DNA of 42,037 bases from Psittacicella melopsittaci (GTDB lineage Bacteria; Pseudomonadota; Gammaproteobacteria; Enterobacterales; Psittacicellaceae): NCBI RefSeq assembly GCF_003585925.1, contig NZ_NRJH01000054.1, positions 1-42,037 of the forward strand. Direction: 5' to 3'. Under the pieces are notes generated by a model, which did not search any database, had not been told where the DNA came from, and saw nothing but the letters and a program-made list of their open reading frames with translations. Shown piece after piece: positions 1 through 42,037 of this stretch; position 1 is the first letter of the stretch; each line of letters begins with the position of its first letter. The translations under genes were made by a program, and so were the position numbers.

Positions 1-69
1 TAAATATAGAGTAATATTGTTAAAAAATGTTATATCAGCATTGTTTTAACATGAAAATATAAAAATAAG

Positions 70-2952
70 CTAGCTTAAACCTTTTAAAGTTTGACTGGCT
101 AGAAGTCTTTGCGGGTTGGTTTTTTGGATAATTCTATCAGGTAGAGATAGAGATAAACCTAAAGCCATATGCACAAGATTTACCGCAAGGAGTGGAGCTA
201 AGTTTAGACCTCGAGAGCCCAAGCCTCCTAAATAGTATTTATTTGCTTCGAGAGTAAAATTTAAGGCATCAAGATTTACTTTCTCGCTATATTTTTTATG
301 CTTATATTGAGCTAAGGCACTAGTATAAGCTTTGTGCTCATACTTTTGCCCCATTAATGGAAATCTGTCCCGAATATTTACTCTTGAACCAAATTTTATT
401 TCCCACTGATTTTGTTCAACCAGTTTACTTAAAGCAAGGGTAAATTCTGTCTCTTGATCTAATTGCAGGGCTTTAACAAATTCTTGCACATTGTGAAGAT
501 TATCTTTTTCTTCTTGCCCAAGTAAATCTGTGGCAGCCAGATTATTATGATGAGTAGCCCCAAATAAAATAATTGCTTTATCTAGATTTACTTCTGAATT
601 TAAGTTAATTTCTTTACTTGATTTAATTAGCCCACTGGTAAAGTAACCAAAACTACAGTTAGAGTTTGCTAACCTTTCTAAAATTAGTTCTTGTTCCAAG
701 TGAGGAAAATGCTCTAGTAAAGCAATAAAGTCGAAGAGAAAAATATAGCTCGTTTTACCAGAGCTTAAGGTTAAATGAGTAAATTCATCTCTTAAACTTG
801 CTCCCGTACAAATAAACTCAACTCCGATTTGCGGAGAGGTTATATTTGTTGCTCTCGTGTAATACTCTACAGCACGATTTACATAATGTTTATAGCCCGC
901 AATGATAAAAGTAGCATTACTTAATTGACTTACAAACTCCCAAGCTAAGTTAGGCTGTACCGAAGATTGGTTGCTCAGATAAATTTTGCTCGGCTCAACA
1001 AAATCTCCTTGCTGTTTAAAATTGCTCCGATTATAGTTAAAGGCATTTATATGTAATTGCACTAAAGAAGGGTCATCATCAAACAATTGGGGATAAACAA
1101 GTCCGATAGGATTGATTGAAGCTTTATTTTCTGTAGCTTTTTCTGAGGTTAATACCTCAATACCCAATTGCCTTAAGTAATTAGCTATGCTAATCCCAGC
1201 AATGCCCTTACCTAAAACGTGTGCTTGCTTTTTACCTTGAATTAGCTCTTTGATTACATGTGCGTCTAACTGGGTATAAGGAAAAGTTAATTGCGGTAAA
1301 TACCTTCCTTGGCTAATCAAATAGAGCTTGTTAATTAATTGCTTGTCAATTTTTCCTTGAAATGGCAGAGTAAATTTATCTCCTTTGTAATAAGGATATG
1401 CTTGTGTTAAGATCTCGTTTAACTCTTCAGGGCTAGCCATTGGCATTTGGTGATATATTTTTTCTTTTACCGAATCTGCATAGTACTCTTTTAGGAGCTG
1501 AGCTAATTTTGTTCGATCGGTATAGATCGCGGTAATACTTTTGCTTTTATTGTAGCCGGGCGTTTTGCTTAGGGTAAAACCAACCTGAGCTAGTCCTTTG
1601 CCTACTTTACTAGCACTGGTAAAGGTTGTTAAAGAGCAATTATCCTTAGCAAAAAAAGCTAAGCTCGCATATAAATTTGTATTCCAAAGATCGAGATTAT
1701 TGTTGGGGTTAAAGCCATCGAGATAAATTATATCTACACTTGCTGGACCTAGAGCTAAAGCATATTCATTGAATACTTTTTGGGCTGTGTCAAAGTAGAG
1801 ATTAAATACATTATTTGAGCAATTAAAAGTTATACTTGCACTATTGGCAATATTGCCATTGCCGTAGAGCTGTTCTATGGCTTCGAGGTTATTGTCCCTT
1901 ATTTTATTTTGTATCTTTTTTAAATCTAGAGGAAAAGCAGTAGAAATCAAATGAACAAAATAACCCATTTTTGCTAAATGCCAGTAGTAGCTAACTAGCT
2001 TTTGCACTTGTGCTTTGGCTTTACTTTTTAATTGATTAAACTCTGCCTGAGAGTATTGAGAAGCAAATTCTTGCTTAAATGCAGATGAGGCTAAATAGGT
2101 TAAAAATCTTTGTTCCAATTCTTGCTGAGCAAAATTATCTAAATCAAACAGTTGCTCTAAAATGCTATATAGACTTAAATTGATAAATGTTGGAGTAGCT
2201 ACTTCTAATTTAGGCACAAAAAAGTTTGTTTGTGTTTGATAGAGAACATCTTTATCCACAGGAAACTTTTCTAAGCTAAGATATTGCACAAGAAACTCTT
2301 GATTTAGTGCTATACTTTTAGGAGCAATATTTGTCTTAAATCCCTCACAACTTACTAAAGATTCAAGGTGCTCTAAACAGATATCGAGAAAAAAGTTGTT
2401 TTCGGAGTCAACTAGCATTTTGATATATTTATCAGTTAATAAAGTTTGCTCTAATCCTCGAATATCTAAGTAAAGAAACTCATAAAACTTATTTTGAGCG
2501 ATATTAGCTGTTATTTTTTTCCCTAAAGAAGAGCTAAATTTAGTATCATTAGTACTATATTTAGGTGAACTAAAGATATTCACGAGATGTGATTTTATTT
2601 CTTTATGTGCTTTTGCGGCAGATAAAGAGTATTCTGCTAAACGGAAATAATCCAAGTTTTTTACTTCACGATATGCAGTTAATGCAGATAAAGTAGTTAA
2701 AAAATTAAGACCTGTACCAAAGCCAATTTCTAAACACTTTAAGACTGTTTGGCTCTTTTGTAATAAGTTTTGGGTTATTGTCTGGAGTAACTTACTTTTC
2801 CAAAGATAAGTATAAGTACATTCGTCAATAGGATTGTCATGCTGATAGTAAATATCATCATACTCTTGGCTCGTTAGTCGATCCTCTTGAATATTAATTT
2901 TTGCTTTACTTATTTTTTCTAAAGAAAAATTACTAAAAATATTATTAATCAT
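70..2952 (-). CDS. mnmC: MnmC, bifunctional tRNA mnm5s2U34 biosynthesis enzyme, oversized
   Basis: MnmC finishes the wobble-uridine modification mnm5s2U34: a C-terminal FAD oxidoreductase removes the carboxymethyl group and an N-terminal SAM methyltransferase methylates the amine. The SAM motif LEIGFGTGLNFL lies at residues 74-85 and the methyltransferase motif YLDGFNP near residue 411. The FAD-domain nucleotide motif VLGKGIAG is near residue 580, GSRVNIRDRFPLMG lies further on, and GGLGSRGLN is near residue 909; the tail NPQRLLASQTLKGL also fits the family. At 960 residues it is about 290 longer than the E. coli protein. The excess is mostly between the SAM motif and DGF, roughly residues 150-390, while the middle of the FAD domain is short and diverged. 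It is divergent from fabB, as in E. coli. Family assignment is firm; full activity of both domains is not certain. Confidence 0.9.
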   Translation of the reverse strand: MINNIFSNFSLEKISKAKINIQEDRLTSQEYDDIYYQHDNPIDECTYTYLWKSKLLQTITQNLLQKSQTVLKCLEIGFGTGLNFLTTLSALTAYREVKNLDYFRLAEYSLSAAKAHKEIKSHLVNIFSSPKYSTNDTKFSSSLGKKITANIAQNKFYEFLYLDIRGLEQTLLTDKYIKMLVDSENNFFLDICLEHLESLVSCEGFKTNIAPKSIALNQEFLVQYLSLEKFPVDKDVLYQTQTNFFVPKLEVATPTFINLSLYSILEQLFDLDNFAQQELEQRFLTYLASSAFKQEFASQYSQAEFNQLKSKAKAQVQKLVSYYWHLAKMGYFVHLISTAFPLDLKKIQNKIRDNNLEAIEQLYGNGNIANSASITFNCSNNVFNLYFDTAQKVFNEYALALGPASVDIIYLDGFNPNNNLDLWNTNLYASLAFFAKDNCSLTTFTSASKVGKGLAQVGFTLSKTPGYNKSKSITAIYTDRTKLAQLLKEYYADSVKEKIYHQMPMASPEELNEILTQAYPYYKGDKFTLPFQGKIDKQLINKLYLISQGRYLPQLTFPYTQLDAHVIKELIQGKKQAHVLGKGIAGISIANYLRQLGIEVLTSEKATENKASINPIGLVYPQLFDDDPSLVQLHINAFNYNRSNFKQQGDFVEPSKIYLSNQSSVQPNLAWEFVSQLSNATFIIAGYKHYVNRAVEYYTRATNITSPQIGVEFICTGASLRDEFTHLTLSSGKTSYIFLFDFIALLEHFPHLEQELILERLANSNCSFGYFTSGLIKSSKEINLNSEVNLDKAIILFGATHHNNLAATDLLGQEEKDNLHNVQEFVKALQLDQETEFTLALSKLVEQNQWEIKFGSRVNIRDRFPLMGQKYEHKAYTSALAQYKHKKYSEKVNLDALNFTLEANKYYLGGLGSRGLNLAPLLAVNLVHMALGLSLSLPDRIIQKTNPQRLLASQTLKGLS

Positions 2953-3050
2953 TTGAGTATTTGTTTTATTGTAGTATGAGGGAGAGCATTTTATGTCATT
3001 ATTATATTTTAATGTATATAGTGCTTTTTAAAATAAATACTTACTTATGC

Positions 3051-3056
3051 TATAAT
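3051..3056 (+). promoter_or_regulatory. Probable -10 element of fabB promoter
   Basis: A perfect TATAAT lies about 53 bases upstream of the fabB ATG in the mnmC/fabB divergent spacer. No convincing -35 box is visible at 16-18 bases upstream. Position and match make it the best candidate promoter. Confidence 0.5.
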
Positions 3057-3108
3057 TTATATTATTATTGGTGTGCGACCATTATAAAAAAATAGGAAAA
3101 AGTTAATA

Positions 3109-4332
3109 ATGAGAAGAGCAGTTGTAACTGGAATCGGCATTATTTCTAGTATTGGAAACAATAAAGATGAGGTTTTAAATAGCTTAAAAGAAGGTAAATC
3201 AGGTATTGTTCATATGCCTGAATTTGCTGAAGTTGGCATGAGAAGTCAAGTAGCTGGTAACATTAAAAATTTCAACGCTTCAGACTTAATTGACAGAAAG
3301 GCATTAAGATTTATGTCTGAATCTAGTCAATATGCTTATGTAGCAATGCAACAAGCTATTGAAGACTCACAATTAACTGAAGAAATGATTTCAAATGAAA
3401 TGACAGGGTTAATTGTTGGTTCAGGTGGTGGTTCACCTGTAGCTCAAGTTGCTGCTTACAACGCGGCTAAATCTCCGCGTGGTGTAAAAACAATTGGTCC
3501 TTACGCAGTAACTAAAACAATGAGTTCTGGCGTTTCAGCTTGCTTATCGACTTTCTTCAAAATCAAGGGTGTTAATTACTCAATTTCTTCAGCATGTTCA
3601 ACCTCCGCTCATTGTATTGGTAATGCTTTAGAATTGATTCAATTAGGTAAACAAGATGTAATTTTTGCCGGTGGTGGTGAAGAATTATCTTGGGAACTCT
3701 CATCTATGTTTGATGCTATGGGAGCATTATCAAGTAAATATAATGATACACCTGAAAAAGCTTCTCGAGCTTATGATCAAAACCGTGACGGTTTCGTAAT
3801 TGCAGGTGGCGGTGCTATCCTAGTTATTGAAGAACTTGAACATGCTTTAAAACGTGGAGCTAAAATTTACGCTGAGTTAGTTGGCTATGGTGCAACTTCT
3901 GATGGTTACGACATGGTATCTCCGTCAGGTGAAGGTGCTGCACGTTGTATGAAACAAGCACTTAGAAATGTTTCTGAACCTGTAGATTATATTAATGCTC
4001 ATGGTACTTCAACTCCAGCTGGTGACGTTAAAGAATTAGAAGCAGTTAAACAAGTATTCCCGAACGGAACTCCTTTAGTTTCTTCAACTAAATCTTTAAC
4101 TGGTCATAGTTTAGGTGCAGCAGGTGCACATGAAGCAATTTATTCTCTTTTAATGCTTACTAATGACTTTTTAGCAGCGTCTGCAAACATCGAACATTTA
4201 GATGAAAAAATCCCTGAAGGTGTTAACGTTTTAACAGCAAGAGCTGATCAAAAAGTTAATGTTGTTATGTCGAATAGCTTCGGTTTTGGTGGTACTAACG
4301 CAAGTTTAGTATTTAAGCGCTTTACACGTTAG
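3109..4332 (+). CDS. fabB: 3-oxoacyl-[ACP] synthase I (KAS I)
   Basis: FabB condenses malonyl-ACP with acyl-ACP and is needed in gammaproteobacteria to elongate the cis-unsaturated intermediate of type II fatty acid synthesis. The thiolase-fold Cys-His-His triad is intact: Cys163 in SSACSTSAH, His298 in [11 protein letters not shown] and His333 in [13 protein letters not shown], all at E. coli numbering. The glycine-rich end [13 protein letters not shown] is present. The length, 407 residues, is normal. It is the first gene on its strand, divergent from mnmC, and is followed at once by a hairpin terminator. Confidence 0.97.
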
Positions 4333-4340
4333 TTTTATTG

Positions 4341-4364
4341 CAGGCAGTTCTTGTGGACTGCCTG
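4341..4364 (+). terminator. Hairpin terminator after fabB
   Basis: A 10-bp stem (CAGGCAGTTC / GGACTGCCTG, one G-T pair) closes a TTGT loop 9 bases after the fabB stop. The downstream T-tract is poor, so termination may be partial and allow read-through into nadV. The hairpin covers an upstream ATG (4338) in the nadV frame, which argues against that start. Confidence 0.7.
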
Positions 4365-4394
4365 TATTCATTTGCAAAAAAGGTATTTACAATA

Positions 4395-5828
4395 ATGTAT
4401 AATCCAATCCTTGACATAGACTCATATAAGGCATCTCATTTTAAACAGTATCCACCTGGTACTGAAAATGTATCTAGTTATATTGAATCAAGAGGGGGAA
4501 AATATTCACACACAATTTTCTTTGGTCTACAAAGGTTTTTAAAAAAATATCTGGCAAAACCAATTACCCAAAAAGAAATTGATCAGGCAGAAGTTTTTTT
4601 AAAAGCACATGGTGTTCCTTTTAATAAAGAAGGTTGGGAATACATTTTAGAAAAACACAATGGCTATCTACCTTTAAAAATTGAAGCTGTTGCCGAAGGT
4701 ACTTTAGTACCAGCGAGTAACCCTATAGTTCAAGTAACTAATACCGATCCAAATTGCTACTGGTTAACCAGTTATATTGAAACAGCCCTGTTAAGAGCAG
4801 TGTGGTATCCTACCACTGTAGCTACTTTAAGTTTCAAAAATAAGCAAAACATTTATGAGTATTTAAGAAAGACTTCGGATCTCCCAGAAGAAGAGCTTTT
4901 AACGCAATTAAGTTTTAAACTTCATGACTTTGGGGCAAGAGGGGCTTCATCAACCGAAACTAGTCAAATCGGGGGCTTAGCCCATTTAGTGAATTTCCAA
5001 GGTACTGATAGTGTTTTATCAATTTTAGAAGGACAAGAGTATTACCAAGCAGGAATGACTGGTTACTCAATTCCAGCAGCCGAACATTCTACAATTACCT
5101 CATGGGGTAAAGAACAAGAATATCAAGCTTATGAGTATATTATGGAAAATTACCTCTATAATGGTGGGGTAGTTTCTATGGTACTTGACTCATATGATTT
5201 AGATAAAGCTCTAGATCATTTTATTGCTCGTCCAGATATAGTAGAAAAAATCAAAACTTCAGGCGGAACCTTAGTGGTTCGTCCTGACTCAGGTGATCCA
5301 GCTACTATAGTACTTGATGTAGCTACACGATTAGTGAAAACCTTTGGTTGTCAAGTAAACAGCAAAGGCTATAAAGTACTTCCACCTTATATTAGAATTA
5401 TTCAAGGTGATGGAGTTAATACCAACTCGATTTTAAAAATCTGTAAAGTTCTTGAAGAAAATGGTTTTTCAATTGAAAACCTAGCATTTGGTATGGGTGC
5501 CGAATTACAACAAAAAGTTAATCGTGATACTTGCCGTTTTGCAATGAAAGCATCGGCAGTAAAAATTAACGGTGAGTGGCATGACGCATTTAAACAACCT
5601 GCAACTGATATTAGTAAAACTTCTAAGCGCGGACGCTTAAAACTAGTTGAAGTTGATGGTAAAATTCAAACTGTTCGTGAAGATGATCAACAGTATGATG
5701 CCTATAAAGACCTCCTTGAAGTTGTTTACTTAGATGGCAAAATTTTAAGAGAGACAAATTTTGATGCTATCAGAGAAAAAGCTCATAGTTACTTACATTA
5801 TCCTGTAGATTACTTTGCAGATAAATAA
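4395..5828 (+). CDS. nadV: Nicotinamide phosphoribosyltransferase (NAMPT/NadV)
   Basis: NadV joins nicotinamide to PRPP to make NMN, allowing NAD synthesis from free nicotinamide in the cytoplasm. The protein carries typical NAMPT blocks: SYIESRGG, LHDFGARGASSTETSQIGG, SIPAAEHSTITSWGKE (containing the family's active-site histidine), LVVRPDSGDP, IIQGDGVNTNS and NLAFGMGAELQQKVNRD. An ATG at 4338 would add 19 residues, but these are encoded across the fabB terminator. The start at 4395 (MYNPILDIDSYKASHF) matches the family N-terminus and gives 477 residues. In Pasteurellaceae, carriage of nadV is what makes some species independent of V factor (NAD) in growth medium. It lies between fabB and rsmI and has its own strong terminator. 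Confidence 0.95.
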   Translation: MYNPILDIDSYKASHFKQYPPGTENVSSYIESRGGKYSHTIFFGLQRFLKKYLAKPITQKEIDQAEVFLKAHGVPFNKEGWEYILEKHNGYLPLKIEAVAEGTLVPASNPIVQVTNTDPNCYWLTSYIETALLRAVWYPTTVATLSFKNKQNIYEYLRKTSDLPEEELLTQLSFKLHDFGARGASSTETSQIGGLAHLVNFQGTDSVLSILEGQEYYQAGMTGYSIPAAEHSTITSWGKEQEYQAYEYIMENYLYNGGVVSMVLDSYDLDKALDHFIARPDIVEKIKTSGGTLVVRPDSGDPATIVLDVATRLVKTFGCQVNSKGYKVLPPYIRIIQGDGVNTNSILKICKVLEENGFSIENLAFGMGAELQQKVNRDTCRFAMKASAVKINGEWHDAFKQPATDISKTSKRGRLKLVEVDGKIQTVREDDQQYDAYKDLLEVVYLDGKILRETNFDAIREKAHSYLHYPVDYFADK

Positions 5829-5834
5829 AATGAA

Positions 5835-5862
5835 AAGGCAAATGTAAGTGTACATTTGCCTT
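5835..5862 (+). terminator. Rho-independent terminator after nadV
   Basis: A perfect 12-bp stem (AAGGCAAATGTA / TACATTTGCCTT) with an AGTG loop begins 6 bases after the nadV stop and is followed by AATTTTTA. Confidence 0.9.
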
Positions 5863-5889
5863 AATTTTTACATAAAAGGATATTAATCT

Positions 5890-6729
5890 ATGCCTGAAAA
5901 TGGGATTCTCTACATAGTTGCTACACCTATAGGTAACTTAAACGATCTTTCTCCTCGAGCTAAAGAAGTTTTATCTAGTGTAGATGCTATTCTTTGTGAA
6001 GATACAAGACATAGCTCTACACTTTTTAGTGCCTTTGGTATAAAAAAACCTCTGCTTGCTTATCACGATCATAATGAACGTAATATAGCCCAAAATATTA
6101 TTGCCCAATTACAAGAGGGTAAGAACCTAGCTTTAGTTTCTGATGCTGGGACACCGCTTATTTCTGACCCAGGTTACTATCTCACAAGTCTGTGTCATGA
6201 ACACAATATCAAAGTTAGTCCAATTCCTGGTTCATGTGCCTTTGTGGCTGCTTTAAGTGCTTCAGGAATGCCTTCGGACTCGTTTACTTTTTATGGTTTT
6301 TTACCAGCTAAAAGCAAACAACGTCAGGAAAAATTAGAGCAAATAAAACAATCTGAAGCAACGGCAATTTTTTATGAATCTACGCACAGAATCAAAGATA
6401 CTCTTGCCGATATAATTACTGTTTTAGGTCAAGAGCGTAAAATTTGCTTAGCTCGTGAGTTAACTAAACAATTTGAAACTATAGTTACTACTAGTGCTCA
6501 AGGGATTAAAGAGTATCTCGAAAGTAATTCTGATCACTGTCGTGGAGAGTTTGTTCTTATAATCCAAGGTTGTTCGCAAAAGCAAGAAGCGAGTTTAACT
6601 CCAGAAATTGAGAACCTAATCAAAGAACTAGCTAGCGAACTGCCACCAAAAAAAGTTGCTAAAATTGTTGCTAATTGTTTTAAACTAGATAAAAAAGAAA
6701 TTTACAATTACCTAATTAGCCAGAAATAA
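5890..6729 (+). CDS. rsmI: 16S rRNA (cytidine-1402-2'-O)-methyltransferase RsmI
   Basis: RsmI 2'-O-methylates C1402 of 16S rRNA in the P-site region. The N-terminus LYIVATPIGNLNDLSPRA, followed by CEDTRHSSTL, SDAGTPLISDPG and PGSCAFVAALSASG, is diagnostic of this tetrapyrrole-methylase-fold family. The C-terminal helical part ends in KKEIYNYLISQK, where related proteins carry a KxxxY-type helix-turn-helix tail. At 279 residues it is of normal length. AAAGGA precedes the ATG. The following membrane-protein gene starts three bases after the stop, so the two are probably co-transcribed. Confidence 0.95.
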   Translation: MPENGILYIVATPIGNLNDLSPRAKEVLSSVDAILCEDTRHSSTLFSAFGIKKPLLAYHDHNERNIAQNIIAQLQEGKNLALVSDAGTPLISDPGYYLTSLCHEHNIKVSPIPGSCAFVAALSASGMPSDSFTFYGFLPAKSKQRQEKLEQIKQSEATAIFYESTHRIKDTLADIITVLGQERKICLARELTKQFETIVTTSAQGIKEYLESNSDHCRGEFVLIIQGCSQKQEASLTPEIENLIKELASELPPKKVAKIVANCFKLDKKEIYNYLISQK

Positions 6730-6732
6730 AAT

Positions 6733-7560
6733 ATGAATAAAACGAATATAAAAACCAATAGGTTTTTTACTGGTTTGAGTTGCTTTGTCGATGCGATAAA
6801 AAATTGGCGTGTCTCGGCAATAGTTATGTTGTTTACGATCATAGCTATACATGTCTACCAACAAGCTCATGCAAGTATAGAAATTCCAACCCTTAGTGCT
6901 GTTCTAGCTATAGCTTTAGGTACGGGATTTATCATTGCTTTAGGTTTTGTTTTAGGGATTTACACCGCCCTAAAAATGGACAAGACTCTTAGCGAACCTA
7001 TTAACGACCTCTATAATAAGCCTAGTAAAGGCAAAGTTTTTAACCAAAGTTTTTACGCAGCCTTTAAAGACATGTATTTTTTAGGCAAATCTTTATTACT
7101 TTTTTGGTTAGGAACTACCTTTATTGTTTTAAACGACCAATTATATAACCCGAATATTTTTCCAAGTTATGACCTTTTTGTGGTGGTAACGGCAATTATT
7201 CACTTTATACTTCTATTTTATGTATTCCCTGTCGCAGGCTTTATGATTAATAAAAGAGTGTACGGGATTGAAGTTTATAAAAGTTATAAAGATTTTTCAA
7301 AATTTGCTTTAACCAACATAATTAGTATTATCATTAGTTATGTTTTATTTATCGTTATAATATTTGTTGTTATCCTAGCATTAGTACAAGTTATATTTAC
7401 TCTTGAAAGTAAGGATAATTCAGGAATTTACTTATATCTTTCCTTTTATCTCTCACTTTCAATAATTTTAGTACTTATAATTAATGTATACTTTGTCTTT
7501 TTACAAGTATTAATCCAAAGAAAATATAACCAAAGAATTAGTTCTTATCGCCATGAATAA
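6733..7560 (+). CDS. Polytopic inner-membrane protein, unknown family
   Basis: This 275-residue protein has about six hydrophobic segments, near residues 27-47, 52-80, 113-128, 142-167, 192-221 and 232-262, separated by short charged loops. There is no cleavable signal peptide and no motif I recognise. It starts three bases after rsmI and overlaps the next membrane-protein gene by eight bases, so it is probably translated from the same message. Its position ahead of yciB, where E. coli has yciC, and its length and topology suggest a diverged YciC-like (UPF0259-type) protein. That is inference from context, not from clear sequence similarity. Confidence 0.75.
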   Translation: MNKTNIKTNRFFTGLSCFVDAIKNWRVSAIVMLFTIIAIHVYQQAHASIEIPTLSAVLAIALGTGFIIALGFVLGIYTALKMDKTLSEPINDLYNKPSKGKVFNQSFYAAFKDMYFLGKSLLLFWLGTTFIVLNDQLYNPNIFPSYDLFVVVTAIIHFILLFYVFPVAGFMINKRVYGIEVYKSYKDFSKFALTNIISIIISYVLFIVIIFVVILALVQVIFTLESKDNSGIYLYLSFYLSLSIILVLIINVYFVFLQVLIQRKYNQRISSYRHE

Positions 7561-8473
7561 TTCATTAAACAATCCAGTCACGCGACCAAATGTAGTATTT
7601 TTTGCTTTAAGATTTTTTAAGCACAATTGGCAAGTTTTAACGACTGTATTTTTACTTAACATTACAGTTTTATACCTTTTTAATCATATTTTTGAAAGTA
7701 TTTTTCCCCAATTAACCCTAAATCTTACCACTACTAATACCGATGACCTTTCTGCTCTAGCAGTTATGGATCGTCTTAATGTAGTTAACATTAGCTGGTT
7801 ATTTATAAAAACTTTTGTAGAATTTTTCACTATTGCCGTAGTTACCTTAATTTTAAAGTCTATTCTCGATATAGTTATTGAAAAAAATAACAACATTCCT
7901 GTAACCGAAATTAAAGACTTACAATCGGGTATTGGCGTTAAAAGCTTACTCGTAGGTTTTCTTCCCGTAGTTTTTTCGGCACCTATGCTCAAACTAGCTT
8001 TATTAGCTATATGGCGTAGTTTTCAATTTATTATAATTCTGCTGTTAATTGCCGTTCTCGTTAACATTCTTCTCTTTAGTTTAGGAGGTGGGGTAGTTGC
8101 AGTTACTTATATTATCTTTAGACTTTTTAGTATACTAATTCCTTTAGTTGTAACTATTTTAGTTGTATTTAGACAATACTCATTTTCTGACTATCTTGGT
8201 GATTTAAAAAACCTCTTCACCAAACGCGGTGCAGATCTATTTAACTGTATAATATTTATTGTTTTTACCCTTGTTTTAACGCCAACTCTTATGATCGCTA
8301 TAGTTGCGTTTACTAATGTTATAGGTCAGGCTTTAAATATACTTGCAGTAACGAATTTTCTAAATACTTTAGTTGCAAGCTATTTAACAGGATTTTTCTC
8401 TGATTTATATCTTGTTGTAGTCTTTATAATGGTATTTTTCTACTTTGAGAGTAAAGAAACTGATTCGAAGTAA
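7553..8473 (+). CDS. Polytopic inner-membrane protein, possibly YciC-like
   Basis: A 306-residue, very hydrophobic protein with about six membrane segments. A short N-terminal stretch, RFFKHNWQVLTTVFLL, precedes the first, which resembles the N-terminal layout of E. coli YciC (FFRNQFMTILLVSLL). A small polar domain (residues about 105-130) follows the second segment. Its ATG lies eight bases inside the end of the previous gene, indicating translational coupling. With its neighbours it forms a block of membrane proteins of similar design upstream of yciB. The exact family is not established. Confidence 0.75.
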   Translation: MNNSLNNPVTRPNVVFFALRFFKHNWQVLTTVFLLNITVLYLFNHIFESIFPQLTLNLTTTNTDDLSALAVMDRLNVVNISWLFIKTFVEFFTIAVVTLILKSILDIVIEKNNNIPVTEIKDLQSGIGVKSLLVGFLPVVFSAPMLKLALLAIWRSFQFIIILLLIAVLVNILLFSLGGGVVAVTYIIFRLFSILIPLVVTILVVFRQYSFSDYLGDLKNLFTKRGADLFNCIIFIVFTLVLTPTLMIAIVAFTNVIGQALNILAVTNFLNTLVASYLTGFFSDLYLVVVFIMVFFYFESKETDSK

Positions 8474-8499
8474 AAAAATCAATTAACTTTTGCTGAAAT

Positions 8500-9759
8500 A
8501 TGAAGTACAATCCCTTAACCATTGCCCATAAGTTTATTACAAAGAACTTTCCTCTCTTATTTGCAGTAAGCTTTTTTCTTGGCATTTTTTATTATTTTGT
8601 TGATCTAATTTTAGATTATTTTATTCCTGTACATCTTTCTTTAACAGGGATGAATAATTTTTTAGCTCTTTACTTCAATAACTTAGCCTACTTAAATATA
8701 GGTCTAGTGTTTGGCTTTTTTCTTAAACTAATTATAGCTTCTTTATTTACGGCGTTAATTTTTACCGTATTAGTACGCTTTTTAAATATAGATCTCAAAC
8801 AAATTTTAGTTAAGTACCGCCAATCACCTGAACAGCTCCAAAATACGGCAAATTATAAATCTAAATTCACGCCACGTTTAGTGCTAAATTTTATCTACAA
8901 TTTAGGTAAATTAAGTTTTGCTAAAACATATTTAAGAGTTCTGAGCGGTTTATTAGTTTTTGCTTTAGCTAGCTTTGCTCTTTCTTTACCTTTAATTGGT
9001 ATAGTTAAAGCTGTTTATGCAAGTAGTATTGCTAGTGTGATTTTTGCTTTAATTGCAATTATTATTCTAATTCTTAATGCTGGAATCTATGTGCCATGGT
9101 TAGGTATTTCAGTAACCTCTAAATCGGCAAAAGTTCGCGACTTATTTATTTTAAGTTCTTCTATTTTTAGCCAATTTTTCTTTGTTGTGCTAATTTTTCT
9201 GGTTAACTACTTTGTTATTTCAGTAGTCCTAGAGTTTGCTTTTATCGCTATTAGATCTATTGCCGAATTTATTCGTTTAGGTCTAGCCGGTGACTTTTTA
9301 GTATATGCTCTAGTGGTTTTAAAATATGTCTATCTTGTTGTCTTCTCTATTGCTTTATATTTTGTCTATATTAGCTTTAAAGACAAAAGTGAAGTTGAAA
9401 ATCTAGTTAGTGAAGGTATATATATTCAAGACTTTAATATTGCCAAAACTACTACTGCTCGCTACACAAAACGTATTACCAATACGCTAAATTATCAAAC
9501 TAACAATGATAGTAAAGTAAATTACGGTGCTGTGAGCAAAAGCAAAGCTGAACCTGAGAAAAAATCAGAAGATGTGGATTTAGCTCATTTGAGTTCAGAA
9601 AAGAAAAAATCTAAATCTGGATTTTTTGCTAACCTCTTTAAACGTAAAGCAAAAGTTTCACAAAGTACATTTGAACATGTAGATAATGCTCAAGTTCAAT
9701 TTGATAGTGATAAAATAACTCCAGATAATAATCCTTTTGATCTTGAAAATAAAAAGTAA
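8500..9759 (+). CDS. Polytopic inner-membrane protein with charged cytoplasmic tail
   Basis: A 419-residue protein. The first 295 or so residues hold about six membrane segments, beginning with the N-terminal pattern ITKNFPLLFAVSFFLGIFYY, similar in layout to the two upstream genes. The last 120 residues are polar, rich in Lys, Ser, Asp and Glu (SSEKKKSKSGFFANLFKRK, then an acidic, Asn-rich end), and are probably cytoplasmic and disordered. The stop overlaps the yciB start by one base (TAATG), so the two genes are translationally coupled. It occupies the position of yciC in the E. coli yciC-yciB order; no catalytic motif is visible. Confidence 0.75.
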   Translation: MKYNPLTIAHKFITKNFPLLFAVSFFLGIFYYFVDLILDYFIPVHLSLTGMNNFLALYFNNLAYLNIGLVFGFFLKLIIASLFTALIFTVLVRFLNIDLKQILVKYRQSPEQLQNTANYKSKFTPRLVLNFIYNLGKLSFAKTYLRVLSGLLVFALASFALSLPLIGIVKAVYASSIASVIFALIAIIILILNAGIYVPWLGISVTSKSAKVRDLFILSSSIFSQFFFVVLIFLVNYFVISVVLEFAFIAIRSIAEFIRLGLAGDFLVYALVVLKYVYLVVFSIALYFVYISFKDKSEVENLVSEGIYIQDFNIAKTTTARYTKRITNTLNYQTNNDSKVNYGAVSKSKAEPEKKSEDVDLAHLSSEKKKSKSGFFANLFKRKAKVSQSTFEHVDNAQVQFDSDKITPDNNPFDLENKK

Positions 9760-10328
9760 TGAATATAAAAAAAACTATCACCTCTTGTATGGAGTTTGCA
9801 GGATTAGTAGTATTCTTTCTCATCTATAAACTAGCTCCAGAAGAGTATGCTTTAAGAGCTGCTTCAGTATTTCTTTTAATTTTTTCCATTTTTCAAATTT
9901 GGTACTTTAAATGGCAAAAATTAAAAATTCCGCGCTCAATGCTCTTTATAAATGGTCTCAGCATTCTTTTTGCTATCCCAACCATTTATTTTAACGACTT
10001 TCAATACATCCGTATCAAACTACTAATTATTAAGGCTCTATTTTTTATTATTCCTTTTACTTTTGCTCTCTTTGGCAAAAACTTCCAACAAATTTTATTT
10101 GGAGATTTGGCTGGACTTAAAGAATTAACCGACCATGAATTTAAGGTAGTTAACTGGTGGTTCATTATTGTCTCTGCTGTAAGCTTACTTATTACAATTT
10201 ACGCTTACTTTAATCTTTCAGATGATGCTTTCTTAGAGTTAAAAACCTTCTGGTTACCACTAGTTGGAGCTTTATACATAGTTCCAGTATTCTATTATTT
10301 AGCAAAGAAAGAAAACTTAAAAATGTAA
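9759..10328 (+). CDS. yciB: YciB/IspZ family inner-membrane protein, copy 1
   Basis: YciB (intracellular septation protein A) is a five-segment inner-membrane protein that affects envelope integrity and interacts with cell elongation and division proteins in E. coli. This 189-residue protein shows the family layout: an N-terminal FAGLVVFFLIYKLAPEEYAL, the signature around residues 73-90 (IYFNDFQYIRIKLLIIKALF, compare FFHNDEFIKWKVTVIYALF in E. coli), and a C-terminal ELKTFWLPLVGALYIVPVFYY. The start codon overlaps the preceding stop. A second, more diverged copy lies 1.2 kb downstream. Confidence 0.88.
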   Translation: MNIKKTITSCMEFAGLVVFFLIYKLAPEEYALRAASVFLLIFSIFQIWYFKWQKLKIPRSMLFINGLSILFAIPTIYFNDFQYIRIKLLIIKALFFIIPFTFALFGKNFQQILFGDLAGLKELTDHEFKVVNWWFIIVSAVSLLITIYAYFNLSDDAFLELKTFWLPLVGALYIVPVFYYLAKKENLKM

Positions 10329-10334
10329 GGGTCT

Positions 10335-11111
10335 ATGATTACTAAATTTCTCTTAAATAATATTGCGAATATACTCTTTTTTCTGGTACTTTTCTTGACT
10401 TTATATACAGATCAAGCTGTATTATACGCAGGAACCATTTATGTTTTGGTTAACGTTTGTGTCTTAACCTTTAGACTAATGGTTGAACAAGGCTTATGGC
10501 GTAACCGCCTATTTTTACTGCAACAAATTGTTTATAACGCAACTATGGGCTTATCGGCACATGAGAATGATATTACTTACTTTGCCGTAGGGATTGCGGT
10601 ATATCATGCTCTTATTACCTTTGCTTGCTGGTGGTTACAACGTCGTGGCGAGTATTTTGTAGAACGCTATGAACCTCATTATCTTTACCCAATTGCTCGT
10701 CTCGAAGCTATGGGCATAGAGATTCAAAAAGAAAATAGAAGATCTACAGTTAAAGCAGTAAACGAACTCTACTTACGTAATTCTTTTGTTTTAAGCTGCC
10801 TGTACGTGGTAATTTTACCTGCGACAAATTTAAGTTCACAGTCTTGGTATGTACTTTGGGCATTTATTTTTGTTCCTATTTGTAACTGGTACCTCATAGC
10901 TAATTTAACAGTTAAGGTATTTAGCTACTTTAAGGGTAATTTAGGAGTTAATTTCGAGGAAACTATTAAGCAAATGCAAGCAAAAACTCAAGCAGAATTT
11001 GCTAAACAAAATGAAATGGATCCTGAACTTGCTGCTAAAGTAGAAGACCTTAAAGAATACATTGAGAATAAAGTAAAAGAGCAAGAAAAAGGTCAAGACA
11101 AAGACAAATAA
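10335..11111 (+). CDS. Membrane protein of unknown function
   Basis: A 258-residue protein with about five hydrophobic segments (near residues 5-25, 30-50, 82-102, 148-166 and 172-196). The loop between the third and fourth contains a polar stretch with RRGEYFVERYEPHYLYPIARLE. The last 55 residues are highly charged and probably helical (QMQAKTQAEFAKQNEMDPELAAKVEDLKEYIENKVKEQEK). It sits six bases after yciB and ends at a strong terminator, so it closes the rsmI-to-yciB transcription unit. In E. coli the gene after yciB is the soluble thioesterase yciA; this protein is not related to it. No family recognised. Confidence 0.75.
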   Translation: MITKFLLNNIANILFFLVLFLTLYTDQAVLYAGTIYVLVNVCVLTFRLMVEQGLWRNRLFLLQQIVYNATMGLSAHENDITYFAVGIAVYHALITFACWWLQRRGEYFVERYEPHYLYPIARLEAMGIEIQKENRRSTVKAVNELYLRNSFVLSCLYVVILPATNLSSQSWYVLWAFIFVPICNWYLIANLTVKVFSYFKGNLGVNFEETIKQMQAKTQAEFAKQNEMDPELAAKVEDLKEYIENKVKEQEKGQDKDK

Positions 11112-11117
11112 ATAAAC

Positions 11118-11148
11118 AAAAAAAGACCTCATCTCGGGGTCTTTTTTT
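11118..11148 (+). terminator. Rho-independent terminator of the yciB cluster
   Basis: A 13-bp stem (A-run plus GACCTC pairing with GGGGTC plus T-run, one T-G pair) with an ATCTC loop starts 6 bases after the stop of the 258-residue gene. The flanking A and T runs are typical of an intrinsic terminator. Confidence 0.9.
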
Positions 11149-11149
11149 A

Positions 11150-11155
11150 TATAAT
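11150..11155 (+). promoter_or_regulatory. Probable -10 element for yciI-yciB2
   Basis: A TATAAT immediately follows the preceding terminator and lies 24 bases ahead of the yciI ATG. The leader would be very short and includes a strong ribosome binding site GGAGGT at 11170-11175. No clear -35 box. Confidence 0.45.
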
Positions 11156-11178
11156 AGAATAAATTAATTGGAGGTACA

Positions 11179-11487
11179 ATGTCATTAAATTATTATGTAA
11201 TTTTTTCTACAGATCATGAGAATGTGCTAGAAAAAAGATTAGCTGCACGTCCAGACCACTTAGCTCGTTTACAAGAACTTAAAGATCAAGGACGTCTATT
11301 AGTAGCTGGTCCTAATCCTAAATCAGATGCAGACCCAAAAACTACTGGCTTTGCTGGCTCGACTGTAATTGCCCAATTTGCTTCGCTTGAAGAAGCACAA
11401 CAATGGGCAGACCAAGATCCTTATCTAGCCGCAGGTGTTTATAAATCTGTAGAAGTAAGACCTTATATTGTCGTTTTTGAAAAATAA
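11179..11487 (+). CDS. yciI: YciI family protein
   Basis: A 102-residue ferredoxin-fold protein of the YciI family, whose biochemical role is still unclear. Similarity to E. coli and Haemophilus YciI is strong: [63 protein letters not shown] and the C-terminal [10 protein letters not shown]. The conserved His (RPDHL) and Asp (ADQDPY) of the family are present. It has a GGAGGT ribosome binding site. yciI clusters with yciA and yciB in other gammaproteobacteria; here it is followed after 28 bases by a second yciB. Confidence 0.95.
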
Positions 11488-11515
11488 TAAACAATAAATC
11501 ACTCTAGTTATAAAT

Positions 11516-12070
11516 ATGTTATCTATTCTTCTCTCTACCTTATCAGGACTGATATTCTGTATCGTATACTTTATGTCACCTCGAGAAGTGGCTGCAGAAT
11601 ATTCAGCAATTGCTTTAACTATAGCTTTAGTTATAGAAGTATTGATTAAAAACTTTTTCATTAAAAAATTGACGCCTTTTGCATGGTTTATGTATGTCAT
11701 AATTCTTTGCTTTACCATTCCGTCAATTATCTTTAATGATATTAAATATATTCAAATTAAGTTCTATCTCTTTAAAGTAATTTTCATATTTGCAATTATA
11801 ATTCTAATGCATAAGTTTAATGTGAACATTATGCAAAAGGTTTTTGGTTGGCTAATTAAAGGAGTTAGCGAGCATGGTTGGTTTGTAATTAACTATATGT
11901 TCGTTGTCTACCTAGTTATTGCTGTCCTCGGAGCACTATACAGCCAATATGCCATTTCCCAAGAAGCATGGGTATTATTTAAAGGAGTAATCTTACCTGT
12001 AATTGGTGGCGTGGCTACTTTAATAATGATAGCCTATGGCTTTTATGACGCAAGAAAAACTAAAAAATAG
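11516..12070 (+). CDS. YciB/IspZ family inner-membrane protein, diverged copy 2
   Basis: A 184-residue membrane protein that follows the YciB plan: N-terminal LIFCIVYFMSPREVAAEYSA, then the signature block around residues 66-80 (IIFNDIKYIQIKFYLFKVIF), which aligns with IYFNDFQYIRIKLLIIKALF of copy 1, and a C-terminal AWVLFKGVILPVIGG matching NFKVFGLTAL in E. coli. It is clearly paralogous to the gene at 9759-10328 but the two have drifted far apart. It is probably co-transcribed with yciI, and its stop codon lies in the terminator stem. Confidence 0.8.
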   Translation: MLSILLSTLSGLIFCIVYFMSPREVAAEYSAIALTIALVIEVLIKNFFIKKLTPFAWFMYVIILCFTIPSIIFNDIKYIQIKFYLFKVIFIFAIIILMHKFNVNIMQKVFGWLIKGVSEHGWFVINYMFVVYLVIAVLGALYSQYAISQEAWVLFKGVILPVIGGVATLIMIAYGFYDARKTKK

Positions 12071-12089
12071 GTGACCTTAGGTTACCTAT
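12067..12089 (+). terminator. Rho-independent terminator after second yciB
   Basis: A 10-bp stem (ATAGGTGACC / GGTTACCTAT, one G-T pair) with a 3-base loop, followed by a run of seven T. The stem includes the stop codon of the upstream gene. Confidence 0.88.
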
Positions 12090-12111
12090 TTTTTTGCCTA
12101 AAATTTAGTTG

Positions 12112-12120
12112 TGTTATAAT
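12112..12120 (+). promoter_or_regulatory. Extended -10 promoter of valS
   Basis: TGTTATAAT is an extended -10 element (TGnTATAAT) 83 bases upstream of the valS ATG. A weak TTGCCT is at 12094-12099. Transcription would start near 12127, exactly at the base of a hairpin (12126-12156). Confidence 0.6.
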
Positions 12121-12125
12121 TGATT

Positions 12126-12156
12126 AATGTGTTGCTTATGGAAATGCGAACACATT
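12126..12156 (+). promoter_or_regulatory. 5'-terminal hairpin in the valS leader
   Basis: The arms AATGTGTT (12126-12133) and AACACATT (12149-12156) pair perfectly, extended by G-C and C-G pairs across a one-base bulge, and are followed by a T-rich tract (TTTATTTTTTTATT). It begins where transcription from the upstream promoter is expected to start. It could stabilise the mRNA end or act as an attenuator; no leader peptide was identified. Confidence 0.45.
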
Positions 12157-12203
12157 TTTATTTTTTTATTTATAAGACAGTAGTTAGGGATAATTTTTAG
12201 ATT

Positions 12204-15068
12204 ATGGATAAAACATATTCTCCACACAATATTGAAAAACGAATTTATCAAGAGTGGAAAGAAAGTGGATTATTTAGAGCAACTTTTGATCCAAACAAAG
12301 AAAACTTCAGTATCGTAATCCCGCCACCAAATGTAACTGGTACTTTACACATGGGACATGCATTCCAGCACGTTTTAATGGATATTCTTATCCGTTATAA
12401 CCGAATGCAAGGTAAAAATACTCTGTGGCAACCAGGTACTGACCATGCGGGTATTGCAACGCAAATGGTGGTAGAGCGTAAATTACAAGCTGAAGAAGGT
12501 AAAACTCGTAAAGATTTCACGCGTGAAGAGTTTATTGAAAAAGTTTGGGAATGGAAACGCTATTCAGGTGGGACAATTAATAGCCAAATTGAACGTCTTG
12601 GTGACTCAATTGACTGGGAACGTGATGCCTTCACTATGGATGAAACGCGTTCTCGTGCGGTTAAAAAAGTATTTATTGACCTTTATAACGAAGGCAAAAT
12701 TTACCGTGGTAAACGTTTAGTTAACTGGGATCCAAAATTCAAAACCGCTATTTCTGACCTTGAAGTAGAAAACAAACCAGTTAAATCAAATCTTTGGCAT
12801 TTTAGATACCAATTAACTGACGGGGCTAAAACTCACGATGGTAAAGATTACATTGTTGTAGCAACTACTCGTCCTGAAACAGTTTTTGGTGATACTGCTG
12901 TTGCTGTTCACCCTGAAGATCCACGTTATACAGATCTTGTAGGAAAATTTGTTTATATTCCTGTAGTCGATAGAAAAATCCCTATTATCGCTGATTCCTA
13001 TGTAGACAAAGAGTTTGGTACAGGTATAGTTAAAATTACCCCTGCCCATGACTTTAATGACTATGAAGTAGGTAAACGTAATAATTTACCATTAATTAAT
13101 ATTCTTAATGATGAAGCCTTTTTATTAGCTGTTACGCCAGTACTAGACACTAATGGTCGTGAAACAGGTGAAACTTACGAGTTACCTGCAAGTTATCAAG
13201 GTCTAGAAAGATTTGCTGCACGTAAACAACTAGTAGCCGACTTTGAAGCAGCAGGGGCTTTAGATAAAATTGAACCGCACGACATGGTTGTTCCTTATGG
13301 TGACCGTAGTAGTGTAGTTATCGAGCCATTCTTAACTGACCAATGGTATGTTGATACCAAAGAAATGGCACGCGTTTCTTTAGATGTGGTTAAAGAAGGC
13401 AAAATCCGTTTTGTTCCAGAGCAATATACTAACTGGTACAATAACTGGATGGAAAATATTCAAGACTGGTGTATTTCTCGTCAATTATGGTGGGGGCATC
13501 GTATTCCAGCTTATTATGATGAGCAAGGCAATGTTTATGTAGGTGAATCTGAAGAAGATGTACGTGCTAAACATAACCTAGATGCTAATGTACACCTAGT
13601 ACAAGATGAAGATGTATTAGATACTTGGTTCTCTTCTGCTCTTTGGACCTTCTCTACTTTAGGTTGGCCAGAAAAAACTAAAGAAATGGAGTTTTTCCAC
13701 CCAACTTCAGTATTAGTAACTGGATTTGATATTATTAACTTCTGGGTATCTCGTATGATTATGATGACTACCCACTTTATTAAAAATCCAGATGGTTCAC
13801 CTCAAGTACCATTCAAAGACGTTTACATTACTGGTTTAATCAACGATGAAGAAGGTAAGAAAATGTCAAAATCTAAAGGTAACGTATTAGATCCTTTAGA
13901 TATGATTGATGGTATTTCGCAAGAAGATCTTATTGCTAAACGTACAGCTAACATGATGCAACCGCAATTAGCTGAGAAAATTGCTAAACGTACGGCAAAA
14001 CAATTCCCAGAAGGTATTAAACCTCATGGTACAGATGCTTTACGTTTCACTTTAGCAAGCTTTGCTTCTTCGGGTCGCAATGTAAGTTGGGACATGAAAC
14101 GTCTAGAGGGGTACCGTAATTTCTGTAATAAATTATGGAATGCTTCACGTTTTGTGCTCATGAACCTAGAGAACAAAGATGTAAGCTTCAAACTTGACGC
14201 ACAAACTTATCAAGAGCATGCTCCACACTTTACAGCTGCCGAGCGTTATATTGAAAGCGAATTAGCAAAAGTAATTGAAAAAGCAGATTTTGCAATTCAA
14301 ACTTACCGCTTTGACCAATTAGCTAATACTTTATATGACTTTATCTGGAATACATTCTGTAACTGGTATCTCGAATTTGCTAAAGTAAATCTTGCTAGTA
14401 CAGATGAAAAAGTTGTGAAAGCAACTCAATTCCAACTATTAAGAGTTCTTGAAGCTACTTTAAGACTTAGCCATATTGTAATTCCATTTATTACCGAAGA
14501 AATCTGGCAAAACTTAAAACCTTACTTACCAGATTTAGAAGGCTTCTTAATGGGACAAAAATATCCTAAAGCTAATGAATTTAATAGTGATGCTCAAGCA
14601 ACAGATCATATTCATAAAGCGCAAGAGTTAATTACTTTAGTACGTGAGTTACGTTCGGAAATGAACTTAGCTCCAAGTAAAGAATTAAGTGTTAATTTAG
14701 TTAGTGAAAACCCTGCTTTCTTAGAATATACTAAGGATTTTGTTAACACTCTGGCAAAAATCAATTTAACTATTACTAATAGCCCTTCTACTGATTTAGT
14801 AAGTAGTCGTCTCTTAGGTACAGATACAGTTGAGTTCTTATTAGCTGAAATTATTAACGTAGAAGCAGAGTTAAATAAATTACAACAAGAGCTAGTGAAA
14901 TTAGATAGTGAAATTGCTCGTGTAGATGGTAAACTCTCTAATCCAAGCTTTGTTGAAAAAGCTCCTGCGGATTTAATTGCAAAAGAAAAAGCTAAACGTG
15001 TTGATTTCTTAGAACAACAAGAACAAATTAAACTGCAAATTAGTAAAATTGAAAAATTAAAAGCATAA
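12204..15068 (+). CDS. valS: Valyl-tRNA synthetase
   Basis: ValRS charges tRNA-Val and edits mischarged threonine. It is a class Ia synthetase: the HIGH-type motif is in [16 protein letters not shown] (residues about 34-49) and the KMSKS motif in [14 protein letters not shown] near residue 553. Between them lies the CP1 editing domain ([37 protein letters not shown]). The C-terminus (about residues 885-954) is the tRNA-binding coiled coil typical of bacterial ValRS. The length, 954 residues, is normal. It is transcribed alone between two terminators, from an extended -10 promoter with a structured leader. Confidence 0.98.
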
Positions 15069-15076
15069 GCTTTAAT

Positions 15077-15102
15077 AAAAAGGAGGTGTTAACCTCCTTT
15101 TT
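15077..15102 (+). terminator. Rho-independent terminator after valS
   Basis: An 11-bp stem (AAAAAGGAGGT / ACCTCCTTTTT) with a GTTA loop, starting 8 bases after the valS stop, followed by further T. The GGAGGTG in the stem mimics a ribosome binding site but is too far from aroC to serve it. Confidence 0.92.
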
Positions 15103-15126
15103 TACCTTTTTTTAATGGATTTATTT

Positions 15127-16203
15127 ATGGCTGGAAATTCTTTTGGACAAATTTTTAGATTAACTACTGCAGGTGAAAGTCATGGTCCTGCATTGGTAGG
15201 AATATTGGATGGAGTTCCACCTGGTATCGAGTTAAGTGAAGACGATTTTACTTTTGATATGGATCGTCGTAAGCCTGGCTCAAATAGATTTACTACCCAA
15301 CGTCAAGAAGACGATAAAGTGAAAATTTTAGCTGGGGTTTTTGAAGGAAAAACTACAGGTACGAGTTTAGCTTTTGTTGTTGAAAATACAGATCAACGTA
15401 GTAAAGACTATTCTGACATTGCTGATAAATATCGCCCAGGACACGCTGATTATACTTACGATAAAAAATACGGTATTCGCGATTATCGTGGTGGCGGTCG
15501 CTCTTCGGCACGTGAAACTGCAATCCGTGTAGCAGCTGGAGTGATTGCGAAAAAAATACTAAAACAAAAATATAATACTGAGATTATTGCTTTTGTTAGC
15601 CAAATAGGTAAAATCAAAGCCCAAGCTGATCTAGCTAATCTCGATGTTAATTTTATTAATAGCAATGCCTTTTTTACTCCTGATCCAGAAGCGGTAGAAA
15701 AATTTGATCAACTCTTACGCGAGATTAAAAAAGAACACAACTCAATTGGGGCTAAGGTTACTGTTGTTGCTAACAATGTTCCTGTGGGTCTAGGTGAACC
15801 TGTGTTTGATCGTATTGACGCTGATATAGCTCATGCGATGATGGGTATTAATGCGGTTAAAGGTGTGGAAGTAGGAGCAGGCTTTGCTTCTGTAGAACAA
15901 ACTGGTTCAGAGCACCGTGACCAAATGCGTAGCAATGGTTTCCAAAGCAATAACGCAGGAGGTATTTTAGGCGGTATTACTACAGGACAACAAATAGTAG
16001 TTAATTTAGCCTTAAAACCAACTTCTTCTATTCAAGTTCCTGGTTTAACCATTAATAAACAGGGGGAAGAGGTAGAAATAGTTACGCGTGGACGTCATGA
16101 TCCATGTGTTGGTATCCGTGCAGTGCCAATTGTTGAAGCTATGTTAGCTCTAGTTTTAGTTGATCACTTAATGCGTAACCACGCTCAAAATCATCTGCTC
16201 TAA
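15127..16203 (+). CDS. aroC: Chorismate synthase
   Basis: AroC converts 5-enolpyruvylshikimate-3-phosphate to chorismate, the last shikimate step, using reduced FMN. Conserved blocks are [49 protein letters not shown] and the C-terminal [18 protein letters not shown]. An in-frame ATG at 15115 adds MDLF, but the E. coli protein begins MAGNTIGQLFR, matching [11 protein letters not shown] from 15127, so I chose the internal start (358 residues). Neither ATG has a good ribosome binding site. No strong promoter is visible between the valS terminator and the start, so some read-through from valS is possible. Confidence 0.96.
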
Positions 16204-16219
16204 ATAGATATTTTTTTCC

Positions 16220-16261
16220 CTACATTGAAGTTAAATCAAGTATAATAAAATCTCAATGTAG
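16220..16261. promoter_or_regulatory. Dyad around the apt -10 element
   Basis: CTACATTGA at 16220-16228 and TCAATGTAG at 16253-16261 form a perfect 9-bp inverted repeat whose 24-base spacer contains a TATAAT (16241-16246). Arm centres are 33 bases apart, close to three helical turns, so a dimeric or cooperatively bound regulator could grip the promoter from both sides. No known regulator matches the half-site. Confidence 0.5.
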
Positions 16262-16311
16262 ATATCATTACATCAGATATTTCTTTTAACTAACTATATA
16301 GTTTTAAAACC

Positions 16312-16851
16312 ATGACTAATTTCAAACTAATAAAGGATTCTATTACTTCTGTTAAAGACTTTCCAGTTCCAGGGATTGTGTTTAGAGATATTACAACTTT
16401 AGTTGGTAACCCTGCAGCTTTCCAAGAAACTGTAGATGCTTTTGTTGCTCACTATAAAGACAAAGGTATTACTAAAGTTATAGGTACAGAATCAAGAGGC
16501 TTTATTTTTGGTGCACCTGTGGCACTAGCGCTTGGTGTGCCTTTAGTTTTAGTGCGCAAACCAGGTAAACTTCCTCGTGAAACTGTTAAAGTTGATTACT
16601 CTTTAGAATATGGTAAAGATTCTTTAGAATTACAAAAAGATGACATTCAAGCTGATGATAATGTTCTAGTAATTGATGATTTACTAGCTACAGGTGGTAC
16701 TTTAGCAGCAACTGTTCAACTAGTTGAAAGTTTAAATGCTAAATGTAAATATGCAGGTTTTGTAATCAACTTAAAAGACTTACCAGGTCAAGCTAAGCTT
16801 GAAGCTTTAGGCGTTGATGTATTTAGTTTAGTTGAATACGAAGGTGAATAA
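16312..16851 (+). CDS. apt: Adenine phosphoribosyltransferase
   Basis: Apt salvages adenine with PRPP to AMP. The 179-residue protein has the family N-terminus (IKDSITSVKDFPVPGIVFRDIT), the flexible-loop region RKPGKLPRETVKVDYSLEYG, and the PRPP-binding motif VLVIDDLLATGGTLAA at residues about 118-133. It heads a cluster with dnaX and recR, as in E. coli. Its stop overlaps the dnaX start by one base (TAATG), so the two are translationally coupled. The promoter lies within a 9-bp dyad. Confidence 0.97.
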   Translation: MTNFKLIKDSITSVKDFPVPGIVFRDITTLVGNPAAFQETVDAFVAHYKDKGITKVIGTESRGFIFGAPVALALGVPLVLVRKPGKLPRETVKVDYSLEYGKDSLELQKDDIQADDNVLVIDDLLATGGTLAATVQLVESLNAKCKYAGFVINLKDLPGQAKLEALGVDVFSLVEYEGE

Positions 16852-19154
16852 TGACTGATAACTATACAGTTCTTGCCCGTAAATACCGCCCGAAAAACTT
16901 TTCCGAGGTAGTAGGGCAAGAGCATGTTTTAGATGCTATGCGCAATAGTATCTTAAATAAAAAGTTACATTCAGTATACCTTTTAAGTGGTACCCGTGGG
17001 GTAGGTAAAACAACCATTGCCCGTATTTTTACTAAGGCAATGAATTGTGAAAATTTTAAAGAACATTTAGAACCATGTGGAAAATGTTCTTCTTGTCAAA
17101 GTATAGATGAAGGAGCATCGCCTGATTTACTAGAAGTCGATGCTGCTTCTCGTACTAAAGTTGAAGAGACAAAAGAAATCATTGATAATATTCAATTTGC
17201 TCCTTTACTGAGTAAGTACAAAGTGTTTATTATTGACGAAGTTCATATGCTCTCGGTTTCTAGTTTTAATGCCTTACTTAAAACCTTAGAAGAACCACCA
17301 GAATACGCTAAGTTTATTCTGTGTACAACAGATCCGCAAAAAATCCCAGCAACCGTTTTATCACGTTGCTTACATTTCCACTTAAAACCATTTACTGAAG
17401 ATCAAATAGCAAATCAATTAAAAAGTATTCTTGAGAAAGAATTAATTTCTTTTGATACTAAGGCTATTAAAGCCCTTGCCTTAGCTGCAAATGGCTCTAT
17501 GCGTGATTGTTTATCCCTCGCTGACCAGGCTATAGCTATAGGGAATCAAGAAGTTTCGGCAAAAAGCGTATACCAAATGCTAGGCTTAGTTGACGATACT
17601 TTGCCTACTGATTTAGTGATTGGCATTTTACGTGGACAAAAATATGAAGTTTTGAGTATTTTACAAAGGATCAACCAAGAACAAGCTGATTGGGAATCTG
17701 TAGTAAATCAAATACTAAATATTTTTTATCAAGCCTCTATTATTCCTTTCCTTAGTCCTGACTTGTATCTTTCCCACGGGATAGACAATGAAGCTCTTAT
17801 TGCCGAGTATCAAAGAAAAAACTATATTCTTTTTGAAGTAGATAAAACTCAAGTAGCATATGAAACCTTTACTCATGCTCTTGAAATGCTAAAAGTAACT
17901 GCCAATCCTTACCAAGTAGTGCAGTTAGCTTCAATACGTGCTCTTGCTTTTGCCAACCAAGGTAACATCTCGGTTTTGAAGTCTAGCCAAACTGCAATAA
18001 GAAGAGAGATAATTAGTTCTCCTGCTCCGACAACACGCACTAATCCCTATAAAAAAGTTAACTCAACCCTTGATGATCAAAGTGAATTTTCTCTGACAAA
18101 AAATCAACTCATGTTTGGTACTAAAGCTGAACAAGGCGAGAGTGCGGAAAAGATTTTGTCAGGAATGGTAGTTTACTGTGAAGATAAAAGTCAAGAAGCT
18201 GAGTTAGATGGATTGCCTGCAGAATTAAGAAAATCTTTAATAATTCGCAAAAAAGTGGCGTCTGCACCTAAACCTGCCCCAGCTTCAGCTCCTGCTCCAG
18301 AAGCAGTTCCTGAAAGCAAGGGCGAGCAAGTGCTCCCTGAAAGCAGTTTGGCACCTTTAGATTCAGCCCAAGAAGAAATAGTCTATAACCCAGAAACTGA
18401 ACTTGTTTCTAGCGAACAAATAAATAAACTAATTAGCCAAGAAGAAAGCAATTTACCTCCTGAAAGTGCTCCAGAGCAACAGCCAACTAGCCTTGACTTT
18501 ACGAGCTTAACGAGTGATGAAATTGCAATTTTACAACCGTCAATAGATATAACCGTAGATACAGATGATATTCGCATAGATTTAAGCCAACACGAAAATA
18601 TTCGTGAAGTAAATCTTTTAGGAGCTTATCGTACCAAAGCTACGTTTATGCAACATATTGATGAGCAACTCGAGAGATTGGCTTTATCTTCTGATATTTG
18701 GGAAGCTAGCTTTGCTTATTGTGTGCAAAATGAACAACTAGGGCAAAACCTAGCTTATGAGCAATGGGGATATATTTCCTTTGAATCTCTAGTAAGTGAA
18801 ACTATAACTCGAGCTAAAGAAAATCCATATATTAAGCAAGTATTTTCTTTAGATCTTAATAAAACTTCACTAATTTTTATTTCCAGTTTAACTTGTGGTC
18901 TTATAGGTCTTGATACTTCAAGTCCTACTTTATTAATTGATTTTCAGGGAAATCAAGATCTAGAGAACGAATTTAATCACAAGCACAAACAAGCGCTAAT
19001 GCAAAGTTTAGATAAGGCGGGAATAGAATTTACCACAGTTGCTACTGCAGACTTTACAACTTTTAAGATAAATAAACTTATTACGGAAATTATTCAGCAA
19101 AGTATTTTATTTATCCAGGCAGAGCAAAGTAAAACTTTATCACTATTTAAATAA
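16851..19154 (+). CDS. dnaX: DNA polymerase III subunit tau (and possibly gamma)
   Basis: DnaX is the ATPase motor of the clamp loader, and the full-length tau form also holds the polymerase cores and DnaB together. Residues 1-370 contain the AAA+ core: Walker A GTRGVGKTT, the zinc cysteines in CGKCSSCQS, Walker B FIIDEVHML and sensor 1 LCTTDPQKIPATVLSRC. A Pro/Ala/Glu-rich linker (about 468-560) leads to a diverged C-terminal tau domain. The length is 767 residues. Two A-runs near the end of the clamp-loader part could direct -1 frameshifting to a short gamma form: A AAA AAT at 18098-18104 (stop TAA 18122-18124, about 424 residues) and AAA AAA G at 18249-18255 (stop 18269-18271, about 473 residues). 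Confidence 0.95.
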   Translation: MTDNYTVLARKYRPKNFSEVVGQEHVLDAMRNSILNKKLHSVYLLSGTRGVGKTTIARIFTKAMNCENFKEHLEPCGKCSSCQSIDEGASPDLLEVDAASRTKVEETKEIIDNIQFAPLLSKYKVFIIDEVHMLSVSSFNALLKTLEEPPEYAKFILCTTDPQKIPATVLSRCLHFHLKPFTEDQIANQLKSILEKELISFDTKAIKALALAANGSMRDCLSLADQAIAIGNQEVSAKSVYQMLGLVDDTLPTDLVIGILRGQKYEVLSILQRINQEQADWESVVNQILNIFYQASIIPFLSPDLYLSHGIDNEALIAEYQRKNYILFEVDKTQVAYETFTHALEMLKVTANPYQVVQLASIRALAFANQGNISVLKSSQTAIRREIISSPAPTTRTNPYKKVNSTLDDQSEFSLTKNQLMFGTKAEQGESAEKILSGMVVYCEDKSQEAELDGLPAELRKSLIIRKKVASAPKPAPASAPAPEAVPESKGEQVLPESSLAPLDSAQEEIVYNPETELVSSEQINKLISQEESNLPPESAPEQQPTSLDFTSLTSDEIAILQPSIDITVDTDDIRIDLSQHENIREVNLLGAYRTKATFMQHIDEQLERLALSSDIWEASFAYCVQNEQLGQNLAYEQWGYISFESLVSETITRAKENPYIKQVFSLDLNKTSLIFISSLTCGLIGLDTSSPTLLIDFQGNQDLENEFNHKHKQALMQSLDKAGIEFTTVATADFTTFKINKLITEIIQQSILFIQAEQSKTLSLFK
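18098..18104 (+). other. Candidate -1 frameshift heptamer in dnaX
   Basis: A AAA AAT is in the correct X XXY YYZ phase (codons ACA AAA AAT, residues 416-418). Slipping by -1 adds six codons and stops at 18122-18124, giving a product of about 424 residues, close to the 431 of E. coli gamma. The E. coli site is A AAA AAG; the AAT codon is expected to slip less well, and no stimulatory stem-loop is evident. Confidence 0.3.
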
Positions 19155-19159
19155 TCACT

Positions 19160-19762
19160 ATGTCGCAAGACAAACTAATCAATGATTTAATTAATAAATT
19201 TGCCAAATTGCCTACGGTTGGGAGAAAATCTAGTACAAAAATTGTTTATAGCTTACTAGCTCAAGCAGACCGTAGCCAAATTGTAAACTTGGCAAATGCT
19301 CTTTTAAACGCAGCTCAAAACGTAAAACACTGTAAATGTTGTAATACCCTAACTGAAAGTGAATACTGCCATATCTGTAGTAATCCAGAACGTTTAATCG
19401 AGAAAAAAGCTATTATAGTATCTAACCCACTAGATATAGATAACATTGAATCCTTTTCTATATATGATGGTATATACTTTGTCTTATCCGGTTTAATTAG
19501 TCCTTTAGAAGGAATTGGTCCGCAAGAAGCGGGCATTCCTCTTTTTATTAATTTTTTAAAAACTCAACAAATAAAAGAAGTTACTATTGCTCTTAGTACT
19601 TCTGCCGAAGGAGAAGCTACGGCTCAGTTTATCCAAGATATATGTCAAAGACTAGATATCGAGTGTTTTAAATTTGCTACAGGTCTTCCTTCGGGTGTAA
19701 ACTTTAGTAATGTAGATGCAAATACAGTACTAAACTCATTTATCAATCGTACTAAAGTATAA
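19160..19762 (+). CDS. recR: Recombination mediator RecR
   Basis: RecR acts with RecO (and RecF) to load RecA on SSB-coated gaps. The 200-residue protein has the N-terminal helix-hairpin-helix (LINKFAKLPTVGRKSSTKIVYSLL), the four-cysteine zinc motif (CKCC...CHIC, residues about 56-72) and the Toprim domain starting AIIVSNPLDIDNIE and ending ALSTSAEGEATAQFI. It starts five bases after dnaX. In most gammaproteobacteria ybaB lies between dnaX and recR; here it is absent and there is no room for it. Confidence 0.95.
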   Translation: MSQDKLINDLINKFAKLPTVGRKSSTKIVYSLLAQADRSQIVNLANALLNAAQNVKHCKCCNTLTESEYCHICSNPERLIEKKAIIVSNPLDIDNIESFSIYDGIYFVLSGLISPLEGIGPQEAGIPLFINFLKTQQIKEVTIALSTSAEGEATAQFIQDICQRLDIECFKFATGLPSGVNFSNVDANTVLNSFINRTKV

Positions 19763-19778
19763 AATTTGAATTTTTATC

Positions 19779-21185
19779 ATGGTAATTGAAGATCAAGATC
19801 AACAGTTTTTATCTGTATGTCGAGAGACTGAGGTTACAGTTCTATCTATATTTATCGAATTCCAAGAATCTATTCGTGAATATGGGGATCGTGTAAATGT
19901 TAATCTCTTTATTGATCAACGTAATGCCCTTTTGTATTTAATTCTTAAAGAATTAGATGCTAGTGGTGTACAAATAGATTATTCGACTATTGCAACCAAA
20001 GTAAGAGAGAATAATCTGCAAGAAGATCTTACTCCAGATTTTCTTAAACAATTTTTCTATAATCCTAATCCCGAAGTTAACGTTAAATTCTATATTGATC
20101 GCTTAGTTAAATATGCTCAACAGCGAGAAGTATCTGATGTGGGAGTAGAATTATATAACGGAGTGCGAAGCCATAATCCTAATATCGGGGCTCTTATTGC
20201 TAATGCTCAAGAAAAATTAAATCAAGTTTCAACAGCTAATGAAGATTTTAAACTTTCTGATTTAAAAGCTTCAAAACTGGTTGTCGAAGCTGTGGAAAAA
20301 CTTAGAGCTCGTTCCTTAAAAACAGGTGAAGATCAACAAGGGGGAATCTCTTCTGGATTTCCAACCGTTGATGCTGTAACTAATGGACTTAAACCAGGCG
20401 AATTAATTATAATTGCTGGTCGTCCAGCTTCTGGTAAGTCAACTTTTGCCATGAATATTTGCGAAAATATTGGCTATAAAAACAAATCAGAAAAGCCAGT
20501 AGTGGTCTTTACCCTAGAAATGCCAGCCGAACAAGTACTATACCGTAGTTTATGTGCTTTATCTGGGGTACCGCAAAGTAACGTGCAAAAGGCAACCTTA
20601 ACTAGTGATGACTTTAATAAGCTTTATAGTGTTACAGCTACAATTACCGAAGGTAATAATGTCTACATAGATGACTCTTCTTATGGTTTAACTATTGAAA
20701 AAGTAAGAACGCGAGCAAGAGCTATTGCTCAAAACCATGCCGATCCTCTTACAGGTGAACCGCAAATGGGTCTAATTATGATCGACTACCTCCAGTTACT
20801 TGAATCGGAACAAAACTTTAGAGAACGTCACTTACTTATTGCTCATATTGCTAAGAGCTTAAAAGCTCTAGCTCGTGAGCTTAAGTGCCCTGTATTGGCT
20901 TTATCACAATTAAACCGTAATGTAGATACTCGTGGTCCTGAATCGCGTCCTACCAATGCCGACTTACGTGAGTCTGGGGCAATTGAGCAAGATGCTGATA
21001 TAGTTATCATGGTACACCGACCTGAAACTAATGCTCCTGCTGAGAAAAAAGATGAACTTAAAGGGAAAGCAGAAATAATTGTGACTAAAAACCGTCAAGG
21101 GGAAATTGGAACTATCCATTGTAAGTTCCAAGGGATGTTCTCCCGCTTTGTAGATGATAACGAATCTTTATTCCGTCCAGGTTAG
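19779..21185 (+). CDS. dnaB: Replicative DNA helicase DnaB
   Basis: DnaB is the hexameric fork helicase. The N-terminal domain (residues 1-150) is diverged. The RecA-like domain is standard: LKPGELIIIAGRPASGKST (Walker A), FTLEMPAEQV (H1a region), LIMIDYLQLLE (Walker B), LALSQLNRNVDTR, LRESGAIEQDADIVIMVHR and the arginine-finger region VTKNRQGEIGTIHCKF. Walker A reads GRPASGKS where most homologues have RPSMGK(T/S). The length, 468 residues, is normal. It starts 16 bases after recR and ends three bases before a long unknown gene. In E. coli and Haemophilus dnaB is next to alr, as here apart from that insertion. Confidence 0.96.
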   Translation: MVIEDQDQQFLSVCRETEVTVLSIFIEFQESIREYGDRVNVNLFIDQRNALLYLILKELDASGVQIDYSTIATKVRENNLQEDLTPDFLKQFFYNPNPEVNVKFYIDRLVKYAQQREVSDVGVELYNGVRSHNPNIGALIANAQEKLNQVSTANEDFKLSDLKASKLVVEAVEKLRARSLKTGEDQQGGISSGFPTVDAVTNGLKPGELIIIAGRPASGKSTFAMNICENIGYKNKSEKPVVVFTLEMPAEQVLYRSLCALSGVPQSNVQKATLTSDDFNKLYSVTATITEGNNVYIDDSSYGLTIEKVRTRARAIAQNHADPLTGEPQMGLIMIDYLQLLESEQNFRERHLLIAHIAKSLKALARELKCPVLALSQLNRNVDTRGPESRPTNADLRESGAIEQDADIVIMVHRPETNAPAEKKDELKGKAEIIVTKNRQGEIGTIHCKFQGMFSRFVDDNESLFRPG

Positions 21186-21188
21186 AAA

Positions 21189-24014
21189 ATGCAAACAAAA
21201 CCAGCTGATTTTTTTAACAGACTATTTAAATTCCCAGGTATAAGTGTTTGCTTAAATATGGAACTTAAGCATAATCTGCTCGTCCATCAAGCAATTAATA
21301 GCCTTGTGGCTAATATTCACTTTAAAATGGGAGTGGAGAATTATTGGAATAGTTATTACTATGCCAATCGCTGGTGGTCAAATAATGCAATTAAAGTCGA
21401 CTCGGACCAACCCCAGCAAACGCTGGGGTATTTTTATGAGAACAGACCTCATAACCCCTTAGTTGACTTTAAAAATGAAGCAATAATGCTAAAAGCTGAT
21501 GATCCATCAGATGATGATTATAATGACATAGATAATCCGCGCCAAAGGCTCTTAGATAAGCAAGTTGGGATAAATTCATTACTTTATTGGTCAAATAACT
21601 ATAATACTTTTATTTCCAGCTATTTAAGTAGCAATAGTCCTTATTTAGAGAGCTTTTATAATCCTGAGATTCGCTTTGTAGTAAATAAACTCCAAGGCAT
21701 GCTCGCTAATCATTATTTTGTTAATGTACCACAGAAAAACCGAGCATTTAGTGATCTATGTCAATACAGGGTTAAACAAATTTTAGAACCTGAAATTTCC
21801 CAAGAAACAAAAGAAGCAAGGGAACAACAACGCAAACAACAAAAACTAAAAGGGAAATTCATTTACTCGAGTGTTGAAAGCATTATTTTGGCACTAGATA
21901 AGCAAAGTCAAAAAAATCTCTTTGAGCCAGATTTTGCTCAAGCTTTATTAAACCTTATTAAAGCCTATGCGACGTTTAGCGAGAAAAAAGTTTTCTATAA
22001 TGTTCGTCAAGAAGATTTAAATGCCAAGGCACAAGAGTACTTTGACAAGCACCAAGTCGACTTGTATAGCTTTAGTGAGTATATTCCTGCCCCTGTAGAG
22101 TTTATTCAAGCCGAGCAGTACCAAAGCTATGCCCCTATTACTTTAGATACACCAAGTTTATTATTTAGCGATTATTTTAATGCGGTAGAGTTTATCTTTA
22201 GGGTTGGAGCTAAAGCTTTATTAAGCCAAGGGCAAAATAAATACCCAGCTTTAAAAGAATTACAGCTTAATACCTTTGAAACTAATACAGGGGTATTTAA
22301 AATTATTAATTTCTTACCAATTTTTGGTTATGAAACAAATTACTTTGCTGATAACAAGGTTAGACTAAACTTTACGCACTTTGTTCCTTATGAAAGAGAT
22401 CTTATCAATGCCTTAGCCAAAGAACAAGCTATTCTTGACGAAGTTCAATTTTATGAACAAGAGTATAGACAAGCCTATTTAAGTGAACTTGATCTAAGTG
22501 TTCCGCAAGCAAGTAAATATACTGACTTAATGGCAAATACTTTAGCTTCATATCTCATTGACTATTATCTTGCTTTTACTCCAGGCCTTAGCTTTTTATA
22601 TAAAAAGTTTGCTGCTATAGATAATCGTCGTGAGGTTTATTCTAATAAGTCCTACGGGGTTTCTAGAGATATTGAACTAGAGCTCCCAGAGTTTAAAGTG
22701 CAAAGCTATGAGTCTTATTTAGCTAAGGCAAAAGAAGGTCAAGAAAGTAAAACTAGCCCATCTTCTTATAACTTTAATTTAGATGATTTAAACTTTTTGC
22801 GTAATTTTGCTAATCCAGGGCAATCAATAGTTGATACTTTTAAAAAAGCAGGCATTGACTATACAAATATAAGTAGTGTTCCTGCTAATTTTGTCCTCGA
22901 GAGTATAAGCAATTTAGAAGAAAAAATAGCTCAGGTACTCGAGCATACCTCTTATTATGATACCTTTGTACGCCCACAAAGTACGCCAGCTAAATACTTA
23001 GCAATTACTTGCCTAACAAAATTAGCTCCCGAAGCAACACAAATTATTGCTCCTTTAGGTCAGCAAGATTACTTAGTAAAAAAATTGCCTAAGTTTACCC
23101 GACGTGATTATGCTTTTATTAGAGATGCACAAAATATTATTCTTGAGGGGCAAGTTAAATCACGTCAACCTACGTTAATTAATAAAGTACCTGTAAGCTT
23201 TTTAACTCGCAAAGCAAATATAAGTGCTTTAAGCACTGTCGCTGATTTGTCTGTACAAGCTTTAGATCTCTTTTTAAATCAACGCAGATACGCTAAATAT
23301 GAAGATCCTTCAGATCCTCTGCCAAATGTAGTATTTATTGAGGACGTAGTAAGCTTTTTACTCCATTCAATGCCTAAAGTTGATTATCATTATGATTTTA
23401 ACTTTCTCCGTCAGTTTTATACTGCTCTGATTGCTCAAAATCGCTATAGTGAAAATCCTTTTGAATTAATTAAGCTTGTAGCTTGTGAGTATCAAGAAAA
23501 ACTTGATAATTTCTACGAGCAATTAAATAAAGTTTATGATCATCTTTTAAGCTTAGTGAATGAGTTCAATATTCATGTAGTAATGAATTTTAACTTAACT
23601 AGTGTTGCTCAAGCCTTTGGTTTAAAGCCTGGAGAACTATGGCATAAACTTAAAGATAATAAATTTATCTTCTTGCAGTTTAGTTATAGTCACGACTCTT
23701 ACCTTGATTTGCCTGAGGACACAGATGAACAAATTCTCGAAAAAGAGTTCTTTAAAGAAGTTTCACCAGACTTTACTATTGAGCAAGATCCGCAACTTTA
23801 TCTTACATCTTTACAAAATACTAATGATGAGTTTACGGTATCATGCCTAAGCGAGCTTTTTGAAGAGGACTTTTCTAAGCTCTTACGTGTGCAAGGGACG
23901 TTAAAAATTACCATTAATAGTCAACTGTCCTCACTATTGGCAGGACTCAAATTCGAAGAAAAAGAGATGTATCTAAAATACGCTCCTTTTAGTCGCCAAA
24001 TCCAGTTTAGCTGA
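21189..24014 (+). CDS. Large protein of unknown family between dnaB and alr
   Basis: A 941-residue open frame begins three bases after the dnaB stop and ends inside a strong terminator. The protein is rich in Tyr, Phe, Asn, Gln and Leu and has no signal peptide, membrane segment, nucleotide-binding loop or cysteine pattern that I recognise. An acidic patch (DDPSDDDYNDIDN) lies near residue 100 and a Lys/Gln-rich helix (KEAREQQRKQQKLKGK) near residue 203. It looks like a soluble, mostly helical cytoplasmic protein. Base composition and codon use look like those of its neighbours. A terminator-like hairpin sits 220 bases into the frame, so full expression with dnaB is uncertain. The true start could be downstream; the ATG used is the first after dnaB. 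Confidence 0.7.
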   Translation: MQTKPADFFNRLFKFPGISVCLNMELKHNLLVHQAINSLVANIHFKMGVENYWNSYYYANRWWSNNAIKVDSDQPQQTLGYFYENRPHNPLVDFKNEAIMLKADDPSDDDYNDIDNPRQRLLDKQVGINSLLYWSNNYNTFISSYLSSNSPYLESFYNPEIRFVVNKLQGMLANHYFVNVPQKNRAFSDLCQYRVKQILEPEISQETKEAREQQRKQQKLKGKFIYSSVESIILALDKQSQKNLFEPDFAQALLNLIKAYATFSEKKVFYNVRQEDLNAKAQEYFDKHQVDLYSFSEYIPAPVEFIQAEQYQSYAPITLDTPSLLFSDYFNAVEFIFRVGAKALLSQGQNKYPALKELQLNTFETNTGVFKIINFLPIFGYETNYFADNKVRLNFTHFVPYERDLINALAKEQAILDEVQFYEQEYRQAYLSELDLSVPQASKYTDLMANTLASYLIDYYLAFTPGLSFLYKKFAAIDNRREVYSNKSYGVSRDIELELPEFKVQSYESYLAKAKEGQESKTSPSSYNFNLDDLNFLRNFANPGQSIVDTFKKAGIDYTNISSVPANFVLESISNLEEKIAQVLEHTSYYDTFVRPQSTPAKYLAITCLTKLAPEATQIIAPLGQQDYLVKKLPKFTRRDYAFIRDAQNIILEGQVKSRQPTLINKVPVSFLTRKANISALSTVADLSVQALDLFLNQRRYAKYEDPSDPLPNVVFIEDVVSFLLHSMPKVDYHYDFNFLRQFYTALIAQNRYSENPFELIKLVACEYQEKLDNFYEQLNKVYDHLLSLVNEFNIHVVMNFNLTSVAQAFGLKPGELWHKLKDNKFIFLQFSYSHDSYLDLPEDTDEQILEKEFFKEVSPDFTIEQDPQLYLTSLQNTNDEFTVSCLSELFEEDFSKLLRVQGTLKITINSQLSSLLAGLKFEEKEMYLKYAPFSRQIQFS
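21410..21429 (+). terminator. Terminator-like hairpin inside the 941-residue gene
   Basis: ACCCCAGC (21410-21417) pairs perfectly with GCTGGGGT (21422-21429) around an AAAC loop and is followed by ATTTTT. It is the most GC-rich hairpin in this AT-rich region and lies 224 bases past the dnaB stop. Confidence 0.55.
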
Positions 24015-24026
24015 CCTCGGTCAGCT
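24009..24026 (+). terminator. Rho-independent terminator before alr
   Basis: AGCTGAC pairs with GTCAGCT around a CTCG tetraloop, followed by seven T. The stem contains the stop codon of the 941-residue gene. The end of the T-run is 13 bases from the -10 element of the alr pair. Confidence 0.92.
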
Positions 24027-24044
24027 TTTTTTACGTAAAAGTGG

Positions 24045-24050
24045 TATAAT
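24045..24050 (+). promoter_or_regulatory. Probable -10 element for the alr pair
   Basis: A TATAAT lies 66 bases before the first alr ATG, just after a terminator. Expected transcription starts near 24057, at the foot of an 8-bp hairpin: TTTTGAAT (24058-24065) pairing with ATTCAAAA (24075-24082). No good -35 box is visible. Confidence 0.5.
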
Positions 24051-24116
24051 TTAGATATTTTGAATCAATAAAGAATTCAAAAAAACTATTTTTATAAATT
24101 AAAGCAACTTGAAAAT

Positions 24117-25193
24117 ATGAAGTATCCTAAAGCGATTATTGATACAAAAGCTTTAAAACATAATGTTGAGATAATTAGAAAACTGGCACCTAATTCAAAA
24201 ATATGTGCCATAGTTAAAGCAAATGCTTATGGACATGGCCTTATTGATGTTTCACGAACATTATTACGTCAAGTAGAAGGTGTGGGTGTAGCCCGTATAG
24301 CTGAAGCAGAAAGACTAAGAGATGCGGGTATCAACAACGATATTATCTTACTAGAAGGTTTTTTAGGAGCAGCTGAACTATTTAAACTAAATGAACTAAA
24401 ACTTTCTACGGCTGTTCACTGTTATGAACAAGTTGAGCTTATTGAAAAATATGCGAGCAACTTAAGTAATTTAAAAATCTGGTTAAAATTTAATACAGGG
24501 ATGAACCGTCTTGGTTTAGATAAAGATGAAGCCCGTGAGGTTAAAGCAAGACTAGAGAGCTTACCTTGTGTTAAAGAAATTAGCTTAATGACCCATTTTG
24601 CTAATGCTGATGATCCGAGTAGTGATTATACGGAAAAGCAAATTAGCTTTTTTAATAGCCTAAACAGCGAGTTAAATCTTGGCCGCTCTACTAGTGCTTC
24701 TTCGGGAATTCTCTTTTTTCCAGAAACTAGAAGTGAATGGATACGTCCAGGAATTATTATGTACGGTATAAGTCCTAGCCATGAATCTATCGAGAGTTTT
24801 GGTTTTATTCCTGTAATGAGCCTTGAAACTGTGTTAGCTAATGTATTTAAACTAAAAGCTGGGCAATATTTACCTAATAGTCAATTTCAAGCCCAAGAAG
24901 ATACCTATATTGGCGTTTTAGCCTTAGGTAGTAGTGATGGTTATCCCTGTCAAGCTCCACAAGGAACTCCTTTTTTAGTAAATGGTCGTAAAGTAACTCT
25001 CGTAGGCAATGTGGGAGTAGATCATATTTATGTTAATCTTGGCTCAGAGCTTCAAGATAAAATGGGAGATAAGGTTCTAGTATTCGGTAAAGGTTTACCT
25101 GTAGAAGAAGTGGCAAAACATATTAATGTTATTACTTATGAGTTAACCACCAAATTAACTATGCAGATAAAACACGAATACATTATTAACTAA
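24117..25193 (+). CDS. alr: Alanine racemase subunit 1: intact PLP barrel, catalytic tyrosine lost
   Basis: Alanine racemase interconverts L- and D-alanine for peptidoglycan. This 358-residue protein has the complete N-terminal TIM-barrel half of the active site: Lys34 in VKANAYGHG (the PLP Schiff-base lysine), Lys124 and Arg131 in WLKFNTGMNRLG, His160 in MTHFAN, and Arg210 in WIRPGIIMYG. Its C-terminal domain is eroded where it should complete the partner's active site. The universal GYGDGYPR with the catalytic tyrosine reads GSSDGYPC (Ser272), the GYG block after KAG reads LPNSQFQ, and GRVSMD reads GNVGVD (Asn298, Gly300, Val301). A homodimer would lack the tyrosine base in both sites. Alr2, starting 10 bases downstream, has the opposite pattern, so a heterodimer is likely. 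Confidence 0.93.
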   Translation: MKYPKAIIDTKALKHNVEIIRKLAPNSKICAIVKANAYGHGLIDVSRTLLRQVEGVGVARIAEAERLRDAGINNDIILLEGFLGAAELFKLNELKLSTAVHCYEQVELIEKYASNLSNLKIWLKFNTGMNRLGLDKDEAREVKARLESLPCVKEISLMTHFANADDPSSDYTEKQISFFNSLNSELNLGRSTSASSGILFFPETRSEWIRPGIIMYGISPSHESIESFGFIPVMSLETVLANVFKLKAGQYLPNSQFQAQEDTYIGVLALGSSDGYPCQAPQGTPFLVNGRKVTLVGNVGVDHIYVNLGSELQDKMGDKVLVFGKGLPVEEVAKHINVITYELTTKLTMQIKHEYIIN

Positions 25194-25203
25194 GGAATTG
25201 AGC

Positions 25204-26223
25204 ATGAAATACCCAAAAGCGGTAATCAATACAAAAACTCTGCAACATAATATTAGCTTAATTCAAGACCAAAACCCAGATGCTAATATTATTGCGTTAG
25301 TTAATTCTAATGCCTATGGACATGGTATAGTTGAAATTGCCCGTGCCTTAGAAAATACAGTAAGCTCATTTGCGACTACAAGACTCGATGAAGCAGAAAC
25401 TCTTAGAGATAACGGGGTAAATAGTCCTATAATTGTTACCCAAGGCTTTATTAACCTGGTAGAATTATTTAAGATAATTGATTTAAAAGTTCAGGTGGTT
25501 ATAAGTAATCTAGCCCAACTTGAACTTATTAAACAGTATCAAGAGCACCTTTCGGGCTTAAAAATTTGGTTATATCTTAACCAAGGTGGCTTAAGTCCTG
25601 ATGACCTTATTGAAGCCTATATGAGCATTAAAACTATTAAGGCTATTAAAAGCCTAGGGCTAATGGTTGATGAGTTTAATGAACAAGCTCAAAGTGTTAT
25701 TGAGGCCTATCCATTTAACGATATAGCGATAATGGATAACAAGAAAAAATATGATCTAGATACTAATGCCCAAATTTGGATTAGTTCAGGCGTACAATTA
25801 TATGGTTTACAAGCTTCGGACTATAATGTTAATAACCTAATTAGCGTTATGAACCTTGAAACTACTATAGTACAAATCCATCATCGTAAAGCTGGAGATA
25901 AAATCGGCTACGGAAGCATATACACGGTTCCTAAAGATACTTACATAGGTGTAATTGCTATGGGGTATGGAGATGGTTATCCGCGTAATGCTCCAACAGG
26001 CACGCCAGTGTTAGTTAACCGTCGCATAGTCCCTATTGTAGGGCGCGTATCCATGGATATGCTTACGGTTGATCTAGGTAAAGAATTAATTGATAAGGTT
26101 GGGGATAAAGTCTATATTTGGGGAGATAAGCTTAAAATCGAAGATGTAGCCGCTAAGCTGGGAATTTCTGATTATCAATTAACTTCATATCTAACTGAGC
26201 GTGTTAAACATGAATTTAATTAA
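25204..26223 (+). CDS. alr: Alanine racemase subunit 2: PLP lysine lost, catalytic tyrosine domain intact
   Basis: A 339-residue paralogue of the preceding gene (both begin MKYPKA). Its barrel has lost the PLP site: the Schiff-base lysine is Asn34 (VNSNAYGHG), Lys124 is Tyr, Arg131 is Ser131 (WLYLNQGGLS), the His of the THF motif is Asp156 or Glu157, and RPG reads SSG (Ser194). The C-terminal domain is well conserved: IGYGSIY, AMGYGDGYPRNAPTGTPVLVN with catalytic Tyr255, and VGRVSMDM (281-286). Alone it cannot hold PLP in the usual way; paired with subunit 1 it can donate the missing tyrosine. The start chosen is the ATG at 25204 behind AAGGA; an in-frame TTG at 25198 is less likely. The short spacing supports coupled translation. 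Confidence 0.9.
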   Translation: MKYPKAVINTKTLQHNISLIQDQNPDANIIALVNSNAYGHGIVEIARALENTVSSFATTRLDEAETLRDNGVNSPIIVTQGFINLVELFKIIDLKVQVVISNLAQLELIKQYQEHLSGLKIWLYLNQGGLSPDDLIEAYMSIKTIKAIKSLGLMVDEFNEQAQSVIEAYPFNDIAIMDNKKKYDLDTNAQIWISSGVQLYGLQASDYNVNNLISVMNLETTIVQIHHRKAGDKIGYGSIYTVPKDTYIGVIAMGYGDGYPRNAPTGTPVLVNRRIVPIVGRVSMDMLTVDLGKELIDKVGDKVYIWGDKLKIEDVAAKLGISDYQLTSYLTERVKHEFN

Positions 26224-26232
26224 GCTTTCTAG

Positions 26233-26238
26233 TATAAT
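26233..26238 (+). promoter_or_regulatory. Probable -10 element for pgi
   Basis: TATAAT 51 bases upstream of the pgi start in the 66-base gap after the second alr gene. No terminator separates the two, so pgi may also receive read-through. Confidence 0.45.
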
Positions 26239-26289
26239 GTAGCAGTAAAGTATATACATTTTTATTCAGTTTTCAATTTAGGTTCTTTT

Positions 26290-27933
26290 ATGAAAAACAT
26301 AAATCCAACAACTACACAATCTTGGCAAGAACTTGAACGTTTAGCAAAAGATGTTCCTAGCTTACAACATTTATTTGCTCAAGATAAAGAAAGATTCAAT
26401 AAGTACCATTTAAACTTCGAAGATATTCTTGTAGACTTTTCTAAAAATAATGTTAATGATATTATTTTTAAAACTCTACAAAAACTAGCTAAAGAAACAG
26501 ACTTAGCTGGAGCTATTCAGTCGATGTTTAGTGGGGAAAAAATTAACTTCACCGAAAATCGTTCAGTTTTACATATTGCTTTACGTAAACCAGCAGATCA
26601 ATCTTTAGTTGTTGATGGTGTTGATGTAGTGGCAAATGTACACCGCGTGCTTAAGCAAATGAAAGAGTTTTCTGATCAAGTAAACTCAGGTGCTTGGACA
26701 GGCTTTACTGGCAAGAAAATTACAGATGTGGTTAATATTGGGATTGGTGGCTCTGACTTAGGACCTCTAATGGTAACCGAAGCTTTAAAACCTTATAACC
26801 AAGGTTTAAAACTTCACTTTGTTTCAAATGTTGATGGAACTCATATTGTTGAAACTTTAAAACAATGTAATCCTGAAACTACTCTATTTATTGTAGCTTC
26901 AAAAACCTTTACTACACAAGAAACTATGACCAATGCTCAAACTGCCAAAGATTGGTTATTAGAGCATGCTAATAATGATGTTAATGCAATCGCAAAACAC
27001 TTTGTGGCATTATCAACAAACCTAAAAGCAGTTAGTGAATTTGGTATAGATACTAAGTATGCATTTGAATTCTGGGATTGGGTAGGTGGCCGTTACTCTC
27101 TATGGTCAGCTATAGGTCTTTCAATTAGCTTATCTATTGGTCACGATAACTTCGAGCAATTACTTGCGGGTGCACATGCAGTAGATAATCACTTTGCGAA
27201 TACTCCATTTGAGAAAAATATTCCAGTTATACTAGCTTTAGTTGGTCTATGGAATACTAACTTCTTAGGAGCTCAAACTGAAGCTATTCTTCCTTATGAT
27301 CAATACATGCATCGTTTCCCAGCATATTTCCAACAAGGTAATATGGAATCAAATGGTAAATATGTTGATCGTGACGGCAATGTAATCAACTATCAAACTG
27401 GTCCAATTATTTGGGGTGAACCAGGTACTAATGGTCAGCATGCATTTTACCAATTAATTCACCAAGGTCGCGTTTTAGTTCCTTGTGACTTTATTGCTCC
27501 TGCTATTACTCACAATCCAATTGGTGATCACCATACTAAACTTATGTCAAACTTCTTTGCTCAGACAGAAGCTTTAGCCTTTGGTAAATCATACAATGTT
27601 GTAGTAGAAGAGTTAAAACAACAAGGTAAATCAGAAGAAGAAATTAAAAAACTAGCACCATTCAAAGTGTTTGAAGGTAATAGACCAACTAATAGTATTT
27701 TAGTTAAAGAAATTACTCCTTATACTTTAGGTCAACTTATTGCCCTATATGAACATAAAATCTTTACCCAAGGTGTTATTTTAAATATCTATTCATTTGA
27801 CCAATGGGGTGTGGAATTAGGTAAACAATTAGCTAATAACATCATTCCTGAATTAAAATCAGATGCTCAAGTTACATCTCATGATAGTTCAACTAATGGT
27901 TTAATTAACACATATAAAGCATGGGTTAAATAG
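26290..27933 (+). CDS. pgi: Glucose-6-phosphate isomerase
   Basis: Pgi interconverts glucose-6-phosphate and fructose-6-phosphate. The 547-residue protein carries both family signatures, [17 protein letters not shown] and the C-terminal block around [13 protein letters not shown], as well as the SIS-domain sequences [13 protein letters not shown] and [14 protein letters not shown] and the active-site segments [18 protein letters not shown] and [16 protein letters not shown]. The length equals that of the E. coli enzyme. It has a -10 element of its own and a strong hairpin after the stop. Confidence 0.98.
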
Positions 27934-27942
27934 GTTATTTTT

Positions 27943-27966
27943 AGGCTAGAAGGGGACTTCTAGCCT
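27943..27966 (+). terminator. Hairpin terminator after pgi
   Basis: A perfect 10-bp stem (AGGCTAGAAG / CTTCTAGCCT) with a GGGA loop, followed by TTAATCT; the T-tract is weak. Confidence 0.8.
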
Positions 27967-28006
27967 TTAATCTATAAATTTTTAAGCGTATTTTTTGAAA
28001 AAGTAG

Positions 28007-28012
28007 TATAAT
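28007..28012 (+). promoter_or_regulatory. Probable -10 element for fldA
   Basis: TATAAT 47 bases upstream of the fldA ATG. The TTGAAA at 27995-28000 is too close to act as its -35 box. Confidence 0.45.
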
Positions 28013-28059
28013 ACGCCATTGACAAGACAAAAGTTTATTTTTAACAAATTAGGAAGCAT

Positions 28060-28575
28060 ATGTTGTCTCTTATTGGAATTTTTTACGGAAGTGACACGGG
28101 TAATACCGAGAACATTGCTAAAATGTTAGCGGAAAAAATTGGTCCCGATTTATGCGATGTTTATGATATTGCGAAGTGTACTAAAGAAGATCTAGAGAAC
28201 TATAACGTTCTTCTTCTAGGTATTCCTACCTGGTACTATGGTGAAGCACAAGCTGATTGGGAAGACTTTTTCCCTACTTTACAAGCAATTGATTTTAATG
28301 ATCGTGTATGTGCAATCTTTGGTTGTGGAGACCAAGAAGACTACGCAGATTACTTCTGTGACGCTATGGGTGAAGTAGCAAATATCGTTGAAGCAAATGG
28401 AGCTGTTGTTATTGGCCACACTTCACACGATGGTTATACTTTTACCGAGTCTAAAGCTTTAATTGATAGCAATACCCTTGTAGGTCTTTGCATCGATGAA
28501 GATCGCCAACCAGAATTAACTGAAGAAAGAGTTAATAATTGGGTAGCTCAATTAAAAAATGACCTAGGCATTTAA
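28060..28575 (+). CDS. fldA: Flavodoxin I
   Basis: A long-chain, FMN-binding electron carrier that supplies reducing power to enzymes such as biotin synthase and the isoprenoid enzyme IspG. FMN phosphate loop GSDTGNTENIAKM, isoalloxazine loops LGIPTWYYGEAQADWEDF and FGCGDQEDYADYFCDAMG, and C-terminal LCIDEDRQPELTEERVNNWV are close to E. coli FldA. It has 171 residues. The fldA-fur order is conserved with E. coli. Confidence 0.97.
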   Translation: MLSLIGIFYGSDTGNTENIAKMLAEKIGPDLCDVYDIAKCTKEDLENYNVLLLGIPTWYYGEAQADWEDFFPTLQAIDFNDRVCAIFGCGDQEDYADYFCDAMGEVANIVEANGAVVIGHTSHDGYTFTESKALIDSNTLVGLCIDEDRQPELTEERVNNWVAQLKNDLGI

Positions 28576-28588
28576 GTCGTTTTTGTAT

Positions 28589-28594
28589 TATAAT
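28589..28594 (+). promoter_or_regulatory. Probable -10 element for fur
   Basis: TATAAT in the 110-base fldA-fur gap, 91 bases before the fur ATG. The leader contains a small hairpin (TTAGTT / AACTAA). No clear Fur box is visible here. Confidence 0.4.
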
Positions 28595-28685
28595 AGCTAT
28601 ATAAACGTTCATTTTTATCATTTTGCACAGTTTAGTTATTTTCAACTAAGTCTTTATAATATTAACTTCATTAGATATAGCAACA

Positions 28686-29168
28686 ATGGAAAGTTTAACT
28701 CTTGAACAGACTCATAATATGTTACGTAAAGCTGGTTTAAAAATTACAGCTCAACGTATTACGATTCTGAACATTATTGCGGAATCACCTGAAAGACATA
28801 TAGGTGCAGAAGAGATCTATAAAGTTCTCTCTGAACGCAAAAGAGATATAGGTTTAGCTACGGTATATCGTGTCCTAAATCAATTTGAAGAAGCTGGCAT
28901 TGTGGTAAAACATAACTTTGAAGGTACACGTTTTGTTTTCGAATTAACAAATAAAGAAGACCATGACCATATTATTTGTACTGATTGTGGCAAGGTATTT
29001 GAATTTGTTGACGAAACTATTGAAAACAAACAACGTAAAATTATTGAAGATGTAGGTTTAAAACCTAAACCTCAATCACTATACTTTTACGGCAGTTGTA
29101 GAAATAAAAGTACGTGTGAAAGCAATCTAGCTAACTTAGAAAAAGAAGAAGAAAAATCTTCTAAATAG
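28686..29168 (+). CDS. fur: Ferric uptake regulator Fur
   Basis: Fur is the Fe(II)-dependent repressor of iron uptake. The 160-residue protein has the winged helix with KAGLKITAQRITILNII and the recognition helix IGLATVYRVLNQFEEAGIV, followed by the metal-binding dimer domain: HNFEGTRFVFEL, DHDHIICTDCGKVFEF (His-rich site plus CxxC) and YFYGSCRNKSTC. The His after YLYG in E. coli (YGHC) is Ser here. It follows fldA. A plausible target, a Fur-box-like palindrome, lies upstream of the FecCDE-type genes in this window. Confidence 0.97.
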   Translation: MESLTLEQTHNMLRKAGLKITAQRITILNIIAESPERHIGAEEIYKVLSERKRDIGLATVYRVLNQFEEAGIVVKHNFEGTRFVFELTNKEDHDHIICTDCGKVFEFVDETIENKQRKIIEDVGLKPKPQSLYFYGSCRNKSTCESNLANLEKEEEKSSK

Positions 29169-29169
29169 A

Positions 29170-29202
29170 AAAAAGGATTGGAAATATTTTCCAATCCTTT
29201 TT
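29170..29202. terminator. Bidirectional terminator between fur and corA
   Basis: AAAAAGGATTGGAAA pairs with TTTCCAATCCTTTTT around a very small loop. A-run on one side and T-run on the other allow termination of fur (+) and of corA (-), whose stop is 12 bases away. Confidence 0.9.
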
Positions 29203-29213
29203 CTTTATATAAA

Positions 29214-30164
29214 TTATAACCATTTTCGCCATTTGAATATTAGTAAACATCCTACAGCAGATAGGATCATAAAGGCTATGGCATATGGATAACCATATTC
29301 CCAATGTAGTTCTGGCATATCATCAAAGTTCATCCCATACATAGATGCAACTAATGTAGGTGGAAGGAAGATAACTGACATGACAGAGAACATTTTAATA
29401 ATACGGTTTTGCTCAATGTTAATAAGACCCATTGAAGCATCCATTAAAAAACTAATCCGTGTAAATAACAAATCATTATTTGGTTTAATAGATTCAATAT
29501 CACGGAAGATATCACGTGCTTGCTCAATTAGTTCATTAGGTAAGCGTGTTTTACGTAATAAGAAACTTAAAGCACGGTTTGTATCCATTATTGAGCTGTT
29601 TATTTTTGATGTTAAATCCTCGAAATAAGTTAACTCTTCGATGGCAACATCTAGGTCACTACTATTGTCTGAGAGTAGTATTTTACGAGTTAAAACCTCA
29701 AGACTAGCATAAGTATCTTCGATTAAATCTGCTATCTGTTCAATTTTAGTTTCGAAAATATCTAATAAAACCTCATAAGCATTACCATTTGTAAGCTTTT
29801 GATGTAGAGATCTTAATCGGTAAAGACGGAAAGGGGTAAGTTCGCGAGTACGAATACTATATAGTTGATCATTTTTAATCGTAAACGCAACTGTCTCTAG
29901 ATCAGCATACTCATCTTCATCTTCATAGAAAAAGAATGAGTGCAAGTGCAAACCATCTTCATCTTCGAAAAAACGAGCTGAAGCCTCTATATCTTCAAGT
30001 TCTAACTTGGAAGCGAAATTTATATCCAAGGTCTCTTCTATGAAGTGACGATCTTGTTCTGAAGCATCAATTAAATCAATCCAAACAGCCTTTTCGAGGT
30101 TTTCCTTAGTTATGCTCTCTTCACGTTTTAGTCTAAGATTATCTAAGTAGTACGAACTAATCAT
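29214..30164 (-). CDS. corA: Magnesium transporter CorA
   Basis: CorA is a pentameric Mg2+ (and Co2+, Ni2+) channel of the inner membrane. Length (316 residues) and sequence follow E. coli CorA: VWIDL, LEDIEASARFFEDEDGLHLHSFFF, NAYEVLLDIFETKIEQIAD, and the two C-terminal membrane helices, the first ending in the selectivity motif YGMNFDDMPEL. The C-terminus is positively charged (FKWRKWL). GGAGG precedes the ATG by 10 bases. It converges with fur and diverges from efp. Confidence 0.98.
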   Translation of the reverse strand: MISSYYLDNLRLKREESITKENLEKAVWIDLIDASEQDRHFIEETLDINFASKLELEDIEASARFFEDEDGLHLHSFFFYEDEDEYADLETVAFTIKNDQLYSIRTRELTPFRLYRLRSLHQKLTNGNAYEVLLDIFETKIEQIADLIEDTYASLEVLTRKILLSDNSSDLDVAIEELTYFEDLTSKINSSIMDTNRALSFLLRKTRLPNELIEQARDIFRDIESIKPNNDLLFTRISFLMDASMGLINIEQNRIIKMFSVMSVIFLPPTLVASMYGMNFDDMPELHWEYGYPYAIAFMILSAVGCLLIFKWRKWL

Positions 30165-30298
30165 GTGGTTCGATCCTCCATGCTGGTCATATTATATCAC
30201 GTTTACTTTAAAATCTTTTCAAATTATGGTAATTTATGCTAAAATAATACTTATTGTTTTTTATTTAAAACATCAGAATTAGTATAACAGAGGATTCA

Positions 30299-30868
30299 AT
30301 GGCTGTTTTTTCAACAAGCGATTTTAAACCAGGTTTAAAATTTCTTTATGAAGGTGAACCTTGCACAATTGTAGAGAATGAATTTGTAAAACCAGGTAAA
30401 GGTCAAGCATTTAACCGTACACGTATTAAAAAATTAATTTCAGGTAAAGTATTACAAGTTACTTTCAAATCAGGTGAAACAGTAGAAGCTGCTGATGTAT
30501 TTGATATTAACTTAACTTACTTATACAATGATGGTGAATTCTACTACTTCATGAATGATGAAACATTCGAACAAACTGCAGCTAGTGCAGATGTAGTAGG
30601 TGACGCTGTTAAATGGTTAATTGACCAAGCAGTATGTATTGTAACTTTATGGGATGGTCGTCCAATTGGCGTACAACCACCTAACTTTGTTGACCTAGAA
30701 GTAGTAGATACAGATCCAGGTCTTAAAGGTGATACAGCTGGTACTGGTGGTAAACCTGCAACTCTATCTACAGGTGCAGTTGTTCGTGTTCCACTATTTA
30801 TCCAAATCGGTGAAGTGATTCGTGTTGATACACGTTCAGGTGAATACTTAAGCCGTGTGAAAAACTAA
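30299..30868 (+). CDS. efp: Elongation factor P
   Basis: EF-P relieves ribosome stalling at polyproline. The 189-residue protein has the three beta-barrel domains of the family and the modification loop VKPGKGQAF with Lys34, the residue lysylated by EpmA in gammaproteobacteria. The C-terminal signature [20 protein letters not shown] and [14 protein letters not shown] are present. AGAGGA precedes the ATG. Codons are clearly biased, as for a highly expressed gene. Confidence 0.98.
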
Positions 30869-30876
30869 TAAAAAAA

Positions 30877-30901
30877 GAGTTCAGTTAGCAAAACTGAACT
30901 C
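30877..30901. terminator. Bidirectional terminator between efp and the porin gene
   Basis: A perfect 10-bp stem (GAGTTCAGTT / AACTGAACTC) with an AGCAA loop, flanked by A-run and T-run. It ends efp (+) and can end the porin unit (-), whose stop is at 30913. Confidence 0.92.
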
Positions 30902-30912
30902 CTTTTTTTTAC

Positions 30913-31998
30913 TTAAAATTGTACACCCCAACCAACTTGAGTAAAGTTATAAGAGGTAGTATTAGCATCATTGCTTGCATTTTCTAAAATGCGGGAATGA
31001 TCTACATAAACAAAGCCGTATTTAAATAGGCTTACAGAAGCCCCATAAGTAATAACTCTTTGCTTAAAGCTATTGTTAGATGCTACATTAACTCCTGATA
31101 AACTAGTTGTCTCAACTTCGTTTTTGTTATCTACTTTATTATAGATATAACGAGCATAAAGATCTAAATAGTCCACAGGTTTTACATTTAAGCTATAAAT
31201 AACGCCATAGACATTATTTTTATAGTTTGTACTCTCTGCAAAGTTATATACGCGTTCATGAGCTCTATAACCAACAGCTTTTACTTCAAAATACTTATCA
31301 AAGCTATAAGCTAGACCTAAAGCATATGGATGAGTTTTGAATCTATTCTCATCAGTTACAACTTGCTTTTGTGAGCCATATAAAGCTAGAACTTTTAAGT
31401 TTTGGCGTTCGCTTAAACTAAAGTTCCAGTTAATGTTCCCTGCAATTTGTGAGTAAGCACCATAATCACTTTTAGCATTGTGGACAAAGCTAAAACCGTA
31501 ATCATAGTATTTATTTTTACTACTTACATATTTCCACATACCTTGATGATATACATCTAAAGAAAGTGGTAAGAAATTAGTTGAACTTATACCAAAATTT
31601 TGTGCCCCTAAGAAAAAGTCTTCTAGAACCCCAGAAGTTTTACCTATAGAGGTTTGCCCTAATTCAGGACTTTTAACAAAAACATAATATTGGCTCGAAG
31701 AGAATTTAGCATTGTCTTCGCGTCTTAAATTGTTGCTTGTGTCTAAAGCGTAACGTCCTACATAAGTAGCCCCAATATAAGCGTTATTAATCTTATAATA
31801 AGGGGTAATCGCGATAAAACTATGCTTAAAACCATCAAGATTAGGATAATAATCATCGCTAAAATTTAATGCCGAAAATTGTAAACGTGCATTAAGATCT
31901 AAAGCTAAATTATCATTATAATTGAAAGTTAAGGCATGAGCTGATACAGACGTTAAACTAAAAAGTATACTAGAAATAACTGTTATTTTATTTTTCAT
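30913..31998 (-). CDS. Outer-membrane porin
   Basis: A 361-residue protein with a clear signal peptide (MKNK, hydrophobic core, SVSAHA with cleavage near residue 22) and a mature part of alternating polar and aromatic strands, ending in the outer-membrane C-terminal motif GWGVQF. The repeated pattern of strands and loops and the sequence DNLALDLNARLQFS at the N-terminus fit the general trimeric porin family. Substrate cannot be inferred. The gene is the last of a - strand group: its ATG lies 11 bases inside the preceding xseB-like gene, an unusual arrangement for a porin, which normally has a strong promoter of its own. Confidence 0.88.
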   Translation of the reverse strand: MKNKITVISSILFSLTSVSAHALTFNYNDNLALDLNARLQFSALNFSDDYYPNLDGFKHSFIAITPYYKINNAYIGATYVGRYALDTSNNLRREDNAKFSSSQYYVFVKSPELGQTSIGKTSGVLEDFFLGAQNFGISSTNFLPLSLDVYHQGMWKYVSSKNKYYDYGFSFVHNAKSDYGAYSQIAGNINWNFSLSERQNLKVLALYGSQKQVVTDENRFKTHPYALGLAYSFDKYFEVKAVGYRAHERVYNFAESTNYKNNVYGVIYSLNVKPVDYLDLYARYIYNKVDNKNEVETTSLSGVNVASNNSFKQRVITYGASVSLFKYGFVYVDHSRILENASNDANTTSYNFTQVGWGVQF

Positions 31999-32212
31999 TC
32001 TCTTTTAACTTCTCAAGTAATGCTTTGTTTAACTGAATTGACGAGTTTAATAAAGAACAAGCTAAAACTAATTGTTCATTTACATTGCTGTTAGAATTTA
32101 TTAAACCTTTGAATTCTTGTATTATTTTATCAAAAGTTTCTGTAAATTCAGCGTTAATTTGACTGTCCTGTTGTTTAGCAAATTCTGCAAAAGTAATTTC
32201 CTTTTCAGACAT
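31988..32212 (-). CDS. Small helical protein, possibly exonuclease VII small subunit (XseB)
   Basis: A 74-residue protein. Residues about 25-74 (FDKIIQEFKGLI, LVLACSLLNSSIQLNKALLEKLKENE) follow the two-helix pattern of XseB ([38 protein letters not shown]), with the Phe, Glu and Leu positions in register. The linker lacks the usual LPLEE, so it is either a diverged XseB or another small coiled-coil protein. It starts directly after the rsuA stop and overlaps the porin start by 11 bases, which supports its being a real, coupled gene. Confidence 0.6.
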   Translation of the reverse strand: MSEKEITFAEFAKQQDSQINAEFTETFDKIIQEFKGLINSNSNVNEQLVLACSLLNSSIQLNKALLEKLKENEK

Positions 32213-32932
32213 TTACTTCTCTCCATTAATTATTTTTAAAGCCTGAGAAACTTCAATTTCAATAAATTGATTTTCTTCTAAATCTTCAGGTAAAGATAAA
32301 TTACCAATTGAAACCCGCTGTAATTCTACTACTTTATTGCCTAAAGCTCCGAACATACGTTTAACCTGATGATATCTTCCTTCGGTAATTGTAAGATACA
32401 CTTGATAAGGGTCATCAGTTAGTTCGAGCACGGCTGGTAAAGTCTTATCCTTTTCCCCTCTTAAGAGAATCCCATTTTCAATTTCTTCTTGATAAAAGTC
32501 TTCTACAGGATCAGCCAAGGTAACAAAGTATTTTTTTGCTACATGGTTCTTAGGCGAGGTTAATTTGTGACTAACATTTCCGTCATTGGTTAAAAGCAAT
32601 AGTCCTGTAGTATCTATATCTAAACGCCCTACACAATGAAAGCTACGATACTCATCAGGTAAAACACTGAACACCGTAGGATGTTCAGTGTCTGAATTAG
32701 CACAGACAAAACCTTGTGCTTTGTTAAAAACTAGCACTACAGGCTCGTACTTAGTATTGATTAGCTCACCATCAATAACTAATTCGATCTCTTCGGGATT
32801 GTATTTTTGTGCAACTTTTGTTACTACTTCACCATTAACCGAGATTAGACCTTTTTTGGCAATTTTTTGTACCTCACTGCGAGATAAAAATGTGTTATCC
32901 ACGATAATTTTATCTAAACGTAATGGTTTCAT
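32213..32932 (-). CDS. rsuA: 16S rRNA pseudouridine(516) synthase RsuA
   Basis: RsuA converts U516 of 16S rRNA to pseudouridine. It has an N-terminal S4-like domain (LRLDKIIVDNTFLSRSEVQKIAKKGLISVNGEVV) and the catalytic domain with GRLDIDTTGLLLLTNDG, in which the first Asp is the nucleophile. Downstream, HKLTSPKNHVAKKYFVTL and LTITEGRYHQVKRMFGALGNKVVELQRVSIG match E. coli RsuA better than RluB or RluE. It has 239 residues. It starts six bases after rnr on the - strand. Confidence 0.94.
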   Translation of the reverse strand: MKPLRLDKIIVDNTFLSRSEVQKIAKKGLISVNGEVVTKVAQKYNPEEIELVIDGELINTKYEPVVLVFNKAQGFVCANSDTEHPTVFSVLPDEYRSFHCVGRLDIDTTGLLLLTNDGNVSHKLTSPKNHVAKKYFVTLADPVEDFYQEEIENGILLRGEKDKTLPAVLELTDDPYQVYLTITEGRYHQVKRMFGALGNKVVELQRVSIGNLSLPEDLEENQFIEIEVSQALKIINGEK

Positions 32933-32938
32933 AAGTTT

Positions 32939-35236
32939 TTATCTTCTTCTTTTACGATTTCTTTGTGGGGTAGCAGGTGGATAATCTGCACGACCTGGGA
33001 ATCTTACATATCTTTCTTTAGGTTGAGCATTATCACTTACTTTTTGGTTGTGTAAAACAAAGTCTATACGTCTTTCATGTAAAGATATTTTATTTACGCG
33101 AATACGTAAACGATCTCTTAACTTAGTTTCATTTTTTAATTTGTTAAGTAATCTTTGATCTTCACCATTAAAGGATAAGAATCCGTCAATTTGATATTCA
33201 GGAATAGTTAGATATAGACCATTTTTAGTAATGGTAGAAACAATTACATCAAACTCTTTGCCCACATATCTTTGCATAAAACGGCACTTAATCCAATCTA
33301 AGAAGTCGTAACATGCTTTTTCTACTTTAAACTCTATGCCTGTACATCTTTCACAGAGTTGATCCATATGTTTAGCTGTGTATAAGAATGCCCCTTCAAC
33401 ATAACCTGTTACCTGTTGATCAGAGAAGATAATTGACTTAATTACACGGTGTAATAAAAGATCTGGGTAACGACGAATTGGACTAGTAAATTGAGCATAT
33501 CTTTCTAAAGCTAAACCAAAGTGACCGCGAGAGTCAGTTTCATATTCTGCCCGAGATAGAGAACGCAGCATTTGAGTATAAACTAGTTCTTTTTCACTCG
33601 GTAATTGATCAATAAGCTTGCCTAACTCTTGATAATCAACTGGTTTAGGGAAAGGTGGCATAGCAAAGTTAAAGTTAGCAAGATAATTATTTAAAGCATT
33701 AATTTTTTCTTGCGTTGGAATGCTATGGTTACGGTTTGGTGCAGGTACAGCATGATCATATACAAATGTAGCAGCTGCCACATTGGTAATAATCATTAGC
33801 TCTTCAATCAGCTTGTGAGCATCATGACGTTGTAAGAAGTACATTTCCGCAATAGTACCATCAGGATTGAATCTAAATTTTGGTTCTGAGGTTTCAATTG
33901 CTATAGCACCACGTTTTTCTCGAGCTTCAGTTAAAGCTTGGTATAGAGCAAATAAAGCTTGGAGATCTGTATTTAATTCAGGCGTAGAATTAGTTAAATC
34001 TTTAAAGCCTGAGTTAATGATTCCTTGCACTTGATTATAAGTGAAACGTTTTTTACTTATAATACATGCTTCATAAAACTCAAAATTCCCTAAATTCCCT
34101 TCTTGGTCAATGATCATTTCACATACTAAGGTAAAGCGTTTTACCTCAGGGTTAATTGAACATAAACCATTAGAAAGTTCTTCAGGTAGCATAGGTACTA
34201 CCTTGGTAGGGAAGTAAATTGAGGTCGAACGTGCTTCAGCACATCTACCTAAAGGTGTACCTTCACGCACATAGTAAGACACATCGGCAATGGCTACAAA
34301 TAAACGCCAACCTTGATTATCTTCTAGCTTTTGACAATAAACAGCATCATCAAAATCTCTTGCGTCTTCACCATCTATGGTAACAAAATTTAAGTGAGTT
34401 AAATCTTTACGAACATTTGTATCGTACTCAGGTACCTCGTCACCAAAACTTCGAGCTTGAGCTAAAACATCCTCGTCAAACTTAATTGGCAGATCAAACT
34501 TATCTAAGATCGAATCTATGGTATTTGTTATTTCAGAATCTGAATTAAAAATTCTATCTAAAACAAACTTACTGTCTACAACAGTAAAACCACCACGATC
34601 AGAAAAAGCAAAATCTCTAACGTGACGGATAATTCCTAAATACCCTTCTTTATTTTTAAACTCCTCAAGAGCTCTATCAGTTGCAGAAAGGTTAATTAAG
34701 TCTATATGCTCACCATTTGGAATATAAGCTACAAATGGAGCTTTTACACTTTTATTTGTATTACGACGTACATCACAAACTCTTCTATCATCGGCAATTT
34801 TACGTGGAATTACCACAAATCTACCTGATTCTGAATTATTTTGATTTAGGTTTGAGTAAAAAATGTCACCGTCAAAAATACAAAGCTTTTCTACAACATC
34901 TCGAGGGATAAAAATATCATCAAGACTCTTTTCTTTCTTAATAAATTTTATATCTACTTCAGACTCTGTAATTTCTCGAGCAAAAGCAACGCCTGTATGA
35001 GTTACGGTTAAGCGATATAATTTTAAAGGTCTTGGCGTACGATAAACATAATAACCAAAGTGACAAGAAAACAGCCAGTTTAGATTATTTAGCTCGGTAA
35101 TAACCTCATCTTGTGGGTAATCTTTAAACTCGGTAAAATTCAAGCATAAGTCTTGGTACAGCTCTTTTTCATCAGCAAATACACGAAACTTAAAAAATTC
35201 TCCCACACTTTTTTGATGTAATAAGTCAATCAACAT
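32939..35236 (-). CDS. rnr: Ribonuclease R
   Basis: RNase R is a processive 3'-5' exoribonuclease that degrades structured RNA. The 765-residue protein has N-terminal cold-shock-like domains, the RNB catalytic domain with its metal-binding motif TIDGEDARDFDDAV (residues about 285-298) and the segment ERYAQFTSPIRRYPDLLLHR near residue 585. An S1 domain (about 660-745) and a short basic, Arg-rich tail (QRNRKRRR) follow. The basic tail and overall length favour RNase R over RNase II. In E. coli rnr is co-transcribed with rlmB; here it is followed by rsuA. Confidence 0.94.
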   Translation of the reverse strand: MLIDLLHQKSVGEFFKFRVFADEKELYQDLCLNFTEFKDYPQDEVITELNNLNWLFSCHFGYYVYRTPRPLKLYRLTVTHTGVAFAREITESEVDIKFIKKEKSLDDIFIPRDVVEKLCIFDGDIFYSNLNQNNSESGRFVVIPRKIADDRRVCDVRRNTNKSVKAPFVAYIPNGEHIDLINLSATDRALEEFKNKEGYLGIIRHVRDFAFSDRGGFTVVDSKFVLDRIFNSDSEITNTIDSILDKFDLPIKFDEDVLAQARSFGDEVPEYDTNVRKDLTHLNFVTIDGEDARDFDDAVYCQKLEDNQGWRLFVAIADVSYYVREGTPLGRCAEARSTSIYFPTKVVPMLPEELSNGLCSINPEVKRFTLVCEMIIDQEGNLGNFEFYEACIISKKRFTYNQVQGIINSGFKDLTNSTPELNTDLQALFALYQALTEAREKRGAIAIETSEPKFRFNPDGTIAEMYFLQRHDAHKLIEELMIITNVAAATFVYDHAVPAPNRNHSIPTQEKINALNNYLANFNFAMPPFPKPVDYQELGKLIDQLPSEKELVYTQMLRSLSRAEYETDSRGHFGLALERYAQFTSPIRRYPDLLLHRVIKSIIFSDQQVTGYVEGAFLYTAKHMDQLCERCTGIEFKVEKACYDFLDWIKCRFMQRYVGKEFDVIVSTITKNGLYLTIPEYQIDGFLSFNGEDQRLLNKLKNETKLRDRLRIRVNKISLHERRIDFVLHNQKVSDNAQPKERYVRFPGRADYPPATPQRNRKRRR

Positions 35237-35244
35237 TAAGATAG

Positions 35245-35261
35245 ATATCTAATTTAGATAT
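35245..35261. repeat. 17-bp palindrome upstream of rnr
   Basis: ATATCTAA and TTAGATAT flank a single T, 9 bases upstream of the rnr start codon. It could fold near the ribosome binding site or bind a regulator; function unknown. Confidence 0.4.
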
Positions 35262-35268
35262 AAGAAAA

Positions 35269-35289
35269 GCTAACCTCACCGAGATTAGC
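35269..35289 (-). terminator. Terminator after the 134-residue orphan gene
   Basis: On the - strand GCTAATCTC pairs with GAGGTTAGC (one mismatch) and is followed by TTTTCTTAT. It separates the orphan gene from rnr. Confidence 0.75.
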
Positions 35290-35332
35290 CATCTTACAAA
35301 TTACTATTTATCTGTTACGTAAGTAACTATCT

Positions 35333-35737
35333 TTACTTATTTAAATGTTCACGTTCATAATAACGTCTTAATGGCGTATCAGGATCATGTGTAAGATAGT
35401 TTACTTTAGTGTTTATGTTGTAGGTAAAAACTTTTAGTTGTTTTATTCTATCATAATAAACACTGCGAACAGCCCCATCTGAGTCAACAATTATTGTACT
35501 TGGCTCATACCACTTTTCTAAATCTTTAGACGCTAAGCCATCAATTTTCTCTAACTCAAAAGTATTTTCAGCTTGGGTTTGGCTTTTATACTTTTTGAGA
35601 ATTTCTATACGATCTTTTTTGCGTATCGAAAGTCTAGCGACTAAAACTTCTAAGTAGTTCTCAGCCAACGAAATTGGATCAGGTAAATTGTTTTTGCGCT
35701 TTTTGCGACGTTTAGATCTTGTTTCGTATTCAGACAT
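35333..35737 (-). CDS. Hypothetical protein with basic N-terminus
   Basis: A 134-residue soluble protein with no recognised family. The first 17 residues are strongly basic (RSKRRKKRKNN), which suggests contact with nucleic acid or acidic partners. A predicted helix with RLSIRKKDRIEILKKYKSQ follows, then a probable beta-rich part (PSTIIVDSDGAVRSVYYDR, KVFTYNINTKVNYL). It is transcribed alone between two terminators, upstream of rnr. It is supported by an ordinary codon pattern and a hairpin after the stop. Function unknown. Confidence 0.6.
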   Translation of the reverse strand: MSEYETRSKRRKKRKNNLPDPISLAENYLEVLVARLSIRKKDRIEILKKYKSQTQAENTFELEKIDGLASKDLEKWYEPSTIIVDSDGAVRSVYYDRIKQLKVFTYNINTKVNYLTHDPDTPLRRYYEREHLNK

Positions 35738-35911
35738 TTTGGGTATTAACTAATTGTATTATTAGTCGAAACAACTAAAAACTACGAAAACTTCAATAAT
35801 TTTATGAACTTAGATATTATGGCTAATATCCAGTATCCCCCTTAGATTATATCAAAATTTATGAAAAAAATTAATTATTTTTACAGTTTACTGGGGGTTA
35901 AACATAAAAAA

Positions 35912-35936
35912 AACACTCCACTATAAGTAGAGTGTT
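35912..35936 (-). terminator. Terminator of the iron transporter operon
   Basis: On the - strand AACACTCTAC pairs with GTGGAGTGTT (one T-G pair, loop TTATA), followed by a run of T. It lies 10 bases beyond the ATPase gene stop. Confidence 0.88.
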
Positions 35937-35946
35937 GCATTTATAT

Positions 35947-36714
35947 CTAGTATGCTATAAAGCATGGTTTTTGCGAAATTACACATTTTTCTACAATTCC
36001 ATTTAATTTGAAATTGTCTTTGAGCATAACTTCGTCAACAATTTGTTCAGGAGTACCATGACAAGCTAGTTTATGGTCAGCAAAAACGTACAGATAATCA
36101 CAATATCTAAACGCTTGGTTTAAATCATGGATTACCATTATTACCGTTTTATTAAGTTCTTTAAGCTTGTTAATAATACTCATTAGCTCAAGTTGATTAT
36201 ATAAATCTAAATAAGTTGTTGGCTCATCAAGAAGAACATAATCTGTATCTTGAGCAATTGCCATGGCAATACAAACACATTGTCTTTGTCCGCCAGACAA
36301 CTCACTAAACTGTTTATTTTGTAAATGGCTAATATTTGTAAGCTCTAAAGCAAATTCAATTCTTTCTTTATCTTCATCGCTTAAACGACCAAATAAACCA
36401 AGGTATGGGGTACGTCCAAAAGCAACAAAATCATATACGGTAATCCCATGGATTACTTCATGATATTGAGGTAAAAAAGCAATTTTCTTTGCTAAAGTCT
36501 TACTTGTATAGGAGCTAATATCCTTCCCATCTATAATAATATTCCCTTCGAGAGGTTTTTGAATATTAGCTAGGGTTTTTAATAGTGTAGATTTACCACA
36601 ACCATTTACACCAAGAAGCGCAATAATTTGGTTTTCTGGTAAAGTAAAATCTAAATTATTAAGTACTCTTTTACCACTATAACCCACAGATAAAGAATTA
36701 ACTTGTATCGTCAT
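35947..36714 (-). CDS. Iron-chelate ABC transporter, ATP-binding subunit (FecE/FepC family)
   Basis: ATPase of an importer for ferric chelates, haem or cobalamin. All ABC motifs are intact: Walker A GVNGCGKST (residues about 35-43), Q-loop FLPQYHEV, signature LSGGQRQ, Walker B YVLLDEPT, D-loop TYLDL and the switch histidine in VIMVIHDLNQAFRYCD. The length is 255 residues. It is the last gene of a three-gene operon with the two permeases (two-base gap). The exact ligand cannot be told from the ATPase. Confidence 0.94.
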   Translation of the reverse strand: MTIQVNSLSVGYSGKRVLNNLDFTLPENQIIALLGVNGCGKSTLLKTLANIQKPLEGNIIIDGKDISSYTSKTLAKKIAFLPQYHEVIHGITVYDFVAFGRTPYLGLFGRLSDEDKERIEFALELTNISHLQNKQFSELSGGQRQCVCIAMAIAQDTDYVLLDEPTTYLDLYNQLELMSIINKLKELNKTVIMVIHDLNQAFRYCDYLYVFADHKLACHGTPEQIVDEVMLKDNFKLNGIVEKCVISQKPCFIAY

Positions 36715-36716
36715 TA

Positions 36717-37754
36717 TTAGCTACGCTTTTTAATTAATAAGTAGAAGAAATAAGGAGCACCTATTACTGAAGTTAACACCCCAGTTGGGAACTCTACAGG
36801 TGGTTTAATTGTACGAGCAAGTATATCTGCGCTCTGTAACAAGATTGCCCCGATTAAGGCTGCTCCAAAAATTAAGAAGACATGTTTATTACCAAACATT
36901 CTTCTGGCAATATGCGGAGCAATTAAACCTAAGAAAGCAATAGGTCCAGTTATGGAAACAGAGATAGAACTAATGATAGTAGCAAGTAATAAAATAATTA
37001 GACGCCACTTTTGTACGTTATAACCTAAGTTTCTAACTTTAGCACCTCGAAGTGGAAATATATCAAGTACCTTACAAGTAATAAGAGACAAGATACAAAA
37101 GAAGACTAACCATGGCACATAGTAATAAATTTGCGTCCAAGTTCTTCCCCATAAAGACCCAGTTAACCAAACTAAAGTTGAGCTTATTTCAATTTTAAAA
37201 CTCAAAAGAATAAAGTTGGTAATGCTACCATATAAAGTAGCTAGGGCTACACCTATAATTACAATATTTGTCACTGATGTTTTAGATCTTACTATTCCCC
37301 AAATAAAGAGAAAACTAAGAATTCCACCAACTAAGGCAAATAAAGGTAAAGCATAGGTAGAAGCTACGGGAAAGATTAAAATCGCTATTACTGAGAATAA
37401 GCCCGCACAGTTATTAATTCCTAAAGTTTCACCAGATGCTAAGTCGTTATTTAAAACACTTTGGATTAGTAAACCAGAGATTGCAAACCCCATGCCGACA
37501 AAGATGGCACAGATAGATCTTGGTAAACGATAATCATAAATTGCAAAATAGTCTACTGAATCAGGAGTTCTAAGCGTTTCAAAAATATAACCTAAGCTAT
37601 AGGTTTTAGTTCCATATGCTACTGAAGCATAAAAAAGTAAAATACTAATTAAAGCTAGAACCGCTAAGGTGTATAACTTTTTATTCCTAAACTTTTTTCG
37701 CTCAGCTAGATATGCTTGACTTAGATCTACTTGCTGATTTTGTTCTAATTGCAT
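36717..37754 (-). CDS. Iron-chelate ABC transporter permease 2 (FecCD family)
   Basis: A polytopic permease of the FecCD/BtuC family, with about nine to ten membrane segments. Family blocks are YRLPRSICAIFVGMGFAISGLLIQSVLNNDLASGETLGINNCA (start of the core), the coupling region near WRLIILLLATIISSISVSITGPIAFLGLIAPHIARRMFG, and the C-terminal LARTIKPPVEFPTGVLTSVIGAPYFFYLL. A longer frame starts at 37796, inside the upstream permease; the ATG at 37754, one base after that gene's stop, is the likelier start (345 residues). It pairs with the next permease to form the channel. Confidence 0.92.
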   Translation of the reverse strand: MQLEQNQQVDLSQAYLAERKKFRNKKLYTLAVLALISILLFYASVAYGTKTYSLGYIFETLRTPDSVDYFAIYDYRLPRSICAIFVGMGFAISGLLIQSVLNNDLASGETLGINNCAGLFSVIAILIFPVASTYALPLFALVGGILSFLFIWGIVRSKTSVTNIVIIGVALATLYGSITNFILLSFKIEISSTLVWLTGSLWGRTWTQIYYYVPWLVFFCILSLITCKVLDIFPLRGAKVRNLGYNVQKWRLIILLLATIISSISVSITGPIAFLGLIAPHIARRMFGNKHVFLIFGAALIGAILLQSADILARTIKPPVEFPTGVLTSVIGAPYFFYLLIKKRS

Positions 37755-37755
37755 G

Positions 37756-38739
37756 TTAAATCTTACGTATAGCGATGTAAAGGAAATAAGGAGCACCGAT
37801 TAGGGCAACAATTAAGCCTGCTGGAATTTCCGCGGGATAGAATATCGCACGGCTAATAGTATCTGACGCTAAAGTTAAGATACCACCAACAAGAATTGAA
37901 GCAAATATTTTCTTACGGTTATCAACTCCAACTAAGTAGGTTGCAATATGAGGAGAAAGTAGACCAACAAAGCCAATAGTACCAACAATACTTACTGATG
38001 AAGCGGTAAGTAATAAGGCTAATACACAGATTACTACTTTTAAAGTTGTTAAGTTTAAACCTAATGATTTAATACTATCATCGTTTAAAAGTAAAACATT
38101 GAGCTTATGCGATAATAAAATTACGATTAAAACACAAGGAAGTGAAAAAACTAAATTATTAACTACACTATTCCATTGTGTATTATCAAATGACCCTGCA
38201 ATCCAGCTTAAAATTGACAATGCTCTATCATCATTAAAAATTATAATAATTCTAGAAATACTCATTAATAAGAGTGATACGGTGATCCCCGCTAGAATTA
38301 GCTTATTTTTATTGAAGCCACGCGGACTATAACTGATAGTCATTACAATTAACCAAGCTAGCACTCCCCCGACTGCAGCCCCTATGGTCACGTTTACACG
38401 AGAAAGAATTTCAAAAGCTCCAGTGGAAATAAGCACCATAGCTAAAATACAACCTGAGTTAATCCCCAAAATTGTCGGTGAAGCAATTGGATTTTTTACA
38501 AGAGTTTGTAAGAGCAACCCTGCCACACTTAAAGCCATACCTGCTAAAATACACATAACGCTTCGCGGTAAACGCACGCTATACAAAATTATTCCATCTA
38601 TGCCACTTGTATTTGGATTTAGAATCGCATTAAAGAAATTACTAAAATCCAACTTAAAGGGGTAGAATAAATATAAGCTAGCAACAAAACAAAATACATA
38701 AAGTAAGATTAAGGAAGTAAAAGTTACTTTATTATTCAT
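37756..38739 (-). CDS. Iron-chelate ABC transporter permease 1 (FecCD family)
   Basis: A 327-residue FecCD-family permease and the first gene of the operon. Core blocks are VRLPRSVMCILAGMALSVAGLLLQTLVKNPIASPTILGINSG, VSIVGTIGFVGLLSPHIATYLVG and the C-terminal SRAIFYPAEIPAGLIVALIGAPYFLYI. It is homologous to the following permease and the two should form a heterodimeric channel. No substrate-binding protein gene is present beside it within the window. A Fur-box-like palindrome lies 69 bases upstream of its start. Confidence 0.93.
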   Translation of the reverse strand: MNNKVTFTSLILLYVFCFVASLYLFYPFKLDFSNFFNAILNPNTSGIDGIILYSVRLPRSVMCILAGMALSVAGLLLQTLVKNPIASPTILGINSGCILAMVLISTGAFEILSRVNVTIGAAVGGVLAWLIVMTISYSPRGFNKNKLILAGITVSLLLMSISRIIIIFNDDRALSILSWIAGSFDNTQWNSVVNNLVFSLPCVLIVILLSHKLNVLLLNDDSIKSLGLNLTTLKVVICVLALLLTASSVSIVGTIGFVGLLSPHIATYLVGVDNRKKIFASILVGGILTLASDTISRAIFYPAEIPAGLIVALIGAPYFLYIAIRKI

Positions 38740-38807
38740 ATTAAAGTTAAACTATTTAAAAGGAAATTAAACAATTTTCACCAAAAGGGTATAAAATAAA
38801 GTTTTGG

Positions 38808-38826
38808 GCAAATGATATTAATTTGC
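38808..38826. promoter_or_regulatory. Fur-box-like palindrome upstream of the iron transporter
   Basis: GCAAATGATATTAATTTGC is a 19-bp near-perfect palindrome that matches the classical Fur box GATAATGATAATCATTATC at 13 of 19 positions. It lies in the divergent spacer between the transporter (-) and bioA (+). A fur gene is encoded at 28686. Confidence 0.55.
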
Positions 38827-38909
38827 ATTTAAACAATCACTAATTATACAACAAACAAAATAATATTTATTAAAATTTTCCTTATATTAAGAAATTTAGA
38901 TACGATCTC

Positions 38910-40295
38910 ATGAACATCAAATACGACTTGCATAATATTCATGCTTATGACGCTCCATACAATGATAAAAATCTTTTCATTGAGCGTGCCCAAGGAGTAT
39001 ATATGTATGATAAAAACAATACTCCTTATTTAGATGCAATTTCTTCATGGTGGTCAACCTCTTTTGGTCATGCTAATCCAAAAATCTCTCAAGCTATAGT
39101 TAACCAAGCCCAAAAGCTTCCCCATGTTATGTTCGCTGGTTTAACGCATGAACCTGCTTTAAAGCTAACTGAAAGCTTAATAAACCTCCTAGGCGACAAT
39201 TTTGATCAATACTTTTATTCAGATTCAGGATCTGTTGCCGTAGAGGTTGCTCTAAAAATTGCGGTTCAGTACCAAGTTGTGCAAGGTAAAAAGGAACGCC
39301 GTAAATTCTTAGCTTTAGCAAATGGCTATCATGGCGATACTTGGAAAACTATGATGGTATCAGAACCAGATGGTTATCTACATCAAGTTTTTAGTGATAA
39401 AAATACTAGTGGAACTTATTTTCTACCCGTACCAGAAAAATTAGATTTCAATTCCCATGTTTTAAACCCAGATGGAAGTTTTACCTCCTTAAGTGATGAA
39501 GAGTTTTATAATTCTCCATTTGGACAAAAGCTTGTTAAATATCTTGCAGAACACGAGCATGAAATTGCTGCTTTAATATGTGAACCTATGATTCAAGGTG
39601 CTGGTGGCTTTTACTTCTACGATCTAAGATATATAAACAAAGCGATTGAATTATGTCATGCTCACGATATTCTAGTAATCTTTGATGAAATAGCAACAGG
39701 TTTTGGCAGAACTAGTAAAGATTTTGCTTTTGAAACTATAAGTAACTCCCCAGATATTATTACTTTAGGTAAGGTGCTTACTGGAGGGCATATAGGTTTA
39801 GGAGTTACAGGATTTAGTAAAAATATTGCTCAAGTAATTAAAGATAATCCACCCTATGCCTTTTTACACGGTCCAACCTTTATGGGTAACCCTATAGCTA
39901 CAGCCGCAGCTCGAGCAGCTGTTGACTTTTATTGGCAGCACTACTCTCATAAAAATCCTAAAGCTCAAGCTATTCAAGATATCTTTTACCCAAGTTATGC
40001 AAATTTAAAAGCAAAACTAAAAGAATTAAAGCGAGAAGATATAAAAAATATAAGATACCTTGGTCCAATATTTTGTCTCGAATTCAAGCAAACGCTTAAT
40101 AAAAAAGAAGTACAGGATTACTTTATTGAGCATAATATCTGGCTCCGTCCATTTGGCAATATCCTTTATATTATGCCCCCTTATATCATTACCCAAGAGC
40201 AACTAACTACACTTTGTGAGCGAATTTATGATTTTGTAGCCAATACAAACTCAAGCACCAATCAAAAAGTAGTTAGTCAGGACAACTTTGTTTAA
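38910..40295 (+). CDS. bioA: Adenosylmethionine-8-amino-7-oxononanoate aminotransferase
   Basis: BioA transfers the amino group of SAM to KAPA, giving DAPA in biotin synthesis. The 461-residue class III aminotransferase has the BioA-type substrate motif SSWWSTSFGHANP, the PLP phosphate region YSDSGSVAVEVALKIA, the Asp motif LVIFDEIATGFGRT and the PLP lysine (Lys288) in LGKVLTGGHIGLG. HGPTFMGNPIATAAA is also typical. It is divergent from the iron transporter and separated from bioF by three bases, so bioA and bioF form an operon. Confidence 0.95.
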   Translation: MNIKYDLHNIHAYDAPYNDKNLFIERAQGVYMYDKNNTPYLDAISSWWSTSFGHANPKISQAIVNQAQKLPHVMFAGLTHEPALKLTESLINLLGDNFDQYFYSDSGSVAVEVALKIAVQYQVVQGKKERRKFLALANGYHGDTWKTMMVSEPDGYLHQVFSDKNTSGTYFLPVPEKLDFNSHVLNPDGSFTSLSDEEFYNSPFGQKLVKYLAEHEHEIAALICEPMIQGAGGFYFYDLRYINKAIELCHAHDILVIFDEIATGFGRTSKDFAFETISNSPDIITLGKVLTGGHIGLGVTGFSKNIAQVIKDNPPYAFLHGPTFMGNPIATAAARAAVDFYWQHYSHKNPKAQAIQDIFYPSYANLKAKLKELKREDIKNIRYLGPIFCLEFKQTLNKKEVQDYFIEHNIWLRPFGNILYIMPPYIITQEQLTTLCERIYDFVANTNSSTNQKVVSQDNFV

Positions 40296-40298
40296 CTT

Positions 40299-41597
40299 AT
40301 GCAATTATTAAATGAACAAGTAGCTTTATACTTAGAGCGCTTAAAGCAAGAGAATAATTTACGCGCTTTACGAAAGTACTCTAGTAAAGAACAATATCTT
40401 CTTGATCTGAGCTCTAATGATTATCTCAACCTTAGTAAAACCCCTTGGCAACAAGTATGTGAGCTAGGGATTGAACAAAGTAATGATAAGCTCGGAGCTT
40501 TAGTGCAAGAGTTTCTTGCTGATAAAACAGAATATAGACTCCCTTGCGGTTCTACTGGTTCGCGCTTATTATCAGGTGATAATACCTGGATCGAAAAAAT
40601 TGAGGACATTATCGGCGGGGAATTAGAAGCCTACGACAAACAGGCGTTATTCTATAACTCAGGTTATCATGCGAATATGGGAATAGTTCCCGCTCTAGCT
40701 AAAATAAACCCAGAAAGTACATATGTCCTTATGGATAAACTTATTCATGCTTCGCTTATTGACGGCGTTTTACTTTCTGGAGTAAAATTATCACGCTTTT
40801 CGCATAATAATTTACAAGACCTAGAAAATAAACTCATTAAAGCAGTAGACAAGGGTTTTGCAAACATTATTATTTGTTTAGAGTCCATTTACTCTATGGA
40901 CGGAGATAACTTAGATCAAAGTGAGTTTGAAGCTCTGGTAGCATTAAAAGCTAAATATTCGAATCAGGCTAATATTATTCTTTACGTTGATGAAGCCCAT
41001 GCAGTTGGTTTATTCGGTGAGCATGCTTTGGGTTTAGTAGATAAGTTTAAAGTTATAAAAGAGATTGATATTATAGTTTGCCCATTGGGTAAGGCTACTA
41101 ATTCATCAGGAGCTTTAGTTTTAACTAACCAGATTCTGCGAGAATTTTTAATTAACACCTCACGACCTTTAATTTACTCTACAGCCTTAGGGGCTGAGAC
41201 AATTTTAGCAACTGCATTAAATTTTAGTTATGCAAGAAATAAACTAGTCAAAGAAAAGGTAACTAAGTTATTAAATCTTGCCGATGATTTCCGTCAGCAT
41301 CTTTGCGCTTGCCTAAAAGAAAAATATCCAGATTTAGATGCTCTTGCATTAGTTTATGGCAATAACCAAATTATTTCTTTTGTTGTCGGAAGTAATGATA
41401 ATGTACTTTATGCGAGTAAAGCTCTGAGAGAAAAAGGAGTTCTGGTAGGAGCGATTAAGTCGCCAACTGTACCTAAGCATAAGGAAAGACTGAGATTATG
41501 TTTAAATACATCCTTAGTGGATAAGGCTGAGTTATACCAATTTCTCAAGCAAACTTTTAAAGATTTAATCAACGATAGTAATCTCAAATTAGGTTAA
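40299..41597 (+). CDS. bioF: 8-amino-7-oxononanoate synthase
   Basis: BioF condenses pimeloyl-ACP (or pimeloyl-CoA) with L-alanine to give KAPA, the substrate of BioA. It is a PLP enzyme of the alpha-oxoamine synthase family: LDLSSNDYLNL at the N-terminus, CGSTGSRLLSGD, YNSGYHANMG, YVDEAHAVGLFG and the PLP lysine (Lys265) in CPLGKATNSSGALVL. At 432 residues it is somewhat longer than the E. coli enzyme (384). It lies three bases after bioA and is followed by a terminator; bioC, bioD and bioB are not in the window. Confidence 0.95.
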   Translation: MQLLNEQVALYLERLKQENNLRALRKYSSKEQYLLDLSSNDYLNLSKTPWQQVCELGIEQSNDKLGALVQEFLADKTEYRLPCGSTGSRLLSGDNTWIEKIEDIIGGELEAYDKQALFYNSGYHANMGIVPALAKINPESTYVLMDKLIHASLIDGVLLSGVKLSRFSHNNLQDLENKLIKAVDKGFANIIICLESIYSMDGDNLDQSEFEALVALKAKYSNQANIILYVDEAHAVGLFGEHALGLVDKFKVIKEIDIIVCPLGKATNSSGALVLTNQILREFLINTSRPLIYSTALGAETILATALNFSYARNKLVKEKVTKLLNLADDFRQHLCACLKEKYPDLDALALVYGNNQIISFVVGSNDNVLYASKALREKGVLVGAIKSPTVPKHKERLRLCLNTSLVDKAELYQFLKQTFKDLINDSNLKLG

Positions 41598-41621
41598 AGT
41601 AAAATTTTTAAGGTAGAAATA

Positions 41622-41651
41622 AGGGAGAAGCTGATATAAGAGCTTCTCCCT
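41622..41651 (+). terminator. Rho-independent terminator after bioF
   Basis: A perfect 11-bp stem (AGGGAGAAGCT / AGCTTCTCCCT) with an 8-base loop, followed by ATTTTT. It ends the bioA-bioF operon. Confidence 0.9.
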
Positions 41652-41662
41652 ATTTTTGCCAC

Positions 41663-41683
41663 ATTTGTTACAATGTAACAAAT
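41663..41683. promoter_or_regulatory. Operator-like palindrome, copy 1
   Basis: GTTACAATGTAAC at 41667-41679 extends to a perfect 21-bp palindrome with arms ATTTGTTACA and TGTAACAAAT about a central A. Confidence 0.6.
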
Positions 41684-41799
41684 ATAAGTAACAATATTTT
41701 GCAATAAAATTAGCTTTAATAATGAATCTATCCCATGCTAAAAATAAGACAAGCACCAAGACTGCAAATGCATTATACTCTAAATCCTCTCACTCAAAT

Positions 41800-41812
41800 G
41801 TTACAATGTAAC
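41800..41812. promoter_or_regulatory. Operator-like palindrome, copy 2
   Basis: An exact GTTACAATGTAAC, preceded by AAAT as in many dyad operators; 133 bases downstream of copy 1. Confidence 0.6.
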
Positions 41813-41889
41813 TATAAAAAATATTCCCACAACAGCAAATATTTATAATATAATTATAAGGAAGAGATAAAAGTAATTATAAAGTTTAA

Positions 41890-41902
41890 GTTACAATGTA
41901 AT
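41890..41902. promoter_or_regulatory. Operator-like palindrome, copy 3
   Basis: GTTACAATGTAAT, one mismatch to the other copies; 90 bases downstream of copy 2. Confidence 0.55.
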
Positions 41903-41990
41903 ATAACTTTAAAATAATAAATTATTTTTCTATCTAATCAAGTGAACTAATATAAGTTTTCCTTAACCTTTAAAAGTAAAAGTTACTTTT

Positions 41991-42003
41991 GTTACCCTGT
42001 CAC
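41991..42003. promoter_or_regulatory. Operator-like palindrome, weak copy 4
   Basis: GTTACCCTGTCAC matches 10 of 13 positions of the repeated palindrome, 101 bases after copy 3 and close to the presumed gene start. Confidence 0.3.
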
Positions 42004-42037
42004 TTTATAATAAGCTAAAATTAAAAGTTAAAGGATA

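What the first reader, a model, noticed from the sequence alone, without database searches (positions are those of the whole stretch)
24117..26223. Split alanine racemase: tandem Alr paralogues with complementary active-site losses
Seen: the first gene keeps Lys34 (PLP), Lys124, Arg131, His160 and Arg210 but has Ser272 in place of the catalytic tyrosine (GSSDGYPC for GYGDGYPR), and its partner-facing motifs are eroded (LPNSQFQ for the GYG block, GNVGVD for GRVSMD). The second gene has Asn34, Tyr124, Ser131, no THF histidine and Ser194 (SSG for RPG), but keeps Tyr255, IGYGSIY and GRVSMDM. Known: alanine racemase is a head-to-tail dimer in which each active site joins the PLP barrel of one subunit to the tyrosine of the other subunit's C-terminal domain. 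Inference: neither homodimer can work normally, but a heterodimer has one complete site and one doubly dead site. This is what duplication followed by complementary degeneration would produce. The 10-base gap and the matching N-termini (MKYPKA) support coupled expression and recent shared origin. I know of no described alanine racemase of this kind.
Basis: partly seen in the sequence, partly recalled or inferred. Interest (0 to 1): 0.95.

Follow-up and report, generated by a model that had tools for sequence, protein, structure and literature searches.

The report
Alanine racemase split into two partners
The four Psittacicella genomes examined carry two adjacent alanine racemase genes, each lacking catalytic residues that the other keeps, so their D-alanine (a cell-wall building block) is likely made by an obligatory complex of two different proteins with a single working site, instead of the usual pair of identical subunits with two.

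Summary
Alr1 (24117-25193) keeps the PLP lysine and the barrel half of the active site. Alr2 (25204-26223) has lost that lysine but keeps the half that one subunit lends to the other. Read that way, the loss is complementary in all five non-redundant pairs found: the window, three other Psittacicella genomes and one pair inferred from two metagenome proteins. Both residues are present in 374 of 374 other homologues compared. Alr1 keeps 39 of 40 barrel-side and 3 of 25 partner-side cells; Alr2 keeps 10 of 40 and 25 of 25. Both genes are under purifying selection, and each protein is predicted to fold as a full alanine racemase. Searches of the four genomes found no third alr and no sign of a D-amino-acid transaminase, but a Ddl-domain gene in each. 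Best explanation: an obligate Alr1-Alr2 heterodimer with one composite active site. Dimerisation and activity are inferred. Four paper searches listed no such enzyme.

The parts
24009..24026 (+). terminator-like hairpin upstream of alr1, separating it from the dnaB / 941-aa ORF run
   Evidence: 7-pair stem, TTTTTT tail; consensus match only
24042..24050 (+). extended -10-like TGGTATAAT, candidate promoter of alr1-alr2
   Evidence: read directly; not reported by the two-hexamer scan; unproven
24117..25193 (+). alr1: keeps the PLP-binding barrel half; lacks catalytic Tyr and partner-facing residues
24216..24218 (+). Alr1 Lys34 codon (PLP Schiff-base lysine; Bst Lys39)
24744..24746 (+). Alr1 Arg210 codon (contacts PLP pyridine N; Bst Arg219)
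24870..24890 (+). Alr1 eroded GYG block (LPNSQFQ): place of the lost catalytic Tyr (E. coli Tyr255, Bst Tyr265')
24930..24932 (+). Alr1 Ser272 in place of gate Tyr (E. coli Tyr274, Bst Tyr284')
25017..25019 (+). Alr1 Val301 in place of the conserved Met (E. coli Met303, Bst Met312')
25204..26223 (+). alr2: lacks PLP lysine and most of the barrel half; keeps the complete partner-facing half
25303..25305 (+). Alr2 Asn34 codon in place of the PLP lysine
25783..25785 (+). Alr2 Ser194 in place of Arg219 (Bst)
25909..25911 (+). Alr2 Tyr236 of IGYGS: the catalytic tyrosine predicted to be lent to Alr1
25966..25968 (+). Alr2 Tyr255 of GYGDGYPR: gate tyrosine (E. coli Tyr274)
26053..26055 (+). Alr2 Met284 (E. 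coli Met303, Bst Met312')

Best explanation
The two adjacent genes carry complementary halves of the alanine racemase active site, and their products likely work only as an Alr1-Alr2 heterodimer with a single composite site. Shown: Alr1 keeps the PLP lysine and the rest of the barrel-side set; Alr2 keeps the tyrosine, methionine, arginine and gate residues that in known alanine racemases one subunit lends to the other; each has lost most of the other set. Inferred: the barrel of Alr1 binds PLP, Alr2 inserts Tyr236 and Met284 into that site across the head-to-tail interface, and Lys34(Alr1) and Tyr236(Alr2) act as the two catalytic bases. The reciprocal site (Alr2 barrel plus Alr1 C-terminal domain) would be dead and the two homodimers inactive as racemases. 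Inferred origin: tandem duplication of an ordinary homodimeric alr, then ratchet-like complementary loss, leaving both genes needed to make D-alanine.
Against: No dimer was predicted or measured; the predictor here takes single chains only. No activity data. Genomes are 86-92% complete, so a missing third alr is not strictly excluded, and D-alanine uptake or side activities of other PLP enzymes were not tested. Alr2 keeps NAYGHG with Tyr38 in its dead barrel in 5/5 pairs, which this reading does not explain. In the fifth pair Ser194 of Alr1 is Thr, and its Alr1 keeps Arg300. That P0123 and P0005 are neighbours is inferred from a shared contig length. The tree does not firmly settle whether the duplication came after the split from four intact relatives (support 86/78; the alternative is not rejected, p-AU 0.365). 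dS is near saturation, so the dN/dS values are rough.
Confidence: 0.85

Rival explanations
1. Alr1 alone is a homodimeric PLP enzyme with a new activity (aldolase- or lyase-like, as tyrosine-less Alr variants are recalled to show), Alr2 only stabilises it, and D-alanine comes from elsewhere.
For: Alr1 keeps the PLP site and lacks the catalytic Tyr in 5/5 pairs.
Against: Does not explain why Alr2 keeps 25/25 partner-side cells. No third alr found and no Dat-type transaminase seen while a Ddl-domain gene is present. The eroded Alr1 loop has no conserved replacement residue.
Confidence: 0.06
2. Alr2 is a prozyme-like allosteric activator: Alr1 is a weak racemase by itself and Alr2 raises its activity by conformation, without lending catalytic residues.
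For: Dead paralogues activate AdoMetDC and DHS in trypanosomes (PMC5201418 abstract; PMC3663545 passages).
Against: Exactly the lent residues are intact in Alr2 (25/25), while its own barrel residues are mostly lost (10/40 kept).
Confidence: 0.05
3. Both genes are decaying; an ordinary alr missing from the drafts, or external D-alanine, supplies the cell.
For: Draft assemblies of 86-92% completeness.
Against: Both genes are open and under purifying selection in four genomes, and the same two and no third are found in 4 of 4. A third copy would have to be missed four times.
Confidence: 0.03

Closest known systems
Homodimeric alanine racemase Alr/DadX (TIGR00492; E. coli Alr, PDB 2rjg/4wr3; G. 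stearothermophilus Alr, PDB 1sft)
   Same: Fold, and the full set of active-site residues if the two proteins are pooled
   Different: The residues are divided between two paralogous proteins; known enzymes have two identical subunits and two sites
Trypanosomatid deoxyhypusine synthase DHSc/DHSp (PMC3663545, passages)
   Same: Two paralogues, one lacking the catalytic Lys, active as a heteromer; in human DHS the active sites lie between monomers
   Different: A different enzyme; DHSc is reported as catalytically functional but grossly impaired, the genes are on different chromosomes; reciprocal loss of the second half-site is not described in the passages seen
Trypanosoma AdoMetDC/prozyme (PMC5201418, abstract)
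   Same: A dead paralogue is needed for activity
   Different: Activation is allosteric (relief of autoinhibition), not by lending catalytic residues
Engineered fragmentary alanine racemase of B. stearothermophilus (recalled, not checked)
   Same: Racemase built from two different chains
   Different: Artificial cut between domains, not two full-length paralogues with complementary losses

Membership tests
Alanine racemase (TIGR00492 / PF01168 + PF00842) | Sequence over the curated family cut-off | tested here: met
   Alr1 337.2 and Alr2 240.6 bits against a cut-off of 168
Alanine racemase (TIGR00492 / PF01168 + PF00842) | Two-domain fold: barrel plus beta C-terminal domain | tested here: met
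Alanine racemase, Alr1 as a self-sufficient enzyme | PLP lysine in the barrel | tested here: met
   K34 in 5/5 Alr1
Alanine racemase, Alr1 as a self-sufficient enzyme | Catalytic Tyr (Bst Tyr265') and Met312' in the C-terminal domain | tested here: not met
   Absent in 5/5 Alr1
Alanine racemase, Alr2 as a self-sufficient enzyme | PLP lysine in the barrel | tested here: not met
   N, N, N, Q, S in 5/5 Alr2
Alanine racemase, Alr2 as a self-sufficient enzyme | Catalytic Tyr and Met312' in the C-terminal domain | tested here: met
   Present in 5/5 Alr2
Alanine racemase, Alr1 + Alr2 pooled | One complete site formed by the Alr1 barrel and the Alr2 C-terminal domain | tested here: met
   At sequence level only, 39/40 and 25/25 cells; not shown in three dimensions
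Alanine racemase, Alr1 + Alr2 pooled | Dimer formation and racemase activity | not testable with these tools
   Single-chain predictor only; no assay
Dead-paralogue heteromer (prozyme type) | Catalytically impaired subunit activated by a dead paralogue in a complex | not testable with these tools
   Sequence pattern fits; needs co-expression
D-amino-acid transaminase route to D-alanine | Dat-type Aminotran_4 protein (TIGR01121) in the genome | tested here: not met
   One PF01063 gene per genome in 4/4; the G000 one scores 459.2 bits as branched-chain aminotransferase and 48.4 against a cut-off of 277.45 for TIGR01121; the other three were only read by eye

The most novel reading that the evidence does not exclude
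The first natural obligate heterodimeric alanine racemase: a textbook homodimeric, essential cell-wall enzyme turned by duplication and reciprocal active-site loss into a two-gene, one-site enzyme, fixed across a genus, with progressive erosion visible between species (gate Tyr274 lost in three Psittacicella Alr1, kept in P. hinzii 111 and in the metagenome pair).
Probability: 0.8. Interest if true: 0.85.

Novelty: new variant of a known kind. Interest (0 to 1): 0.8.

Why it matters
Alanine racemase is a standard example of a homodimer with shared active sites and a drug target. A natural lineage in which the two halves of the shared site have been divided between two genes would be an unusually clean case of subfunctionalisation by complementary loss within one active site: each step maps to a named catalytic residue, and intact close relatives (P0006, P0007, P0008, P0124) show the likely ancestral state. 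It makes the ratchet idea (neutral loss locking paralogues into an obligate heteromer) directly testable with a simple rescue assay. It also warns annotation pipelines: both genes score above the alr cut-off, and the source names seen call both members 'alanine racemase' in nearly all cases (one NCBI name reads 'hypothetical protein'), yet neither is predicted to work alone.

Tried and rejected
Rejected: recent duplication (the paralogues are 41-43% identical). Rejected: the third Ala_racemase_N hit as a spare racemase (it is a YggS-family protein). Lead that ended: L061, a Clostridia MAG with Gln at the PLP lysine, found in the genome-contig scan. Its genome shows a single PF00842 gene, otherwise intact by eye, so it may be a sequence error or a lone dead Alr; not followed further, and not part of the 374 comparison proteins. 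The order-wide PF00842 survey (377 of 394 genomes with a match, some with two or three) could not be used to exclude other tandem pairs, because its match list was cut off; I make no claim that Psittacicella is the only lineage. The genome-contig scan used two short peptide patterns from Alr2 only (43 stretches matched, 4 distinct loci confirmed), so Lys losses in other sequence contexts would be missed. Heterodimer prediction was not possible with a single-chain predictor.

Counting choices: 13 of the 17 residues tabulated were counted. Left out before the count: A163, D164 and I212 (barrel side, less conserved elsewhere; Alr1 keeps 5/5, 5/5, 4/5 and Alr2 0/5 each) and D304 (partner side, kept in 10/10). 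In the eroded Alr2 barrel the two MAFFT runs disagree: P0005 at H159 and R129 (gap and Y, H and S) and G003 Alr2 at S194 (S, gap). The total is 10 of 40 by either table. Redundant copies P0001, P0002, P0003, P0004, P0009, P0121 and P0122 were left out of the counts; P0003/P0122 (99% identical to the window pair) show the same pattern, except Lys where the window's Alr1 has Asn at the R300 position. The 374 comparison proteins (370 distinct) are the best hits of three searches plus relatives of the order, with many near relatives of each other and some genes present twice.

Paper searches with no relevant hit in the listings: alanine racemase + heterodimer (25 of 52 papers listed), alanine racemase + pseudoenzyme (3 papers), alanine racemase + paralog + inactive subunit (none), alanine racemase + alr1 + alr2 + homodimer (none). 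The library is open-licence PMC only.

Full report
What is there. Two genes lie head to tail: alr1 (24117-25193, 358 aa) and alr2 (ATG 25204 to 26223, 339 aa), 10 bases apart, between a 941-aa ORF downstream of dnaB and a pgi-like gene (dnaB and pgi named by eye). A terminator-like hairpin lies upstream at 24009-24026, and none was found on this strand between the two genes. Both score above the curated cut-off of TIGR00492 (337.2 and 240.6 against 168 bits).

Where it comes from. The window's genome (2.29 Mb, 91% complete) has three genomes of the same genus in the collection, G001-G003. The genus is therefore Psittacicella (Pasteurellales, Psittacicellaceae). By elimination the window may be P. 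melopsittaci; this is an inference.

Correcting the residue map. [quoted passage not shown] PMC3485190, passages). Barrel side: Lys39, Tyr43, Arg136, Ser204, Arg219, Tyr354 (Bst numbers). Partner side: Tyr265', Tyr284', Arg290', Met312' and Arg309, which is printed without a prime in PMC3245724 but whose M. tuberculosis counterpart Arg316' is primed in PMC3485190. PDB 4wr3 is titled Y274F alanine racemase and has F at that place, so it is E. coli Tyr274, the counterpart of Bst Tyr284'. The catalytic Tyr is 19 residues earlier, in VGYGG (E. coli Tyr255, counted). In Alr1 that block is LPNSQFQ and the Tyr column is a gap; in Alr2 it is IGYGS, intact. The Bst-to-E. coli equivalences were made by alignment, offset and recall.

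The pattern across species. All three other genus genomes carry the same adjacent pair; taking the MKYPKA/MRYPKA start, the genes are 0, 10 and 8 bases apart in G001, G002 and G003 by the coordinates. The protein database gave a fifth pair, P0123 and P0005, each listed on one contig of 16408 bases; that they share that contig is inferred from its length. Counting 8 barrel-side and 5 partner-side residues in five pairs: Alr1 keeps 39/40 and 3/25; Alr2 keeps 10/40 and 25/25. In 374 other homologues (370 distinct) K34, Y38, K122, R129, S194, R209, Y255, Y274 and M303 are present in all; H159 and Y343 in 373; R280 in 370; R300 in 345. Changed in all five pairs in both alignments: K34, R129 and R209 in Alr2; Y255, R280 and M303 in Alr1; none in the predicted live site. 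S194 and H159 of Alr2 are changed in all five in one of the two alignments only. Replacements vary between species, so no substitute catalytic residue stands out.

Erosion is graded. P. hinzii 111 and P0123 keep the gate Tyr274 in Alr1; the other three have S, T, T. P0123 alone keeps Arg at 300.

Selection and origin. Synonymous sites are nearly saturated. Whole-gene dN/dS is 0.05-0.15 for alr1 (5 of 6 comparisons, one saturated) and 0.08-0.31 for alr2 (6 of 6). The Alr2 barrel is the fast part (mean pairwise identity 0.50 against 0.72 for Alr1), while the C-domains are alike (0.70 and 0.67). Trees of 61 and 30 rows put all five Alr1 in one clade and all five Alr2 in another, 100/99 each, and all ten with four intact relatives (P0006, P0007, P0008, P0124) apart from other Alr, 100/100. 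Whether the ten form a clade without the four is not settled (86/78; alternative p-AU 0.365). One duplication in this lineage explains the data.

Need for D-alanine. TIGR00492 finds only these two genes in 4 of 4 genus genomes (the third row of G001 is a second piece of its alr2); the third N-domain hit in the window's genome is YggS-type. Each genome has one PF01063 gene; the one from G000 is a branched-chain aminotransferase and the others look like it by eye. A PF07478 (Ddl) match of 188 bits or more is present in 4/4, next to a MurC-like ORF by eye. D-alanine uptake and promiscuous enzymes were not tested.

Mechanism. The data point to an Alr1-Alr2 heterodimer with one working site: Lys34 of Alr1 carrying PLP, Tyr236 of Alr2 as the opposite base. 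Complex formation, PLP binding and activity are inferred. Nearest precedents are the trypanosomatid heteromers of DHS (PMC3663545, passages) and AdoMetDC (PMC5201418, abstract and outline). The DHS case is the closer one, because sites of that enzyme also lie between monomers and one paralogue lacks the catalytic Lys.

Novelty. Four searches of the open-licence library listed no heterodimeric alanine racemase (listings only). I rate it a new variant of a known kind.

Noticed in passing
21189-24014 (+): A 941-aa ORF between dnaB and alr1 has no Pfam match at E 0.1; open frames of 1003 and 1117 aa lie at the same place in G001 (L034) and G003 (L036), much diverged by eye. In E. coli dnaB and alr are recalled to be neighbours.
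   Followed up: partly
25309-25326 (Alr2): Alr2 keeps NAYGHG (with Tyr38) close after the lost PLP lysine in 5/5 pairs, although most of its PLP site is gone; a structural or interface role is possible.
   Followed up: no
L061:2986-4044: A Clostridia MAG alanine racemase has Gln at the PLP lysine (VQANAYGHG) with the rest apparently intact by eye; it is the only PF00842 gene found in that genome.
   Followed up: partly
L035:64-1934: In P. gerlachiana alr1 is preceded by a divergent efp-like gene instead of dnaB and the 941-aa type ORF, so the upstream context differs while the alr1-alr2-pgi order is kept.
   Followed up: no
6733-12070 (+): A run of hydrophobic ORFs of 184-419 aa around a small YciI-like ORF (name recalled; 11179-11487). 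Of three scanned against Pfam, two had only sub-threshold matches and one had none.
   Followed up: partly
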